From: Akkermansia muciniphila
Lineage (GTDB): Bacteria > Verrucomicrobiota > Verrucomicrobiia > Opitutales > Opitutaceae
DNA: 64,000 bases
Direction of reading: 5' to 3'
Assembly (NCBI GenBank): GCA_945888375.1
Contig: CAMCZZ010000018.1
Location: forward strand, 1 to 64,000
Shown: piece after piece, positions 1-64,000 of the stretch
Layout of the letters: each line of letters opens with the position of its first letter
Numbering within the stretch: position 1 is the first letter of the stretch
The notes under the pieces: generated by a model
Told to the model about the DNA's origin: nothing
Database searches by the model: none
What the model saw: only the letters and a program-made list of their open reading frames with translations
Translations under genes and position numbers: made by a program

Positions 1-491
1 ATCAACTTGGGATCATGCACCAGTGCCTGCGCCAGACCGATACGTTGCAACATGCCCTTGGAGTAGGTCCCGACCCGCCGGTCGGCCGCGCCGGAAAGAC
101 CCACCCAGTCAATCACCTCATCCACCCGCGTCCCCAGCCTGCTCCCAGATACCCCGCACACCCGAGCATAAAACTTAACCAACTCCCGGCCGCTGAGATA
201 ACGATAAAAATACGGCGCCTCCGGCAGGTATCCGACATTCCGCCGGGCCTCCACCTGATTGGCCGGCACCCCGAACACCCGCACCTCACCCACCGTCGCT
301 TCCAGCAAGCCGAGGATGATCTTGATCGTGGTCGACTTGCCCGAACCATTCGGCCCCAGCAGACCATAGACCTGCCCCTCCGCCACCTCCAGATTCAAGG
401 CGTCCACCGCCCGGAGCTTCACCCCGCGCAGCGTAACAGAGAAATCCTTGGTCAAACCTTGTATGGATATGGCGGCAACGGGTTGGCTCAT
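1..491 (-). CDS. ABC transporter ATP-binding protein (partial, 3' end outside window)
   Basis: This is the N-terminal 163 residues of an ABC ATPase; the gene runs off the left edge. Translated from the ATG at 491, it shows Walker A GPNGSGKST (residues 46-54), LPE at the Q-loop position (89-91) and a signature-like YSKGMLQR (143-150), where the usual LSGGQ is replaced. The LPE and YSKGM variants are typical of the CcmA/NatA/Nod-type ATPases that pair with ABC-2 permeases in export or gliding systems. The Walker B and H-loop lie outside the window. The cargo cannot be told. No partner permease is seen on this side; it would be expected downstream, beyond position 1. Confidence 0.9.
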   Translation of the reverse strand, partial: MSQPVAAISIQGLTKDFSVTLRGVKLRAVDALNLEVAEGQVYGLLGPNGSGKSTTIKIILGLLEATVGEVRVFGVPANQVEARRNVGYLPEAPYFYRYLSGRELVKFYARVCGVSGSRLGTRVDEVIDWVGLSGAADRRVGTYSKGMLQRIGLAQALVHDPKL

Positions 492-557
492 CGGGTAAAC
501 AACTAGGGGTTAGGGTAAAAGAGGAAGAAAATAGACGCCAAAACCAAGCGCAAGCGC

Positions 558-836
558 TCAGCGTAAAACGAAACCTTGGAACTGCGCCACGCGGATTTGT
601 TTCCTCACTTCGACATTTCTCACGTAACCATGCATCCGGTCCTGCACCGCCGCGACAAACGCGTCCACCGCCTCCGCCGCACCCTCGACCTCCAAAAGCA
701 CCCGACCATCGGCTAAATTTTGCACAAACCCCGCCACCTCAAACTCTTTAGCTACTTGTAGAACCGCCTGGCGGAAACCCACGCCTTGCACGTGACCCGA
801 ATAAAAAACCGTGAGGTGAACGACAGAATGAGACAT
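558..836 (-). CDS. acyP: acylphosphatase
   Basis: A 92-residue protein of the usual acylphosphatase length, which hydrolyses carboxyl-phosphate bonds such as acetyl phosphate. The family signature GHVQGVGFR spans residues 14-22, giving the phosphate-binding Arg22. The catalytic Asn is N40 in the segment VQNLADGRV. I chose the ATG at 836 because family homology begins just after it; an in-frame ATG at 890 would add 18 residues without homology. It is followed by a 66-base gap before the ABC ATPase gene on the same strand and is divergent from the acidic hypothetical gene at 1008. No Shine-Dalgarno is visible. Confidence 0.93.
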   Translation of the reverse strand: MSHSVVHLTVFYSGHVQGVGFRQAVLQVAKEFEVAGFVQNLADGRVLLEVEGAAEAVDAFVAAVQDRMHGYVRNVEVRKQIRVAQFQGFVLR

Positions 837-1007
837 GAAAAATTTTCGACGCGAGTTTCTCACAAAGGGTAAAACGTTGAAGGATTTCAACCTGTATTCG
901 CCCGCCCCCCGCCACGCACCCTTCCAGACCCTTCACAGGGTTTTTCCCGTTGCGTTCCGTGCTTTGTGAAGCATGGTCAGATCAGGGTCGCCGACCCTCA
1001 AAAACCA

Positions 1008-1730
1008 ATGGGCAACACGAATTCTGAAAACCCGTCCGATAACGACTGGGAAGATCGCGGTGAACTGGTCTGGAATGAATTCGATTGGGAGCGCTATCTT
1101 CGCCAACAGGACGAGTCCGTCGCCAAGTATTTGGCTCTTTACGAGGAACTTCAGAACAAACCCGAGCGCCTGGACGAAGCCGCGAAGCAAATGGGCTGGG
1201 GCGTCGAGGAATGGACTAGCGAGGCCGTGCTGGATGGGGATGACGAGGATGAGGACGAGGACAATGACGACGAGTCATCCGAGATGGATCTCGGCGACGA
1301 ATCCGATCCTTACACCCTGCACAAAAACCCCATTTACGTCGCCACCCGCGCCTTGTTTTTGAGCTTGAAACGCAGCTGGGAACAAGTGGCCGATTCGGCC
1401 GACCGCATCCCCCAAAAACTCGCCCTGGGCTACTACGCTGCGCTGATCCGCACCGAGGACCAGGCCATGCAAGCCGTCTCCGCTCTGGATTTTGGCGACT
1501 ACGCCATGGCTATCAGCCTCTTTAAGCGCGCCTTGCGGGATTTGAATGCCACTCTAGCCGCCCTCCTCGCGGAGGAAAACGAGGCCAACCAGGCACTCGC
1601 CCACTACCGCGCGCTTGCCCTGCCCCGCCTTTTCGATCTGCGCGAAGTCTGGCTGCGCGTCATGGGCGAATGCCGCGAAGAACTGGCCCGCCCCTCCTCG
1701 GAGGAATCCGACGACGAGTCGGAAGACTAA
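1008..1730 (+). CDS. hypothetical acidic protein
   Basis: A 240-residue cytoplasmic protein that I do not recognise. It has no signal peptide or membrane segment. An N-terminal helical region (about 20-75) is followed by a strongly acidic linker (about 77-100, mostly D and E), a C-terminal alpha-helical region (about 105-225), and a second acidic tail ending SSEESDDESED. The helical part ('ALGYYAALIRTEDQAMQAVS', then 'DYAMAISLFKRAL') looks TPR-like or HEPN-like but I see no diagnostic motif. An in-frame GTG at 966 would add 14 residues; the ATG at 1008 is preferred because the acidic, hydrophilic protein begins there. It is divergent from acyP. Confidence 0.75.
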   Translation: MGNTNSENPSDNDWEDRGELVWNEFDWERYLRQQDESVAKYLALYEELQNKPERLDEAAKQMGWGVEEWTSEAVLDGDDEDEDEDNDDESSEMDLGDESDPYTLHKNPIYVATRALFLSLKRSWEQVADSADRIPQKLALGYYAALIRTEDQAMQAVSALDFGDYAMAISLFKRALRDLNATLAALLAEENEANQALAHYRALALPRLFDLREVWLRVMGECREELARPSSEESDDESED

Positions 1731-1849
1731 GACCCCGCCCGCACCCAAGCCAAGCCTCGCGGGCAAAGCACCGAACCGCCAAAAGCCTCCAGTCATGGTT
1801 CCCAGGGGGAAACCTGATCGCCTGCGTAAACCCCAAAACCCGACATGCT

Positions 1850-1869
1850 GGTTTATTCTAGGATAAACC
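1850..1869 (-). terminator. 20-bp palindrome downstream of tRNA-Val
   Basis: GGTTTATTCTAGGATAAACC is a near-perfect palindrome, with seven-base arms GGTTTAT/ATAAACC around CTAG. It lies 24 bases beyond the 3' end of tRNA-Val in the tRNA's direction of transcription. It could fold as a hairpin that ends or processes the tRNA transcript. It has no T-tract, so a terminator role is only inferred; a protein-binding palindrome is the alternative. Confidence 0.35.
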
Positions 1870-1893
1870 CTTGCCCCACTTGATTTAACAAGA

Positions 1894-1970
1894 TGGTGGA
1901 CCCTACTGGACTCGAACCAGTGACCTCTTCCATGTCAAGGAAACGCTCTAACCAACTGAGCTAAGGGTCC
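1894..1970 (-). tRNA. tRNA-Val (anticodon GAC)
   Basis: Read on the minus strand, the 5' half is GGACCCTTAGCTCAGTTGG and the 3' end is GGGTCCACCA, so the acceptor stem GGACCC/GGGTCC closes and the CCA is encoded. The D-arm is TTAGCTCAGTTGGTTAGAGCG. The anticodon loop TTGACAT, between stems TTTCC and GGAAG, gives anticodon GAC (valine). The T-arm carries the standard GGTTCGAGTCC. The length is 77 bases with CCA. It lies between the acidic hypothetical gene and recN, on the opposite strand to both. Confidence 0.97.
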
Positions 1971-2136
1971 GGCAAACTTGGGAGGTGGAGTAAGGAGCGC
2001 CCGCTGCATCCCCCGCAAGAAAAAATCTCGCAAATCTCCACGCCCCCCCCGCGAGCCCCCGGGCCGCGTCATGCCAAAAGCCGAGAAGCCGCTTGCCCCC
2101 TCCCGCCCGCGTCGCTCACTCGCCCTCATCCACGCC

Positions 2137-3798
2137 ATGCTCCAGACCCTGCGCATCCGAAACCTCGCCCTGCTGGAGGAAGTCTCCCTCGAATTCGAAG
2201 CGGGCTTCACGGTCGTCACCGGCGAGACCGGCGCCGGCAAGAGCATCCTCCTCGGCGCCCTCGGCCTGCTCGCCGGCGAACGGGCCGACAAAACCATCAT
2301 CCGCCAGGGCGCCGTCGCCTGCGAAGTCGAGGCCGCCCTGTATTTCCCCGATCCCTCTGCGATCGACGCCCTGCTAACCGAGCTTGACCTGCCGCCCTGC
2401 GAAGATGGCCAACTCCTGCTCAAACGCAGCCTGCCCCGCGAAAAAGCCCCGCGCATCACCATCAACGGCGGTCTCGCCACTCTTTCCGCCCTGCAACGCC
2501 TCGGCGAACGCTGGATCGATTTCCACCGACCGAGCGAACCCCGCCGCCTGCTGAAGGAATCATGTCAACTCGAGTTGCTCGACCTCTTCGCCCGCGACGA
2601 AGCCGAGCTCGCCGCCTACCACGCGGCCTACCAAGCTTGGCGCGAGCTCCTCGCCGAGCGCGAACGCCTGACCGGCGAAACCCGGCTCTCCCCCGAGCAA
2701 GCCGCCTTCGTCGAAGCCCAGTTGGCCAAACTAGATGCTCTCGACCTCACCGAGGAAGCCGTCGCCACCCTCGAACGCGATTTCTCCCGCCTCAACCGCG
2801 CCCAGGAACTCACCCGCCTCTGCGGCGGACTGGAAAACGGCCTCGCCGGCGAGGACGGCGTTACCTCCCGCCTCGGAGCCCTTCTCCGCGAAGCCCACCA
2901 GCTGGAACAACTCGACCCCGCCAGCCGCCCGCTGACCGAGCGGCTCCACGCCGCCAGCATCGAACTGAATGACCTCGCCGAGGAACTACGCAGCCTCGGC
3001 GGCGAGTATCACTTCGATCCCGAACAGGCCGAGCTTGTTTCCCAATCAATGTCCGCCTGGCTCGACGCCAAACGCCGCCACGGCCCGGATGTCGCCGCCG
3101 TGGCCAGCGCCCGTGATGAACTCAGGCGCCGCTTGGAAATTCAGGGCGACCTCGAAGGCACCCTCGCCCGTCTCGATACGCGTATCGCCGCCGCCGAGAC
3201 CACCGCCCGCACTGCCGCCCGGCCCCTGCGGGCCGCCCGCACCAAAGGCGCCGAAGCCCTCGCCCAGGCCGGAGCCGCCGGCATCGCCCGCCTCGGCTTC
3301 AAGAAAGCCGAGTTCCTCGTGCGCCTCCTCCCACTCGGCGACCTCGGCCCCCAAGGTGATTGCGCCGTCGAGTTCCTCTTCTCCCCCAACGTCGGCGAGG
3401 CCCCCCTGCCCCTCTCCCGCATCGCCTCCAGCGGCGAACTCGCCCGCGTCATGCTCGCCCTGAAAACCGTGCTGGCCGACCTCGATGGCGTGCCCGTGCT
3501 GGTCTTCGACGAGGTCGATGCCAATGTCGGAGGAGAAATCGGCCGCGTGGTCGGCGAACAAATGGCCGGCATCGCCCGCGGCCACCAGGTCCTCTGCGTC
3601 ACTCACCTGCCTCAAGTCGCCGGCCTCGGCGATAACCACCTGCTGGTGGAAAAAGACCAGTCCGGCGAACGTGCCGTGGTGCGCATCGCCCCCATCCACG
3701 GCGAACGCGCCACCCGCATCGGCGAACTGGCCCGCATGCTCGGCGACCGCCACGCCAAGAGCGCCCGTCACCACGCGGAAGAGTTGCTCAAGTCCTGA
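2137..3798 (+). CDS. recN: DNA repair protein RecN
   Basis: A 553-residue SMC-like ATPase of double-strand-break repair, the same length as typical RecN. The start MLQTLRIRNLALLEEVSLEF is the canonical RecN N-terminus, which fixes the ATG at 2137 although the frame stays open upstream. Walker A GETGAGKS is at residues 29-36. A long coiled-coil region occupies the middle (about 190-370). The C-terminal half has the ABC-type signature region (ASSGELARVMLAL) and Walker B VLVFDEVD at about 454-461, followed by ANVGGEIG. It stands alone, between tRNA-Val and the AraC-led pectin locus. I see no LexA box that I can defend. Confidence 0.96.
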   Translation: MLQTLRIRNLALLEEVSLEFEAGFTVVTGETGAGKSILLGALGLLAGERADKTIIRQGAVACEVEAALYFPDPSAIDALLTELDLPPCEDGQLLLKRSLPREKAPRITINGGLATLSALQRLGERWIDFHRPSEPRRLLKESCQLELLDLFARDEAELAAYHAAYQAWRELLAERERLTGETRLSPEQAAFVEAQLAKLDALDLTEEAVATLERDFSRLNRAQELTRLCGGLENGLAGEDGVTSRLGALLREAHQLEQLDPASRPLTERLHAASIELNDLAEELRSLGGEYHFDPEQAELVSQSMSAWLDAKRRHGPDVAAVASARDELRRRLEIQGDLEGTLARLDTRIAAAETTARTAARPLRAARTKGAEALAQAGAAGIARLGFKKAEFLVRLLPLGDLGPQGDCAVEFLFSPNVGEAPLPLSRIASSGELARVMLALKTVLADLDGVPVLVFDEVDANVGGEIGRVVGEQMAGIARGHQVLCVTHLPQVAGLGDNHLLVEKDQSGERAVVRIAPIHGERATRIGELARMLGDRHAKSARHHAEELLKS

Positions 3799-3997
3799 GC
3801 CAGATAACCCCCAGTCAGGCTCGGAGCACCTTGCCTGCCTCGCTTGGAGACTTGCTTTATCCTCCTGTTCTTTTGCCTAAACCCGGTGAAAAAGAGGGCG
3901 GACTGAGAGCGAAAACCGGCAGTTATTCGCCGAGCCCTCCCCTTTGGCCATTCCTCCTAGACCCCCGCCTTTCCTTGCGCATGGTCAGAGCCACCCC

Positions 3998-4903
3998 ATG
4001 CCCCCCATTGAATCAACCCTTCTTTACATTGCCCGCCTCGGTATAGGTTGGGAACATGAAAAAGGCTTCGTCATAGACCGTCCCGGAACCGGCGATTTCC
4101 TCTTCATCCACTTCACCAAAGCCGCCATCGTCACACTTGAAAACGGACCGGTCCACGCCCCGGCCAACAGCTGCATCCTCTTCACGCCAGACCATCATCA
4201 AAGCTACCATGGCGACGGCTGCGGGCTTTCGGACAACTGGATTCATTTCCTGGGCGACTCCGCCGAGACCCTCGCCCGACACCACGCCATCCCGCTCAAC
4301 CAAGTTTTCCGTCTCGCGCAGGCCGGATTTGTCCCGGCTTTGATCAACGAGATGCGGACCGAGATCCACCGCAAAGACCCTCACTACGGAGAGATGATCG
4401 ACCTGCTGCTCCGGCAGCTGTTCCTGCAACTCCAACGCCATATCGAACTCGCCGACCGCAAACGCCTGAGCGGTCGGCAGGCCGAGTTGGCCGTGCTGAT
4501 CGGGGAACTCCAGACCCGCGTCCTGGGCAATCTGGATCACCCTTGGACCATCGAGGAAATGGCCCGGGAAATTCACCTCAGCCGCTCGCGGTTTATGGGA
4601 CTCTACCGGGAGTTCTACGACATTTCTCCGATTGAAGATCTGATCCGCGCCCGCATTAAACACGCCCAGTGGCTGCTCACTGCGACCACGCTTTCCGTCG
4701 GTCAGGTCGCAGACGAATGCGGCTTCGGCAGCCTCTACCATTTCAGCCGGCTCTTCAAGAAACGCGTCGGCTCTTCCCCCTCCGAATTCGCCTCAAAATT
4801 CGGCAAGGCCACCTCCCTGAGTTGGGGCCGCAACGAAACCATCGCCGACCGCGAAACCACCTCCCATTTCATGCCTCACTTGAAACGCCCCGCCAGTCGC
4901 TAA
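3998..4903 (+). CDS. AraC-family transcriptional regulator of the pectin locus
   Basis: A 301-residue regulator with an N-terminal cupin-like sensing domain (about 10-150; SCILFTPDHHQSYHG) and a C-terminal double helix-turn-helix (about 180-265), with WTIEEMAREIHLSRSRF as the first HTH and VGQVADECGFGSLYHFSRLF as the second. The cupin-plus-HTH form is typical of carbohydrate-responsive AraC activators such as RhaS, MelR and XylR types. It lies 21 bases before a GH43 gene and heads a 25-kb one-directional run of glycosidase genes, so it is the likely local activator; that role is inferred. An in-frame ATG at 3944 would add 18 unlikely residues. Confidence 0.9.
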   Translation: MPPIESTLLYIARLGIGWEHEKGFVIDRPGTGDFLFIHFTKAAIVTLENGPVHAPANSCILFTPDHHQSYHGDGCGLSDNWIHFLGDSAETLARHHAIPLNQVFRLAQAGFVPALINEMRTEIHRKDPHYGEMIDLLLRQLFLQLQRHIELADRKRLSGRQAELAVLIGELQTRVLGNLDHPWTIEEMAREIHLSRSRFMGLYREFYDISPIEDLIRARIKHAQWLLTATTLSVGQVADECGFGSLYHFSRLFKKRVGSSPSEFASKFGKATSLSWGRNETIADRETTSHFMPHLKRPASR

Positions 4904-4924
4904 CCCCCTCCCTCCCCCGCCACC

Positions 4925-5956
4925 ATGCGCAGCCCCTTGCCCCGCCTCGCCCTCCTCAGCCTTCCCTTTCTCGTAAACGCCTTGGCCTCTCCTCTCTTCT
5001 CCAGCGAAACCACCCAAGCTGCCCCCGCCAGCACCACTTGGAGCAATCCACTCGTGCGCCAACGCGCCGACCCTTGGGTCTGTCGCGCCGAGGACGGCCG
5101 CTACCTCTTCACCGCCACCGTGCCCGCATACGACCGCATCGAGTTAAGCCGGGCCGATACCCTCGGCGAACTCGGCGCCGCCAAACCCGTCGTGATCTGG
5201 CGCAAACCCGCCTCCGGCCCCGCCAGCCACCACATCTGGGCTCCCGAGCTCCACCAAATCGACGGCAAATGGTATGTCTACTTCGCCGCCGGCCGCGCCG
5301 ATGACATCTGGGCCATCCGCATCTACGTGCTCGAGTGCGCCACCGCCGATCCTCTCTCAGGCCCTTGGGTTGAAAAGGGCCGCCTCACGACCCATCTCGA
5401 CACCTTCTCCCTTGATGCCACCACATTCGCGCACCGCGGGGTGCGCTACCTCGTGTGGGCCCAGCACGACCCTGCCATCGGCGGCAATACCAGCCTCTTC
5501 CTCGCCCCCCTCGCCAACCCCTGGACCCTCGGCGGCAAGCCCGTGCGTTTGTCCAAGCCAGACCTACCGTGGGAAACCATCGGCTTTCGCGTGAACGAAG
5601 GCCCCGCTATCCTCGTCCGCCACGGCCGTGTCTGGCTCGCCTACTCCGCCAGCGCCACCGACGCGAATTACTGCATGGGCCTCCTGTCCGCGGACGAAAA
5701 CGCCGACCTGACGGACCCTGCCTCTTGGAAAAAGTCCCCCGCTCCCGTGCTCGCGTCCTCGGAGTCCGCCCGCGTCTTCGGCCCCGGCCACAACAGCTTC
5801 ACCACCCTCCCCGACGGACGTGACGTGCTCGTGTATCACGCCCGTGACTACCGCGACATCGTCGGCGACCCCCTGAACAACCCCGACCGCCACACCCGCG
5901 CCTCCGTGCTCTCGTGGCGCCCCGATGGCACGCCCGCCTTTGAGTTCGGCCCCTAA
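4925..5956 (+). CDS. secreted GH43 family glycosidase (arabinosidase/arabinanase type)
   Basis: A 343-residue five-bladed propeller enzyme with a cleavable signal peptide (about 1-22). The GH43 catalytic triad can be placed: Asp49 in RADPWV (base), an Asp near 164 in FSLDATTF (pKa modulator) and Glu near 225 in VNEGPA (acid). HHIWAPELHQ (about 102-111) is the family's blade motif. GH43 enzymes of this length usually remove alpha-L-arabinofuranosyl or xylosyl residues; the neighbouring GH51 and GH127 genes favour arabinan. The exact specificity and subfamily cannot be settled from motifs. Confidence 0.9.
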   Translation: MRSPLPRLALLSLPFLVNALASPLFSSETTQAAPASTTWSNPLVRQRADPWVCRAEDGRYLFTATVPAYDRIELSRADTLGELGAAKPVVIWRKPASGPASHHIWAPELHQIDGKWYVYFAAGRADDIWAIRIYVLECATADPLSGPWVEKGRLTTHLDTFSLDATTFAHRGVRYLVWAQHDPAIGGNTSLFLAPLANPWTLGGKPVRLSKPDLPWETIGFRVNEGPAILVRHGRVWLAYSASATDANYCMGLLSADENADLTDPASWKKSPAPVLASSESARVFGPGHNSFTTLPDGRDVLVYHARDYRDIVGDPLNNPDRHTRASVLSWRPDGTPAFEFGP

Positions 5957-5995
5957 GTGTTTGGCTGACTATCCCAGCCACTGCGCGCCACCCCG

Positions 5996-6372
5996 ATGAA
6001 CCTTGTCCGAGGAAGCGCTGCCCTCTGGATGCTGTTCCTTTTGCCCGCCGGTCACCTCTCGGCTGAGGCCGCGCCCGCGCCCGGTTATCTGGACTGGCAC
6101 GACGGCCGGCAACACCGCCTAGCCTTCGCCGCCGCCCACAACGCGGTCCTGCGCGTCCACCTCGACGATGCGTTGCTCGGCGAAAAACGGGGCTTCAACT
6201 CGGAAAACGCCCTCGCCCGCGCCGGCTTGCCCGGCCGGTGTTCGACCTGGGACCAGACCTTCCCCGCGCGCCTGCTCCCTCCGGGCCGCACGAACTCACC
6301 CTTGAGCAAACCGCCGGCGGAGCCCCGTTCTAAAACGTGATGTATGACTGCCTGCGCCTCGAAACGCCGTAA
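5996..6372 (+). pseudogene. remnant of a secreted PL4-type rhamnogalacturonan lyase (C-terminal domain)
   Basis: An intact signal peptide (MNLVRGSAALWMLFLLPAGHLSAEA) leads straight into sequence like the C-terminal carbohydrate-binding domain of rhamnogalacturonan lyases: LRVHLDD, then GFNSENALARAGLPGR and FPARLLPPGR. After about 6288 the match moves to the next frame, HELTLEQTAGGAPF, which looks like loss of one base. An in-frame TAA at 6332 then interrupts the family's terminal NVMYDCLRLETP, which ends at TAA 6370. The catalytic domain that should lie between the signal peptide and this tail is absent. I read this as an internally deleted, frameshifted and stopped gene. The open frame to 6340 could still be translated as a 114-residue secreted peptide. 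Confidence 0.75.
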
Positions 6373-6394
6373 CCCTCGTCCCTCGCTTTCTCCC

Positions 6395-8395
6395 ATGCAT
6401 ACCCCGCTCTGCCGTCCATTGCACCTCGCATTTCTTTTCCTGCTAACCCTTCCTGCTGCGGCGGAGTTACCCGCCATATCCACCCTCACCCTCACGGTGG
6501 ATGCCAACGCGCCAGGCAAACCGATCAGCACCGATCTCGTCGGAGTTTTTTTCGAGGACATCAACTACTCCGCCGACGGAGGCCTCTACGCCGAGCTGAT
6601 CCAGAACCGCTCCTTCGAATACTCCCCGCTGGCGCGGCGCGAATGGACCAATTTTACCGCGTGGGAACTGGCCCCGCGAGGCGGGCGAGGCGAACTCGAT
6701 GTGGACGGCGCCTTCCCGCTGCACCCGAACAATCCCCACTACGCCGTGCTCTCGGTGCGTGATGCGGGCGAGGTTGCCCTGATCAACGATGGTTTCGACG
6801 GCATCACCCTGCGCGCCGGCGAAAACTACCGGCTGTCGTTCTTCGCCCGGCGCCTGTATGCCGGTGGCCGCTGGGACGGGCAAAAGTCGGCCTCCCCGCT
6901 TCCCCTCCTCGCCCGCCTCGAAACCCGCGACGGCACCATCCTCGCCGAACAGACTTTCTCCATCAACGGGGATATCTGGGTGAAGTTGTCCGCCACCCTC
7001 ACCCCGACCGCCGACGCCCCTGCCGCCCGACTCGTGCTGATCGCTCGCGAACGAGGCGGCCTCGCGCTTGACGAAGTTTCGCTTTTCCCCGCCAAAACAT
7101 TTCGTGATCGCCCCAACGGCCTCCGCGCCGATCTCGCCCAGACCATCGCCGACCTCCGGCCCCGTTTCATCCGTTTTCCCGGCGGCTGCCTGGTCCACGG
7201 CGACGGCATCCCGAATTTCTATCGCTGGCAGGACACCATCGGCCCCGTGGAGCAACGCCGCCAACAACCCAACCTCTGGGGCTACCACCAGACCGTCGGC
7301 CTCGGCTATTTCGAGTATTTCCAATTCTGCGAAGACATCGGCGCCCACCCCCTGCCCGTCGTGCCTGCCGGCGTAAGTTGCCAAAACTCCGGCCACACCG
7401 GCGGCACCGGACAACAATGCCTGCCCCTCGCCGAGATGGACGCCTACATCCAGGACGTGCTCGACTTGATCGAGTGGGCCAACGGCCCCGCCACCTCGAC
7501 CTGGGGCGCGAAACGCGCCGCCGCCGGCCACCCCGCGCCCTTCGGGCTGAAATACCTCGGCGTGGGCAACGAGGACAACATCACGCCCGGCTTCCGTGAA
7601 CGCTTCGAGTTGATCCAGCGCGCCGTCCAAACCCGCCACCCCGGGATCGTCGTGATCGGCACCGTGGGTCCCGCTCCCGACGGCGAGGACTTCGAGCGCG
7701 GTTGGCGCCTGGCCGACGAACTGCGCGTGCCCATGATCGACGAACACTATTACAAAACGCCCAGCTGGTTCTGGGACAACCTCGCGCGCTACGACGCCTA
7801 CGACCGGTCCCGCGCCAAGGTCTACGCCGGTGAATACGCCGCCCACGACGACAAGCGCCGCTCCACCCTCCGCGCCGCCCTCGCCGAGGCCGCCCATCTC
7901 ACCGCCCTTGAGCGCAACGGCGACGTCGTCACTCTCGCCTCCTACGCCCCGCTCCTCGCCAAACGCGGTCATACCCAATGGAGCCCCGACCTCATTTACT
8001 TCGACAACTCAAACGTCTACCCGACGCTGAGCTATGAAGTGCAACGCCTGTTCGGAAACAACGCGGTCGCGACCATCCTGCCCTCCACCTTGCACGGTAT
8101 CCCGCTTGATCTGGCGTTTTCCACCGCCCGCGACACCACCGGCGATCTCATCCTGAAGCTGGTCAACGGCGCCTCCACTCCGCGCTCGTTGCGCATAGAA
8201 TTGGCCGGCTTTACCCGCACCTCCGCCCCGGCCACCCTAGCCGTGCTCGCGCACCCCGACGCCAACATCGTCAACGAGGATGGCCGCCCGCCCGCCGCCA
8301 CCACCCGCACCGAAACCATCGCTGTTTCACCCGCCTTCGAACACGATTTGCCCGCCCACTCACTCTCCATCATCCGTATCCCCCACACCCCGTGA
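6395..8395 (+). CDS. secreted alpha-L-arabinofuranosidase, GH51
   Basis: A 666-residue enzyme with a signal peptide (MHTPLCRPLHLAFLFLLTLPAAA). It carries the GH51 N-terminal signature GVFFEDINYSADGGLYAELI, a carbohydrate-binding-like region (about 115-220) and the (beta/alpha)8 barrel. Glu393 in GVGNEDN is the acid/base and Glu480 in YAGEYAA the nucleophile. FIRFPGGCLVHG is another family motif. It releases terminal alpha-L-arabinofuranose from arabinan or arabinogalactan. The start at 6395 is chosen because the signal peptide begins there; the frame is open from 6344. Its stop overlaps the start of the GH35 gene (GTGA), which indicates co-translation. Confidence 0.95.
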   Translation: MHTPLCRPLHLAFLFLLTLPAAAELPAISTLTLTVDANAPGKPISTDLVGVFFEDINYSADGGLYAELIQNRSFEYSPLARREWTNFTAWELAPRGGRGELDVDGAFPLHPNNPHYAVLSVRDAGEVALINDGFDGITLRAGENYRLSFFARRLYAGGRWDGQKSASPLPLLARLETRDGTILAEQTFSINGDIWVKLSATLTPTADAPAARLVLIARERGGLALDEVSLFPAKTFRDRPNGLRADLAQTIADLRPRFIRFPGGCLVHGDGIPNFYRWQDTIGPVEQRRQQPNLWGYHQTVGLGYFEYFQFCEDIGAHPLPVVPAGVSCQNSGHTGGTGQQCLPLAEMDAYIQDVLDLIEWANGPATSTWGAKRAAAGHPAPFGLKYLGVGNEDNITPGFRERFELIQRAVQTRHPGIVVIGTVGPAPDGEDFERGWRLADELRVPMIDEHYYKTPSWFWDNLARYDAYDRSRAKVYAGEYAAHDDKRRSTLRAALAEAAHLTALERNGDVVTLASYAPLLAKRGHTQWSPDLIYFDNSNVYPTLSYEVQRLFGNNAVATILPSTLHGIPLDLAFSTARDTTGDLILKLVNGASTPRSLRIELAGFTRTSAPATLAVLAHPDANIVNEDGRPPAATTRTETIAVSPAFEHDLPAHSLSIIRIPHTP

Positions 8396-10755
8396 TCTCG
8401 CGTCTTTTCCGACACGCTCTGCTCGCCCTCTCGTTATCTTCCTTCGGTGCGAAACCCGTCCAGGCCACCACCATGCCCAGCCACTCGTTTAGCATCGCCG
8501 CGGAGGACTTCCTTCTCGACGGGCAACCCTACGTCATCCGCTGCGGTGAAATTCATTTCCCCCGCGTCCCCCGCGAATACTGGAGCCACCGCCTGCAAAT
8601 GTGCCGCGCCCTCGGCCTCAACACCGTGTGCGTCTACCTTTTCTGGAACTTCCACGAATGGGAGGAGGGCCGCTACGACTGGAGCGGCCCGGCTGACGTC
8701 GCCGAGTTCTGCCGTCTCGCTCAAGCCGAGGGCCTTTGGGTCATCCTTCGCCCCGGCCCCTATTCGTGCGCCGAGTGGGAAATGGGCGGCCTGCCTTGGT
8801 GGTTGGTCAAGACCGACGGCATCGGGCTGCGCTCCACCGACCCCCGTTTCCTTGAACCGGCGACTCGCTACCTGAAGGAGGTCGGACGTGTGCTCGGCCC
8901 GCTCCAGATCACCCGCGGTGGACCCATCCTGATGGTGCAGGTGGAAAATGAATACGGCTCCTTCGGGGACGACGCCACCTACATGGGCGCGCTCCGCCAG
9001 TCGCTGCTCGACGGCGGTTTCGACGTGCCGCTCTTCGCCTGCAACCCCGCCGGCGCCATCGGCAAGGGCTGGCGGTCCGACCTGTTCCAAGTGGTGAACT
9101 TCGGCGCCGGAGCCGCGCAAAAGTCTTTCGAGACGCTGCGCAAGTTCCAGCCGACCGGACCGCTGATGAACGGCGAATACTACCCCGCATGGTTCGACGT
9201 CTGGGGCCGCCGCCACCACACCGGCCCGGCCAAGCCCATCGTGGACGACTTGGACTACATGCTGACGCACCGCCACTCGTTCAGTATCTACATGGCCCAC
9301 GGAGGCACCTCCTTCGGCCTCTGGGCCGGCGCCGACCGCCCTTTCCTGCCCGACACCTCCAGCTACGATTACGACGCCCCGATCAGCGAGGCCGGTTGGG
9401 TGACGCCGAAGTTCGAGGCCATGCGCACGGTCTTCGCCCGCCACCTTCAACCCGGCGAAACCCTACCGCCCCCGCCGGCCCCGCACCCCGTCGTCGCCAT
9501 CCCGCCCTTCGCCCTGAGCGAGACCGCCCCCCTGCTGGCCAACCTGCCCGCGCCCGCCACCGACGAGACGCCCCGGACCATGGAGTTTTACGGGCAGTCG
9601 CGCGGCGTGACGGTCTATGCCGCCACCCTGCCCCCCGGCCCCGGCGGCCTGCTTTCGGCCGAGGCCGTGCACGACTTCGGCTGGGTCTTTCTCGACGGCC
9701 GCCCGGCCGGCGTGCTGGACCGTCGCAGCCGCCGCTTCGCCCTCGCCCTGCCCGCCCGCCAAGCCGCCACGCGCCTTGAGATCATAGTCGAGGCGATGGG
9801 TCGCGTGAATTTCGGTCGCGAGGTGTTCGACCGGAAGGGCCTCCACGGCCCCGTCCGCTTCGCTCCCGCCGACGCCGCGCCGTTCGTGCTCCGCGACTGG
9901 CGCATCCATTCGCTGCCGCTCGAGTCCACCACCCTCGACGCGCTGCGCTACCGAACCGCCGACACCGGCGATACCGGCCCGGCCTTCCGGCGCGGCACCT
10001 TCGACCTCACCTCACCCGGAGACACGTTTCTCGACGTCCGCACCTGGGGCAAGGGCGTGGTCTGGGTCAACGGCCACTGTCTCGGCCGGTTCTGGAACAT
10101 CGGCCCCACCCAGACCATGTATGTCCCCGGCCCGTGGCTGCGCGCCGGACGCAACGAGGTGGTGGTGCTGGACCTGCTCGGTCCCGCCCGCCCCGAACTC
10201 GCCGGCCTGGAGCGACCGATCCTCGACGAACTGCGGCCCGAGCTGGATTTCGCCCGCACGGCCCGCTCGCGCGGCGCCTTCGACTCCGGCGGCCTCGCGC
10301 CCGCCTTTACCGGCGAACTCCGCCCCGAACCCGAGTGGCAGACGCTAACTTTTACCCGCCCCGCCACGGGCCGCTACCTCGCATTCGAGGCCCTCGACGC
10401 CCACGATGGCCAGGCCCACGCCGCCATCAGCGAACTCGAGGCCGTGTCCTCCGCCGGCCAAGTGTTATCCAAAGCCGCCTGGACCATTCTCTGGGTCGAT
10501 AGCGAGGAAACCACCGCCGAGCCCGGCTATGCCGAAAACCTGCTCGACGGCCAGCCCAACACCCAATGGCACACAGCCTACGGCGAGAAGACCACGCCTT
10601 TCCCGCACCGCGTCGTGATCGACCTCGGCGTCAGCGTCGAGGTCGGCGCCGTCCGCTACCTCGCCCGCGCCGGCGACAACACCCGCCCCGGCCGCGTGAA
10701 AACCGCCCGCGTGCTCGTCTCCGACCAACCCTTCGGCCTCGCTCCTGCTCGCTGA
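8392..10755 (+). CDS. secreted beta-galactosidase, GH35, with C-terminal discoidin-like domain
   Basis: A 787-residue GH35 enzyme. Glu187 in VQVENEYGS is the acid/base and Glu262 in MNGEYYPAW the nucleophile. The N-terminal catalytic motif is GEIHFPRVPREYW. Jelly-roll domains follow (WVNGHCLGRFWNIGPTQTMYVP, about 555-580). A discoidin (F5/8C)-like region with NLLDGQPNTQWHT occupies about 650-787. The GTG at 8392 overlaps the GH51 stop and supplies a signal peptide (MISRLFRHALLALSLSSFG); an ATG at 8470 would remove it, so the GTG is preferred. It probably removes beta-galactose from galactan side chains. The discoidin-like region ends early and may be short of its last strands. Confidence 0.93.
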   Translation: MISRLFRHALLALSLSSFGAKPVQATTMPSHSFSIAAEDFLLDGQPYVIRCGEIHFPRVPREYWSHRLQMCRALGLNTVCVYLFWNFHEWEEGRYDWSGPADVAEFCRLAQAEGLWVILRPGPYSCAEWEMGGLPWWLVKTDGIGLRSTDPRFLEPATRYLKEVGRVLGPLQITRGGPILMVQVENEYGSFGDDATYMGALRQSLLDGGFDVPLFACNPAGAIGKGWRSDLFQVVNFGAGAAQKSFETLRKFQPTGPLMNGEYYPAWFDVWGRRHHTGPAKPIVDDLDYMLTHRHSFSIYMAHGGTSFGLWAGADRPFLPDTSSYDYDAPISEAGWVTPKFEAMRTVFARHLQPGETLPPPPAPHPVVAIPPFALSETAPLLANLPAPATDETPRTMEFYGQSRGVTVYAATLPPGPGGLLSAEAVHDFGWVFLDGRPAGVLDRRSRRFALALPARQAATRLEIIVEAMGRVNFGREVFDRKGLHGPVRFAPADAAPFVLRDWRIHSLPLESTTLDALRYRTADTGDTGPAFRRGTFDLTSPGDTFLDVRTWGKGVVWVNGHCLGRFWNIGPTQTMYVPGPWLRAGRNEVVVLDLLGPARPELAGLERPILDELRPELDFARTARSRGAFDSGGLAPAFTGELRPEPEWQTLTFTRPATGRYLAFEALDAHDGQAHAAISELEAVSSAGQVLSKAAWTILWVDSEETTAEPGYAENLLDGQPNTQWHTAYGEKTTPFPHRVVIDLGVSVEVGAVRYLARAGDNTRPGRVKTARVLVSDQPFGLAPAR

Positions 10756-10769
10756 AACCTCCGCCCCGC

Positions 10770-13502
10770 ATGCGTCCCGGCTTTCTCCTCGCCATGCTCT
10801 GCGCCTGCACTCCTGCCGGCTTCGCCGCACCCGCCCTTACAATCAACCGTCTTACCGTCAACGGGCGCGCCGATCCGCTTGGCATCTCCGCGGACAACAT
10901 CTCCTTCGGCTGGAGCTCGGCCGCCGCCACGCGCGGCGCAAGCCAGTCCGCGCGCCAGCTTTGCGTCGGCACCGGACCGGGCCTCGCCGATGTTTGGGAC
11001 TCCGGCCGAGTCGCCACCGACGCCCAGGTCGATGCCTCCCTGCCCGCTTCCGTGCTCTTGGCGCCCGCCACGCTTTACTACTGGCAGGTCAAAACCTGGG
11101 ACCAGCACGGAGTCGCCAGCGATTGGAGCCCGCCCGCCCGTTTCGAAACCGGTCTGCTCTCCGCCACCGACTGGGGCGCCGCATGCTGGATCACCGCCGC
11201 CGCCACACCGGGCACTCCCCTTCCTTTGCTGCGCGGCGACTTCACCGCCCGCGGCCCCGTCACCCGCGCCCGGCTCTACGCCTCCGCCCTCGGCATCTAT
11301 CAACTCACCCTCAACGGCCTCCGCGTCGGCGACCAGTTTCTCGCCCCGGGCTGGACCGATTACCACCAGCGCATCCAGAGTCAGACTTACGATGTCACCA
11401 CTCTCATCCAGACGGGCGCCAACGTCCTCGGCGCCGCGCTCGGGGATGGCTGGTATCGCGGCCAGGTGGGCCTGGGTTGGACAAAAGTTTACGGTGACGA
11501 ACTGGCCTTCATCGCCCGCCTCCGCCTGACCTACGCCGACGGTTCCGAAGCCTGGTTCGACACCGATGCGAACTGGCGTCAAGCCGCCGGCCCGCGCTTG
11601 GTCGCCGACCTCCAAAACGGCGAACACCACGACGCCCGCCTGGAACAGCCGGGCTGGGACACCCCCGGTTTCGACGCGTCCGTTTGGCCCCGCGCCGCCT
11701 TGCTCGGCGCCACCCCGCACGGCCGCCTCGTCCCTCAGCCCGACGAGCCCGTGCGCGCCGTCGCCACGCTCAGCGCCCGCTCCCGGACCGAACCCGCGCC
11801 CGGCGAATACGTCTACGATCTCGGCCAGAATCTCGTCGGTGTCGCCCGCGTTCGCCTCAACGGCCGCGCCGGCCAAACCATCCGCCTCCGCCACGCCGAG
11901 GAGCTCTACCGCACCGGCCCGCAGACCGGCCGTCTCTACACCGACAATCTGCGCAAAGCCCGCGCGACCGACACCTACACCTTCGCCCGCGACGGCATGG
12001 TCACCTTTCAGCCCGTCTTCACCCAGCACGGTTTCCGTTACTTGGAGATCACCGGCGCCGACACCCCGCCCACCATCGCCGACGTCGAGGCCGTGGTGCT
12101 CTCCTCGGATCTTCCCGCCATCGGCGAGCTGCGCACCGATCACGCGATGCTCAACCAGCTCGTGAGCAACATCCGCTTGGGACAACGGGGTAACTTTCTC
12201 TCCATCCCGACCGATACTCCCGCCCGCGACGAGCGCCTGGGCTGGACCGGCGATATCAACGTCTTCGCCCCCGCCGCCGCCCGGTTCGCCGATACCCGCG
12301 CCTTTCTCTCCAAGTGGATGACCGACGTGCGCGATGCCCAGAAACCCGATGGCAACCTGCCCGCCGTCGTGCCCCAGCCCCGGCACGAGTTCGATTCCAC
12401 CGGCGTCGGCTGGCCCGATGCCATCATCACCGTGCCGCACTCCGTCTGGCGCGCCACCGGCGATCTCCGCATCGTGCGCGAAAACTGGGCCGCCATGCGC
12501 GCCTTCCTCGGCTTCGTCCACGCCAGCGCCACCGCTGACGGCGACCTGCTCGAACAGGGTCGATCCAACTGGTTTTCCGGCGACTGGCTCAGTCTCGAAA
12601 AAGTCGATCGGCTCCAGGAACACCAGGTCATCGCCACCGCCTACTTCGCCGAGAATACCCGCCTGATGGCCGAGCTCGCCGCCGCCCTCGGCGAGAGCGC
12701 CCTCGCCGCCGAATGGTCTGAACTCGTCCCGCGCATCCGCGCCGCCTTCGTCGCCGCCTACATCGATGCCGACGGGGCCATCCACACCGGCACCCAGACC
12801 GCCTACGCTATCGCCCTCGGCATGGATATGATTGACGACCCCGCCGCGCGCCAACGCGTCGCCGCCCGGTTCGTCGCCAAACTCGCCGCCGACGACTACC
12901 ACCTGCGCACCGGCTTTCTCGGCACGCCTTGGCTCCTGCCCGCCCTCTCCCGCATCGGCCGCGACGACCTCGCCGTGCGTCTCCTGCTCAACGACACCTA
13001 TCCGTCCTGGGGCTTCCCGATTTCCCTCGGCGCCACCACTCTGTGGGAGCGTTGGAACTCCGTTCAGCCCAACCTGGAATTCGGCCCGGTTGATATGAAT
13101 TCATTCAACCACTACGCCTACGGCGCGGTCGGCGACTGGATGTTCCAAAAACTCGGCGGCCTTCACGCCCTCGAGCCCGGCTACAAAAAATCCCTCATCG
13201 CCCCGCTCCTCGACCAGTCCCGCGTGCGCGGCGCCGTCGGCACCTTGCGCACACCCTACGGGCTGCTCGCCTGCGACTGGCGCGCGACCGACGAGCAACT
13301 CACCCTCGCCGTGGAGGTCCCGGCCAACACCACCGCCGAGATTCACCTCCCGACCCTCGATCCCGACACCGTGCTCGAAGGCGATTCCACCGCCCGTTCC
13401 GCCCACGGCGTCACCGCGAGCACGTTCCAGAAGGGCCGCCTGATCCTGACCGTCGGCTCCGGCCGATACCTTTTTACCGCCCCTGGTGCCGCCACCCACT
13501 GA
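10770..13502 (+). CDS. secreted alpha-L-rhamnosidase, GH78
   Basis: A 910-residue enzyme with a signal peptide (MRPGFLLAMLCACTPAGFAA). It shows the GH78 order: a beta-sandwich N-terminal domain, the Bac_rhamnosid_N type region (RLYASALGIYQLTLNGLRVG, about 168-187), a middle concanavalin-like domain (VYDLGQNLVGVARV), then the (alpha/alpha)6 barrel. The catalytic segment TPARDERLGWTGD places Asp487/Glu488 as in other family members. WERWNS and the C-terminal beta-domain follow. It would remove alpha-rhamnose from rhamnogalacturonan or arabinogalactan. It lies 14 bases after the GH35 gene, and its stop is 10 bases before the GH127 start. The frame is open upstream to 10566, but the signal peptide fixes 10770. 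Confidence 0.95.
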   Translation: MRPGFLLAMLCACTPAGFAAPALTINRLTVNGRADPLGISADNISFGWSSAAATRGASQSARQLCVGTGPGLADVWDSGRVATDAQVDASLPASVLLAPATLYYWQVKTWDQHGVASDWSPPARFETGLLSATDWGAACWITAAATPGTPLPLLRGDFTARGPVTRARLYASALGIYQLTLNGLRVGDQFLAPGWTDYHQRIQSQTYDVTTLIQTGANVLGAALGDGWYRGQVGLGWTKVYGDELAFIARLRLTYADGSEAWFDTDANWRQAAGPRLVADLQNGEHHDARLEQPGWDTPGFDASVWPRAALLGATPHGRLVPQPDEPVRAVATLSARSRTEPAPGEYVYDLGQNLVGVARVRLNGRAGQTIRLRHAEELYRTGPQTGRLYTDNLRKARATDTYTFARDGMVTFQPVFTQHGFRYLEITGADTPPTIADVEAVVLSSDLPAIGELRTDHAMLNQLVSNIRLGQRGNFLSIPTDTPARDERLGWTGDINVFAPAAARFADTRAFLSKWMTDVRDAQKPDGNLPAVVPQPRHEFDSTGVGWPDAIITVPHSVWRATGDLRIVRENWAAMRAFLGFVHASATADGDLLEQGRSNWFSGDWLSLEKVDRLQEHQVIATAYFAENTRLMAELAAALGESALAAEWSELVPRIRAAFVAAYIDADGAIHTGTQTAYAIALGMDMIDDPAARQRVAARFVAKLAADDYHLRTGFLGTPWLLPALSRIGRDDLAVRLLLNDTYPSWGFPISLGATTLWERWNSVQPNLEFGPVDMNSFNHYAYGAVGDWMFQKLGGLHALEPGYKKSLIAPLLDQSRVRGAVGTLRTPYGLLACDWRATDEQLTLAVEVPANTTAEIHLPTLDPDTVLEGDSTARSAHGVTASTFQKGRLILTVGSGRYLFTAPGAATH

Positions 13503-13512
13503 TTCACCAGCC

Positions 13513-15906
13513 ATGCTCCGCCCCCGCTCCCTTCTAGCTGTATTCCTCGCCTGCACTCCTCCCGCCTTCGCCGCGCCCGTTTCGCTCGTTGCTGAGCCCT
13601 TCCCGCCGGACCGCGTGCGCCTGCTCGAGGGCCCCTTCCTCGCCGCCCAGCAGACCAACGCCCGCTTTCTGCTAGAAGTCGTGGAGACGGATCGCCTGCT
13701 GGCCGGCTTCCGCGCCCAAGCCGGCCTGCCAAAAAAAGCCGAACGCTACGGCGGCTGGGAGGCGCGCGGCATCAACGGCCACTCGCTCGGCCACTACCTC
13801 TCCGCCCTCGCCTTCCACTACGCCGCCACCGGCGACCCCCGCGCGCTTGAGCGCGTGAACTCCATCGTCGCCGAACTCGCCGCCTGCCAGGCGGCCAACG
13901 GCGACGGCTACGTGCTGCCGGTCTCCAAAAGCCTCTACGAGGACCTGCGCGCGGGTCGCATCAAAGCCGCCGGCTTTTCCCTCAACGACGAGTGGGTGCC
14001 CAATTACACCCTGCACAAAGTCCTCGCCGGCCTGCGCGACGCCTACCGCGTCGCCGGCAATCACCAGGCTCTCGCGATCGAACGCCGCCTCGCCGATTAC
14101 CTCGCCGGAGTCTACGAGAAACTTACCCCCGCCCAAGCCCAGGAAATCCTCAAGGCCGAGTTCGGCGGTCTCAACGAGGTCTTCGCCGACCTCTCCACGG
14201 ACACCCGCGACCCGCGTTACCTCACCCTCGCGCAGACCGTCTTTCACCACGACGCCATCCTCCACCCGCTCGAGCAGAGTCGCGATGAACTCGACGGCCG
14301 CCACGGCAACACCCAAGTGCCCAAAATCATCGGCCTCGCCCGCCAGTATCAACTCACGGGGGAGCCTGCCGCGCACGCTGGCGTGGCCACCTTTTGGGAG
14401 AGCGTCGTCCACCGGCGTTCCTTCGCCAACGGCGGTCACGGCGACCACGAACACTTTTTCCCGCCCGTCCAGTTCCCTGGGAAACTCGGCCCGCAAAACA
14501 CCGAGACCTGCAACACTTACAACATGATCAAGCTCGCCGGCGTGAAGTTCGCCTGGCTGCCCGCTGCCACCGACATGGACTTCGTCGAGCGCGGCCTGCT
14601 CAACCACGTCCTCGCCAACCTCGGCCGCCAGCCGGGCGAGTTCGGCTACTTCCTGCCGCTCGGCAACATCGCCTACAAAACCTTCTCAACCCCCGACGTC
14701 TCCTGGTGGTGCTGCGTCGGCACCGGCATGGAAAATCCCGCCCGTTACGGAGAACAGGTGTATTTCCACGGCAACGACACGCTTTGGGTAAACCTCTACA
14801 TCGCGTCCCGCCTAGACTGGCGCGAACGCGGGATCGTCCTGCGCCAGGAGACCGCCTTCCCCGACGCCGACACCGTGCGCTTCGTGGTCGAGGCCGCCGC
14901 CCCTGCCCGATTTACCCTTAAGCTCCGTCACCCGTTCTGGTGCAAACGCCCCGTCGCTTCCATTAACGGTGAACCGATCGCCGTCGGCTCGACCCCGTCC
15001 TCGTATCTAGAACTGACCCGCGAATGGCACGACGGCGACGTGGTCGAGCTGCGCCTGCCCATGACGCTGCGCACCGAGCCCCTGCCCCACTCCGACGACA
15101 AGATCGTCGCCCTGATGCATGGCCCGCTCCAACTCGCCGCCATCGTCCCGTCCGCCCCGGGCACGCCCGATCCCGCCCGCCAGCGCTACGGCGACCACCT
15201 GAAGTCCCCCGGCCGCGTCCCCGGCAACCCGCCCGTGCTGGTCGCGGCCGACGCCGAGGCCGCGCTCGCCGCTCTCCAGCCCGACCCCACCGGGCGTTTC
15301 GCCGCCTTCCGCACCGACGGCCTGATGCAACCGGCCGATCTTTCGCTCGTGCCGCTGCACCGAATCTACGAGGAACACTACGCGGCCTACTTCCGCCTCT
15401 ACACCCCCGCGTCCTGGGCCGAACGCCAAAACGAAGTCCGCGCCGAGGAAGCCGCCCGCGCCGCGCTGGAAGCCGCCACCCTTGATCGCGTGGAGCCCGG
15501 TTTTCAGCAATCCGAGGTCGAGCACGGCTTCACCTCGGACCGCAGTGAGACCGGTGACTTCCAAAACCGCAAGTGGCGCGACGCTCTGCCCGGCGGCTGG
15601 TTCTCCTATCGCTTGGAGGTGAGTCCGGATAAACCTGTTGCCCTCGTCACCACCCATTGGGGCGGAGACCGCGGCCGCGAATACGAACTCTGGATCGACG
15701 ACCACCGCATCTCGGTGCGCCTGGCTACCGGCCCGCGCGACGCCTTTTTCGAGGCGGCCTACGCCCTGCCGCCGGCACTCACCCAGGGCAAGTCCCACGT
15801 GACCGTCCGCCTCGCCGCCCCCGGCGCCCGCGCCGGCGCCTTCGGTCTCCGCATCGTCTCGGCCGCCGCGATCACCACGCCCCAGTGGCGCGAGGGTCGC
15901 CGCTGA
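13513..15906 (+). CDS. secreted beta-L-arabinofuranosidase family protein, GH127
   Basis: A 797-residue protein with a signal peptide (MLRPRSLLAVFLACTPPAFAA). It is a GH127 (formerly DUF1680) enzyme. The zinc-thiolate catalytic site known from Bifidobacterium HypBA1 is intact: Glu331 and Cys333 in ETCNTYNM, and Cys400-Cys401 in SWWCCVGTGMEN, where Cys is the nucleophile. The (alpha/alpha)6 barrel starts with GINGHSLGHYLSALA. The C-terminal beta-sandwich domain (about 650-797) has TTHWGGDRGREYELWID. It would release beta-linked L-arabinofuranose, known from extensin-type and RG-II glycans; other GH127 specificities exist. An in-frame ATG at 13486 overlaps the GH78 end and would delay the signal peptide, so 13513 is used. 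Confidence 0.93.
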   Translation: MLRPRSLLAVFLACTPPAFAAPVSLVAEPFPPDRVRLLEGPFLAAQQTNARFLLEVVETDRLLAGFRAQAGLPKKAERYGGWEARGINGHSLGHYLSALAFHYAATGDPRALERVNSIVAELAACQAANGDGYVLPVSKSLYEDLRAGRIKAAGFSLNDEWVPNYTLHKVLAGLRDAYRVAGNHQALAIERRLADYLAGVYEKLTPAQAQEILKAEFGGLNEVFADLSTDTRDPRYLTLAQTVFHHDAILHPLEQSRDELDGRHGNTQVPKIIGLARQYQLTGEPAAHAGVATFWESVVHRRSFANGGHGDHEHFFPPVQFPGKLGPQNTETCNTYNMIKLAGVKFAWLPAATDMDFVERGLLNHVLANLGRQPGEFGYFLPLGNIAYKTFSTPDVSWWCCVGTGMENPARYGEQVYFHGNDTLWVNLYIASRLDWRERGIVLRQETAFPDADTVRFVVEAAAPARFTLKLRHPFWCKRPVASINGEPIAVGSTPSSYLELTREWHDGDVVELRLPMTLRTEPLPHSDDKIVALMHGPLQLAAIVPSAPGTPDPARQRYGDHLKSPGRVPGNPPVLVAADAEAALAALQPDPTGRFAAFRTDGLMQPADLSLVPLHRIYEEHYAAYFRLYTPASWAERQNEVRAEEAARAALEAATLDRVEPGFQQSEVEHGFTSDRSETGDFQNRKWRDALPGGWFSYRLEVSPDKPVALVTTHWGGDRGREYELWIDDHRISVRLATGPRDAFFEAAYALPPALTQGKSHVTVRLAAPGARAGAFGLRIVSAAAITTPQWREGRR

Positions 15907-15947
15907 GCGCACCCACTTCTCCGCTCCCTTTACCCCACCCCAAACCC

Positions 15948-18900
15948 GTGCCCCACCCCGTCCTTCTTCAATCACGCTTCCTCGCAATCCTGGCGCTCGG
16001 TCTGCTCCTGCCTTGCGTCGCTTTCACCCAGACGATCTCGGTCGCCGAGGGCGTGCAAACCTACGGCTCGCTCACCGGCGCGACCGTGACGCTCACCGGC
16101 AAATCCGAGCTGCGCCTGACCGCCTCGTCCGCCGTCCTCAGCACCTCCGTCGTTAATCTCAACTCCCTCGATTCCGCCCTGCTCTTCACGAACGTGCGCC
16201 CGTCGGCCGTCGCCTCGACCTACCTGGGCCAGATCCGAGTGAACGGAGCCGCCGCGGTATCGGGCACCAACGTGCGCATCGTCCAATACGGCGCCGGCGC
16301 CATCATCCTGCCGCACACCCCGGGTCTCGCTCCGCTTCAAGTCTTCACCGGCCCGGACTTCTCCGGCGCCACGCGTGACATCCCGCAATACCGGACCTAC
16401 AACTCCGCCGCCTCGCTCGGCGCGTTTGATCGCACCATCAGCTCGTTCAAACTCCGCCGCGGCTACCTCGCCACCGTCTCCACCCAGCCGGACGGCACCG
16501 GCCCGAGCCGGCTCTACGTCGCCCAGGACGGCGATCTGGAAATCGGTCGCCTGCCCGCCGAGCTCGACAACGCGGTCGCCTACGTCCGCGTGCTGCCGTG
16601 GCGCTGGGTTTCCAAAAAAGGCGCCTGCGATATCGCCCCGACCACCCTCGATGCCTCGTGGTTCTACAACTGGAACAACGACGGCAACGTCGTCCAATCC
16701 ACCCTCGATTACGAGTTCGTGCCCATCCGCCAGCAACGCTGGTGGCCCGCCTACCCCACCAACAAACCCGAATCCAACCACCTGCTCGGGTTCAACGAAC
16801 CGAACAACCCGGTGGAGGACGCCTACACTTCGCTGGACAACGGCAACGTGGACACCGCCATCGCCGTCTGGCCGGAACTGCTCGCCTGCGGTCTGCGCGT
16901 CGGCGCCCCCGCCGTGACCGACGGCGGCGAGACCTGGCTCTACGATTTCATCGCCAAGGCCGACGCCGCCCGCCTCCGCGTCGATTACGTCCCGATCCAC
17001 TTCTACCGCTGCGGTTACTCCGCCTCCCAGCTCTACACGTGGCTCTACAACATCCACGTCCGCACCGGCCGCCCGCTTTGGGTCACCGAGTTCAACAACG
17101 GCGCCAACTGGACCACCTGCGCTGATCCCACCCTGGCGCAAAACGCCACCACCATCGCCGCATTCACCGAGATGCTGGACAACGCCCCGTTCATCGAGCG
17201 CTACGCCATCTACAGCGCGGTCGAGCCGGTGCGCCAGATGGTCGACGCCAATGGAGCCCTCACCCCAGCCGGCACTGCCTACAAGGCCAACGCGTCTCCT
17301 ATCGGCTACACCCAGCGCCTCCCCGCCGCCGGTTCGCGCGGCGTCGCCCAGTTCTCCTTCGACGGCCACACCCTGGACAACTCCGGCCTCGGCAACAACG
17401 TGATCGGCGCCGGTCGTCCCGCGTTCACCACCGGGCGCTCCGGTCAGGCCGTCCGCCTCGACGGCACGACCACCCACCTGCAACTCCCGCCCGATGTCGC
17501 CAACGCGACCGCCTTCACCTTCGCCGCCTGGGTTCGCTGGGACGGCGGCGCCATCTGGCAACGCATCTTTGATTTCGGGCGCGACTCCACGCACTACATG
17601 TTCCTCACGCCGTCCGCCGGCTCCGGAACCCTGCGCTTCGCCATCAACAACGGCTCCGGCGAACAAATCGTCGAGTCCACCGGCCTCGCCTCGGGCTCGT
17701 GGCAACATGTCGCGGTCACGCTCTCCGGCGGCGTCGCCCGGCTCTACCGCAACGGCGCCCTGTCCGCGTCCGCCGCCGTGACCATCACGCCCGCCCAACT
17801 CGCCGCCGATTTAAACTACCTCGGCAAAAGCCAGTTCGCTGCCGATCCGCTTTTCGCCGGCCGGCTTGACGAAGTCCTCGTTTCGGACCGCGCCCTTTCC
17901 GCCACGCAGATCACCGCGCTCCAGACCAACACCGCGCCCGTCTTCTCCGCCGCCACCCTACCCGACGGCACCGCCACCCAGGGTGTCGCCTACGCCGGGT
18001 CGCTCGCCGGTTCCGCCACCGACCCCGACGCGGGCGACACCCTCGCCTACGGCAAAGCCTCCGGCCCCGCCTGGCTGCAGGTCGCGGCCGGCGGAGCCCT
18101 TTCCGGCACCCCGACCTTCGATGACGAAGGCGTGCAAGAATTCGTGCTCACCGTCACCGACGCCGCCGGCGCCACCGATTCGATCGTGCTAAAGCTCACC
18201 CTGCCGCTCGTCTCGGGCTCCGGAGTCTGGAACACGGATGCCTCCGGCTCCTGGGGCACCGCCGCGAATTGGTCCGCCGCGTTCCCCGCCAACGGCCGCG
18301 GTCGAACCGCAGACTTCAGCGCCCTCAACCTCTCCGCCGATCGCACCGTGACCCTCGACGCCGCCCGAACCCTCGGCAGTCTGGTTTTTGGCGACACCAC
18401 CGGGTCGGAAAACCAGACCCTCGCCACCACCGCCGGAGCCGCCCTCACGTTGAACTCCGGCACCTCCGCCGCGCCCTCCATCCAGGTGAAGCAAAACACC
18501 GCCACCCTCGCCCTCCCGCTCGCCGGCTCCTCCGGCTTGGTGAAAGACGGCGCGGGCGCGGTTGTTCTCGGTGCCGTCAATCCCATCGCAGGTAACATCA
18601 CGATCAACTCCGGCACCCTGGCCGTGCTCGGCGCTGGCGCGCTGTTTCCCGGCGCGTGGAACAACACCGCCGTGGTCACGGTGAACCCCGGCGCCACCCT
18701 GGAGCTGGACCGCTGGGGCTACGGTCCAGGCGGAATCTATCGCACCCAGGCCCTCGGCGGCCTCGACTACGCACCCGCCCGACTGGTCCTGAACGGCGGT
18801 CGAATCCGCTGCACCGGCGGCGCGTCCGCCGCCCCGCTCGATCCGGCCGAGAAACCCTACGGGCCGGGCTTCACCCTCGGCGCCGCCGGCGCGACACTGG

Positions 18901-20000
18901 AAGCCGCCAAGGCCGACGACACCTGGACGGTGAAAAACGACACCCGCGGCGTCGGCGTGATCACCAGCCCGTCCGGCGGCACCCTGTCGCTCGCCGGCGC
19001 CGGCCACGGCGTGCTGGAAAAAGTGATACCAGGCACAGGCGGCCTGCACAAAACCGGCACCGGCACCTGGACGCTGTCGCTGGCCAACACCTACTCGGGC
19101 CCGACCACCGTAAACGAAGGCACTCTGCGCATCACCGGCTCCCTCGCCGGCGGCGCGGTCACCGTGACTTCGGGTGCGACGATCGAGGGCACGGGCGTGA
19201 TCGGCGGCGCGCTTACCATTCAATCCGGCGCGCGCCTGGCCCCCGGCGCCGGCGGCATCGGCCGCCTGGTCGCCAACGGCGGAGTCACGTTCTTAGCCGG
19301 AGCCACCGCCCGGTTCGAGTTGAACAAAGCCGCCGCCTCCCGCGATTCCCTCATCGTCACCGGCTCGCTCGTGCTTGGCGGCACCCTCGAGGTTTCAAAT
19401 CTCGGCGGCACGCCCGCGCTGGGCGACGCCTTCGACCTCTTCGACGCGACCACCTGCACCGGAGCCTTTTCGACCTACACTTTGCCCGCCCTGCCGGCCG
19501 GTCTCGCCTGGGATACGAGCGCCATCACCGGCTCCGGCGTCATCCGCGTGGTCGCGGGGGCCGACTACGCCGCCTGGGCCGCCAGCCACGCCTTTCCCGC
19601 CGGCCAGTCCGCGTTCCACCTCGACCCCGACAGCGACGGCCTCGCCAATGCATTCGAGTGGCTCTTCGAGGGCGATCCGCTCACCGCCGACTCCGCCTCG
19701 CGCCGCCCAAGCGCTCTGGCGCGCAACTTGACCGCGGCGGAGTTCACCGGCGCGACTGCCGGCAAAACCTACCTCACCATGACCGCCCGCATCCGCAAAA
19801 ACCACCCCGGTGTTTCCCTCGTGCCTCAAGCCGCCGCCACGCTAAGCCTGCTCGACACCGCCGAAGCCTCCACCCCCGTGGCTTCTTTCCTCGCCGCCGA
19901 TGAAAGCCTTTTTGAAACGCGCACGTGGATCTACACCACCGCGCTGCAAGACACCGGCACCGGCTCCGGTTTTATGCGCCTGAAAGCCGTCGCGGAGTAA
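15948..20000 (+). CDS. giant modular secreted glycosidase: GH128-like + LamG + Ig-like + autotransporter-type repeats
   Basis: A 1350-residue protein from a GTG start that begins directly at a signal peptide (about 1-26). Domain order: short beta region (27-125); beta/gamma-crystallin-like domain (about 128-215; VFTGPDFSGATRDIPQY, ISSFKLRRGY); glycosyl hydrolase catalytic core of the Asl1/GH128 type (about 220-450) with probable acid/base Glu283 in LGFNEPNNP and nucleophile Glu380 in WVTEFNNG; LamG/concanavalin domain (about 465-655); cadherin/Ig-like domain (about 660-755); autotransporter-associated beta-strand repeats (about 760-1230; GLVKDGAGAVVLGAVNP, GLHKTGTGTWTLSLANTYSG); and a calcium-type DPDSDGLANAFEWLFEGDP near the C-terminus. 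GH128 members known so far act on beta-1,3-glucan; here the substrate is unknown. It is probably surface-attached. No sortase or beta-barrel is seen. Confidence 0.88.
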   Translation: MPHPVLLQSRFLAILALGLLLPCVAFTQTISVAEGVQTYGSLTGATVTLTGKSELRLTASSAVLSTSVVNLNSLDSALLFTNVRPSAVASTYLGQIRVNGAAAVSGTNVRIVQYGAGAIILPHTPGLAPLQVFTGPDFSGATRDIPQYRTYNSAASLGAFDRTISSFKLRRGYLATVSTQPDGTGPSRLYVAQDGDLEIGRLPAELDNAVAYVRVLPWRWVSKKGACDIAPTTLDASWFYNWNNDGNVVQSTLDYEFVPIRQQRWWPAYPTNKPESNHLLGFNEPNNPVEDAYTSLDNGNVDTAIAVWPELLACGLRVGAPAVTDGGETWLYDFIAKADAARLRVDYVPIHFYRCGYSASQLYTWLYNIHVRTGRPLWVTEFNNGANWTTCADPTLAQNATTIAAFTEMLDNAPFIERYAIYSAVEPVRQMVDANGALTPAGTAYKANASPIGYTQRLPAAGSRGVAQFSFDGHTLDNSGLGNNVIGAGRPAFTTGRSGQAVRLDGTTTHLQLPPDVANATAFTFAAWVRWDGGAIWQRIFDFGRDSTHYMFLTPSAGSGTLRFAINNGSGEQIVESTGLASGSWQHVAVTLSGGVARLYRNGALSASAAVTITPAQLAADLNYLGKSQFAADPLFAGRLDEVLVSDRALSATQITALQTNTAPVFSAATLPDGTATQGVAYAGSLAGSATDPDAGDTLAYGKASGPAWLQVAAGGALSGTPTFDDEGVQEFVLTVTDAAGATDSIVLKLTLPLVSGSGVWNTDASGSWGTAANWSAAFPANGRGRTADFSALNLSADRTVTLDAARTLGSLVFGDTTGSENQTLATTAGAALTLNSGTSAAPSIQVKQNTATLALPLAGSSGLVKDGAGAVVLGAVNPIAGNITINSGTLAVLGAGALFPGAWNNTAVVTVNPGATLELDRWGYGPGGIYRTQALGGLDYAPARLVLNGGRIRCTGGASAAPLDPAEKPYGPGFTLGAAGATLEAAKADDTWTVKNDTRGVGVITSPSGGTLSLAGAGHGVLEKVIPGTGGLHKTGTGTWTLSLANTYSGPTTVNEGTLRITGSLAGGAVTVTSGATIEGTGVIGGALTIQSGARLAPGAGGIGRLVANGGVTFLAGATARFELNKAAASRDSLIVTGSLVLGGTLEVSNLGGTPALGDAFDLFDATTCTGAFSTYTLPALPAGLAWDTSAITGSGVIRVVAGADYAAWAASHAFPAGQSAFHLDPDSDGLANAFEWLFEGDPLTADSASRRPSALARNLTAAEFTGATAGKTYLTMTARIRKNHPGVSLVPQAAATLSLLDTAEASTPVASFLAADESLFETRTWIYTTALQDTGTGSGFMRLKAVAE

Positions 20001-20155
20001 CCTACGTCTGCAACTCGCCCGCTCGCCCCTTTTAGCCGACCTGCCCAGAGCGGCATTGGTATTGAAGGCACCATCCACATAATCATCTACCGCCGCCGGC
20101 GCTTACGCCCGGCGCATCCCGCGTATTGACTCTTTTACCGACTGGAAAACCACAC

Positions 20156-21901
20156 ATGCCTCCCAGCCCCGCCCCGCTGCCCGCCAGCCTACCGCGTTTT
20201 CTCTGGTCCCAGCGGCGCGCCTTCCTCCCCGGTCTGGGCGTCGCCTTGCTGCGCATTGTCACCATCGCGCCACTCCCGGTCATTTTCCAGCGCATCCTCG
20301 ACGTCCAGGTCCCTGCCAAGGATGTGCGCGGCATCCTGCTTTTATCCGCCACCACCCTCGGCCTGCTCGTGCTCCACCAGATCGCCAGCGTGCGCGGCGC
20401 CTCCCTGCTGGGCACAGCCGTGTCGCATGTCGTGCTGGAACTGCGCGCCCGCATTTTCCACAAGGTCCAGTTTCTGAGCTTCGGCTACCTCGACCGCCAG
20501 CAAACCGGCCGCCTGCTGTCCAAATACGCCTTCGATACCCAAAAGGTCGAAGGCGTGCTGATGCCGGTGCTCAATGGCTTCATCCCCGATACCGTTTACA
20601 GCCTGCTCACCTTTGGGGTGCTCGTCGCGCTAAACTGGCCGCTCGCCCTCGTCGTGGTGCTAATGTTGCCGGTCTTCGCCTTCATGCGCGCCCGCTATTT
20701 CGCCCGGTTCCGGGCCAAGAACGAGGCCAACCGCCTCGCCCAGGAAGACCTCACCGGCTCGGCCAGCGAACTGTTCACCGCGCTGAAACTCGTCCGCGTC
20801 TACGGCGAGGAGGCCCGGGCGGCGGACACCCTCGCGGCGGGCAACGACGCCGTCGCCCGCTCGCGCGTCGAGTTGATCGCCGTGTCCTCGAGCTTCGGCG
20901 CCTTCAGCTTCGCCGCGATCAAAGTTCTCTCGCTCATCGTGGTGGCGGGCGGAGCCTTGCTGGCCATCCATGGGCAGGTCAGCATCGGCGCGGTCATCGC
21001 CTTCGTCGCCGGCGTGCCTATCCTCGTGAATCCAATCCAGATGTTCGCAAGCGTGAGCGAACAGTATTTCACCGCCGAGGCCGGCTACCGCAGCGTGAAC
21101 GAGTTGCTCGACGCGCCCTACGTCGAGGAGTGGCACGGCACCCTCCGGCCCGAGCCGCTGCGCGGTCGCATCAGCTTTGACCGTGTGCAGTTCACCTACC
21201 CCGAGAATGAACGCGGCGCGATCAATGATCTCAGCCTCGACCTCGCCCCCGGCGAGAAAATCGCCTTCGTCGGCCCTTCCGGCGCTGGGAAGAGCACCCT
21301 CGCCAACCTCTTGCTCGGCCTGCACCGCCCCCAGTCCGGCGAGATCCGCATAGACGGCGTGCCCCAAGCCGACCTCGATCTGCGCTGGTTCCGCCGCCGC
21401 ACCGCTCTTGTCATGCAGGAGAGCCCGCTGCTGTCCGGCACCGTGGCCGACAACCTGCGCTTCGCCCGCACCGATGCGTCTGACGAGGAGGTGCACGCCG
21501 CCGCCCGCCTCGCCCACGCCGAGGAGTTTATTCTTCAACTTCCCCAGGGCTACGCCACCCGGATCGGGGAGCGCGGCGCCCTGCTTTCCGGCGGCCAGCG
21601 CCAGCGCCTTGCCATCGCCCGCGCTCTTTTACGCGATCCCGCCGTGCTCATCCTCGATGAGCCTACCTCGGCCCTCGATTATGAAAGCGAGCGCTTGATC
21701 CAGCGGGCCCTGGATAACCTCGCCCGCGGTCGCACCGTGATCACTATCGCGCACCGCCTGAGCACCATCCGCCACGCCGACCGCATCGTCGTGCTGCACG
21801 AGGGCCGCATCGTCGAGCAGGGCACCTTCGCCCAACTCTCCGCCGCCGGCGGCTATTTTACCCGACTGCTCGCCTCGGGCGAACCCGGGCTCACCAGCTA
21901 A
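20156..21901 (+). CDS. ABC transporter half-molecule, fused permease and ATPase (MsbA/exporter type)
   Basis: A 581-residue type IV exporter-fold half-transporter. The N-terminal transmembrane domain has about six helices (about 20-320). The C-terminal ATPase has Walker A GPSGAGKST, a Q-loop (VMQES), signature [16 protein letters not shown], Walker B VLILDEPTSALD and H-loop IAHRLST, all intact. It is expected to work as a homodimer. It sits inside the pectin locus, 155 bases after the giant protein and 23 bases before a cytoplasmic GH35. Fused half-transporters normally export lipids, drugs or peptides, so a role in glycan use is only suggested by position. The ATG at 20156 is chosen over the upstream in-frame TTG at 20126. 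Confidence 0.92.
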   Translation: MPPSPAPLPASLPRFLWSQRRAFLPGLGVALLRIVTIAPLPVIFQRILDVQVPAKDVRGILLLSATTLGLLVLHQIASVRGASLLGTAVSHVVLELRARIFHKVQFLSFGYLDRQQTGRLLSKYAFDTQKVEGVLMPVLNGFIPDTVYSLLTFGVLVALNWPLALVVVLMLPVFAFMRARYFARFRAKNEANRLAQEDLTGSASELFTALKLVRVYGEEARAADTLAAGNDAVARSRVELIAVSSSFGAFSFAAIKVLSLIVVAGGALLAIHGQVSIGAVIAFVAGVPILVNPIQMFASVSEQYFTAEAGYRSVNELLDAPYVEEWHGTLRPEPLRGRISFDRVQFTYPENERGAINDLSLDLAPGEKIAFVGPSGAGKSTLANLLLGLHRPQSGEIRIDGVPQADLDLRWFRRRTALVMQESPLLSGTVADNLRFARTDASDEEVHAAARLAHAEEFILQLPQGYATRIGERGALLSGGQRQRLAIARALLRDPAVLILDEPTSALDYESERLIQRALDNLARGRTVITIAHRLSTIRHADRIVVLHEGRIVEQGTFAQLSAAGGYFTRLLASGEPGLTS

Positions 21902-21924
21902 ACCCTCCCCGCCCGCTCCCTGTC

Positions 21925-24225
21925 ATGCCCAGCCTCGTCATCCCGTTTACTCCGCCCGCTCCCGCCGAAACCTACCGACTCGGTTCAGCCCGTGATCCCG
22001 CCGGCATCACCATCGGCGTCGATTCACGCAGTCTTCTGCTCGACGGCGCGCGCTGGATGCCGGTGATGGGCGAGTTCCACTACACCCGCTTCCCAGCCGA
22101 TGCTTGGCGCGAGGAGTTGCTTAAGATGAAGACCGGCGGGATCGACGCCGTCGCGACCTATGTTTTCTGGATCCACCACGAGGAGGTCGAAGGCGAGTTC
22201 AACTGGACCGCCGATCGCGACCTGCGCCGCTTCGTCGCCGCCGCCGGCGAGGTCGGCCTGAAGGTCGTCGTGCGACTCGGCCCCTGGTGCCACGGCGAAG
22301 TGCGCCAAGGCGGCCTGCCGGACTGGGTAGTGGATCGCTTCGGCGACCGCGCCCGCACCGACGCCCCCGCCTACCTCTCCGTCGTGAGCCGGCATTTCAC
22401 CGCCATCGCCGCCCAGCTCGAAGGCCTGCTCTGGAAACAGGGTGGCCCGGTCGTGGCCTTCCAGATCGAGAACGAATACAGCGGCCCCGCCGAACACCTA
22501 CTCACCCTTAAGAAACTCGCCCGCGATGTCGGCCTCGACGCCCCGCTCTACACCCGCACCGGCTGGCCTGATCTCGCCACCCCGATGCCGTTCGGCGAAC
22601 TGCTCCCGCTCTATGGCGCCTACCCCGAGGGTTTTTGGGACCGCGACCTCGCGCCCATGCCCGGCTTCTACCCCGCGGGCTTCCGCTTCTCTCCGCTACG
22701 CACCGACGCCGCCATCGCGACCGACCTGCTGGGCGAACGCGCGGCCGCCGATGCCCCCGACACCGCCCGCTACCCCTTCCTCACCTGCGAACTCGGCGGC
22801 GGCATGATGAGCAGCTACCATCGCCGTCTCCACATCGACCCGCGCGATATCGAGTCGGTCGTGCTCACCAAACTCGGCTCGGGCGGCAATCTGCCGGGCT
22901 ATTACATGTATCACGGCGGCATCAATCCGGTCGGCCGCACCTCCCTCCAGGAATCTCAAGCCACCCGCTACTGGAACGATCTGCCGGAAAAAAACTACGA
23001 CTTCCAAGCCCCGCTCGGAGCCGCCGGCCAGCTACGCCCACACTATCACCTTTTACGCCGCCTGCATCTTTTCGTGCGCGATTTTGGGTCGCTCCTCGCC
23101 GGCCTGCCCGCGTTTTTCCCCGCCGAACGCCCGGCATCACGCGACGATAGCTCGACCCTGCGCTGGGCCGCCCGCTCGGACGGGCGCAAGGGCTTCGTTT
23201 TTATCAATAACTACGAGCGCCTCCGTCCTTTGCCCGCCAAGCCCGGCATCCGCTTCCTGCTCCATCTGCCAGACGAGTCCCAGATCGAGTTTCCCGCCAC
23301 GCCCGTCACCTTCCCCGCCGACTCCACGGGCATCTGGCCCTTCGGACTCGAACTCACTCCATGCTTCCACCTCGACTACGCCACCGCCCGGCTTTTGTGC
23401 CGGATCGAGGAAGGCCCGATCCACACGATTTTCTTCGCCACCACTCCCGGCGTGGCCTCCGAGTTTGCCTTCAACGGCGAAACCCCGCGCATCCTCTCTC
23501 CCGGCCGGAACGTCGCCCTTCGGGTCTCCTCGGCCAATGGCACCGAGGTTCGCGTGGTTTTACTCGACGACGCCGACAGTCTCGCACTCTGGAAAGACAC
23601 CTGGCGAGGCCAGGCACGCGTATTCCTCACTCGCGCCGGCTTGACCGTCGATGGCGAGGCACTGCGGCTCACCGCCCCAAATCCCGCCGATCTCGCGCTG
23701 GCCGTCTTTCCGTCGCTTGATGCCACCGCCGCCCATGACGGGATTTTCCAACTCCTCGCCCCGCCCGCCCGCGGCTTGGCTTCCGAAGCCTGTCGCGAAC
23801 TTGCGCTTACTCCGTTGCGCCCCGCCGGCCCCGCCCGCGAGATTCCCCTTGGCTGGACCACCCCGGCCGTAGCGATGGCCCCGACCGACGCTGATTTCAC
23901 CGCCGCCGCCTGTTGGCGCATCGAATTGCCGGTCGGCCTCAATCCCCACGTCACTCCGCTTCTGCGGCTCGCTTACACCGGCGATGTCCTCCGCGTGCGC
24001 CTGGACGACCGGCTCGTGTGGGATGATTTTTTCAACGGCGATAAGGTCGAAATCGACCTCGCCAGCCACGCCAGCAGCCTGGCCTCCGGCGCCGCCTTGA
24101 CCGTCGAGATTCTGCCTCTCCGGGCGGACGCGCCTATCCTGCTGCCGGCAGGAACCCGGCCCGCCGCCACGACCGCTGCCTTGCAGTCCGCGACGCTTGA
24201 GACCCGGTTTGTTCGCACCCTGTGA
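21925..24225 (+). CDS. beta-galactosidase, GH35, no signal peptide
   Basis: A 766-residue second GH35 enzyme of the locus, distantly related to the first. Glu184 in FQIENEYSG is the acid/base. Glu289 in LTCELGGGM is placed as the nucleophile. The N-terminal motif GEFHYTRFPADAWREELLKMK is typical. The middle and C-terminal regions are beta-rich sugar-binding-like domains (DVLRVRLDDRLVWDDFFNG near 690-710). The N-terminus (MPSLVIPFTPPAPAETYRL) has no signal peptide, so the enzyme is probably cytoplasmic and would act on imported galacto-oligosaccharides. It lies 23 bases after the ABC half-transporter and 28 before GH43, so it is likely co-transcribed with both. Confidence 0.92.
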   Translation: MPSLVIPFTPPAPAETYRLGSARDPAGITIGVDSRSLLLDGARWMPVMGEFHYTRFPADAWREELLKMKTGGIDAVATYVFWIHHEEVEGEFNWTADRDLRRFVAAAGEVGLKVVVRLGPWCHGEVRQGGLPDWVVDRFGDRARTDAPAYLSVVSRHFTAIAAQLEGLLWKQGGPVVAFQIENEYSGPAEHLLTLKKLARDVGLDAPLYTRTGWPDLATPMPFGELLPLYGAYPEGFWDRDLAPMPGFYPAGFRFSPLRTDAAIATDLLGERAAADAPDTARYPFLTCELGGGMMSSYHRRLHIDPRDIESVVLTKLGSGGNLPGYYMYHGGINPVGRTSLQESQATRYWNDLPEKNYDFQAPLGAAGQLRPHYHLLRRLHLFVRDFGSLLAGLPAFFPAERPASRDDSSTLRWAARSDGRKGFVFINNYERLRPLPAKPGIRFLLHLPDESQIEFPATPVTFPADSTGIWPFGLELTPCFHLDYATARLLCRIEEGPIHTIFFATTPGVASEFAFNGETPRILSPGRNVALRVSSANGTEVRVVLLDDADSLALWKDTWRGQARVFLTRAGLTVDGEALRLTAPNPADLALAVFPSLDATAAHDGIFQLLAPPARGLASEACRELALTPLRPAGPAREIPLGWTTPAVAMAPTDADFTAAACWRIELPVGLNPHVTPLLRLAYTGDVLRVRLDDRLVWDDFFNGDKVEIDLASHASSLASGAALTVEILPLRADAPILLPAGTRPAATTAALQSATLETRFVRTL

Positions 24226-24253
24226 GTCCAGAACAGCCAGTATCCCCAACCCC

Positions 24254-25228
24254 ATGAAAACGCCCGGCCGCCTTCTCGTCACCGCCCTGGCCTTGGCGTT
24301 TTTTAATCCTGCCAGCGGGGCCGCGTCGGCCGAGCCACCCGGTCGCCGCGCCCTGCGCATCCACGACCCCTCCACCATCCTCGCCTCCGAGGGCGCGTTC
24401 TGGATCTTCGGCACCGGCAAACGCCTCCTCTCCGCCAAATCCACCGACCTGCTCGCCTGGACCCGCCTAGCCCCAGCCTTACCGGAAGCCCCCGCCTGGG
24501 CCGCCACCATCGCCCCGGGTAACAAAAACGCCCACTACTGGGCCCCGGACGTGATCAAGATCGGCGGGCGCTTTCACCTTTATTACTCGGTTTCAGAGTT
24601 CGGCAAAAACACCTCGGCCATCGGCCTCGCCACCTCGCCGGTCCTCAATCCCTCCAATCCCGCCCACGGCTGGACCGACCACGGCGTCGTGCTTCGCTCG
24701 GATGCGAAGGACGACTTCAACGCCATCGATCCCTCCTTGCTGCTCACTGCCGAGGGGCGGCTCTGGATGGCCTTCGGCTCCTTCTGGGGCGGGCTTTTTC
24801 TCGTCGAGCTAGATCCCGCCACCGGCCTCCGTCTTGCCCCCGACTCCCCGCTTCACCCGCTCGCCGATGCCGACGAGATCGAGGCCCCCACCCTGGTCCG
24901 CCGGGGCGATTTCTACTATCTGCTTTTTAACGTGGGACTGTGTTGCCGCGGCAAAGCCAGCACCTACCGCATCCTCGTCGGCCGCAGCCGCTCCGTCACC
25001 GGCCCCTACCTGGATGACCAAGGCCGGGATCTGCGGACGGGCGGGGGCCGCGTTTTCCTCGAGGGATCGGGCGATTTCATCGGTCCGGGCCACGCTACGA
25101 TCCTCCAGGAAAACGGCCGCGAATGGGTCGCCGTGCATTTCTACGACGGCTCCCGAGACGGCCAGCCCAGCCTGGCCCTCCGCCCACTAGCCTGGACCAA
25201 GGACGGCTGGCCCCGCATCACAGACTGA
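24254..25228 (+). CDS. secreted GH43 endo-arabinanase-like enzyme
   Basis: A 324-residue five-bladed propeller enzyme with a signal peptide (MKTPGRLLVTALALAFFNPASGAASA). The GH43 triad is Asp38 (IHDPSTI), Asp159 (NAIDPSL) and Glu210 (EIEAPTL). HYWAPDVIKIGGRFHLYYSVSEFG and FGSFWGGLFLVELD match arabinan endo-1,5-alpha-L-arabinanases of the AbnA/BT0360 kind. It would cut the 1,5-linked arabinan backbone, complementing GH51 and GH127. The start at 24254 is set by the signal peptide; the frame extends upstream into the GH35 gene. A 91-base gap separates it from PL11. Confidence 0.9.
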   Translation: MKTPGRLLVTALALAFFNPASGAASAEPPGRRALRIHDPSTILASEGAFWIFGTGKRLLSAKSTDLLAWTRLAPALPEAPAWAATIAPGNKNAHYWAPDVIKIGGRFHLYYSVSEFGKNTSAIGLATSPVLNPSNPAHGWTDHGVVLRSDAKDDFNAIDPSLLLTAEGRLWMAFGSFWGGLFLVELDPATGLRLAPDSPLHPLADADEIEAPTLVRRGDFYYLLFNVGLCCRGKASTYRILVGRSRSVTGPYLDDQGRDLRTGGGRVFLEGSGDFIGPGHATILQENGREWVAVHFYDGSRDGQPSLALRPLAWTKDGWPRITD

Positions 25229-25318
25229 TCCCACTCGGCCATTACGCCGGATTCATACAGTCAGAAGAAGGAAACCATCGCGCCCGCCCCACGTCGGAAA
25301 GAGATTCCAGCCTACCCC

Positions 25319-27289
25319 ATGAAAACCCCCGCCTTGTTCGCCTTGGCCGGCTTGTTCGCCGCCCCGGCCCTTTCCGCCGCCCCCGCCCCGCAAGTCGAGG
25401 CCCTATCCCGCGGCCTCACCGGCCTCCAACAAACCGACGGCAAGGTCTTCCTATCATGGCGCCTTCTGGCCAACGACCCCGCCAACATCGCCTTTAACGT
25501 CTACCGCACCACCGAACCCGCCGGCGCCGCCCCCATTGATTTCGGTGCCTTCGCCTCCACCCCCGATACCCCGCCTGGCACCGTCCGCCTGAACTCCACC
25601 CCCATCACCGACGTGACTTGGCTGGTGGACTCCGCCCCGACCCTCCGCTACCCCACAACCTACTTCGTTCGCGCCGTGATCGGCGGCGTCGAGCAGACCT
25701 CCTCCCGCCCCCTTGCCTTCGCCGCCGGCACCGCCCCCCGGGCCTACCACTCCATCGCGATGAAAAACCCGGAAGGCTACCAACCCTCCGAAGGCTCCGC
25801 GGCCGACCTCGATGGCGACGGCGATTACGAGTTAATCGTGAAGCAGGAGGGCCGCGCCTACGACAACTCAAAGAGCGGCGTCTCCGATCCGGCCATTCTC
25901 CAAGCCTACAAACTCGACGGCACCCTCCTCTGGCAGATCAACCTGGGGAAAAACATCCGCGCGGGCGCCCATTACACCCAGTTTATCGTGTATGACTTCG
26001 ACGGCGACGGCCGCGCCGAACTCGCCTGCAAAACCGCCGACGGCACCGTCGATGGCCAGGGCAAAGTCATAGGCGACCCGGCCGCCAACCACGTGAACGC
26101 AGGCGGTCACGTGCTCGCCGGACCGGAGTTTCTCACCGTCTTCAACGGCCTCACCGGCGCCGCGATGGACACCGTTCCCTACGAGCCCGCCCGGCATCCC
26201 ACCAACCCCCTCACCCCCACCCGCGACGAACTCAAAGCCGTCTGGGGCGATGGCAACGGCAACCGCTCGGATCGTTACCTCGCGGGCGTGGCCTACCTCG
26301 ATGGCGTAAGCCCCAGCTTGCTGATGTGCCGCGGTTACTACACCCGCAGCTGCCTCGCCGCCTATGACCTGCGCGGCGGAAAACTGGTCCGGCGCTGGCT
26401 CTTCGACAGCTCCGCCGGACCGGCCTCCAACCGCGCCTACGCCGGCCAGGGCAACCACTCGCTGTCCGTCGCGGATGTGGACAACGACGGCCGTGACGAA
26501 ATCATCTACGGCGCCATGGTTATCAATGACGACGGCACCGGCCTTTATTCCACCGGCTGGGGCCACGGCGACGCCCTGCACGTTTCCGACTTCGACCCGT
26601 CAAATCCCGGCCTGGAGGTATTCGACATCCAGGAACGCTTCGGCAAGGAGGGATTCTCGCTGCGCGACGCCGCCACCGGACGCCCCTTGTTTACCGTGCC
26701 CTCCCTCCGCGCCGACGAGTCCGGCGGGGACAAAGGCGAGGGCCCCGGCCGTGGAGTGGCCTTCAATATCGACCCGCGTTTCCCCGGAGCCGAGGCATGG
26801 GGCATCGGCGCCGGGATGACCAAGATGTTCACCGCCGCCGGCCAACCCTTTGCCGACCGCCCGCGCACCACCCCCGCCAATTTTGCGGTGTGGTGGGACG
26901 GCGACCTCCTGCGCGAGCTGCTCGATCAAAACTTCATCGGGAAATGGAACTGGGACACCCAGATCACCGACCGCGTCCTGACCGCCCACGAGTGCATTTC
27001 CAGCAACGGCACCAAGGCCACCCCCTTCCTCTCCGCCGACCTCTGGGGCGACTGGCGCGAGGAGATCATCTGGCGCACCCGCGACGGCTCCGCCCTGCAC
27101 CTCTACACCAGCCCCCACCCGACGAAATACCGCATGATCACTCTCATGCAGGACCCGCAATATCGCTGCGCCATCGCCTGGCAGAACGTCGCCTACAACC
27201 AGCCCCCCCATCCATCGTTCGCCCTCGACCCAGCCCAGCCCCTGCCCGCCCGTCGCAGCGTAGCCGTCGTCCCTCGCTCCGCCCGCTGA
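25319..27289 (+). CDS. rhamnogalacturonan lyase, PL11
   Basis: A 656-residue secreted lyase with a signal peptide (MKTPALFALAGLFAAPALSA). It has the family's N-terminal fibronectin-like part (VEALSRGLTGLQQTDGKVFLSWRLL), then the eight-bladed propeller with calcium-binding DLDGDGDYEL (about 163-172) and DFDGDGRAEL (about 226-235). AYHSIAMKNPEGYQPSEGSA, LGKNIRAGAHYTQF and GKWNWDTQITDRVLTAHECISSNGTK match Bacillus YesW/YesX. It cleaves the alternating Rha-GalA backbone of RG-I by beta-elimination. No unsaturated rhamnogalacturonyl hydrolase (GH105/GH88) is found in the window to finish its products. GH27 follows after 5 bases. Confidence 0.95.
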   Translation: MKTPALFALAGLFAAPALSAAPAPQVEALSRGLTGLQQTDGKVFLSWRLLANDPANIAFNVYRTTEPAGAAPIDFGAFASTPDTPPGTVRLNSTPITDVTWLVDSAPTLRYPTTYFVRAVIGGVEQTSSRPLAFAAGTAPRAYHSIAMKNPEGYQPSEGSAADLDGDGDYELIVKQEGRAYDNSKSGVSDPAILQAYKLDGTLLWQINLGKNIRAGAHYTQFIVYDFDGDGRAELACKTADGTVDGQGKVIGDPAANHVNAGGHVLAGPEFLTVFNGLTGAAMDTVPYEPARHPTNPLTPTRDELKAVWGDGNGNRSDRYLAGVAYLDGVSPSLLMCRGYYTRSCLAAYDLRGGKLVRRWLFDSSAGPASNRAYAGQGNHSLSVADVDNDGRDEIIYGAMVINDDGTGLYSTGWGHGDALHVSDFDPSNPGLEVFDIQERFGKEGFSLRDAATGRPLFTVPSLRADESGGDKGEGPGRGVAFNIDPRFPGAEAWGIGAGMTKMFTAAGQPFADRPRTTPANFAVWWDGDLLRELLDQNFIGKWNWDTQITDRVLTAHECISSNGTKATPFLSADLWGDWREEIIWRTRDGSALHLYTSPHPTKYRMITLMQDPQYRCAIAWQNVAYNQPPHPSFALDPAQPLPARRSVAVVPRSAR

Positions 27290-27294
27290 AAACG

Positions 27295-28596
27295 ATGGCC
27301 CCCGACCTGCCGCCCCCGCCGCCCCCCGCCTTTCATGCCTGGGCTCCCCGCCCTCCCCTGGGCTGGAACAGCTGGGATTGCTTCGCCACCACCGTCACCG
27401 AGGCCCAGACGAGGGACCAAGCGGATTTCATGGCGAAAAACCTCCTCCGGCACGGCTGGGAATACGTGGTCGTCGATATCCAGTGGTATGAGCCCCACGC
27501 CACTGGCTACGACTACCGCAACGATGCCGCCCTGGTCACCGACGCCCACGGTCGCCTTCTGCCCGCCGTGAATAAGTTCCCATCCTCGGCCGAGGGCGCC
27601 GGTTTCCGCCCCCTCGCCGACTACATCCATGGCCAGGGCCTGAAATTCGGCATCCACCTCATGCGCGGCATCCCCCGCCAGGCCGTGGCGCAAAACCTGC
27701 CCATCCTCGGAACGGTCCACCACGCCGCCGACATCGCCGATCCCGCCAACACCTGCACCTGGAACAAAGATATGTTCGGGGTCGATATGAGCAAACCCGG
27801 CGCCCAAGAATACTACGATTCGGTCTTCGCTCTGATCGCCTCCTGGGGCGTGGATTACGTCAAGGTGGACGACCTCTCGCGCCCCTACCTGCGCAACCGC
27901 CCCGAGATTGAAGCCATCCGCCGCGCCATCGACCGCACCGGCCGCCCCATGGTCCTCAGCCTTTCGCCAGGCGAGACCGATCTCGCGGGCGCCGACCATG
28001 TCGTTCAACACGCCAACCTCTGGCGCATATCCGACGATTTTTGGGACCAGTGGCCCTTGCTCCACTCGCAGTTCCAACGCCTGCACAATTGGTCAACCCA
28101 CACCAGAGCCGGCGCCTGGCCCGACGCTGACATGATTCCTTTCGGCACCATCGCGATGGGGCGCAAGACCCACTTCACCCCGCCCGAACACCGCACTTTG
28201 ATGACGCTGTGGTGCATCGCCCGGTCCCCCCTGATGTTCGGCGGCGACCTGACCAAGATCGATGATTTCACCCTGTCCTTTCTCACCAACGAGGAGGTGC
28301 TCTCCGTCAACCAACACGGCTCCGCCCCCCGCCAGCTCTTCCGCACCGCCGACGACCGTATCGCCTGGGTTTCCGAGATACCCGCATCTCCCGAGAAATA
28401 CCTTGCCGTCTTCCATGCCGCCGACGCCCCCGCCACCACGCCCGTGGCGATCGACCTTGCCACCCTCGGCTTCACCGGCCCCGTTCGCGTGCGTGACCTC
28501 TGGACCCGGCAGGACCTCGGCCAGTTCAGCGGCACCTTCACCCCCGAGATCGGGGCGCACGACGCCGGCCTTTATCGCTTGGGCCCAGTAAAATAG
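27295..28596 (+). CDS. GH27 family alpha-galactosidase or beta-L-arabinopyranosidase, no signal peptide
   Basis: A 433-residue GH27 enzyme. PPLGWNSWDCFATTV is the family N-terminal signature. Asp192 in YVKVDDL is the predicted nucleophile. WPDADM (275-280) carries the acid/base aspartate. The C-terminal beta-domain runs from about 350. The N-terminus is proline-rich and not a signal peptide, suggesting cytoplasmic action. GH27 includes alpha-galactosidases and beta-L-arabinopyranosidases; the arabinan context makes the second a real possibility. The ATG at 27295 lies 5 bases after the PL11 stop, which indicates an operon. It closes the tightly packed glycosidase run; a 197-base gap follows. 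Confidence 0.92.
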   Translation: MAPDLPPPPPPAFHAWAPRPPLGWNSWDCFATTVTEAQTRDQADFMAKNLLRHGWEYVVVDIQWYEPHATGYDYRNDAALVTDAHGRLLPAVNKFPSSAEGAGFRPLADYIHGQGLKFGIHLMRGIPRQAVAQNLPILGTVHHAADIADPANTCTWNKDMFGVDMSKPGAQEYYDSVFALIASWGVDYVKVDDLSRPYLRNRPEIEAIRRAIDRTGRPMVLSLSPGETDLAGADHVVQHANLWRISDDFWDQWPLLHSQFQRLHNWSTHTRAGAWPDADMIPFGTIAMGRKTHFTPPEHRTLMTLWCIARSPLMFGGDLTKIDDFTLSFLTNEEVLSVNQHGSAPRQLFRTADDRIAWVSEIPASPEKYLAVFHAADAPATTPVAIDLATLGFTGPVRVRDLWTRQDLGQFSGTFTPEIGAHDAGLYRLGPVK

Positions 28597-28793
28597 AGAG
28601 CCGGCGCTGCCGTCAGAGTAAACTGGAGTCGTGGGGTTTTATCCCTGCAACCATCGGGCCATTAAAGCTACTCCAACGGCTAAAACCCGCCGCACATCGG
28701 TTGCGGAAATGCCCCAAAGCCGCTGTATTGCGCTGCCTCGCGCTTTCTTTCCATCTACGCATCGCTGCATTCTCGTTTTCCGCTGAATTTTAA

Positions 28794-31088
28794 ATGAGCC
28801 ACGACCACGCCACCGCCGTCCTGCCCGTCCCCACCAAACTCGACTACTCCCTGACCGGCGAAAGCGCCACCCGCGCCATCGAGCGAGGCCTCGCCGAGGC
28901 CGAGTGGTATCAATGCCCGGTCCCCCGTGAAACCATGCGTAAACTGCTGGAGCGTCGCGATGGCCCCGCCATCCGCGATACCCTGCTCTGGTTCAGCCTT
29001 CTGCTTGGCTCCGCCTACGCCACCTGGGCGCTCTGGGGCTCCTGGTGGGCAATCCTGCCCTACGCCTTCTACGCCGTGCTCTACGGCTCCACGTCCGACT
29101 CCCGCTGGCACGAGTCCAGCCACGGCACCGCGTTCAAGACCGACTGGATGAACAACGCCCTTTACGAGATCGCCTCGTTCATGGTCATGCGCGAGTCCAC
29201 GCTCTGGCGCTGGTCCCACACCCGCCACCACTCCGACACCATCATTGTCGGGCGCGACCCCGAGATCGCCGTCCCCCGCCCGCCCGACCTGCAGGCCCTT
29301 CTCCTGGGCTTCTTCAACCTCGGCGTTTATCCCGTGTATTTCGGCAAACTCCTCCGGCACTCACTCGGCCGCATGGCCGCGGACGAAAAGACCTTCATCC
29401 CCGAGACGGAGTTTCCCAAAATCTACCGAAAGGCCCGTATCTCCGTCGCCATCTACCTGGCCGTCATCGCCACCGCCCTCGCCACCCACAGCATCCTTCC
29501 CCTGCTGTTTGTCGGCCTGGCCAATATCTTCGGCTCTTGGCTGATGGTCGTCTACGGCCTCACCCAGCACGCCGGCCTCGCCGAGAACGTCCTCGACCAC
29601 CGCCTGAACTGCCGGACCGTCTACCTCAACTTCATCCACCGGTATCTGTATTGGAACATGAACTACCACGTGGAACACCACATGTTCCCGCTCGTTCCCT
29701 ACCATAACCTGCCAAAACTCCACGCCGTCGTGAAAGACGATTGCCCCACGCCCTACCCGGGCCTCCTCGCCGCCTGGCGCGAGATCATCCCGGCCATCCT
29801 GCGTCAGGTCAAAGACCCCGCCTACCACGTGAAACGCGTGCTCCCCGCGCCCCAGACCCGCGCCTCCGGACCCTCCGCCGGACGCCGCGCCGGCGACGCC
29901 AAGCCGGACGCCGACGGCTGGCTCGAGATCTGCGCCGCCGCCGACCTCGGACCCGCCGACGTCATCCGCTTCGACCACGGCAAAAAAACCTACGCCCTCT
30001 ATCGCGACGCCGACCGCATCCTCTATGCCACCGACGGCATCTGCACCCACGGCAACACCCATCTCGCCGACGGCCTGGTGAAGGGAAAGATCATCGAGTG
30101 CCCCAAGCACAACGGCCGCTTCAACCTCACCGATGGCTCTCCCGCCCGCCCCCCCGTCTGCCGCGGCCTCGCCACCTACCCCCTCGAGGAACGCCAGGGC
30201 AGACTCTGGCTGAATGTCGCCAAATCCGGCGGCACCGGCGCCCGCGCCGAAAAAACCTACCAGCTGCGCGTGGTTTCCAACCGCAGCGTGGCCACTTTCA
30301 TCAAGGAACTCGTGCTCGAGCCCCTCGACGCCACCGATAAGATCGGCTTTACCCCCGGCGACTACCTGCAACTCGACATCCCAGCCTACGCCGAGATCCG
30401 CTTTGCCGAGTTCGAAATCCCCGAACCCTACGCATCCGTCTGGCGCAACCAGCACGTTTTCGACCTCGTCGCCCGCAACCCCGGGTCCGGGCGCCGCAAC
30501 AACTACTCCCTCGCCTCCAACCAAAGCTCCGAGCGCGTCCTCCGCTTCAATGTCCGCATCGCCACCCCGCCCCCCGGCCAGGCCTGCCCTCCCGGCGTCG
30601 GTTCCGCCTACATTTTCAGCCTGAAACCCGGCGATACCGTCACCGCCATCGGCCCTTTCGGCGACTTCCACCCCAAGCCCACCCAGCGAGAGATGGTCTA
30701 TATCGGCGGCGGCGCCGGCATGGCCCCGCTCCGCGCCCATCTTTCGTGGCTCTTCGAAACCGAAAACACCGCCCGCCGCGTCTCCTTCTGGTATGGCGCA
30801 CGCTCACGGCAGGAAATCTTCTATGAGGACTATTTCGCCAGCCTCGCCGCCCGCCACCAGAACTTCGCCTTCCACCTCGCCCTGTCCTCCCCCCTGCCCG
30901 AGGACAACTGGACCGGCCATACCGGCTTCATCCACGATGTCGTCTTGGAAAAACATCTACGCGCCCACACCAATCCCCAAGCTGTCGAGTATTACCTCTG
31001 CGGCCCTCCCCTGATGATCAAGGCCTGCGTCAAAGTCCTCTCCGACCTCGGCGTCCCCACCCACCAGATCGCCTACGACGAATTCTGA
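28794..31088 (+). CDS. three-part fusion oxygenase: desaturase/MocD-type di-iron domain + Rieske ferredoxin + NqrF-type NADH reductase
   Basis: A 764-residue single chain. Part 1 (about 1-350) is a membrane fatty-acid-desaturase/hydroxylase domain with membrane segments at about 60-98, 165-185 and 215-258 and histidine boxes H106ESSH110, H142TRHH146 and H292VEHH296; WHESSHGTAF resembles AlkB/MocD hydrocarbon oxygenases. Part 2 (about 373-477) is a Rieske ferredoxin with C417-T-H419 and C436-P-K-H439. Part 3 (about 485-764) matches the FAD/NADH half of NqrF (NNYSLASN, GPFGDFHP, YIGGGAGMAPLRAHL, FWYGARSRQEIFYEDY, YLCGPP), without NqrF's membrane helix and plant-type 2Fe-2S domain. The chain therefore contains the whole path NADH-FAD-2Fe2S-di-iron and is probably a self-sufficient hydroxylase or demethylase. 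The substrate is unknown. Separate mocD/mocE/mocF genes in rhizobia form the nearest described system. A TIM-barrel isomerase gene follows after 57 bases. Confidence 0.9.
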   Translation: MSHDHATAVLPVPTKLDYSLTGESATRAIERGLAEAEWYQCPVPRETMRKLLERRDGPAIRDTLLWFSLLLGSAYATWALWGSWWAILPYAFYAVLYGSTSDSRWHESSHGTAFKTDWMNNALYEIASFMVMRESTLWRWSHTRHHSDTIIVGRDPEIAVPRPPDLQALLLGFFNLGVYPVYFGKLLRHSLGRMAADEKTFIPETEFPKIYRKARISVAIYLAVIATALATHSILPLLFVGLANIFGSWLMVVYGLTQHAGLAENVLDHRLNCRTVYLNFIHRYLYWNMNYHVEHHMFPLVPYHNLPKLHAVVKDDCPTPYPGLLAAWREIIPAILRQVKDPAYHVKRVLPAPQTRASGPSAGRRAGDAKPDADGWLEICAAADLGPADVIRFDHGKKTYALYRDADRILYATDGICTHGNTHLADGLVKGKIIECPKHNGRFNLTDGSPARPPVCRGLATYPLEERQGRLWLNVAKSGGTGARAEKTYQLRVVSNRSVATFIKELVLEPLDATDKIGFTPGDYLQLDIPAYAEIRFAEFEIPEPYASVWRNQHVFDLVARNPGSGRRNNYSLASNQSSERVLRFNVRIATPPPGQACPPGVGSAYIFSLKPGDTVTAIGPFGDFHPKPTQREMVYIGGGAGMAPLRAHLSWLFETENTARRVSFWYGARSRQEIFYEDYFASLAARHQNFAFHLALSSPLPEDNWTGHTGFIHDVVLEKHLRAHTNPQAVEYYLCGPPLMIKACVKVLSDLGVPTHQIAYDEF

Positions 31089-31145
31089 GCCGGGCCCGCC
31101 ACGTCCGGCCTTTCAGCCCCAATCTCCCTCCTCTGCCCACCTCCC

Positions 31146-32003
31146 ATGCCTGCCCTGCCTCCCCCCCGCCTCGTGCAAATGGCCGCTCTCTGGTCCCTCT
31201 GGGACTACCCCTCCGCCAAGGCCGAGTGGTCCCTCGAAAAGAAGTTCGCCGCCATTAAAGCCGCCGGTTTCGACGGCATCGCCACCGCCATGAACCCGGA
31301 ACTCGGCAAACTCGCCGAGAAACACGGGCTTTGCTCCGTCGGCTATATTTCCTCCGGCAAACCCGCCGACTTCCGCCGCCTCATCCAGGAAAACCGCGAC
31401 GGCGGCGCGAAACGCATCAACGTCCAGCTCGCCTACCACGATACCCCGGTCGAAAAAGGCACCGCCCTCGCCATCCGGCTCGTCGAGCTTGGTGAAAAAC
31501 TCGGCTGCCCTTGCGATATCGAAGTCCACCGCAACACCTGCACCGAGACGCCCGAAAAAACCTACGCCATCGCCGCCGCCTTCCGGCAAGCCACCGGGAA
31601 ACTCATCCCCCTGACTTGGGATTTCTCCCACGTCTCCGTCGTCAAACACCTCGAGCCACCCTACTGGGAACGCCTGCTGGTCGCCCCCGAGCTCGTCCAG
31701 CACTCCCGGCACTTCCACTTCCGCCCCTTCAACGGCCACCACTGCCAGATCCCCGTCACCGACGGGTCCGGAAAACGTTCAGTCGAGTTCAACCAGTGGC
31801 TGCCCTTCCTCGAGAAAACTCTCGAAATGGCGCTCTCCGCCAAAACCGCCGGCGGCGACTACTATGTCGTCCCTGAAATGGGCCCTGCCCGAGGCGGCTA
31901 TAACTTCGCCCAACTCCCCAATAGCTGGGAGGACGCCCAAGTCCTGCGCGGCATCATCGCGAAAGCGTGGAAAAAAGCCCTCGCCGCCCGGGCCAAAGCC
32001 TAG
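31146..32003 (+). CDS. sugar phosphate isomerase/epimerase-like TIM-barrel protein
   Basis: A 285-residue protein of the xylose-isomerase-like/AP endonuclease 2 fold, the group that includes IolE, IolH, MocC and hydroxypyruvate isomerase. The N-terminus has the barrel-opening pattern SLEKKFAAIKAAGFDGI. Predicted metal ligands lie in CDIEVHRNT, TWDFSHVS, HFHFRP and VVPEMGP. No signal peptide. It is 57 bases after the fusion oxygenase and on the same strand, so the two are probably one transcript; the pair recalls the mocC/mocDEF rhizopine genes. The substrate cannot be assigned. An alternative start at the internal ATG 31179 (MAALWSLWDY) would fit the fold as well. Confidence 0.82.
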   Translation: MPALPPPRLVQMAALWSLWDYPSAKAEWSLEKKFAAIKAAGFDGIATAMNPELGKLAEKHGLCSVGYISSGKPADFRRLIQENRDGGAKRINVQLAYHDTPVEKGTALAIRLVELGEKLGCPCDIEVHRNTCTETPEKTYAIAAAFRQATGKLIPLTWDFSHVSVVKHLEPPYWERLLVAPELVQHSRHFHFRPFNGHHCQIPVTDGSGKRSVEFNQWLPFLEKTLEMALSAKTAGGDYYVVPEMGPARGGYNFAQLPNSWEDAQVLRGIIAKAWKKALAARAKA

Positions 32004-32370
32004 TCGCTACCCCAAAACCCGCAGCGCCCGCGAGGGCCGGAGCAACACCGGCCCCGGCGCGTTTCCCGCCCGCCCGGAGGAAAGATCCAGCCCCGCCCCC
32101 GCCAAGCGCGGCCAAGTCACCGTCGTCTTCGGGCACTCAGACAGGATCATTTCGTTGGACGGCGGAGCAGCGGGACGAGGCGGCGAGCCGATTTCGGCGC
32201 GGACCGGGCGCAGCCCGGAGACGTAGGCGGAGGGTGAGCCCGCAGGGCGAAAAAAACGGAGTGTATTTCGAGCCGAAAGCCCCACCGCAAAGGGCCGCCA
32301 AGGCGCCTCGAAGCGACCCGGGCAACTGCATGATACCGACCAGGCCCTAAGGCCGGCGGCCCGACCCCGC
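32004..32370. other. non-coding gap with hairpins, convergent genes
   Basis: This 367-base gap lies between the 3' ends of the isomerase (+) and the response regulator (-). No credible gene is present. A hairpin GGGCCGG-agcaaca-CCGGCCC (32034-32054) follows the isomerase by 30 bases and could terminate it, although no T-tract follows. Around 32206-32250 is a run of small self-complementary units (GGGCgcaGCCC, GGGtgaGCCC, GCCCgcaGGGC) and then an A7 stretch; I do not recognise it. Confidence 0.5.
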
Positions 32371-32784
32371 TTAACCCATCGCCCCCACCGATTTGGCCGC
32401 GTCGCGCACGATGCCCACAAATTCACGCAAGTCGATCGGTTTTACGAGGTAACGGAAAACCGCCGCCTCGTTCACCGCACGCAACAGCATCTCCGGCCGC
32501 ATAAAGCCAGTCACCAAAATGCGCGCCACTTCGGGATACTCCTCACGGACTTGGACCAGGAAACTCAGGCCGTTACCGCCCGGCATCATGTGATCGGCCA
32601 CCACCACCCGGAAAGCCCGCTTGTGCATGGCAAACTCGGCCTCTTTTACATTCGTGACTGCCACCACGTCGAAATGGGACGAGAGCGCGGCCGAATACAG
32701 GTCCAGCAAGGGCGCTTCATCATCAATGACGAGCACCGCGTCCTTGGTTCTTTCGGCAGAAGTGGAAGAGCTTGCCTGCAACAT
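32371..32784 (-). CDS. single-domain response regulator (CheY-like)
   Basis: A 137-residue stand-alone receiver domain. The acidic pocket is Asp21-Asp22 (VLVIDDE), the phosphoacceptor is Asp64 (VVVADHMMPGG), the switch threonine is Thr92 (LVTGF) and the conserved lysine is Lys115 (LVKPID). There is no DNA-binding or enzymatic output domain, so it must act through a partner protein or a phosphorelay. No histidine kinase is in the window. The ATG at 32784 begins 13 residues before the receiver fold; an in-frame upstream ATG at 32934 would overlap the divergent ankyrin gene and adds no homology. It is divergent from that ankyrin gene across 115 AT-rich bases. Confidence 0.92.
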   Translation of the reverse strand: MLQASSSTSAERTKDAVLVIDDEAPLLDLYSAALSSHFDVVAVTNVKEAEFAMHKRAFRVVVADHMMPGGNGLSFLVQVREEYPEVARILVTGFMRPEMLLRAVNEAAVFRYLVKPIDLREFVGIVRDAAKSVGAMG

Positions 32785-32899
32785 ACCCAAGTTTGATCCA
32801 AACCTTTCTCCCTTAGCAAATCGTTTTCCTTCCGGCCAAAATCTATTGATTCCTATAGTATTGCAGAAAGTCACCGATTGAAAACTGTTCAGCATCGCC
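32785..32899. promoter_or_regulatory. AT-rich divergent promoter region
   Basis: These 115 bases separate the divergent starts of the response regulator (-) and the ankyrin gene (+) and are clearly more AT-rich than the surrounding sequence. TATAGT (32855-32860, + strand) overlaps TACTAT on the minus strand, each a one- or two-mismatch -10 hexamer. No convincing -35 is seen for either, so the promoter call rests on position and composition. Confidence 0.4.
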
Positions 32900-33925
32900 A
32901 TGGATCTCGCCACGTTGCTCGAAGCCCTGCGCACCGGTCAGGATATACCCTCCACGCCGGCCACGACGGGGCACGCCCTCTGGCTGACCCGCAATGCATC
33001 CGGCAACACCGCCCTGCACGTGGCCGCCCGCAATGGCCGTCTGCAACATATCCCGCCCGAGCTCCTCACGCCGGAATTTTTTACAATCAAAAATCAGGCC
33101 GGCTACACCCCGCTACACCGTGCGTTTGAATACGTCGCCGCACCGTCCGCCCTCCCTCCCCGGCTGCTGCTCCACGACTTGCTGGCGATTACCAGCAACG
33201 CCGGCTTTTCGAGCTACCATATCGCCGCCGCCCACGGCCATCTGACCCTTCTCTCGCACTCCATTCTCACCCCGGAACTCCTCACCATCCGCACCCACTT
33301 GGGGAACACCTTCCTCCACGAAGCCGCCGAAACCGGGCAACTCGAAGCCATCCCGCCGGTATTCCTCAACACCGCCGCCTTCGCCCTCGCCAACCTCACC
33401 GGGGAGACCCCCCTCCACACCGCGGCCTTGAACGGCCACCTCGCCCAAATTCCTCGCGCCCTGCTCACCCGCGAAGCCCTGCTCACCCGCACCTCCGCCG
33501 GCGATACCGTGCTCCACGCCGCCGCGCTCGCCCGCCACCTCGACCACATCCCGCCCGAACACCTCGTGCACGATACCCTCGTGCTCGCCAGCAAAGCCGG
33601 CTTCACCGTCCTGCACGCCGCCGCCGAGACTGGGCAGCTCCGCGCCATCCCCCGGTCCGCCCTCACCAGCGAGCTCCTCGCCACGCGTAACGACCATGGC
33701 GACAGCCCTTTGCATGCCGCCGCCGCCGGCGGGCACGTGGACCAGATACCGGTCGCCCTGCTCAGCCCGGAACTGCTCGCCCAGCGCAACTACGACGGCT
33801 TGACGCCGATCGACGTCGCCCGCCACGCCGGGCACCAGAGCCAGATTCCCGAGCACCTTTACCCCCGGGAAACCGGCATTCTAGCCCGCCTCGGCGCCGC
33901 CCTGGGCCTGCGCAAGACGCGCTGA
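32900..33925 (+). CDS. ankyrin-repeat protein
   Basis: A 341-residue protein made almost wholly of about nine ankyrin-like repeats of roughly 33 residues, each with a variant of GNTALHVAARNGRLQHIPPELLTPE. Repeats are regular: TALHVAARNGRL, TPLHRAFEY, SYHIAAAHGHL, TFLHEAAETGQL, TPLHTAALNGHL, TVLHAAALARHL, TVLHAAAETGQL, SPLHAAAAGGHV, TPIDVARHAGH. No signal peptide or membrane segment, so it is probably a cytosolic binding scaffold. The conserved 'IP...LLTPELL' extension in each unit resembles the repeat form found in some bacterial ankyrin effectors and housekeeping proteins. The partner is unknown. It is divergent from a receiver-only response regulator and convergent with hemW. Confidence 0.88.
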   Translation: MDLATLLEALRTGQDIPSTPATTGHALWLTRNASGNTALHVAARNGRLQHIPPELLTPEFFTIKNQAGYTPLHRAFEYVAAPSALPPRLLLHDLLAITSNAGFSSYHIAAAHGHLTLLSHSILTPELLTIRTHLGNTFLHEAAETGQLEAIPPVFLNTAAFALANLTGETPLHTAALNGHLAQIPRALLTREALLTRTSAGDTVLHAAALARHLDHIPPEHLVHDTLVLASKAGFTVLHAAAETGQLRAIPRSALTSELLATRNDHGDSPLHAAAAGGHVDQIPVALLSPELLAQRNYDGLTPIDVARHAGHQSQIPEHLYPRETGILARLGAALGLRKTR

Positions 33926-33944
33926 CGAGTCCGCCGGCGCCGGG

Positions 33945-35183
33945 CTAGGAAAGCAGCCCCACCAGCTCCGCTCCCACCCCATCGGCCAGTAAACGGCCCC
34001 GCCGGGTCAGACGGGGCGCATACCCGCCGCCGGCCGGGAGCGACCCCGCCTCGATCAACCCCTGCTCGGCCAGTCGCCGGAGCGTCGCCCGCGGCTCGGG
34101 CAAGCCTGCCCGCCGGCCGAAACGCGCCTCCAGCGCATCGAGATCCACCCCTGCATTCAGTCGCAGACCGAACAAAAGGGCGTCCTCCAAAAGCAGCCCC
34201 GGCGTCAACGCCACCCGGTCCTCTCCCATGCGCAGACCGTCCCCCACCCGCCTCCCCCAGAGGTCCAGATCGGCGGGATTGGCCCCGCGCCAGCCGTCGT
34301 GCTGGCCCGCCGCCGACGGCCCCACCCCCACCCACTCGTGCATGTTCCAGGTATTCAGGTTATGGACACAAGCGTGCCCGGGCCGGGCGAAATTGGAGAC
34401 CTCGTATTGCCCGTAACCCGCCGCCTCCAGCTCATCCCAAGTGCGCTCGTAAAGACGCGCCTCGAGCACAGGATCCAGCTTCACCTTTCCCCCCGAGAGC
34501 TTCACCCAGAGCTTGGTGTCCTCCTCAAAAGTGAGGCAGTAGGTCGAGAGGTGGTCGGGCGCGAGGGCCACCGCCTGCCGCAGGTCCGCCAGCCAGGCCG
34601 CCTCGTCTTGGCCGGGCAGTGCAAACATGAGATCCAGATTCACGCTGGGAAAGCCCGCTTCGCGAACCCGCTCGTAAGCCCGAAACACCTGCTCCCGGGT
34701 ATGCTGGCGGCCCAGCGCATCCAGCAAAGCGGGCTCAAAACTCTGCACCCCGAGCGATACACGGGTGACCCCAAGCCCCCGCAGCACCGCGAGCCGCGCG
34801 TCCGTGACCGAGGCCGGCGCCAGCTCCACCGTCCACTCCGCCGGCATCCGCCGGCACGCCGCCAGCACGGTTTCACCCAGCTTTTGAAGGTCTTCCGGCC
34901 CCAGCAAGCCGGGCGTGCCGCCGCCCCAAAAGACCGTATCCACCGGTCGGCGCCAGCGCACCAACGCCAATTCGCGCCGGACATTGTCCAGATAAGCCTC
35001 CACCCCCTCCCGGGTGGGAGTCGTTTGATAAAAGGCGCAAAAATCGCACGTGCTGGCGCAAAAGGGCACATGGACATACAGGCCAAGGGGACTGTCGGCA
35101 AAGGCCGCACTCACGCCGTCCTGCGTATCCGGGATAAGCGGACCGGGGGTGATTTCATGCGTTGCCAAAGAAGGGTAAGCCAT
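33945..35183 (-). CDS. hemW: radical SAM heme chaperone HemW (HemN-like)
   Basis: A 412-residue radical SAM protein of the HemW family, formerly annotated as oxygen-independent coproporphyrinogen oxidase. The [4Fe-4S] motif CASTCDFC gives Cys42, Cys46 and Cys49, matching CX3CX2C. The following aromatic residue is F48 within the motif. VFWGGGTPGLL is the SAM-binding GGTP motif; VSLGVQSFEPALLDALGRQH and NLDLMFALPGQ are family signatures. HemW lacks the extra N-terminal cysteine context of true HemN, which fits this sequence. The ATG at 35183 (MAYPSLATHEI) is chosen because upstream sequence has no homology and would overlap the divergent lipoprotein gene. Confidence 0.9.
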   Translation of the reverse strand: MAYPSLATHEITPGPLIPDTQDGVSAAFADSPLGLYVHVPFCASTCDFCAFYQTTPTREGVEAYLDNVRRELALVRWRRPVDTVFWGGGTPGLLGPEDLQKLGETVLAACRRMPAEWTVELAPASVTDARLAVLRGLGVTRVSLGVQSFEPALLDALGRQHTREQVFRAYERVREAGFPSVNLDLMFALPGQDEAAWLADLRQAVALAPDHLSTYCLTFEEDTKLWVKLSGGKVKLDPVLEARLYERTWDELEAAGYGQYEVSNFARPGHACVHNLNTWNMHEWVGVGPSAAGQHDGWRGANPADLDLWGRRVGDGLRMGEDRVALTPGLLLEDALLFGLRLNAGVDLDALEARFGRRAGLPEPRATLRRLAEQGLIEAGSLPAGGGYAPRLTRRGRLLADGVGAELVGLLS

Positions 35184-35214
35184 TTTCGCTGAGCCAAACG
35201 ATATCCTATTCGCG

Positions 35215-36132
35215 ATGCACCACCAACCTCTTTTCTCCCTGCCCCGCCTGTTTCGCGCTATCTTTTGCGCCACCGCCCTGTTTTTGCTGGCCGGCTGCGA
35301 TCTGAAGATCGTCGATCTCACCCCCAAGGTCCTCCCCGAGAACCCTTCCCGCATCTACACCTTCGCCCTGCGGGTGACGCCCAAGAGCACCAAGGTCGTT
35401 CCCTCGAGCATCCAAGCCCGGATCGTCATCGACGGCCAGATCCACCCGATGACCACTGGCACGCTCGGCAAGGGCGTGTTTGAGCATGAGTTCCAGTTGC
35501 CCGCCGGCCGCGACGAGTTGGCCTACTATTATTTAATCAATTACTCGGTTGAAAACGACGCCGGCATCGTCCGCCGCGAGGACTACACCGACATCACCAA
35601 GACCCGCGTGGTCGGCCGCTACGTGCTCACCATGGAGACCAACCGCGGCCCGGTCGGCGCCCGCATCAGCATCGTCGGCCGCGGTTTCGGCAGTGCCGAC
35701 GTTGTGAAGTTTGATGATGAACCGGTGCGCACGGTGAGCGAGTCGAGCAACGCCCTGAGCTTCTTCGTGCCAGCCGTCGCCACCGGTAAAAACTACCGCG
35801 TCACCCTTGAAGGCGCGGCGGGCAGCTCGCCCGTGGGAACCTTCCGCGTCGACCCCGCCGTCCTCGACGTCTCCCCCGCCCGCCTGGAGCTCACGTCGGG
35901 CGGCGTCCAACCCCTCACCTTCACCGTGCCAAACGTCGCCTCTTCCGGCGGCCAGTTGCTTGATGTCACCACCGACGTCCCCGAAAGCGTGATCATGCCC
36001 GAGGTCATCGTGCCCGAAGGCGCCAACTCCGTGACGATCGACGTCAAGGGCGGCAAACCCGGCACCGGCAACCTCTTCCTAAAAGGCTACGGCAGCTCCG
36101 GCGAAATCACGATCCCGCTGGTCGTGAAGTAA
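35215..36132 (+). CDS. lipoprotein with IPT/TIG-like domain, function unknown
   Basis: A 305-residue predicted lipoprotein: a hydrophobic signal (12-27) ends in the lipobox LLAGC with Cys28 as the lipidation site. The mature chain is beta-rich. Residues about 140-215 look like an IPT/TIG immunoglobulin-like fold (GPVGARISIVGRGFGSADVVKFDD), and the end of the chain contains a second beta-sandwich-like region (PNVASSGGQLLDVTTDVPESV). I do not know its role; it may be a surface or periplasmic binding protein. It starts 31 bases from the divergent hemW and ends before a strong terminator, so it is a single-gene transcript. Confidence 0.8.
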   Translation: MHHQPLFSLPRLFRAIFCATALFLLAGCDLKIVDLTPKVLPENPSRIYTFALRVTPKSTKVVPSSIQARIVIDGQIHPMTTGTLGKGVFEHEFQLPAGRDELAYYYLINYSVENDAGIVRREDYTDITKTRVVGRYVLTMETNRGPVGARISIVGRGFGSADVVKFDDEPVRTVSESSNALSFFVPAVATGKNYRVTLEGAAGSSPVGTFRVDPAVLDVSPARLELTSGGVQPLTFTVPNVASSGGQLLDVTTDVPESVIMPEVIVPEGANSVTIDVKGGKPGTGNLFLKGYGSSGEITIPLVVK

Positions 36133-36160
36133 GGCCCGACCTGTTTCCCCGCCATCATCG

Positions 36161-36193
36161 CGCGGAGCCCGCCCGGGCTCCGCGTTTTTTTTT
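36161..36193 (+). terminator. strong rho-independent terminator
   Basis: A perfect 10-bp stem CGCGGAGCCC/GGGCTCCGCG with a 4-base loop (GCCC) is followed directly by nine T residues (36185-36193). It lies 28 bases after the lipoprotein stop and in its direction. It is the clearest intrinsic terminator in the window. Confidence 0.95.
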
Positions 36194-36204
36194 GGGAGCA
36201 CGCT

Positions 36205-37056
36205 TCAGGCTGCGCGCGCCAACAGGAAGCGATCGCGGCCGCGCAGATCCACCCGCGATTCCCCCGCCGTCAACCCCGCCGCCGCGATCGCCGCGAGCAG
36301 GGCAGCATGCTGGGCCACCCCCGTCTCGAGCGCGAGCCAGCCGCCCGGAGCCAAACGCACCGCCGCCCCCGGGATAATCTTGTGCAAATCGGCCCGCCCC
36401 TCGTCCCCCGCCACCAGCGCCGCCAGGGGATCATGGAGTCGCACCTCCGGCTCGGCCGCCGCCACCTCGTCATCGGTGAGGTAGGGCGGATTACTGATGA
36501 TGAGATCGTAAACAACTCCGGCCGGAAGGGCGGAAAACCAGTCTGATTTTAAAAACTCCACCCGCGCCGCCAGACCGAGCCCGGCGGCATTTTCGCGCGC
36601 CAGGGCCAGGGCGTCGTCGCTCGCGTCCACCGCCGTCACTTGCGACTCCGGCCAGGCCTGGGCCAGCGCCAGAGCCAGCGCGCCGCTGCCCGTGCCTAGG
36701 TCAAGCACCCGGCGGACGCCGCCCCCGCCCGCTTGCGCGAGCACGAGTTCCAGCAACTCCTCTGTCTCGGGCCGGGGGATCAAGGCGCGGCGATCCACCT
36801 TCAAGGTGAGGCCGCCCCACTCGACCGAGCCGACGATATGCTGCAAAGGCTCACGCTGCGCGCGCCGTTTCACCAAGGGCCGGATTTTCTCCAGTTCGGG
36901 CTCGGTGAGTAACCGCTCGAATTGCAGGTAAAGCTGCATGCGCTTGAGGCCAAGGGCGTGCCCGACGATCTGCTCTGCGTTCAGCCGCGCCGGCTCGACG
37001 CCGCGCGCGGCGAAGAAATCCGTGGTCTTGGTGATGATCTCGAGAAGGGACAGCAT
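36205..37056 (-). CDS. prmC: peptide chain release factor N5-glutamine methyltransferase
   Basis: A 283-residue SAM-dependent methyltransferase that modifies the GGQ glutamine of release factors. An N-terminal helical domain (1-80) precedes the Rossmann domain with RPETE (95-99), SAM-binding DLGTGSG (119-125) and catalytic NPPY (189-192). It lies directly downstream of prfA on the same strand, the widely conserved order prfA-prmC, with 107 bases between them. That gap holds a CACGGA inverted-repeat element. The convergent lipoprotein terminator lies 12 bases beyond its stop. Confidence 0.96.
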   Translation of the reverse strand: MLSLLEIITKTTDFFAARGVEPARLNAEQIVGHALGLKRMQLYLQFERLLTEPELEKIRPLVKRRAQREPLQHIVGSVEWGGLTLKVDRRALIPRPETEELLELVLAQAGGGGVRRVLDLGTGSGALALALAQAWPESQVTAVDASDDALALARENAAGLGLAARVEFLKSDWFSALPAGVVYDLIISNPPYLTDDEVAAAEPEVRLHDPLAALVAGDEGRADLHKIIPGAAVRLAPGGWLALETGVAQHAALLAAIAAAGLTAGESRVDLRGRDRFLLARAA

Positions 37057-37073
37057 GAATCTGGTGCGGTTAG

Positions 37074-37160
37074 GAATAGCCCACGGAACGCACGGAAGAC
37101 ACGGAAAGAAAAACCCAGGACTGAACTTCCTTACTCTTTCCGTCTGTTCCGTGGGTTCAA
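37074..37160. repeat. CACGGA-type intergenic inverted repeat, copy 1
   Basis: The left arm (about 37074-37110) reads CCACGGAAC, then two more CACGGAA units at roughly 9-10 base steps. The right arm (about 37135-37160), read in reverse complement, gives CCCACGGAAC then GACGGAAAG. The arms could pair as a long imperfect hairpin. It fills most of the prfA-prmC gap. Related copies are at 40994-41134 and 52485-52591. Confidence 0.7.
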
Positions 37161-37163
37161 AAA

Positions 37164-38291
<1,128 letters not shown>

Positions 38292-38455
38292 GAAGAAGAA
38301 AAGAGAGAGATTCAGGAAACGGTCGGGAAACTTCGGCGGATGAAGCGCTGCGCGGGCGTCTGCGCACTTGCGCGCCGCCGAGTCGGCGGCTTGCCTCGCG
38401 GTCACGCGTCGCGAGCGGGGGCTGTTTTAACCCGCGCTAACGATGCTGATCCGCC

Positions 38456-39490
38456 ATGGCCACGACCCTCTTCACGCAGAACACCATCGCCTGCATCTGG
38501 GATTTCGACAAGACCCTTATCCCCGAATACATGCAGTCGCCGCTTTTCCGGCGCTACGGCATCGACGAGCCGGGCTTCTGGAACGAGACCAACAACCTCG
38601 TCGGCCACTACCGCAAACGCGGCTACGCCCTCTCGCCCGAGATCGCCTACCTGAACCACCTGCTCACCCACGTGCTCGCCGGTAAAATGCCCAAGCTGAG
38701 CAACAAAATCCTGCGCGAGTGCGGCGCGGAAATAAAATTTTACCCCGGCCTGCCCGACTTTTTCCGCCAGTCCCAAGGCTATGTCTCCGAGAAGGAGGCC
38801 TACCGGAAACACGATATCCGCCTCGAACACTACATCGTGAGCACCGGCCTGGCCGAGATGGTGCGCGGGAGCGCCATCGCCCCCTTCGTGGACGGCGTCT
38901 GGGGCTGCGAGTTCATCGAGAACCCACTCCAGCCCGGCTTCCTCAAACAGGGCGACCTCAACCTCGAGGCCGAGGCCGTGATCGCCCAGATCGGCCTCGT
39001 CATCGACAACACGACCAAGACCCGCGCCCTCTTCGAAATCAACAAGGGCACGAACAAAAACCCGGCCATCGACGTGAACGCGAACATCGCCCCCGAGGAT
39101 CGCCGCATCCCTTTTCAGAACATGATCTACATCGCCGACGGCCCGAGCGATGTTCCGAGCTTCTCCGTGACCAAAAAAGGCGGCGGCAAGGCCTACGGCG
39201 TTTACAACCCCAACCGCCCGGATGAGTTCGCCCAAAACGACCGCCTGCGCTCCGCCGGGCGGATCGACCACTACGGCCCCGCCGATTACCGCCCCGATAG
39301 CAGCACCGCGCAATGGCTGCGCATGCACATCCAGGCTATCTGCGATCGCATCGTGGCCGACCGCGAGAGCGCCCTCGCCGCCCGCATCGCCCGCCCCCCC
39401 CGCCACCTTAACGCATCGCCCGAGGAGGAGGCCGCCCGCCGCGCCGCCGCCGAGGCCGCCGCCGCGCCAAAGCAGCAGACCTTCCTGTGA
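38456..39490 (+). CDS. HAD-superfamily phosphatase
   Basis: A 344-residue haloacid-dehalogenase-fold protein. Motif I IWDFDKTLI gives the nucleophile Asp16 and acid/base Asp18. Motif II is probably IVSTG (near 127). Motif IV is IADGPSDVPSF (near 225-235), with acidic Mg2+ ligands. A large alpha-helical insertion and cap (about 24-120) includes LSPEIAYLNHLLTHVLAGKMPKLS. The C-terminal tail is Ala- and Glu-rich and likely disordered. SerB-type phosphoserine phosphatase is the nearest general group, but the substrate is not predictable. It is divergent from prfA and has no clear operon partner. Confidence 0.85.
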   Translation: MATTLFTQNTIACIWDFDKTLIPEYMQSPLFRRYGIDEPGFWNETNNLVGHYRKRGYALSPEIAYLNHLLTHVLAGKMPKLSNKILRECGAEIKFYPGLPDFFRQSQGYVSEKEAYRKHDIRLEHYIVSTGLAEMVRGSAIAPFVDGVWGCEFIENPLQPGFLKQGDLNLEAEAVIAQIGLVIDNTTKTRALFEINKGTNKNPAIDVNANIAPEDRRIPFQNMIYIADGPSDVPSFSVTKKGGGKAYGVYNPNRPDEFAQNDRLRSAGRIDHYGPADYRPDSSTAQWLRMHIQAICDRIVADRESALAARIARPPRHLNASPEEEAARRAAAEAAAAPKQQTFL

Positions 39491-39595
39491 CTATTGGCGC
39501 GTCCCCCGCCCCCGGCCGGGTGACATTCCGGCGAAGCCGCGCCGGAACGAAGCGTTTCCCTTTGGCCTGAAACATGCGCCGTGCATGCTATCCGC

Positions 39596-40978
39596 ATGTC
39601 GCCCCGCTCCCCTTTGCTCCAGTCCGCCGTAGCTACCCTGCTCACCTTAGCCGCAATCGCCGCGCACGCCGCCGGCACCCTCGTTTCGGGCCCTATGCTG
39701 GGCTACCAGAGCCACCGCGAAGTCCTGATCGGCCTCGAGACCCGCGACGCCCAGCAGGTGCTCCTCGAATACAGAATCGCCGGCCGCCCCGAGACCGCCC
39801 GGACCGTGGCCATCACCACCCCCTGGGTCTCCCCCGCCGGCGGCCAGCCCCTGAAGTTCGTCCTACCTCTGCTCGAAATGGGCGCGACTTACACCTATTC
39901 CGTGCGCATCGATGGAAAAATCCAGGAGTTCCCCTATTCCTTATCCTTCAAGACCACCAACCAGTGGGAATGGCGCAAGGGCCCGCCCGCCTTCTCCTTT
40001 CTCTTTGGCTCCTGCGCCTACTTGAACGACTCCGCCTACGACCGCCCGGGCAAACCCTATGGCCAAGACACCGGAATCTTTGGGCACATGGCCGCCAGCG
40101 GCGCCGATTTCACCGTCTGGGGCGGCGACAATCTCTACCTGCGCGAGGCCGATTACTCCTCCGTCTCCGGCATCTGGTATCGCTACTCCCGCGACTTCGC
40201 CGCCCCCGCTCTGCAAAAACTCTTTGCCGTGATGCCCCACTACCGGACTTGGGACGACCACGACTACGGCCCGGATAACGCCAACCAGTCCTACGAGTTC
40301 AAGGATGTCACCCTCGCCGCCTTCAAGGCCTACTCCGGCAACCCTACCTACGGCGAGCCCGACCACCCCGGCGTCTATGGCAAATTCATCTGGGGCGACG
40401 CCGCCTTCTTCCTGCTGGATGACCGCTATTACCGCGATGAGACCCTCCTCGATCAGGACGCAAATCCGCAAAAAAGCGTCTGGGGCGCCAGGCAGTTCAA
40501 CTGGTTAAAACAATCCCTGCTCTATTCGAAGGCGCAGAAGAACCATGCTTTCCGCTTTATCGTGACCGGTGGCCAGATCGTGCAGACCATGATAAAAACC
40601 GCCCGCTCCGAGACCCATGAACTCTACCGGCGCGAGCGCCAGGAGTTGATCAAATTCATCCAGGACAATCAGATCGGCGGGGTGATCTTCCTCACCGGCG
40701 ACGTCCACCACACCGCCCTCTACCGCCGCCCGCTGACCGCGACCCAGTCGATCTACGAGCTCACCTCTTCGCCCCTATCCAGCGGTTCCTGGGCCGCCGC
40801 CGAGAGCGAAAAAGCCTCGGATCCGTGCGTCGTCGCCGGCACCATCGTCGGCACCCAAAACTACTGCCAGATCACCATCACCGGCCCCGCGGATGCCCGC
40901 GCCGTGGTCATCAAGTGCCACGACAAAACCAACGCCGTCCAGTGGGAGCAGACCATCCCGTCCGCCACCCTGCGCTAA
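39596..40978 (+). CDS. secreted PhoD-like alkaline phosphatase/phosphodiesterase
   Basis: A 460-residue secreted metallophosphoesterase. A signal peptide (about 1-25, ending AAIAAHAA) leads to a fibronectin/PhoD N-terminal domain (TLVSGPMLGYQSHREVLIGL) and then the catalytic domain. Metal-binding segments are FLFGSCA, VWGGDNLYLREADY, RTWDDHDYGPDNANQ and FLTGDVHHTALYR. These match the PhoD (PF09423) group, which uses Fe3+/Ca2+ to hydrolyse phosphomono- and diesters. WDDHDYG is diagnostic. An in-frame ATG at 39581 is a second possible start. The gap to the next gene holds a CACGGA inverted-repeat element. Confidence 0.9.
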   Translation: MSPRSPLLQSAVATLLTLAAIAAHAAGTLVSGPMLGYQSHREVLIGLETRDAQQVLLEYRIAGRPETARTVAITTPWVSPAGGQPLKFVLPLLEMGATYTYSVRIDGKIQEFPYSLSFKTTNQWEWRKGPPAFSFLFGSCAYLNDSAYDRPGKPYGQDTGIFGHMAASGADFTVWGGDNLYLREADYSSVSGIWYRYSRDFAAPALQKLFAVMPHYRTWDDHDYGPDNANQSYEFKDVTLAAFKAYSGNPTYGEPDHPGVYGKFIWGDAAFFLLDDRYYRDETLLDQDANPQKSVWGARQFNWLKQSLLYSKAQKNHAFRFIVTGGQIVQTMIKTARSETHELYRRERQELIKFIQDNQIGGVIFLTGDVHHTALYRRPLTATQSIYELTSSPLSSGSWAAAESEKASDPCVVAGTIVGTQNYCQITITGPADARAVVIKCHDKTNAVQWEQTIPSATLR

Positions 40979-40993
40979 TACACCCCGTTCGGA

Positions 40994-41134
40994 TTTATAA
41001 ACCACGGATGGCACCGATGGGCACGGATAAACCGATTTCCGTAAGTCTGAAACCCCGTAACCGGCGGCTTCTCTGATCATCTGATCGGAGCCCCTTCGCA
41101 TCCGTGTTCTTCGTGTAATCCGTGGTGAATAAAA
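40994..41134. repeat. CACGGA-type intergenic inverted repeat, copy 2
   Basis: The left arm (40994-41032) reads TTTATAAACCACGGATGGC, then CACCGATGGG and CACGGATAAA at 10-base steps. The right arm (41099-41134), in reverse complement, reads TTCACCACGGATTACACGAA followed by GAACACGGATG. The arms match over about 35 bases. It lies between the PhoD-like phosphatase and amn, on an otherwise unremarkable 180-base gap. Confidence 0.75.
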
Positions 41135-41158
41135 ACCTCTCCATATAAACTACGTCCC

Positions 41159-41992
41159 GTGGCCAAATCCTCCAAAAAACCACCCGTTCCCGCGCCCGTC
41201 GGCCCCGCCGCACCTTTCCCGCTCAAAACCCGCCGAGATATCGTGGAGAACTGGCTGCCCCGCTACACCGGCGTGCCGCTGGCCGAGTTCGGCGACTACA
41301 TCCTGCTGACTAATTTCCAGCGCTACGTGCAGCTCTTCGCCAAGCAGCACGGCGTGCCGGTGCGCGGTCGCGACAAGCCCATGCCGAGCGCCACGGCCGG
41401 ACGCATTACGATTATCAACTTCGGTATGGGCAGCGCCACCGCCGCCACCGTGATGGATCTGCTCTCCGCCGTGACCCCAAAGGCCGTGCTCTTTCTCGGC
41501 AAATGCGGGGGCGTGAAACACCGCGCCGAGCTGGGCGACTTCATCCTGCCGATCGCCGCCATCCGCGGTGAAGGCACGAGCAACGACTACTTCCCCCCCG
41601 AGGTCCCCGCCCTGCCCGCCTTCGCCCTCCAAAAGGCCATCTCCACCACCATCCGTGACCATGCCCGGGATTACTACACCGGCACCGTCTACACCACCAA
41701 CCGCCGCGTCTGGGAACATGATGCCGACTTCAAGGCCTACCTGAAAAAGATCCGCTGCCTCGCCATCGATATGGAGACCGCGACGATTTTCAGCGTCGGC
41801 TTTTTTAACGAAATCCCCACCGGCGCCCTCCTCCTCGTCTCCGACCAGCCCATGAGCCCCGAGGGCATCAAGACCGCCGCCAGCGACAAAGCGGTCGATC
41901 ACACCTACGTCGCCGACCACCTGCGCATCGGCATCGCTTCCCTCAACCAGCTCATCCACCAAGGCCTGACCGTAAAACACCTGATTTTTTAA
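41159..41992 (+). CDS. amn: AMP nucleosidase, short form
   Basis: A 277-residue member of the nucleoside phosphorylase superfamily that matches the C-terminal catalytic part of AMP nucleosidase, which cleaves AMP to adenine and ribose 5-phosphate. Family motifs are MGSATAATVMDLL, VLFLGKCGGVKHRAELGDFI, IRGEGTSNDYFPPEVPALP, and AIDMETATIFSVGFFNEI with the catalytic acidic pair. The E. coli enzyme is about 480 residues with an N-terminal regulatory domain that is missing here. The GTG start at 41159 is the first start after the repeat element. It is followed by an inverted repeat at 42002. Confidence 0.88.
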   Translation: MAKSSKKPPVPAPVGPAAPFPLKTRRDIVENWLPRYTGVPLAEFGDYILLTNFQRYVQLFAKQHGVPVRGRDKPMPSATAGRITIINFGMGSATAATVMDLLSAVTPKAVLFLGKCGGVKHRAELGDFILPIAAIRGEGTSNDYFPPEVPALPAFALQKAISTTIRDHARDYYTGTVYTTNRRVWEHDADFKAYLKKIRCLAIDMETATIFSVGFFNEIPTGALLLVSDQPMSPEGIKTAASDKAVDHTYVADHLRIGIASLNQLIHQGLTVKHLIF

Positions 41993-42001
41993 CCCGGATA
42001 C

Positions 42002-42027
42002 CGCGATTATCCCGGCGGATTATCGCG
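42002..42027. terminator. hairpin after amn
   Basis: An 11-bp arm pair CGCGATTATCC/GGATTATCGCG with one T-T mismatch and loop CGGC lies 10 bases after the amn stop. There is no T-tract after it; a T6 run lies inside the end of amn just before. It may still terminate amn or mark the 227-base convergent gap to the sugar permease gene. The remainder of that gap shows nothing I recognise. Confidence 0.4.
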
Positions 42028-42226
42028 CAAATTATTGAGCCAGAAATTCCACTATAAACGAGGTATCCAGGCTTAATGCTGCCCGGTGCCATTGAAGTTC
42101 CGGCATTTACCGAGCTTCTTCGTCATTTGGCGGCAATGCGTGTTTCGCTTGGCGGTTGCTCCCTTCGAATCGCCGCACCGAAATGAAATCGGGCACGCCA
42201 GCCCAAAGGGCGAAAAGCCCCGAGCC

Positions 42227-43093
42227 TTAACCCTTCACTGCGCCACTGGTCAGTCCGGCGATAAACTCTTTTTGGAGAAGAAGAAAAAGAGCCAACACAG
42301 GGGCGATCGAGACCATCGTGCCCGACATGATGAGGCCGTAGTCCGTTCCATACAGCCCCCGCAACTGGTTGATGGCCACGGAGAGCGGGAAAGAGTCCGG
42401 ATCCTGTAAAACAATCTGCGGACCGATGAAGTTGTTCCAGGTGCCGAGGAAGGTGATCATCAGGTAGGCTCCAATCATCGGTCGCACCAGGGGGAGCACG
42501 ATCGTAAAAAAGATCCGAAACTCCCCCGCTCCGTCGATGCGGGCACTCTCAATCAGCGTCGCAGGCACGGCATTCACCATCGCCTGCCGGAATAGGAAAA
42601 CCCCAAAGGCCGGCGTCAGCCCAGGGAGAATTAAGCCCGCGAAACTGTTCAGCAAACCCAAGTCGTAGAGCAATTTATAGCCCGGGGCCATGAGCAGCGA
42701 ACCGGGCACGACCAAGGCGGCCAGAACGAGTGAAGTCACCAACCCCCGTCCCGCGAAACGAAATTTCGCGAGCGCGTAGCCCGCCAGCGAGCAGCAAAAG
42801 GTCGCCAGCAGGGCGGAAGTCGCGGAGAGGAAGATGGAATTGGTCAAGGCCACCCCGATGCCGAGCTCCTTGAACAAACGCACAAAATTGACCAACGTCA
42901 GCCTCCCCCAGGCCACGCCAAGAAATCCGTCACCCAAGGGGAGAAAGTTGGAGGTAAAGATGTCGGCGTTGGTCTTGAACGCCGCGCACACCAACCACGC
43001 GAAGGGGATCAGGGTAAAAATCCCCGCCACCGTCAGCGCGATGTAGATGGGGATGAGCAGGAGTTTCTGACGTTGGGCGTGGGAGAGGGACAT
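42227..43093 (-). CDS. carbohydrate ABC transporter permease (MalG type)
   Basis: A 288-residue inner-membrane permease with six predicted helices. The cytoplasmic EAA loop lies in ESARIDGAGEFRIFFTIVLPL, the ATPase-docking motif of the MalG family. The C-terminus ends LLLQKEFIAGLTSGAVKG, typical of MalG/LacG proteins. It is the third gene of an operon with the other permease (39-base gap) and a binding protein. No ATP-binding subunit gene is present, so a shared MsmK/MalK-like ATPase elsewhere in the genome is expected, as in many sugar CUT1 systems. Confidence 0.93.
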   Translation of the reverse strand: MSLSHAQRQKLLLIPIYIALTVAGIFTLIPFAWLVCAAFKTNADIFTSNFLPLGDGFLGVAWGRLTLVNFVRLFKELGIGVALTNSIFLSATSALLATFCCSLAGYALAKFRFAGRGLVTSLVLAALVVPGSLLMAPGYKLLYDLGLLNSFAGLILPGLTPAFGVFLFRQAMVNAVPATLIESARIDGAGEFRIFFTIVLPLVRPMIGAYLMITFLGTWNNFIGPQIVLQDPDSFPLSVAINQLRGLYGTDYGLIMSGTMVSIAPVLALFLLLQKEFIAGLTSGAVKG

Positions 43094-43132
43094 GGGAGCA
43101 GGGGCGGGGGGGCGGGCCGGGGTAGTGACGGT

Positions 43133-44062
43133 TCAGCTCTCTTCCTGGCGTTTATTCAGCCACCGCTGGCCCAAGGCAAAGGAGCCCATCAGCAGGGCGA
43201 GAACCCAACCGACGGCGCTGGCGTAGCCGAGGTCACCGGTGACGAAACCGTTGTCGTAGAGATACATCACGATGGTGAGTCCGCGATTATCCGGACCCGC
43301 GCCAATCAGCAGGATGTAGGGGAGCTCAAAAAGCTGGAGCGAACCCAGCAGGGACATCAGCACCACGAAGGTGCCGACGGGTAAGATCTCCGGCAGCACG
43401 ACGTGGCGAAACCGGTGCCAAGGGCCGGCCCCATCGAGGGCGGCCGCTTCCATCAGCTCCTCCGGCACCCCCTGCAAGGCCGCCAGGAAATAAACCATGT
43501 TGAAGCCCGCATAGAGCCAGAGGGCCGCGAGGATGAGTGCCGGCATCACGTAGATCTGCAGCCAGGGAAACTCCGGGTCAAAGGCGGGGAAAAAATCATG
43601 CAAAACACTGTTAACCAAGCCAGTGCGTGGGGCAAAGATAAGGGAGAAAAGCAGCCCCACAAAAACGAGCCCCACCAGCGAGGGCGCGAAGAAGACCAAC
43701 CGGAAGACCGTGCGCCCGCGCAGTCCGGGACGATTGAGCAACAGAGCCAGCCCGAGCGAGACCGGGAGTTGCAGAAAAACCGAGCCGGCCGCGAAAAGCG
43801 CCGTGTTGCTGACGGCCTTCCAAAACAGCGGATCTTGCAATAAGAACGAAAAATTAGCCAAACCCACCCAAGCGGTGCTTTTGGGGCCAAAAGTCTGCTG
43901 GCAGGCCATGACGACCGACTGGATCAAGGGCCAAACCAGGAACACGCCAAAGGTGAGCAAAAACGGCGCGAGGAACACCCAGGGCACCCACACCGGCTCG
44001 GCGCGATAGCGACGGACGACGGCGGCGGAGGCGGGCGCGGAGCGGGCAGCGGGGGCAGACAT
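43133..44062 (-). CDS. carbohydrate ABC transporter permease (MalF/UgpA type)
   Basis: A 309-residue permease with about six membrane segments after a short N-terminal cytoplasmic stretch rich in Ala and Pro. VPWVFLAPFLLTFGVFLVWPL is the first helix. The EAA motif is EELMEAAALDGAGPWHRFRHVVLP. It forms the heterodimeric membrane channel with the MalG-type permease downstream. The solute-binding protein gene is upstream on the same strand, 29 bases away. The substrate is not predictable; a pectin-derived oligosaccharide is possible but is only an inference from the genome's habit. Confidence 0.93.
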   Translation of the reverse strand: MSAPAARSAPASAAVVRRYRAEPVWVPWVFLAPFLLTFGVFLVWPLIQSVVMACQQTFGPKSTAWVGLANFSFLLQDPLFWKAVSNTALFAAGSVFLQLPVSLGLALLLNRPGLRGRTVFRLVFFAPSLVGLVFVGLLFSLIFAPRTGLVNSVLHDFFPAFDPEFPWLQIYVMPALILAALWLYAGFNMVYFLAALQGVPEELMEAAALDGAGPWHRFRHVVLPEILPVGTFVVLMSLLGSLQLFELPYILLIGAGPDNRGLTIVMYLYDNGFVTGDLGYASAVGWVLALLMGSFALGQRWLNKRQEES

Positions 44063-44091
44063 GGGCGGGGTTGGAAAGCAGGCGGAAGGCT

Positions 44092-45501
44092 TTAGCGGGC
44101 AGGGGCCTCAGGATGAAGGAAAACATTGCGATTGATCATTTTCTCCATGCGCTTTTGCGCATCGGCCAAGCGTTCGCGGGCCTCGGGCAAGAGCACCGCG
44201 GGATCGGCGATATCTTCCCGGGCCACGCGGTCGGCCAGCGCGATCAGCACCTCATTGACGCGGTAAAGCGCGGGCAGGTTATAGGGCGAGGCGGGTCGCA
44301 GCGGCACGTCCCCGGCCTGGGCGATAAAAAGCCGGCCGCTCGCCTGGCCGCCAAAGTAGGGATCGGGCGCGAAAAATGCCGGGTGGTCCCACGAACCCTT
44401 GAAGGGCGGGATGATGGTCGTGCGCTTAAAAAACGCCGCGTGCGTCTCGGGATCAAGGTAGAGGCGCTTTGCCAGCACCCAAGAGGCTTCTATGTCTTTG
44501 CTAGACATAGTGATACCGAGCATGGTGCCGCCCACCACACTGGTGCGAAGGCCGCCTTTTTCCCAGGCCGGCAAGGGCATGAGCCGCAATTTCCCCCCAA
44601 GGTCGGGCATGTCGAGTTTCCAGATGCCGGCCAGCCAATCAGGCATCAGCGCGGCCACCACCACCCCCTGCAGGCGCAGGGCGTTACCCGCAGCGGTAAA
44701 ATCCGGGGCGTCCACCGCGATGCGGCGCGGGCCACCGCACCAAGTGGCGAGGCTGGCGAGGACGAAGGCATTCCGCTCGGTGGCGATGGCCACACGCTCG
44801 TCGGCATCAAACAGTCCGCCGCCGGCCTGGAGCAGGAGCAACTCCATCAGATCGCGGTTATTGGGCCAGAAATTCAGCAAATAGCGGTCCGGGCGCCCAT
44901 CCCCGTCGCCATCGGCCATGAGGGGACGCATGGCGGCGAAAAACTCCGCCCAAGTTTCGACTTTCGATAGATCGATGCCGGCCGCCTCCACCAGGTCGGC
45001 GCGATAGACCAGCATGACCGGATGCACATCGTGCGGGAGACCGAAGATGCGTCCACGCGAAGTCCAGGGGGCGAAAGAGGGGCCATTGATCTTATCCATC
45101 AACCCCTCCGCTTTCAATCGGTCGGTGAGATCGACAAACCCCACATCCTCCAGCGGGCCCGTGAAGGCCCGGCAGGCCATGGAGCGTTCCGTCTCCACCA
45201 AGTCAGCGACCGGGGTGCCTGACATGAAGCCCGATAACATCCGCCGTTCCAGCGCGGGTCCATTGATGAGCAAACTCTCCACCTGCGTCGCCGGGGTGGG
45301 TTGCTCGGCGTTCCAGCGATTAAAAATCGGCGTGTAAACCGCCACGTGCCCCTTGGCAAAAAGCCAGTGGCTCATTCCGGTCGTCCGCGCGCCGGGCCGC
45401 CCCGCGATCAAGCCCGCCGCGCCCAACATCAGCGCAAGGAGCACCCAGACGGCCGGCGTGGTGACGGCGAAAAACGCGCGCAGGCGGGAGAAAACAGACA
45501 T
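44092..45501 (-). CDS. membrane-anchored carbohydrate ABC transporter substrate-binding protein
   Basis: A 469-residue extracellular solute-binding protein of the sugar (family 1) type. It has an N-terminal membrane segment (about 10-32, VWVLLALMLGAAGLIAG) with no lipobox and no clear signal-peptidase site, so it may stay anchored by an uncleaved helix. The mature part contains GLPHDVHPVMLVYRADLVEAAGIDL and TWAEFFAAMRPLMADGDGDG, both typical of family 1. It is the first gene of the three-gene ABC operon with two downstream permeases. The ATG at 45501 is the first in-frame start. Confidence 0.88.
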   Translation of the reverse strand: MSVFSRLRAFFAVTTPAVWVLLALMLGAAGLIAGRPGARTTGMSHWLFAKGHVAVYTPIFNRWNAEQPTPATQVESLLINGPALERRMLSGFMSGTPVADLVETERSMACRAFTGPLEDVGFVDLTDRLKAEGLMDKINGPSFAPWTSRGRIFGLPHDVHPVMLVYRADLVEAAGIDLSKVETWAEFFAAMRPLMADGDGDGRPDRYLLNFWPNNRDLMELLLLQAGGGLFDADERVAIATERNAFVLASLATWCGGPRRIAVDAPDFTAAGNALRLQGVVVAALMPDWLAGIWKLDMPDLGGKLRLMPLPAWEKGGLRTSVVGGTMLGITMSSKDIEASWVLAKRLYLDPETHAAFFKRTTIIPPFKGSWDHPAFFAPDPYFGGQASGRLFIAQAGDVPLRPASPYNLPALYRVNEVLIALADRVAREDIADPAVLLPEARERLADAQKRMEKMINRNVFLHPEAPAR

Positions 45502-45660
45502 GCGGGGTGGAAAGGGGCTGGTAGTGCCCGCGACCCGCAGTCCGGCGCAGACCGGCAGGTCGCGTCAAAGCAGCGGACGGGGAGGGTATCCAGACCAAGG
45601 CTTTACCGCTCGCCGGCGGCAAGCGATTTCATAAAATTGCATCATAATACAGGGCCATGG

Positions 45661-45682
45661 CCAGCGCGCCGTAGAGCGCTGG
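45661..45682. repeat. inverted repeat upstream of the sugar ABC operon
   Basis: CCAGCGC-(8)-GCGCTGG lies 160 bases before the binding-protein start, in the 242-base gap after pyk. Nearby on the minus strand are TTGACT (45686-45691) and TATTAT (45644-45649); their 36-base spacing is too wide for one sigma-70 promoter. The repeat may be an operator for the transport operon. That role is inferred from position only. Confidence 0.35.
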
Positions 45683-45743
45683 CGGAGTCAATTTGACCGG
45701 CGGCCATAGCCGGCCCGTCGCCTGAGCCAACACCGAGCCGGGC

Positions 45744-47198
45744 TCAACGCACGGTGCGCAGCTGGATGCTATCGACGAGGCGGTCGTGGGTGAGGATATC
45801 GGTCGCGACGATCAGCTTGTCGCCCAGGCGCAAGTGCCCGGAGCGAACGAGGACGGAGATGGCATTTTCGATCGTGATGTTGGGATCGGAGTCGAGCGCG
45901 AGCTGGACCGGCTCGACCGCACGCAGCAGGCGCATCTGGCGCAGGGTCTCCACCGAATTAGTCATGGCAAAGATGGTCGCGTGCACGGGCCGCATCGCCG
46001 CCAGACCCGCCGCCATGAAACCCCGGCGGGTGAAGGTAAGAAGAGACGAACCCGGGATCTGGTCGGCGAGATGCACGGCGGCGGCGAGGAGGTTAAACTT
46101 ATCCCCCTTCAAATGAGCCGGCGCCGGCATGGGCGCGGTGTCCTCCCATTCGATGCGACGCGCGACCTTCTCCAGAATGGCGACGCAATCCAGCGGGTAT
46201 TTGCCCACGGTCGTCTCGCCCGAAAGCATCACGCAGTCGGCCTGCTCGTGGACGGCATTGGCGACATCGGTGATTTCCGCGCGGGTCGGCATGGGCTGGG
46301 TGATCATCGACTCCAGCATGTGGGTGGCGATGATCACGGCCTTGCCGTGATCGAGACAGCAGCCAACGGCGCGCCGTTGGATGGAGGGCAGTTCCTCAAA
46401 AGGGCACTCGATGCCGAGGTCGCCTCGCGCCACCATCAGGGCGTCGGTCGCTCGCACGATCTCCTCGAGGTTGGCGATGGCCGACTGGTCCTCGATCTTG
46501 GCGATGATACGGGCGGAGGAGTTCTGCGAGCGGAGAAACTCGCGCAGGGTCTCGATATCCGCCGCCTCCCGCACGAAGGACAGGGCAACAAAATCGATAC
46601 CCTCGGCAATGCCGACGAGGCTGTCGGCGCGGTCCTTCTCGGTAAAGGCCGGCAGGTTCACCTTCACGCCGGGCAGATTGATATGACGGCGGGATTTTAA
46701 CTCACCCGGCGTCAGCACGCGGCAGCGGATGTGGGCGTCCTGCTTCTCCAGCACCTCGAGGCGGATGAGCCCGTTATCGACCAGCACGGTATCGCCGATT
46801 TTGATGTCATTGACCAGATCCAGATAGTTGACGTTGACCGAGCGCACCTCCTCGGCGCCGTCGCGATCCGCTCCGGGCCGGACGGTGAAATCAAAAATCT
46901 GGCCCGCCTCCAGCACGATGGGGTGGTCAACGTCGCCGGTGCGGATCTCGGGGCCTTTGATATCCATCATGATGGCGATCTCGCGCCCCACCTTGGCCGA
47001 CACCGCGCGGATGCGGCGGATCACCAGACGGCACCACTCGTGGTTGGCGTGGGCCATGTTGAGACGGGCCACATCCGCACCAGCGCGGATGAGTTTCTCC
47101 AGCATCTCTTCCGACTCCGTGGCCGGGCCGAGGGTGAAAATGATCTTGGTGCGTCGTAAGCCGGACAACGTTGAAGGCGTGCTGGTGGTCATAGTCAC
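45744..47198 (-). CDS. pyk: pyruvate kinase
   Basis: A 484-residue glycolytic enzyme that converts phosphoenolpyruvate and ADP to pyruvate and ATP. Barrel motifs include TKIIFTLGPATES, DIKGPEIRTG, IIAKIEDQSAIANLEEI (catalytic lysine region), MVARGDLGIECP and AVIIATHMLESMITQPMPTRAE. The usual NFSH segment reads LNMAHANHEW, like the NMCH form of plant plastidic enzymes. The Glu in KGPE is retained, so potassium dependence is expected. The C-terminal domain (about 360-484) is complete. It is followed on the same strand by the sugar ABC operon after 242 bases. Confidence 0.96.
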   Translation of the reverse strand: MTMTTSTPSTLSGLRRTKIIFTLGPATESEEMLEKLIRAGADVARLNMAHANHEWCRLVIRRIRAVSAKVGREIAIMMDIKGPEIRTGDVDHPIVLEAGQIFDFTVRPGADRDGAEEVRSVNVNYLDLVNDIKIGDTVLVDNGLIRLEVLEKQDAHIRCRVLTPGELKSRRHINLPGVKVNLPAFTEKDRADSLVGIAEGIDFVALSFVREAADIETLREFLRSQNSSARIIAKIEDQSAIANLEEIVRATDALMVARGDLGIECPFEELPSIQRRAVGCCLDHGKAVIIATHMLESMITQPMPTRAEITDVANAVHEQADCVMLSGETTVGKYPLDCVAILEKVARRIEWEDTAPMPAPAHLKGDKFNLLAAAVHLADQIPGSSLLTFTRRGFMAAGLAAMRPVHATIFAMTNSVETLRQMRLLRAVEPVQLALDSDPNITIENAISVLVRSGHLRLGDKLIVATDILTHDRLVDSIQLRTVR

Positions 47199-47318
47199 CA
47201 GCCAGCAAAGCCCGCGCCATGAAGAGGGCCAGCCCGGACTGGCCCCAGAGAATGTTTATCTGGTTTGGCCCTTGGATTTTACCTTACGGACACCTTTGAA
47301 AAGATTCGGCCCCGCGCC

Positions 47319-48122
47319 TCACCATTCCCAGGCAGCCGTGCCCCCGCCCGGTGCGACGATTTCAAACCCGCATGCCTCCCCCAGCCGCGCGCGCAACCCC
47401 GCCAGTTCGCATTCCACCGCCGCGAGGCTGTTACAGTCCCGACTGAGGTGGGTAAGAAAAACCCGTCGCCAACCGGGGTGGGCCGTCGCCTCCAACAACT
47501 CACGGGTGGCGGCGTTGGAGAGGTGGCCGTGCCGGCCGGCGATGCGTTGCTTGGTGCTCCAGGGGCGGCGGTGATCGGCCTCGAGGAGCTTGGGGCAGTG
47601 GTTGCTCTCGACCACCACCACCTCGCAGGCCCGGAGGTGGGCGTAGACCGCCGCCGGCACATGCCCGAGATCAGTCAACCAAGCGAGCGAGCGGCGCGGG
47701 GAAAACAGATCCTGCGCGTCGCCGTGGGCGAAGCAGAAACCCACCGGTTCCTGCGCGTCGTGCGGCACCGCAAAACTCGTCACTTCAAGGTCACGCACCC
47801 GGAAAGTCGTGCCGGTCTCGAAAAGCCGCCAGGAGGCCTCCCGCCCCGCCTTCTGCCAAACCGCGCGGGCAGTGGGAGCGTTGGCGTAGATCTCGGTGCG
47901 CGGGTGCTTTTTGAAGCCCTCGATGCCGGCCGCGTGGTCGCCGTGCTCATGAGTGAGGAACACCGCGTCGATCTCCTCCATCCGGGTGCCCGCAGCGTGC
48001 AACAACTCGCGCAGCCGCCGGCAGGAAAAACCGGCGTCGATCAGCACCCGCGCCGCCGCCGTCTGGAGCAAGGCACAGTTGCCCGCGCTGCCGCTGCCGA
48101 GGATTTGAAGGCGCATCGCCAT
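47319..48122 (-). CDS. MBL-fold metallo-hydrolase (YycJ/WalJ-like)
   Basis: A 267-residue metallo-beta-lactamase-fold protein. The metal motif THEHGDH gives His58, His60, Asp62 and His63. The N-terminus MRLQILGSGSAGNCALL is diagnostic of the YycJ/WalJ subgroup, where SGSxGN begins the fold. VVVESNHCPKLLEAD and VFLTHLSRDCN provide later ligands. WalJ is linked to cell-wall/DNA-repair coordination in Firmicutes, but here no WalRK genes are seen, so the function is open. Either ATG at 48122 or at 48116 could start it. It is divergent from the QueD/PTPS-family gene. Confidence 0.85.
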   Translation of the reverse strand: MAMRLQILGSGSAGNCALLQTAAARVLIDAGFSCRRLRELLHAAGTRMEEIDAVFLTHEHGDHAAGIEGFKKHPRTEIYANAPTARAVWQKAGREASWRLFETGTTFRVRDLEVTSFAVPHDAQEPVGFCFAHGDAQDLFSPRRSLAWLTDLGHVPAAVYAHLRACEVVVVESNHCPKLLEADHRRPWSTKQRIAGRHGHLSNAATRELLEATAHPGWRRVFLTHLSRDCNSLAAVECELAGLRARLGEACGFEIVAPGGGTAAWEW

Positions 48123-48222
48123 GAAGGCGCGCAGGCCAAGCCCCCGCCGCCCCCGCCGCCAGCCCAAAAATGGACCACACGTTGACCACGCCTTGATTTG
48201 CTGCTCATTCAACAACTGTAAC

Positions 48223-48702
48223 ATGGCCAAAAACGCCCCCAAATCTCGACGCGCCCGCCCCGTGGTCCGCCCCCTGAGCGGCACGGTTTTCATCACCCGC
48301 CAGGTGCATTTTAACTCCGCTCATCGCCTCTACAACCCCACCAAGAGCCAGAAGTGGAACGAGGAAAAATACGGCCTCTGCACCAACCCGCACTGGCACG
48401 GCCACAATTACGTGCTGGAAGTGACGCTCGCCGGCGAACCCGATCCGGAAACCGGCTACGTCATGGATCTCGGCGCACTCAAGGCTATCCTCGAGGAGCA
48501 AATTCTGAAGCCCTGCGACCACCGCAACCTCAACGACGAGGTGCCCTTCCTCGCCGGCGTCATCCCCTCGACCGAAAATCTCGTGATCGCCTTCTGGGAA
48601 CGCCTTGAGCCGCACATCCCCGCCGGCCGCCTGCATTGTGTGAAACTCTACGAAACCCCGCGCAACTTCGCGGAATACCGCGGCCCGAATCCCTCCCTTT
48701 AA
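48223..48702 (+). CDS. 6-pyruvoyl-tetrahydropterin synthase/QueD family enzyme
   Basis: A 159-residue T-fold enzyme. Zinc ligands are His34 (FNSAHRL), His59 and His61 (HWHGHNY). The catalytic Cys is Cys53 in GLCTNPHWHGHNY, close to the CNNPNGHGHNY of PTPS. MDLGALK and STENL are the usual family segments near the catalytic triad. The retained cysteine argues against a PTPS-III folate-type enzyme, where it is Glu. It is 94 bases upstream of folE2 on the same strand, so it acts on the dihydroneopterin triphosphate product, towards queuosine or tetrahydrobiopterin. The ATG at 48223 (MAKNAPKS) is preferred to an ATG at 48121 that overlaps the divergent gene. Confidence 0.88.
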   Translation: MAKNAPKSRRARPVVRPLSGTVFITRQVHFNSAHRLYNPTKSQKWNEEKYGLCTNPHWHGHNYVLEVTLAGEPDPETGYVMDLGALKAILEEQILKPCDHRNLNDEVPFLAGVIPSTENLVIAFWERLEPHIPAGRLHCVKLYETPRNFAEYRGPNPSL

Positions 48703-48796
48703 ACCCGGGTAACCAAAAGCCAGCTAACCCCGCCCGCGCCGGGGCTCCGGTTATCGTCCCAACCGCCTGGCCGCCCGCCCAAACTCAAAAAACGAC

Positions 48797-49834
48797 ATGC
48801 CCGCCAAACCCGTCCGTCGCGCCCACTCCGCCAAACCAGGCAAAAAAGCCGCGCCCGCCGCCGCCAAGACCATGTATCTGCACCGCGTGGCCGACGGCCC
48901 CGCCCCGCGCATCGTCCGCGCCTACGATGCCAAGTTCGCCGTCACCCCCGCCTACCGCGAGACTCTGCCCGATATGATGGAGGCCGTGGACGCCATTCCC
49001 GGTGCCCCCGTGGCCATCCAGCAGGTCGGAGTGTCGGGCTTTAAACTGCCACTCCGCCACCCCGCCCGGAGCCGGCGCACCGCCCACATCCTGGAAACCA
49101 CGGTCACCGGCACCGTTTCGCTCGGGGCCCACTTGAAGGGCATCAACATGAGTCGGCTCGTGCGGTCGTTCTACGACTACGCCTCGGAGCCGGCGTCGCC
49201 TGATTTGGTCGCCAAGCTCCTCGGCGTCTACCGTCGCGAGGTCGGCGCCCTGAGCGCCCGCCTACGCCTCGATTTTTCCTATCCCATCCCGCAGAGCTCC
49301 CTGCGCAGCGGCCTGGTCGGCTGGCAATATTACCCCGCTGCTTTCCTCGGCCGCATTGATGAGGCCGGGCGCGTGCGCCGCTTCCTCGAGCTGGATTTCA
49401 CCTACTCCTCCGCCTGCCCCTGCAGCGCCGAATTGACCGAACACGCCCGCGACGTCCGCGGCGTTTACGGCATCCCCCACAACCAACGCTCCAAGGCCCG
49501 CATCCTCGTCGAGCTCGCCCCCGGGGCCCGGCTGCACATCGAGGAACTGCATGCCCTCGTGCTACGCGCCCTAGTGACCGAGACCCAGGTGATGGTGAAG
49601 CGCGAGGATGAGCAGGCGTTTGCCGAGCTGAACGGCGCCCACATCAAGTTTGTCGAAGACGCCGCCCGCCTAGTCTACGCCGAGCTAGCCGGGGATAAAC
49701 GCATCGCCGATTTTCAGGTCGCCTGCTCCCACCTCGAATCCCTCCATTCCCACGACGCCGTGAGCGTGATCGTGAAAGGCGTGCCCGGTGGCCTCGCCGC
49801 CGATTTCGACGCCTTCCCCAGCCTCGTTTGCTGA
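48797..49834 (+). CDS. folE2: GTP cyclohydrolase IB (FolE2)
   Basis: A 345-residue GTP cyclohydrolase of the FolE2/type IB group, which converts GTP to dihydroneopterin triphosphate and can use manganese instead of zinc. Matches are [41 protein letters not shown] (metal-binding Cys region, near 207-209) and [15 protein letters not shown]. It follows the QueD/PTPS gene by 94 bases, so both probably form a pterin unit. The first 25 residues are Lys- and Ala-rich and have no homology; an internal ATG at 48872 (MYLHRV) could be the real start. It is convergent with the AraC gene. Confidence 0.93.
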
Positions 49835-49841
49835 GGCCCGC

Positions 49842-50753
49842 CTACCGTCGCGCCGCCACCAGCGCGCTGGGCGGCACGCCATGCACCGCGCGAAAACTAC
49901 GGGAGAAGTGAAACGGGTCATCCATCCCCACACTCGCCGCTGCATCCTGCACCCGTCCGCCCTTCTCCAAAAGATACGCCGCCGCTAGCGCCATCTTTCG
50001 CCGCCGGAGATACTGGTGCGGAGTGACTCCGAGGAAACGCCTGAACAGGCGACATACACTCGACCCTTCCAGTCCCGCCGCCGCCGCCACTTCGTCCAAC
50101 CGGCTCCACTCCGCCGCATGGGCATCGATCAAAGCCCGGCATCGCTCGAAATTGTCCCGCGCCGCCACCACCGCCGTGCCCCGCCCCGCTCCGGCCGCCG
50201 GAACCGGCTCCTCGCCGATCTTCAACAACAACACCTCCGCCAGACGCGCACAAATCGCCGGCGCGGCGGGTCCGTGCCGCCGGCCCTCGCGAGTCACATC
50301 CTCGGCCAACTCGCGCAGCTCCCCCAACGCCCCCGCCCGCCGCGCCCGCCCCTCCAGCAAGCCCGCCTGCGCCACCGCCCGCGCCGCACCGGGCCCGGCC
50401 AAGGCGAAAAAAAACTTCTCCAGCGGTGCCTCCGCATCCGTCTCGATCTGGCAAACCGTGCGCGTGCCGCTGGCAAAACACACCCCCGCCTCCAAGCGGT
50501 GCTCGCCGCCATCAAGGCGACACCGGCCCCGCCCGCCGGTGACCAGCTCCACCACAAGGTAGGGATAACGCGTCCGCGCCACCGCATAGTCCGGCCGGCA
50601 ACGCTCCCAACCCCCAAGCACCACCGAGACCCGCTCCCGCCAGGGCCCCGCCAGCTGGAGGAAAAAGACACGGCTTTCCGCCACTTGGGCAGCCAGAAGG
50701 GAAGGGGCGGCAGGCAAGCCGATATTATCCATGCCAAGGTCGTAATCCTCCAT
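49842..50753 (-). CDS. AraC-family transcriptional regulator, divergent from fucose isomerase gene
   Basis: A 303-residue regulator. A cupin-type N-terminal domain (about 50-130; YPYLVVELVTGGRGRCRLDGGEH) precedes the AraC double HTH (about 205-295), with SRLDEVAAAAGLEGSSVCRLFRRFLGVTPHQYL and VQDAAASVGMDDPFHFSRSF. It is divergent from the fucose-isomerase-family gene across 90 bases containing two short palindromes. This arrangement suggests it controls that sugar pathway, possibly in response to fucose or rhamnose. The ATG at 50753 (MEDYDLGMDN) is chosen; an upstream in-frame ATG at 50801 would push into the intergenic region. Confidence 0.85.
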   Translation of the reverse strand: MEDYDLGMDNIGLPAAPSLLAAQVAESRVFFLQLAGPWRERVSVVLGGWERCRPDYAVARTRYPYLVVELVTGGRGRCRLDGGEHRLEAGVCFASGTRTVCQIETDAEAPLEKFFFALAGPGAARAVAQAGLLEGRARRAGALGELRELAEDVTREGRRHGPAAPAICARLAEVLLLKIGEEPVPAAGAGRGTAVVAARDNFERCRALIDAHAAEWSRLDEVAAAAGLEGSSVCRLFRRFLGVTPHQYLRRRKMALAAAYLLEKGGRVQDAAASVGMDDPFHFSRSFRAVHGVPPSALVAARR

Positions 50754-50760
50754 TCCGCTT

Positions 50761-50799
50761 GGTTGCAAACCTGCTAAAGTGTGCCGGTCGTTTTTCGAC
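50761..50799. promoter_or_regulatory. two short palindromes in AraC/fucI divergent region
   Basis: GGTT-gca-AACC (50761-50771) and GTCG-ttttt-CGAC (50787-50799) lie in the 90-base gap between the divergent AraC gene and the fucose isomerase gene. A 15-base interval separates them, close to one and a half turns of DNA. They are candidate regulator-binding sites. No clear -35/-10 pair is seen on either strand. Confidence 0.35.
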
Positions 50800-50843
50800 A
50801 AACCGCGAGCCCCTCGTCTCCCCCAACCACTTTACCGCCCGCC

Positions 50844-52472
50844 ATGAAAAAACTCCCGAAAAAATCCGTCTACCTCGTCGCCAACGGCGATCTGCGCCAA
50901 TCCGCCAACGAGAAGTGCTGGCCCGCTCAGGCCGCCATGGAAAAACAGCTCGCCGAGGTCGTCGCCTCGTTCGGCTACAAGCTCGTGCGCGCCCACCCCT
51001 ACAAGGCCGACGTGAAACACGGTTTCATCGGCTCCCAGAAGGAAGGCATGGCAGTGTTCGCCGACCTCGATCCCACCGCCCCGCTCATCGTCGCCGAGTG
51101 CGTCTGGCAATACTCCCACCACCTGCTCCACGGCCTCATCTCCCATCGCGGCCCCATCCTGAACGTCGCCAACTGGTCCGGCACCTGGCCCGGCCTCGTC
51201 GGCATGCTCAACCTCAACGGCTCCCTCACCAAGGCCGGGGTCAAATACTCCACGCTGTGGAGCGAAAACTTCGACGACGCCCTCTTCCTCGACGGCCTGC
51301 AGAACTGGCTCACCCGCGGCGCGACCAAACACAAGACCGCCCACGTCAAGGCCCTCGCCAAGGCCGTCGTCCCGCCCAAGGCCAAGGCCACCGCGAAAAA
51401 AATCGCCGCCGATCTGCTGGTGAAGAAGTCCATCATGGGGGTCTTCGACGAAGGCTGCATGGGCATGTATAACGCCATCATCCCCGACGAACTGCTCTTC
51501 CAGACCGGCGTTTACAAGGAGCGCCTCTCCCAATCCGCCCTTTACTACGCCACCACCCAGGTCTCCGACGCCGAAGCCAAAGAGGTTTTTAACTGGTATA
51601 AGAAGAAGGGCCTCAAGTTCCACTTCGGCACCGACGAGGCCACCGAACTGACCGAGCGGCAGGTGCTGCTCCAGTGCAAGACCTACATCGCCGCCGTGCG
51701 CATCGCCGACGAGTTCGGCTGCGAGACCATCGGCATCCAGTATCAGCAGGGGCTCAAGGACCTCCTGCCCGCCTCCGACCTCGTCGAGGGCACGCTGAAC
51801 TCCACCGAACGCCCACCGGTAAAACGCGCCGACGGCTCCATCATTCGCGACGGCAGCCCCATCCCGCACTTCAACGAAGTGGATGAGTGCGCCGGCCTCG
51901 ACGGCCTGTTCACCGACCGCGTGCACGCCGCCCTCGGCCAGCCCCGCGCCAACACCCTGCACGACCTGCGTTGGGGTGATTGGGATAAATCCGGCACCAC
52001 CGACGAATATGTCTGGGTGTTCCTCATCTCCGGCAGCGCCCCCGCCGACCACCACGTCAACGGCTGGGCCGGCTCGGATTCGCACCGCCAGCCCGCGATG
52101 TATTTCAAACTCGGCGGCGGCACTCTCCGCGGCATCGCCAAGACCGGCGAGATCGTCTGGAGCCGCGTGTTTGTCGAGAACGGCAAACTCAAGATGGACC
52201 TCGGCCGCGCCAAGGTCATCGCCCTGCCGGCGGAGGAAACCGAGCGCCGCTGGAAAGAGACGACCTACCAGTGGCCCATCATGCACGCCGTGACCTACGG
52301 CGTGAACCGCGACCAGATGATGGCCCGCCACAAGAGCAACCATATCCAGGTGGCCTACGCGAACAGCGCGAAGGAGGCCGACCTCGCCCTTTACACCAAG
52401 GCCGCCCTCGCCGCCGAACTCGGCCTCGAGGTCGCCCTCTGCGGCACCAAGGCCGACGGCAAGGCGTTCTAA
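50844..52472 (+). CDS. L-fucose isomerase-family enzyme
   Basis: A 542-residue protein of the L-fucose/L-arabinose isomerase fold, which converts aldoses such as L-fucose to the ketose with Mn2+. Conserved metal-site segments are [17 protein letters not shown] (Glu and Asp ligands), [13 protein letters not shown] and NHIQVAYA (His ligand near the C-terminus). [21 protein letters not shown] is also typical. The N-terminus is cytoplasmic, without a signal. The class II aldolase follows on the same strand, separated by a CACGGA repeat element. L-Fucose, D-arabinose and related deoxysugars are all possible substrates; a matching kinase is not in the window. Confidence 0.82.
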
Positions 52473-52480
52473 AGAACGCC
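52463..52480. repeat. palindrome spanning the fucI stop codon
   Basis: The arms GGCGTTCT and AGAACGCC are perfect 8-base inverted repeats around AA at 52471-52472, with the TAA stop at 52470-52472. As RNA this is a stem with a two-base loop, so it is more likely a DNA-binding palindrome (GTTCT-AA-AGAAC core) than a hairpin. It lies 5 bases before a CACGGA repeat element. Confidence 0.4.
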
Positions 52481-52484
52481 TAAC

Positions 52485-52591
52485 TTATCTAACCACGAAG
52501 GGCACGGAGAACACTGAGGGGACACCCAAGCGGATGGTTTGGTTATCTCCTCCTTTTCTCTCCGTGCTCTCCGTGTTCTCCGTGGATAAAA
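52485..52591. repeat. CACGGA-type intergenic inverted repeat, copy 3
   Basis: The left arm (52485-52520) reads TTATCTAACCACGAAGGGCA, then CACGGAGAA and CACTGAGGG. The right arm (52557-52591), in reverse complement, reads TTTTATCCACGGAGAACACG then GAGAGCACGGAGAGA. The unit repeats about every 10 bases. It lies between the fucose-isomerase-family gene and the aldolase gene. Confidence 0.75.
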
Positions 52592-52609
52592 CTTCCGATA
52601 GAAATCCCC

Positions 52610-53362
52610 ATGTCCCTCGATCCACTCCTGAATCTCTCCCACCAGCTCGGCCGTGAAGAGCGGCGCCTTGCCATCCTCGGCGAAGGCAATACGTCCATGC
52701 GCCACGACGCGGAGACCTTTACCGTCAAAGCCTCCGGCTCGAACCTCGCCACCCTGGCCGCCACCGGCACCGCCACCTGCCGCTTCGACAAGCTCCTGCC
52801 CTTGCTCGCCGCCGAGGCGATGAGCGACGCCGCCGTGGATGAGGCCCTCTTCGCCGCCCGCATTTCGACCGACATGAAAAAACCCTCGGTCGAGGCCCTC
52901 TTCCACGGCTACCTGCTCACCCTGCCGGGCGTGAACTTCGTCGGCCACACCCACCCCATCGCGGTCAACGCTCTGCTCTGCTCCCGCCACGCCGCCACCT
53001 TCGCGACCCGCCGCCTGTTCCCCGATGAGATCGTATGCTGCGGGGTCGAGAGCGTGCTCGTGCCCTACACCGACCCCGGCCTGAAGCTTTCCCAAGCCAT
53101 CAAGACCGCCGTCGAGGCCTACATCCTGCGTGTCTCCCGCCCGCCCCGCGTGATCCTGCTGGAAAACCACGGCCTGATCGCGCTCGGCGCCACCCCCGAG
53201 GCCGTCCTCGCCGCGACCCTGATGGCGGTAAAGGCAGCCGAGATCTTCGTCGGCGCCGCCGCCGTCTCGGGGGGCGAACCCCGTTTCCTCACCGCGGCAC
53301 AGGTGGAGCGCATCGCCGGCCGGCCCGACGAGCACTACCGGCAAAAGGCCCTCGGACTCTGA
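52610..53362 (+). CDS. class II aldolase/adducin family protein (fuculose-1-phosphate aldolase type)
   Basis: A 250-residue class II aldolase. GEGNTSMR (24-31) is the phosphate-binding loop. Glu95 in KPSVEALFHG is the catalytic acid region. His113 and His115 in VGHTHPIAVN, plus a His in LLENHGLIALGA, are the zinc ligands. It would split a ketose 1-phosphate into DHAP and lactaldehyde. Its position after a fucose-isomerase-family gene supports fucose, rhamnose or arabinose metabolism. mfd begins about 45 bases later. The exact specificity is inferred. Confidence 0.85.
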   Translation: MSLDPLLNLSHQLGREERRLAILGEGNTSMRHDAETFTVKASGSNLATLAATGTATCRFDKLLPLLAAEAMSDAAVDEALFAARISTDMKKPSVEALFHGYLLTLPGVNFVGHTHPIAVNALLCSRHAATFATRRLFPDEIVCCGVESVLVPYTDPGLKLSQAIKTAVEAYILRVSRPPRVILLENHGLIALGATPEAVLAATLMAVKAAEIFVGAAAVSGGEPRFLTAAQVERIAGRPDEHYRQKALGL

Positions 53363-53406
53363 AGCCAGAAACAGGGGAACGGCCAACTGTAGCCGCGACG
53401 CCTCCA

Positions 53407-56400
53407 TTGCCTTTGCCTTTCGCGGCCGAGTGGACTCTCTCTGCGCCCTCCGTGTCCGCCCCGGCCCCCGCCCCCCCACTCCCCTCGCCCACCCGCGAAA
53501 AACACAGCGGCGTCTGCCCCGCCGCGCGCGGGGCCGTGCTGGCCGGCCTGCTCCACCGCAGCCCGGCCCCCGTCTGGCTGGTCGTGGCCGATACGCTGCG
53601 CGCCGCCGAACAACTCGCCGAGGACACCGCCCTTTTTTATCCGGCCCTAGCCAACACCCCGGCCCGCGCCGCGCTCGACGGCCTGGTGCTGCCCGAATCG
53701 CTGGCTGACTCCCGCGACATGGCCGAGGCCTTCGCCGCCTCGGCTGATCGCCAGGCCGTGCTCTCCCGCCTGCGGGCGACCCGCCAGCTCGCCAGCCTCC
53801 CGTCCGGCACTCCGCCCCTGGTGGTGTTTACCACCCCCGCCGCCCTGCTCCAACGGGTGCCCGCCCTCGAGGCCTACGCCGCCACCGAACTGACCTTGCG
53901 CCGTGGTGAAACCCATCCCTTCGCCGCCCTCGTCGAAAAACTCCGCGCCCTCGACTATGACGCCGAGGCCGTGTGCGAAGCCCCCGGCACCTATGCCGTG
54001 CGCGGCGGCATCATCGATCTCTACCCCATCAACGCCACCCAACCCTGCCGCCTCGATTTCTTCGGTGACGAGCTAGAGGAGATCCGCCTGCTCGATGCCG
54101 TCACCCAGCGCTCCGGCGACGCACTCGAGAGCCTCACCCTCGCCGCGTCGCCCCGCCTCAGCCTCGCGCCCTCATTGACTGGCCTCGCCCCCTACCTCAG
54201 CCCGGCCGCCCGCCTCGTCTTGATCGAACCCGCCAGTCTTGACGCGACTTTCAGCCTCCTCGCCCGGGAAAACCAGGGCCCCGCCGCCAGTCTCGCGCCT
54301 CTCCTCGCCCGTGTCGCCGCGCTCGAAGCCATCGCCGACCTCGACGAGGCGGCCGCCCTTTTCGACCAAACGTCCGTGCCCCTGGGCGAGACGACTTGGG
54401 ACACCGAGAGCCTTGCCCATCACCGGCGCTACCCGTCTGATGATCTCATCGCCCAGGACCGCCTCGCCGCCGAGGAGGCCTCTCGTCGCGATTTCCTTGA
54501 CCGCCTCGCAGCCTGGGTCCGTGACGGTGCCGCCCTCGCCATAATCACCCCGCGCGATTCCGAGGAAAAACGCATCCGCGAAATCCTCGAAGCCTATCCG
54601 GCCGCGAAAAAGCTCCGGCCCGTTTTCCTGCGCGGCCAGGCCAATGAGGGCTTCCGCCTCACCGCCCGCCCCGGAGCGGCGCTGACCCTCGCTGCCGCCG
54701 GCCCCGCCGGGCGCAAGCGTGCCGCCGCCGGCCCCGCCCCGGCCCTGATCGTGGTCACGGAGACCGAGCTCTTCGGCCGCCACCGCGTGCGCCGTGCCCC
54801 CGCCTCGCGTCGGGCCACCGTGCACCGCGCCCAAGTGGACCAGTTGCTGGACTTCGCCGAACTGGCGGAGGGGGACTTCGTGGTGCACCTCCAGCACGGC
54901 GTGGCGCTCTTTCGCGGCATCACCAAACTCGATACCCGCGACGGTCCGCGCGAGGTCATCTCCCTCGAATTCGACGACAGCGTGACCCTCCATGTGCCCT
55001 TGCCCGAAGCCCACTTGGTGAGCCGCTACGTCGGGCTCTCCAAGGTCCGCCCCCAGCTCGGACGCATCGGCTCCGACCGCTGGCAAAAAACCCGCGCCCA
55101 GGCCGAGCGTGCGACCGTCGATCTCGCCGCCGAGCTGCTCCGCATCCAGGCCGCCCGCGACGCCCAGCCCGGCCTCGCCCTCGCGCCGGACAATGACTGG
55201 CAGCGCGAGTTCGAGGGCGCCTTCCCCTTCGCCGAGACCCCCGACCAACTGAAAGCCATCACCGCCACCAAGACCGATCAGGAGCGGGCCCGCCCGATGG
55301 ACCGGCTCGTGTGCGGTGACGTCGGCTTCGGCAAGACCGAGGTCGCCATCCGCGCCGCGTTTAAAGCCGTCCAATCCGGCAAGCAGGTCGCCATCCTCGT
55401 CCCCACCACCATCCTCGCCCAGCAACACCTCAACACCTTCCGCGAACGCATGGCCGGCTACCCGATCGCGGTGGAAATGGTGTCCCGCTTCCGCACCCGC
55501 ACCGAGGCCAGCCGCATCATCGCCGCCACCGGCACCGGCCAGGTGGACATCCTCATCGGCACCCACCGGTTGCTGAACAAGGACATCTCCTTCAAGGACC
55601 TCGGTCTGGTCGTGATCGACGAGGAACAGCGCTTCGGCGTGAAGCACAAGGAACGCCTGAAAGCCCTGCGGGTATCGGTGGACGTGTTATCCATGTCCGC
55701 CACGCCCATCCCGCGCACCCTCTACATGGCTATGACCGGCGCGCGCGACATGTCGGTGATCGAGACCCCGCCGACCAACCGCCACCCGATCCAGACCATC
55801 GTGAAAACCTACGATGAACAACTGGTGGTGGAGGCCATCCGCCATGAGCTGCGCCGGGGCGGGCAGGTTTTTTACCTGCACAACCGCGTGCAGACCATCG
55901 CCCATGTCGCCGCCCGCCTGCGCGAGCTCCTCCCGGAAGTGGATATCGGGGTCGGCCACGGCCAGATGGACGAGGACGAGCTGGAGGAGATGATGACGGC
56001 CTTTGTCGCCGGCCGCCACCAGGTGCTCGTCTGCACGACGATCATCGAGACCGGCCTCGATATCCCCAACTGCAACACCATCATCATCGAGGGTGCGGAC
56101 CGCTTCGGCCTTTCCCAGCTTTACCAGCTGCGCGGACGCGTGGGCCGCTTCAAGCATCAGGCCTACGCCTATCTGCTGCTGCACCGCCACAGCCGGCTGG
56201 TGGATATCGCGCGCGAACGGCTCAACGCCCTCCGCACCCACAACCAGCTCGGCGCCGGCTTCCGCATCGCCATGCGGGATCTCGAACTGCGCGGGGCCGG
56301 CAACCTGCTCGGCTCGGAGCAATCCGGGCACATCGTCGGCGTGGGGTTTGAACTCTACTGCCAGCTTCTGCGCCAGTCCGTCGCCCGCCTAAAAGGCGAT

Positions 56401-56946
56401 AAACAGGCGGCCGCCATCCGCGCCACGGTGAAGCTCGATTTCGTCTTTGTCGGCGAGGGGGAGTCCGCTCCGCGGACTGCCGCCGGCCAGACGACGGGCA
56501 TCGCCACCAGCTACCAAGCCATCAAGGCCGCCCACGACGAGGCGGATGGCGCCGCCCCGGTGGCCCGCATCCAAGCCCGGCTGCCCGTGGGCTACATCGG
56601 CGAGACCCGTCTGCGTCTCGATTTCTACCGTCGCCTCGCCCTCGCCGGCTCGCCCGGAGCGCTCAAGGAACTCGAGGCCGAGCTGACCGATCGTTTCGGC
56701 AAATTCAATTCCGAGGTCCGTGCCCTCCTTCAGGTCACCGGCCTGCGGATCGCGGCCGAGCAAAAGGGTATCGTGAGCGTCGAGACCGACGGCGCGAAGC
56801 TGAAGCTCCTGCGCGCGGGCCCCGGTCGCCGGGACGACTATGTGCAGTTGAGCGGCCGGTTCCCCCGGCTGACGGCGGCAAAGCCGCTCGCTCGCCTGGG
56901 CGAGATTCTCGTCTATCTGCAAAACCTACCCGCAACCGCCGGTTGA
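53407..56946 (+). CDS. mfd: transcription-repair coupling factor Mfd
   Basis: A 1179-residue translocase that removes stalled RNA polymerase and recruits UvrA. Domain order is complete: UvrB-like N-terminal part (about 20-450; AVRGGIIDLYPINATQPCRLDFFGDELEEIR), CarD-like RNA polymerase-interaction domain (about 475-535; RAQVDQLLDFAELAEGDFVV), SF2 helicase with Walker A GDVGFGKTEVA (near 636) and DEEQ (near 737), then the C-terminal TRCF domain. No ATG is found upstream of the homology. TTG at 53407 or 53413 is the most likely start, and GTG at 53452 is possible. The gene ends 29 bases before the convergent katG stop. Confidence 0.95.
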   Translation: MPLPFAAEWTLSAPSVSAPAPAPPLPSPTREKHSGVCPAARGAVLAGLLHRSPAPVWLVVADTLRAAEQLAEDTALFYPALANTPARAALDGLVLPESLADSRDMAEAFAASADRQAVLSRLRATRQLASLPSGTPPLVVFTTPAALLQRVPALEAYAATELTLRRGETHPFAALVEKLRALDYDAEAVCEAPGTYAVRGGIIDLYPINATQPCRLDFFGDELEEIRLLDAVTQRSGDALESLTLAASPRLSLAPSLTGLAPYLSPAARLVLIEPASLDATFSLLARENQGPAASLAPLLARVAALEAIADLDEAAALFDQTSVPLGETTWDTESLAHHRRYPSDDLIAQDRLAAEEASRRDFLDRLAAWVRDGAALAIITPRDSEEKRIREILEAYPAAKKLRPVFLRGQANEGFRLTARPGAALTLAAAGPAGRKRAAAGPAPALIVVTETELFGRHRVRRAPASRRATVHRAQVDQLLDFAELAEGDFVVHLQHGVALFRGITKLDTRDGPREVISLEFDDSVTLHVPLPEAHLVSRYVGLSKVRPQLGRIGSDRWQKTRAQAERATVDLAAELLRIQAARDAQPGLALAPDNDWQREFEGAFPFAETPDQLKAITATKTDQERARPMDRLVCGDVGFGKTEVAIRAAFKAVQSGKQVAILVPTTILAQQHLNTFRERMAGYPIAVEMVSRFRTRTEASRIIAATGTGQVDILIGTHRLLNKDISFKDLGLVVIDEEQRFGVKHKERLKALRVSVDVLSMSATPIPRTLYMAMTGARDMSVIETPPTNRHPIQTIVKTYDEQLVVEAIRHELRRGGQVFYLHNRVQTIAHVAARLRELLPEVDIGVGHGQMDEDELEEMMTAFVAGRHQVLVCTTIIETGLDIPNCNTIIIEGADRFGLSQLYQLRGRVGRFKHQAYAYLLLHRHSRLVDIARERLNALRTHNQLGAGFRIAMRDLELRGAGNLLGSEQSGHIVGVGFELYCQLLRQSVARLKGDKQAAAIRATVKLDFVFVGEGESAPRTAAGQTTGIATSYQAIKAAHDEADGAAPVARIQARLPVGYIGETRLRLDFYRRLALAGSPGALKELEAELTDRFGKFNSEVRALLQVTGLRIAAEQKGIVSVETDGAKLKLLRAGPGRRDDYVQLSGRFPRLTAAKPLARLGEILVYLQNLPATAG

Positions 56947-56975
56947 TCCGGCGGGCGGGGGACAACGCCGTGTGG

Positions 56976-59225
<2,250 letters not shown>

Positions 59226-59264
59226 TTAAGGAAGGAAGTGGAAGGGGTTAAAAACAGAAGCGCC

Positions 59265-59292
59265 AGCATACGGGCAGGCGTCCCCAGTGCAA
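59265..59292 (-). promoter_or_regulatory. katG: candidate sigma-70 promoter of katG
   Basis: On the minus strand TTGCAC (59287-59292) and TATGCT (59265-59270) are separated by 16 bases, each a good match to -35 and -10 hexamers. A start of transcription near 59258 would leave about 57 bases of leader before the ATG at 59201. No OxyR or PerR site was recognised. Confidence 0.5.
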
Positions 59293-59353
59293 AGAGGGTC
59301 AGCCAATTTCTTGTAACAATTTAACCGCAGACGCCGGGAGGTTTCGGGAGGAA

Positions 59354-60442
<1,089 letters not shown>

Positions 60443-60490
60443 GGGGAACGTGGCGAGTAGGCAGCGGGACGGAAGCGCAGAGCGGCGGAT

Positions 60491-61405
60491 TTAGGCGTGG
60501 CGGCGGGCGTGGGCCCACTCGACGAGGGATTTTAAGACGAGAGTGACAAGAGCGAGCAGGGCCAGGATGGAGGCGGCGGCGAACGCACCGACAAACTGGT
60601 ATTCGTTGTAGAGAATCTCCACGTGGAGCGGGAGGGTGTTGGTCTCGCCCCGGATGTGACCCGACACCACGGATACGGCGCCGAATTCGCCCATGGCGCG
60701 GGCGTTGCAGAGGATGACACCGTAGAAGAGGCCCCACTTGATATTGGGCAGGGTGACTTTCCAAAAGGTCTGCCAGCCGTTTGCGCCCAGGGTGATGGCG
60801 GCGTATTCCTCGTCGTTGCCCTGCGTCTGCATCAGCGGGATGAGTTCGCGGGCGATAAAGGGGAAGGTGACAAAGGTGGTCGCGAGCACGATGCCGGGCA
60901 CGGCGAAGATGATTTTGAAGTCCTGCTCGATCAGCCAAGCTTGCAGCCCGGGAAGCCAAGGCTGCTCGGCGTCGAGGTAGTGGCCATACCAGCCCTGCGC
61001 ACCAAACAACAGCACGTAGATGAGGCCGGAGATGACGGGCGACACCGCGAAAGGCAGGTCGATGAGGGTGATGAGCAGGCTCTTGCCGGGGAAGGTGAAC
61101 TTCGCGATGCACCACGCGGCGGCCACGCCGAAGACGAGGTTGGCCGGCACGGCGAGGCCGGCGGTGAGCAGGGTGAGTTTTAACGCGTGCAGGCCGTCGG
61201 GGTCGTTCAGCGCGGCGAAATAGGCTCCGATGCCGCGCCGGAAGGCCTCGGCGAACACCGCGACCAGCGGCAGCACGAGAAAAAGGGCAAGAAACCCGAG
61301 CGCGACGGCGGTGAGCGTGTAGCGCAGCCAAAGCGCGTCACGGGTGGCGAGCGGGCGGGTCGTGGAGCCGGCGGAGCGGGAGAGGGAGGAGACGGCGGAG
61401 GCCAT
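60491..61405 (-). CDS. cysW: sulfate ABC transporter permease CysW
   Basis: A 304-residue inner-membrane permease with about six helices. The motif [33 protein letters not shown] is the family's EAA loop. CysW is distinguished by [19 protein letters not shown] and a following [22 protein letters not shown]. It forms the sulfate channel with CysT. It is 48 bases from cysA and 18 from cysT, in a tight operon. Confidence 0.95.
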
Positions 61406-61423
61406 GGTCAGGGTGCGGAGGCC

Positions 61424-62251
61424 TCAGACGGCGTGGTGGCGGCGGCTCCATTTTTGGAGCAGGTTGATCACCAGAAGCATCAGGAAGGAGGCGCCGAGCA
61501 TGACGACGGCGATGGCGGTGGCTCCGGCGTAGTCGTATTGTTCCAGCTTGGTGATGATGAGCAGCGGGGTGATTTCGGTGCGCATAGGCATGTTGCCCGA
61601 GATGAAAACAACCGAGCCGTATTCGCCGAGGGCGCGGGCGAAGGCCATGGCGAAGCCGGTCAGGAGCGCGGGAACCAGCTGGGGGAAAATCACCCGCCGC
61701 AGGGTTTGCCAGCGGTTGGCGCCGAGGCTGGCCGAGGCCTCCTCGAACTCGGGCTCCAACTCCTCGATGATGGGCTGGAGGGTGCGGACCACGAAGGGCA
61801 GGCCGATGAAGGTGAGCGCGATGAAGATGCCGATCTCGGTGAAGGCGATCTTCACGCCGTAGGGCGCGACGAGGGCGCCGATCCAGCCGTTGGGCGCGTA
61901 GAGGGCGGTCAACGCGATGCCGGCGACGGCGGTGGGCAGGGCGAAGGGCAGATCCACCAGGGCGTCCACGATGCGGCGACCCGGGAAGGGGTAGCGGACG
62001 AGGACCCAGGCGACGACCAAACCGAAGACGCAGTTGACCGACGCGGCGGCGAGGGAGGCGAGGAAACTGATGCGATAGGAAGCGACCACGCGCGGACTGG
62101 CGACGGCGGTCCAGAAGTCGTCCCACGACATCCCGAGCGTCTTGATAAACGCGGCCGAAAGCGGCAGCAGCACGATCAGGCTCAGGTAGGTGAGCGTGAG
62201 ACCGAGCGACAATCCGAAGCCGGGTATGACGGAGCGGTGGGAGCGGGACAT
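61424..62251 (-). CDS. cysT: sulfate ABC transporter permease CysT (CysU)
   Basis: A 275-residue permease. [35 protein letters not shown] is the EAA loop, and [25 protein letters not shown] the following family motif. Together with CysW it makes the heterodimeric permease. The gene sits 75 bases after sbp and 18 bases before cysW on the same strand. The N-terminus [25 protein letters not shown] is typical of the family. Confidence 0.95.
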
Positions 62252-62326
62252 GAGGGGTGGAAGGGGAGACAGAAAGAGTCGCGACGACGCGGGGAGGGTG
62301 TCGAGCGTCGTCGCACTCCAGGCGGC

Positions 62327-63337
62327 TTAGTTCTTCAGGTAGATCTGGTCGAAGAAGCCACCGTCATCGAAGTGCGCCTTCTGCGCCTTCGCCCAGCCGC
62401 CGAAGGCCTGGTCGATGGTGAACAGCTCCACCTTCGTGAACTGGCTGGCGTATTTGGCGGCGGCGGCGGGATCGATGGGCCGGTAGAAGTGTTTGCCGGC
62501 GAGGTCCTGACCCTCGGGGGAATAGAGATACTCGAGGTAGGCCTTGGCGACCTCGGCGGTGCCTTTGCGCTTGGCGACCTTGTCCACCACCGCGACGGGC
62601 GGCTCGGCGAGGATGCTGAGCGAGGGAACCACGATCTCAAACTGGTCGGCGCCGAACTCCTTCACCGCGAGGAAGGCCTCGTTTTCCCAGGACAGGAATA
62701 CGTCGCCGATACCGCGCTGCACGAAGGTCGTGGTGGCGCCGCGCGCACCGGAGTCGAGCACGGGGACGTTCTTGTAGAGTTTCGCGACGAAGGCCTTGGC
62801 GGCGTCGTCGGAGCCTAGCTGGCGCTTGGCGAATTCCCAGGCGGCGAGATAGTTCCAGCGGGCGCCGCCGGAGGTCTTCGGGTTGGGGGTGATGATGGCG
62901 ACGCCGGGCTTCACGAGGTCGTCCCAGTCCTTGATGCCCTTGGGGTTTCCCTTGCGGACGAGGAACACGATGGTGGAGGTGTAGGGGGCGGAGTTGTGCG
63001 GGAAGCGCGTCTGCCAGTCGGCGGGGAGGGCGCCGGCGTTTTTCGCGATGGCGTCGATGTCGCCGGCGAGGGCGAGGGTAACGACATCGGCGCGGAGGCC
63101 GTCGATCACGGAGCGGGCCTGTTTGCCGGAGCCGCCGTGGGACTGTTTTACGACGACGTCATCGCCGGTCTTGGTTTTCCAGTGGGCGGCGAAGGCGGCG
63201 TTGTATTCGACGTAGAGCTCGCGGGTCGGATCGTAGGACACATTGAGCAGCTCGATGCTCTTGGCGGCGGCGGAACCAGCAAGGGCGAGCGCGGCGAGGG
63301 CGGCGGAGGCCAGGCGGGGGAGGTGGGAAAAGTTCAT
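62327..63337 (-). CDS. sbp: periplasmic sulfate-binding protein
   Basis: A 336-residue periplasmic protein. The signal peptide is [25 protein letters not shown]. The mature start [22 protein letters not shown] is characteristic of Sbp/CysP, and the sulfate-binding region [18 protein letters not shown] is present. [21 protein letters not shown] and [20 protein letters not shown] are other family motifs. The ATG at 63337 is set by the signal peptide. It is the first gene of the uptake operon, 46 bases after the upstream porin gene. Confidence 0.95.
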
Positions 63338-63383
63338 GGGAAAAATACGGTCGGGTGAAAACAAGGGAAGTAGAGGGCGGGGT

Positions 63384-64000
63384 TTAGAAGGAGAGCTGCA
63401 CGCGGCTGAGGACGGCGTTCTCGTTCTCAAAGTCGGCGGTGGAGGCGTCGGCTTCCTGGAACTCGGAATGCTCGAAATTGAGCGAAGCCTTCACGTTGCG
63501 GTTGAGATACCAGTTCACGCCAAGCGAGTAGGCGTCGATGCGCTGCGCCTGGGTATTACGGTTGGCGAAGTCGCCAGTGCCGGCGCCCGCGAAGGCGGCC
63601 TCGTCGACCGAGAGCTGGCTCAGGCGGGCGGCGATTTCCCACGCGCCCCAGGTGCCGGCCTCGAAGTTGAAATCCTGGGCGGGCTTGGGGTTGGTGCTGT
63701 AGCCGGTGTCCTCGCCGGTGAGGACGTAGTTTACGTTCACGGCCCAGGCGCGGTTGGTCAGGTCGGCGCGCTTGCTGGCGGGGGTGATGGTGGTGGTGTT
63801 GACCAGTTCCTGGGCCGACTCGGTGTAGGAGGCGAGGAGACCAAACGGCCCCCGGTAAAAATAGGCCTGCGGGGAGATGCGGTCATGCGAGCCGTCGGGG
63901 CGCACATTGGCATCGTAGCTGAAGAAATTGACCAAGGCGTTGCTGGTATAGGGACGGATGGCGCCGGTGCCGACCTCGCGGGTGCCGGTGCTGTAGGCGA
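63384..64000 (-). CDS. OprP/OprO-like anion-selective porin (partial, 5' end outside window)
   Basis: The C-terminal 204 residues of an outer-membrane beta-barrel. Amphipathic strands are recognisable: [54 protein letters not shown], and VLSRVQLSF at the end. The final Phe and the alternating pattern match the phosphate-selective porin O/P family. The frame is open to the window edge at 64000, so the N-terminal part is missing. It lies 46 bases before sbp on the same strand, so it is probably the outer-membrane channel that supplies sulfate to the ABC transporter. Confidence 0.88.

Follow-up and report, generated by a model that had tools for sequence, protein, structure and literature searches.

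In rhizobia, MocD, MocE, and MocF are encoded by separate genes, and together these proteins have been proposed to remove a methyl group. They are needed for the catabolism of 3-O-methyl-scyllo-inosamine, according to the available passages of two papers (PMC10107442, PMC3538637). Here, we analyzed a 64,000-nucleotide stretch of DNA (the window), in which one gene encodes a fusion protein that resembles neighboring MocD and MocE genes over its first 476 residues, with 51–57% identity in the best 40 plasmid records and weaker matches down to 34%. While MocDEF consists of three polypeptides, as the first-pass annotation had stated for the rhizobial proteins, the window encodes a single chain of 764 amino acids.

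Other described systems share parts of this organization. The three-domain fusion ferr_ferrR_AlkB, reported to be active in the portion of a review that was available (PMC8918992), is a precedent for the desaturase–Rieske–NqrF fusion, as it likewise combines a class III membrane di-iron hydroxylase and both electron carriers in one chain. Its ferredoxin and ferredoxin reductase are, however, N-terminal to AlkB, whereas the Rieske domain and NqrF-type reductase of the window protein are C-terminal to a MocD-type enzyme. Cytochrome b5-fused membrane desaturases, covered in the same portion of that review, also unite an electron donor and a membrane di-iron enzyme in one fusion, but the donor is a b5 heme domain, and no reductase within the chain is mentioned there. 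That portion, citing a 2001 paper, states that ferredoxin-fused desaturases were not found (PMC8918992). In Rieske oxygenases, as in the scheme proposed below, electrons reach a non-heme iron site from a Rieske cluster as the final carrier, although the catalytic domain is different: the catalytic part of the fusion protein is PF00487, and the mononuclear-iron catalytic domain of ring-hydroxylating Rieske oxygenases gave no Pfam match in it. Finally, a P450 system of marine Flavobacteriia oxidatively demethylates 6-O-methyl-D-galactose, as described in the available part of its report (PMC10033563). The O-demethylation that we propose would resemble this reaction, with a methoxy sugar yielding free sugar and formaldehyde, but the P450 is a heme enzyme with a separate ferredoxin and reductase, and is unrelated to the window protein.

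A conserved three-domain chain

The fusion ORF is intact, with an ATG start at 28794 and a stop codon ending at 31088. The features of the gene and its downstream neighbor are as follows:

28794..31088, plus strand: whole fusion gene, 764 aa (ORF, full-length relatives, purifying selection)
29040..29759, plus strand: membrane di-iron desaturase/hydroxylase domain, residues 83–322, Pfam span (PF00487, E 8.8e-36)
29109..29123, plus strand: histidine box 1, H106-x3-H110 (translation; invariant in 53/53)
29217..29231, plus strand: histidine box 2, H142-x2-H145-H146 (translation; invariant in 53/53)
29667..29681, plus strand: histidine box 3, H292-x2-H295-H296 (translation; invariant in 53/53)
29919..30182, plus strand: Rieske [2Fe-2S] domain, residues 376–463 (PF00355, E 1.4e-15)
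30252..31085, plus strand: NqrF-type FAD/NADH reductase domain, residues 487–764 (TIGR01941, 328 bits; structures; trees)
31146..32003, plus strand: xylose-isomerase-like TIM-barrel gene, 285 aa, probable operon partner after a 57 bp gap (recurrent near the fusion)

The chain thus runs from desaturase through Rieske domain to reductase. A Pfam scan detected FA_desaturase (E 8.8e-36), Rieske (E 1.4e-15), NAD_binding_1 (E 1.8e-17), and FAD_binding_6 (E 7e-6). Together with the ORF and NCBIfam results, this confirms the one-chain architecture proposed in the first-pass annotation, whose coordinates, strand, and length were exact. With a PF00487 score of 124.4 bits (gathering threshold 29.7) and three histidine boxes, the protein belongs to the membrane fatty acid desaturase superfamily; the region resembling MocD is wider than the Pfam span, covering residues 12 to 355 approximately. 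Conservation was assessed in a 53-sequence alignment of the window and 52 of the 80 collection loci described below, which were chosen by hand for clean frames and diversity. The previously noted histidine boxes and intact Rieske motif are all present and invariant in these 53 sequences. This holds for all nine desaturase histidines (the boxes and a further one, H259) and for the Rieske ligands C417, H419, C436, and H439, and the terminal phenylalanine of the reductase is likewise conserved in 53/53. The full-length structure model has a pTM of 0.59, so that the arrangement of the domains in it is uncertain. A PADLOC scan gave no result, and promoter and terminator scans found no site on the plus strand 5' of the fusion gene.

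Nearly the whole fusion protein is matched, at 60–92% identity, by the best 80 of 576 named-genome loci, which derive from Verrucomicrobiota, Acidobacteriota, Planctomycetota, Bacteroidota, and Chloroflexi; being the best 80 of 576, they are no measure of prevalence. As L113 lacks a single fused ORF, neighbor positions were taken from 79 collection loci and the window, and cluster counts from all 81. Among the 80 ORFs that are fused, 76 have at least 740 aa, while those of L091, L093, L105, and L087 are shorter, probably through broken frames. Ten full-length matches without internal stops were found in nine related genomes, and none of 53 copies that were translated contains a stop. Compared with four relatives, dN/dS is 0.08–0.28 in each of the three domains and 0.42–1.18 in a 17-residue linker; all three domains are under purifying selection. 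A chance or assembly fusion was rejected on these grounds, and by the sequence evidence the fusion is a real family. Neither a description of this fusion nor a characterized protein of the same architecture was found in open-licence PubMed Central papers.

Ancestry of the three domains

The desaturase part is 52–58% identical to ten MocD proteins, versus 30–36% to five further desaturases encoded in related genomes. In trees that took in 19 to 37 fused copies, the fused desaturases form one clade (support 100) nested among MocD sequences, with an unfused copy from genome G052 as its sister (support 85). No reductase gene was seen at the unfused MocD–MocE locus of that genome, which is 50% complete. 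The Rieske domain is 40–51% identical to ten MocE proteins, and the fused Rieske domains again form one clade (support 99) among MocE proteins, although the domain scores 116.1 bits against the curated MocE family TIGR02377, below its cutoff of 136.15. Identities and trees together place the first two fused domains as descendants of the MocD/MocE family.

The third domain has a different source. Residues 487–764 match positions 128–403 of the 405-position nqrF model TIGR01941 with 328 bits (cutoff 295). As the match begins at position 128, the NqrF membrane helix and plant-type 2Fe-2S domain, which occupy the first 127 positions, are missing, in agreement with the first-pass annotation. The closest solved sequence to the fusion is the FAD domain of Klebsiella NqrF (7qty, E 1.7e-83), and the modeled reductase part superposes on solved NqrF FAD domains with a Z of 40 and an rmsd of 1.1 Å over 278 residues. 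Its identity to NqrF is 41–55%, versus 30–35% to six NqrF paralogs with their own ferredoxin part and 25–27% to five other FNR-type reductases. In the reductase trees, the fused copies form one clade (99% SH-aLRT; 100/100 in a second tree), which falls beside or among true NqrF and not far from it. The single clade indicates one recruitment, and the profile match and trees place the reductase domain in the NqrF line, as the first-pass annotation had anticipated.

NqrF may form a single clade or may enclose the fused one: a split that sets NqrF apart had a support of 11 in one tree and was recovered in 20% of bootstrap trees in the other. When the tree was rooted on distant FNRs, the root fell among the fused copies, and the branches there were very long. 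This speaks against taking the rooting of the reductase tree for granted, and the rooting was not used.

MocF of R. etli consists of Pyr_redox_2 and Reductase_C domains and is not homologous to the FAD_binding_6/NAD_binding_1 reductase of the fusion. The first-pass annotation had proposed that all electron-transfer parts were combined into one chain, with a reductase recruited from the NqrF line, and the present results support this. A simple fusion of MocD, MocE, and MocF was rejected, as MocF belongs to another flavoprotein family; rather, the chain unites MocD and MocE and has a different reductase in the place of MocF.

No full NqrF was found in the genome of the window, in 19 of 22 carrier genomes, or, by hand count, in 13 of 19 carriers in a survey of the phylum; the remaining carriers hold both the fusion and NqrF. 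The carrier sets (22 for NqrF, one of 26, and 28 for IolD) were picked by hand and are mostly metagenome-assembled genomes, which may be incomplete. Nqr families had no match among 18 neighboring ORFs scanned, a selection of the genes between roughly 2 and 41 kb of the window, and no MocB- or MocR-like gene was found among the same 18. Across 288 genomes of the phylum, a hand count of the listed matches over the NqrF cutoff gave 43 that start at model position 1–4 (two of them truncated) and 23 that start at 122–133 in frames of at least 751 aa; 8 of the 23 were verified as fusions along the whole chain, and the remainder are taken as fusions from their frame length. Three paralogs with their own ferredoxin part passed only with neighboring pieces. 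Among the matches listed, no lone reductase half in a short frame exceeded the cutoff, and the reductase as a leftover of a lost Nqr operon was rejected as a general rule.

Genomic context and proposed reaction

The gene downstream of the fusion in the window (31146..32003) reached no Pfam family. TIM-barrel genes of its group or of a second, related group lie near the fusion in 41 of the 80 loci, always on the same strand (41/41) and within 400 bp in 38; no such gene was found in the flanks (up to 4 kb) of the other 39. The profile of the larger group also finds the genes following unfused MocD–MocE in G052 (1e-75) and MocDEF in Acidiphilium (1e-49), and the product of the downstream gene is 25% identical to the TIM-barrel protein of the Acidiphilium operon. 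Of the 12 strongest TIM-barrel relatives in 57 related genomes, 3 sit away from any fusion found. TIM-barrel and Gfo/Idh/MocA genes occur near both MocDEF and the fusion in some loci (Acidiphilium, G010). In the available passages of two papers, homologs of the TIM-barrel protein Msi119 are placed near mocDEF in rhizobia (PMC3538637), and the TIM-barrel gene xylA2 near mocDEF in Pseudomonas syringae (PMC5132102). The two reports are treated as parallels rather than as cases of one family: in R. etli, the TIM-barrel gene close to mocDEF showed no detectable kinship to that of the window and was missed by the TIM-barrel group profiles.

Other recurrent neighbors in the 81 loci, each labeled from one or two scanned members, were aldose 1-epimerases (16), AraC regulators (18 and 6), URO-D/MtaA-like methyltransferases (16), sugar MFS transporters (7), aldo/keto reductases (5), and RhaT (4). 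By these labels, the recurrent groups scanned are mostly sugar genes. Genes for methyl transfer are over-represented beside the fusion, and one locus (L117) contains an MtgC-like corrinoid protein. Alpha-L-rhamnosidase domains were found in 3 of 10 large neighbors scanned (20 are present), and a pectin side-chain cluster precedes the fusion gene in the window. Several fusion copies have unrelated neighbors, including FeoB, phosphatidylserine decarboxylase, transketolase, and peptidase S46.

Judging from domains and gene context, the favored reading, to which we give an even chance, is that the fusion is a self-sufficient, NADH-dependent monooxygenase of the membrane. It would belong to the rhizopine oxygenase-like MocD branch of the desaturase superfamily and would O-demethylate methylated sugars or cyclitol-like compounds. 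For such an enzyme we infer the following course. NADH would reduce the FAD in the NqrF-type module at the C-terminus, from which electrons would pass one by one to the central Rieske cluster and on to the di-iron site, held by histidines in the N-terminal domain within the membrane. There, O2 would be activated and a C–H bond of the substrate hydroxylated. If this were the methyl carbon of an O-methylated sugar, formaldehyde and free sugar would result, and the latter may be taken on by the TIM-barrel isomerase/epimerase encoded next to the fusion and by further sugar enzymes. IolD exceeded its cutoff in just 2 of the 28 carriers scanned, which counts against an inositol-type substrate, and the canonical inositol pathway was rejected as a general outlet.

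The same self-sufficient oxygenase might instead act on a small polar compound that lacks an O-methyl group (sugar-like, amino, or aromatic), by ring or side-chain hydroxylation or N-demethylation. Several contexts would suit this: locus L084 has proline racemase and FAD amine-oxidase-type genes beyond the TIM-barrel gene, a creatininase-like gene adjoins the fusion in Winogradskyella, and, among more distant MocD-like genes, those of Paracoccus have LysR and ABC genes as neighbors and those of Pseudohalocynthiibacter have molybdopterin oxidoreductases. In addition, residues 255–316 gave a short match to the arginine hydroxylase GntB, at 30 bits far below the cutoff. However, the Paracoccus and Pseudohalocynthiibacter proteins are just 31–35% identical, and the prevalence of sugar genes among the scanned neighbors and the excess of methyl-transfer genes argue against this alternative, which we consider rather unlikely.

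We judge it improbable that the protein is a lipid desaturase or hydroxylase, acting on fatty acyl chains, sphingolipids, or carotenoids with a built-in electron supply. PF00487 membership, the spacing of the histidine boxes, and hydrophobic segments are compatible with such a role, as is a phosphatidylserine decarboxylase gene beside one fusion copy. AlkB was also among the best fold matches of the desaturase model, but this is only suggestive (Z 9.3–9.4, rmsd about 5 Å, Foldseek E 0.05), as Z values below about 13 can arise by chance in helical models. For this comparison the desaturase part was folded alone, because a search with the whole model gave reductase-type chains among the matches listed; when the desaturase profile was run against the sequences of solved structures, it gave two matches (E 0.66 and 0.82), taken as chance. 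Against a lipid role stand the much closer identity to MocD than to the five other desaturases and the scanned recurrent neighbor groups, which included no lipid gene. It is very improbable that the reductase, despite passing the curated NqrF cutoff, serves mainly as an NADH:quinone or NADH:O2 oxidoreductase with the desaturase as a membrane anchor, given the nine invariant histidines and equal purifying selection on the desaturase part, and as NqrF itself is not known to contact quinone directly.

If active as a self-sufficient monooxygenase, the fusion would be a membrane di-iron oxygenase requiring nothing but NADH and O2, and could be of use as a catalyst. It would open electron transfer from flavin through Rieske cluster to di-iron site to study in one chain, in which a Rieske cluster instead of a plant-type ferredoxin is the partner of the NqrF flavin domain. 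It would also be a natural self-sufficient Rieske-wired system; among Rieske oxygenases, no such system had been identified so far according to the available part of a 2025 review (PMC12445004). More broadly, though this is a tentative and somewhat doubtful extension, the fusion may represent a widespread, unrecognized class of self-sufficient di-iron O-demethylases that opens methyl-capped plant and algal sugars in Verrucomicrobiota, Acidobacteriota, and others. It would have arisen when one fusion event exchanged a rhizobial-type reductase for a Rieske-partnered NqrF flavin domain, and the corrinoid methyl-transfer genes in some loci could allow demethylation with or without oxygen. The fusion may explain how hard-to-grow soil and lake bacteria remove methyl groups from sugars. 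Since it passes the curated NqrF cutoff, annotation pipelines can label it as part of a sodium pump in genomes in which no such subunit was found.

The fusion protein and its distribution

The desaturase, Rieske and reductase domains are encoded in a single open reading frame.

Features of the fusion gene and its product
Window 28794-31088, + strand: fusion gene, single open reading frame, 764 aa
Residues 83-322: FA_desaturase domain (Pfam, E 8.8e-36)
Residues 376-463: Rieske domain (Pfam, E 1.4e-15)
Residues 540-625: FAD_binding_6 (Pfam, E 7e-6)
Residues 637-746: NAD_binding_1 (Pfam, E 1.8e-17)
Residues 487-764: nqrF (NCBIfam TIGR01941, 328 bits against a cut-off of 295; match from model position 128 of 405)

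The histidine boxes and Rieske motif described in the first-pass annotation are present. The desaturase histidines H106, H110, H142, H145, H146, H259, H292, H295, and H296 and the Rieske ligands C417, H419, C436, and H439 are invariant in 53 aligned copies, as are G638, G640, G642, P645, the triplet C736-G737-P738, and the terminal F764 of the reductase. Its claim of a match to NqrF (subunit F of the sodium-pumping Na+-NQR) over the reductase half was borne out by TIGR01941, and the solved structures closest in sequence to the fusion are chains of NqrF, the best at E 1.7e-83 and others weaker. The NCBIfam MocE model gives 116 bits, short of its 136-bit cut-off, and the best solved relatives of the Rieske part are ferredoxins of carbazole dioxygenase and naphthalene dioxygenase. 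Between the domains, residues about 351-370 and 476-490 are variable. In pairwise comparisons of the window copy with four relatives, the linker had a dN/dS of 0.42-1.18, and the desaturase, Rieske, and reductase domains had values of 0.08-0.21, 0.08-0.27, and 0.14-0.28, respectively.

A full-length AlphaFold2 model (mean pLDDT 81.7) is reliable for most of each domain, while its pTM of 0.59 indicates that the relative arrangement of the domains is not reliable. The reductase part aligns structurally with FAD domains of NqrF at a Z of 40 and an rmsd of 1.1 A over 278 residues. Modelled alone (pLDDT 75, pTM 0.74), the desaturase part best matched an unnamed chain in two chloroplast motor complexes, Orf2971-FtsHi and Ycf2-FtsHi (8xks_K and 8xqw_M, Z 16.6 and 16.5), followed by AlkB of Fontimonas thermophila with a Z of 9.3-9.4 and an rmsd of about 5 A across 267-269 residues, where a Z of 9 alone is not decisive for a helical model; all further matches had a Z of at most 4.6.

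The fusion is a real and widespread family, most of whose carriers are metagenome-assembled genomes. Among 57 related genomes, 10 full-length matches besides the window's own were found in 9 genomes, spanning 749-764 residues at 64-92% identity and without internal stops. When named genomes were scanned, the 80 top-ranking of 576 loci, which are no measure of prevalence, match from residue 17 or earlier through 753-764 at 60-92% identity (best segment); 77 of these 80 have titles of metagenome-assembled genomes. The phyla among these best 80 include Verrucomicrobiota, Acidobacteriota, Planctomycetota, Bacteroidota (Winogradskyella and Mucilaginibacter), Chloroflexi, and others. A fused open reading frame is present in 79 of them and in the window, and 76 of these 80 frames have at least 740 amino acids. 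NqrF matches starting at model position 122-133 in a frame of at least 751 amino acids were called fusion-like in the survey of the window's phylum: by hand count, 23 lie above the cut-off in 19 of 288 genomes, and 2 further genomes have one that scores under the cut-off or is split over broken frames. In the phylum of Winogradskyella, 2 of 247 genomes have a fusion-like match, one being the Winogradskyella centre genome itself.

Origin of the three domains

No plasmid record covers 80% of the fusion protein. Residues 1-476 match neighbouring plasmid genes that, where annotated, are called fatty acid desaturase and MocE-family ferredoxin. Identity is 51-57% among the 40 best records, most of them from Rhizobium and Sinorhizobium with Acidiphilium also represented, and falls to 34% in weaker ones. 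MocD, MocE, and MocF (the rhizobial rhizopine oxygenase-like protein, Rieske ferredoxin, and reductase) had been described as separate proteins, and separate genes indeed encode them in R. etli and at one locus of R. leguminosarum RCAM2802, where MocD, MocE, and an FAD oxidoreductase are surrounded by iolE, sugar ABC genes, and a pair of Gfo/Idh/MocA genes.

In the desaturase tree, the 37 fused rows form a single clade (support 100) nested among 9 MocD rows, with an unfused copy from genome G052 as its sister (85). The Rieske tree places 36 fused domains in a single clade (99) among MocE proteins. G052 carries a desaturase gene, a separate Rieske gene, and then a TIM-barrel gene; a reductase gene is absent between them and was not found by a search of this 50% complete genome. 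This arrangement is possibly the state that preceded fusion. The unfused MocD and MocE genes and the TIM-barrel gene, without a reductase gene, occupy 11090-13333 of locus L031.

The gene after MocE in R. etli encodes Pyr_redox_2 and Reductase_C domains, a flavoprotein family other than that of the fused reductase. The view that all electron-transfer parts were joined in one chain is supported, with MocD- and MocE-like parts linked to a reductase other than MocF. The fused reductases form a single clade (99 with 37 rows; 100/100 with 19 rows), and the window reductase shares 41-55% identity with NqrF. When nearer paralogues (30-35% identity) serve as outgroup, this clade falls beside, or possibly inside, NqrF, in agreement with the proposed recruitment from the NqrF line; rooted on distant FNRs, the tree has its root within the fused group. 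No full NqrF turned up in the genome of the window, in 19 of 22 carrier genomes, or, by hand count, in 13 of 19 carriers in the phylum survey; the remaining carriers have both NqrF and the fusion. The best explanation for the domain trees, the different family of MocF, and the distribution of NqrF is a single fusion with a single reductase swap.

As TIGR01941 scores the fusion above cut-off, automatic naming can credit a genome with a Na+-NQR subunit even when a search of it detected no full NqrF. The 23 fusion-like matches of the phylum survey exceed this cut-off as well. In genome G110, a full-length NqrF match (G110:C11:289972-291174) lies in a 773-aa open frame, possibly another NqrF fusion or merely a long frame.

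Genomic neighbourhood

Features flanking the fusion gene
Window about 6344-28596, + strand: pectin side-chain degradation cluster (GH51, GH35, GH127, second GH35, GH43 arabinanase, rhamnogalacturonan lyase 11, GH27 alpha-galactosidase), upstream of the fusion
Window 31146-32003, + strand: TIM-barrel gene, 285 aa, starting 57 bp downstream of the fusion

The last four genes of the pectin cluster (GH35, GH43, lyase, and GH27) also precede the fusion in genomes G011 and G014. The TIM-barrel gene has no Pfam match of its own; profiles link it to weak TIM-barrel matches of the xylose-isomerase-like kind, and E126, H128, D159, H162, H191, and E244 are invariant in a five-member alignment. In 41 of 80 loci, the fusion has a member of one of two related TIM-barrel groups close by, in every case on its own strand and in 38 cases within 400 bp, gene starts being set mechanically so that small overlaps mean little. 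The profile of the larger group also detects the TIM-barrel genes after the unfused pair of G052 and after MocDEF of Acidiphilium (25% identity to the window protein); no relation to the window gene was detectable for the TIM-barrel gene that R. etli carries close to mocDEF. The 57 related genomes contain 12 TIM-barrel matches above 200 bits. Seven of these are next to the fusion or a fragment of it, one is next to the split genes of G052, another is 2.2 kb away from a fragment, and the remaining 3 have other locations, as do weaker matches, down to 20 bits, in many of the genomes. Downstream of the probable operon, window 32900-33925 encodes an ankyrin-repeat protein.

Recurrent neighbours in 81 loci, labelled from one or two scanned members per group and counted over related loci rather than independent events, are AraC regulators (groups of 18 and 6), aldose 1-epimerase (16), URO-D/MtaA-like methyltransferases (16), sugar MFS transporters (7), aldo/keto reductases (5), further TIM barrels (5), RhaT (4), and dehydrogenases (groups of 4 and 4). 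With 199 URO-D matches in about 113 Mb (26 carrier genomes), about 1 would be expected in 80 flanks of 8 kb against the 16 seen, a rough contrast given that these genes occur in clusters, that two genomes account for 65 of the 199, and that the two sets of genomes are only partly shared. Locus L117 contains genes for an MtgC-like corrinoid protein (listed at 3201-3836) and an FGGY sugar kinase. The URO-D/MtaA-like, MtgC-like, and DUF1638 genes may encode partners in corrinoid demethylation. In locus L119, DUF1638 (listed at 7160-7879) occurs with a URO-D/MtaA-like methyltransferase near the fusion.

Ten of the 20 large neighbours were scanned; 3 have alpha-L-rhamnosidase domains, and the others include a transketolase, a peptidase S46, and an ABC transporter. 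FeoB or phosphatidylserine decarboxylase adjoins some fusion copies. In several alphaproteobacteria, MocD/MocE is followed by a ketopantoate hydroxymethyltransferase-like gene (Pfam check on one), a candidate for a one-carbon role beside a demethylase:
L035, 11671-12486
L167, 8454-9281
L168, 8410-9207

Proposed reaction and substrate

A full-text search of the open-licence literature, which does not prove absence, found no description of the desaturase-Rieske-NqrF combination and no characterised protein of this architecture, consistent with the first-pass reading. An AlkB review (PMC8918992) describes a three-domain protein, reported as active, in which ferredoxin and ferredoxin reductase are fused to AlkB; citing a 2001 paper, it also says that ferredoxin-fused desaturases had not been found. 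According to a 2025 review (PMC12445004), Rieske oxygenases included no identified self-sufficient system.

Going by what is known of the chemistry of its three domain families, the fusion would most likely pass electrons from NADH to the FAD of the reductase domain, on to the Rieske cluster, and then to the di-iron site, where O2 would be activated for C-H hydroxylation. In a published proposal, MocDEF removes a methyl group. Two papers report that L-3-O-methyl-scyllo-inosamine cannot be catabolised without MocDEF (PMC3538637, PMC10107442). This rhizopine role, the many sugar-handling neighbours, and the over-represented methyl-transfer genes suggest that the fusion may be an O-demethylase acting on a methyl sugar, the substrate itself being a guess. 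We prefer a methyl sugar to a methyl inositol as substrate class, because IolD passes its cut-off in just 2 of 28 carrier genomes. Comparable demethylation chemistry, on 6-O-methyl-galactose, is described for a P450 system (PMC10033563).
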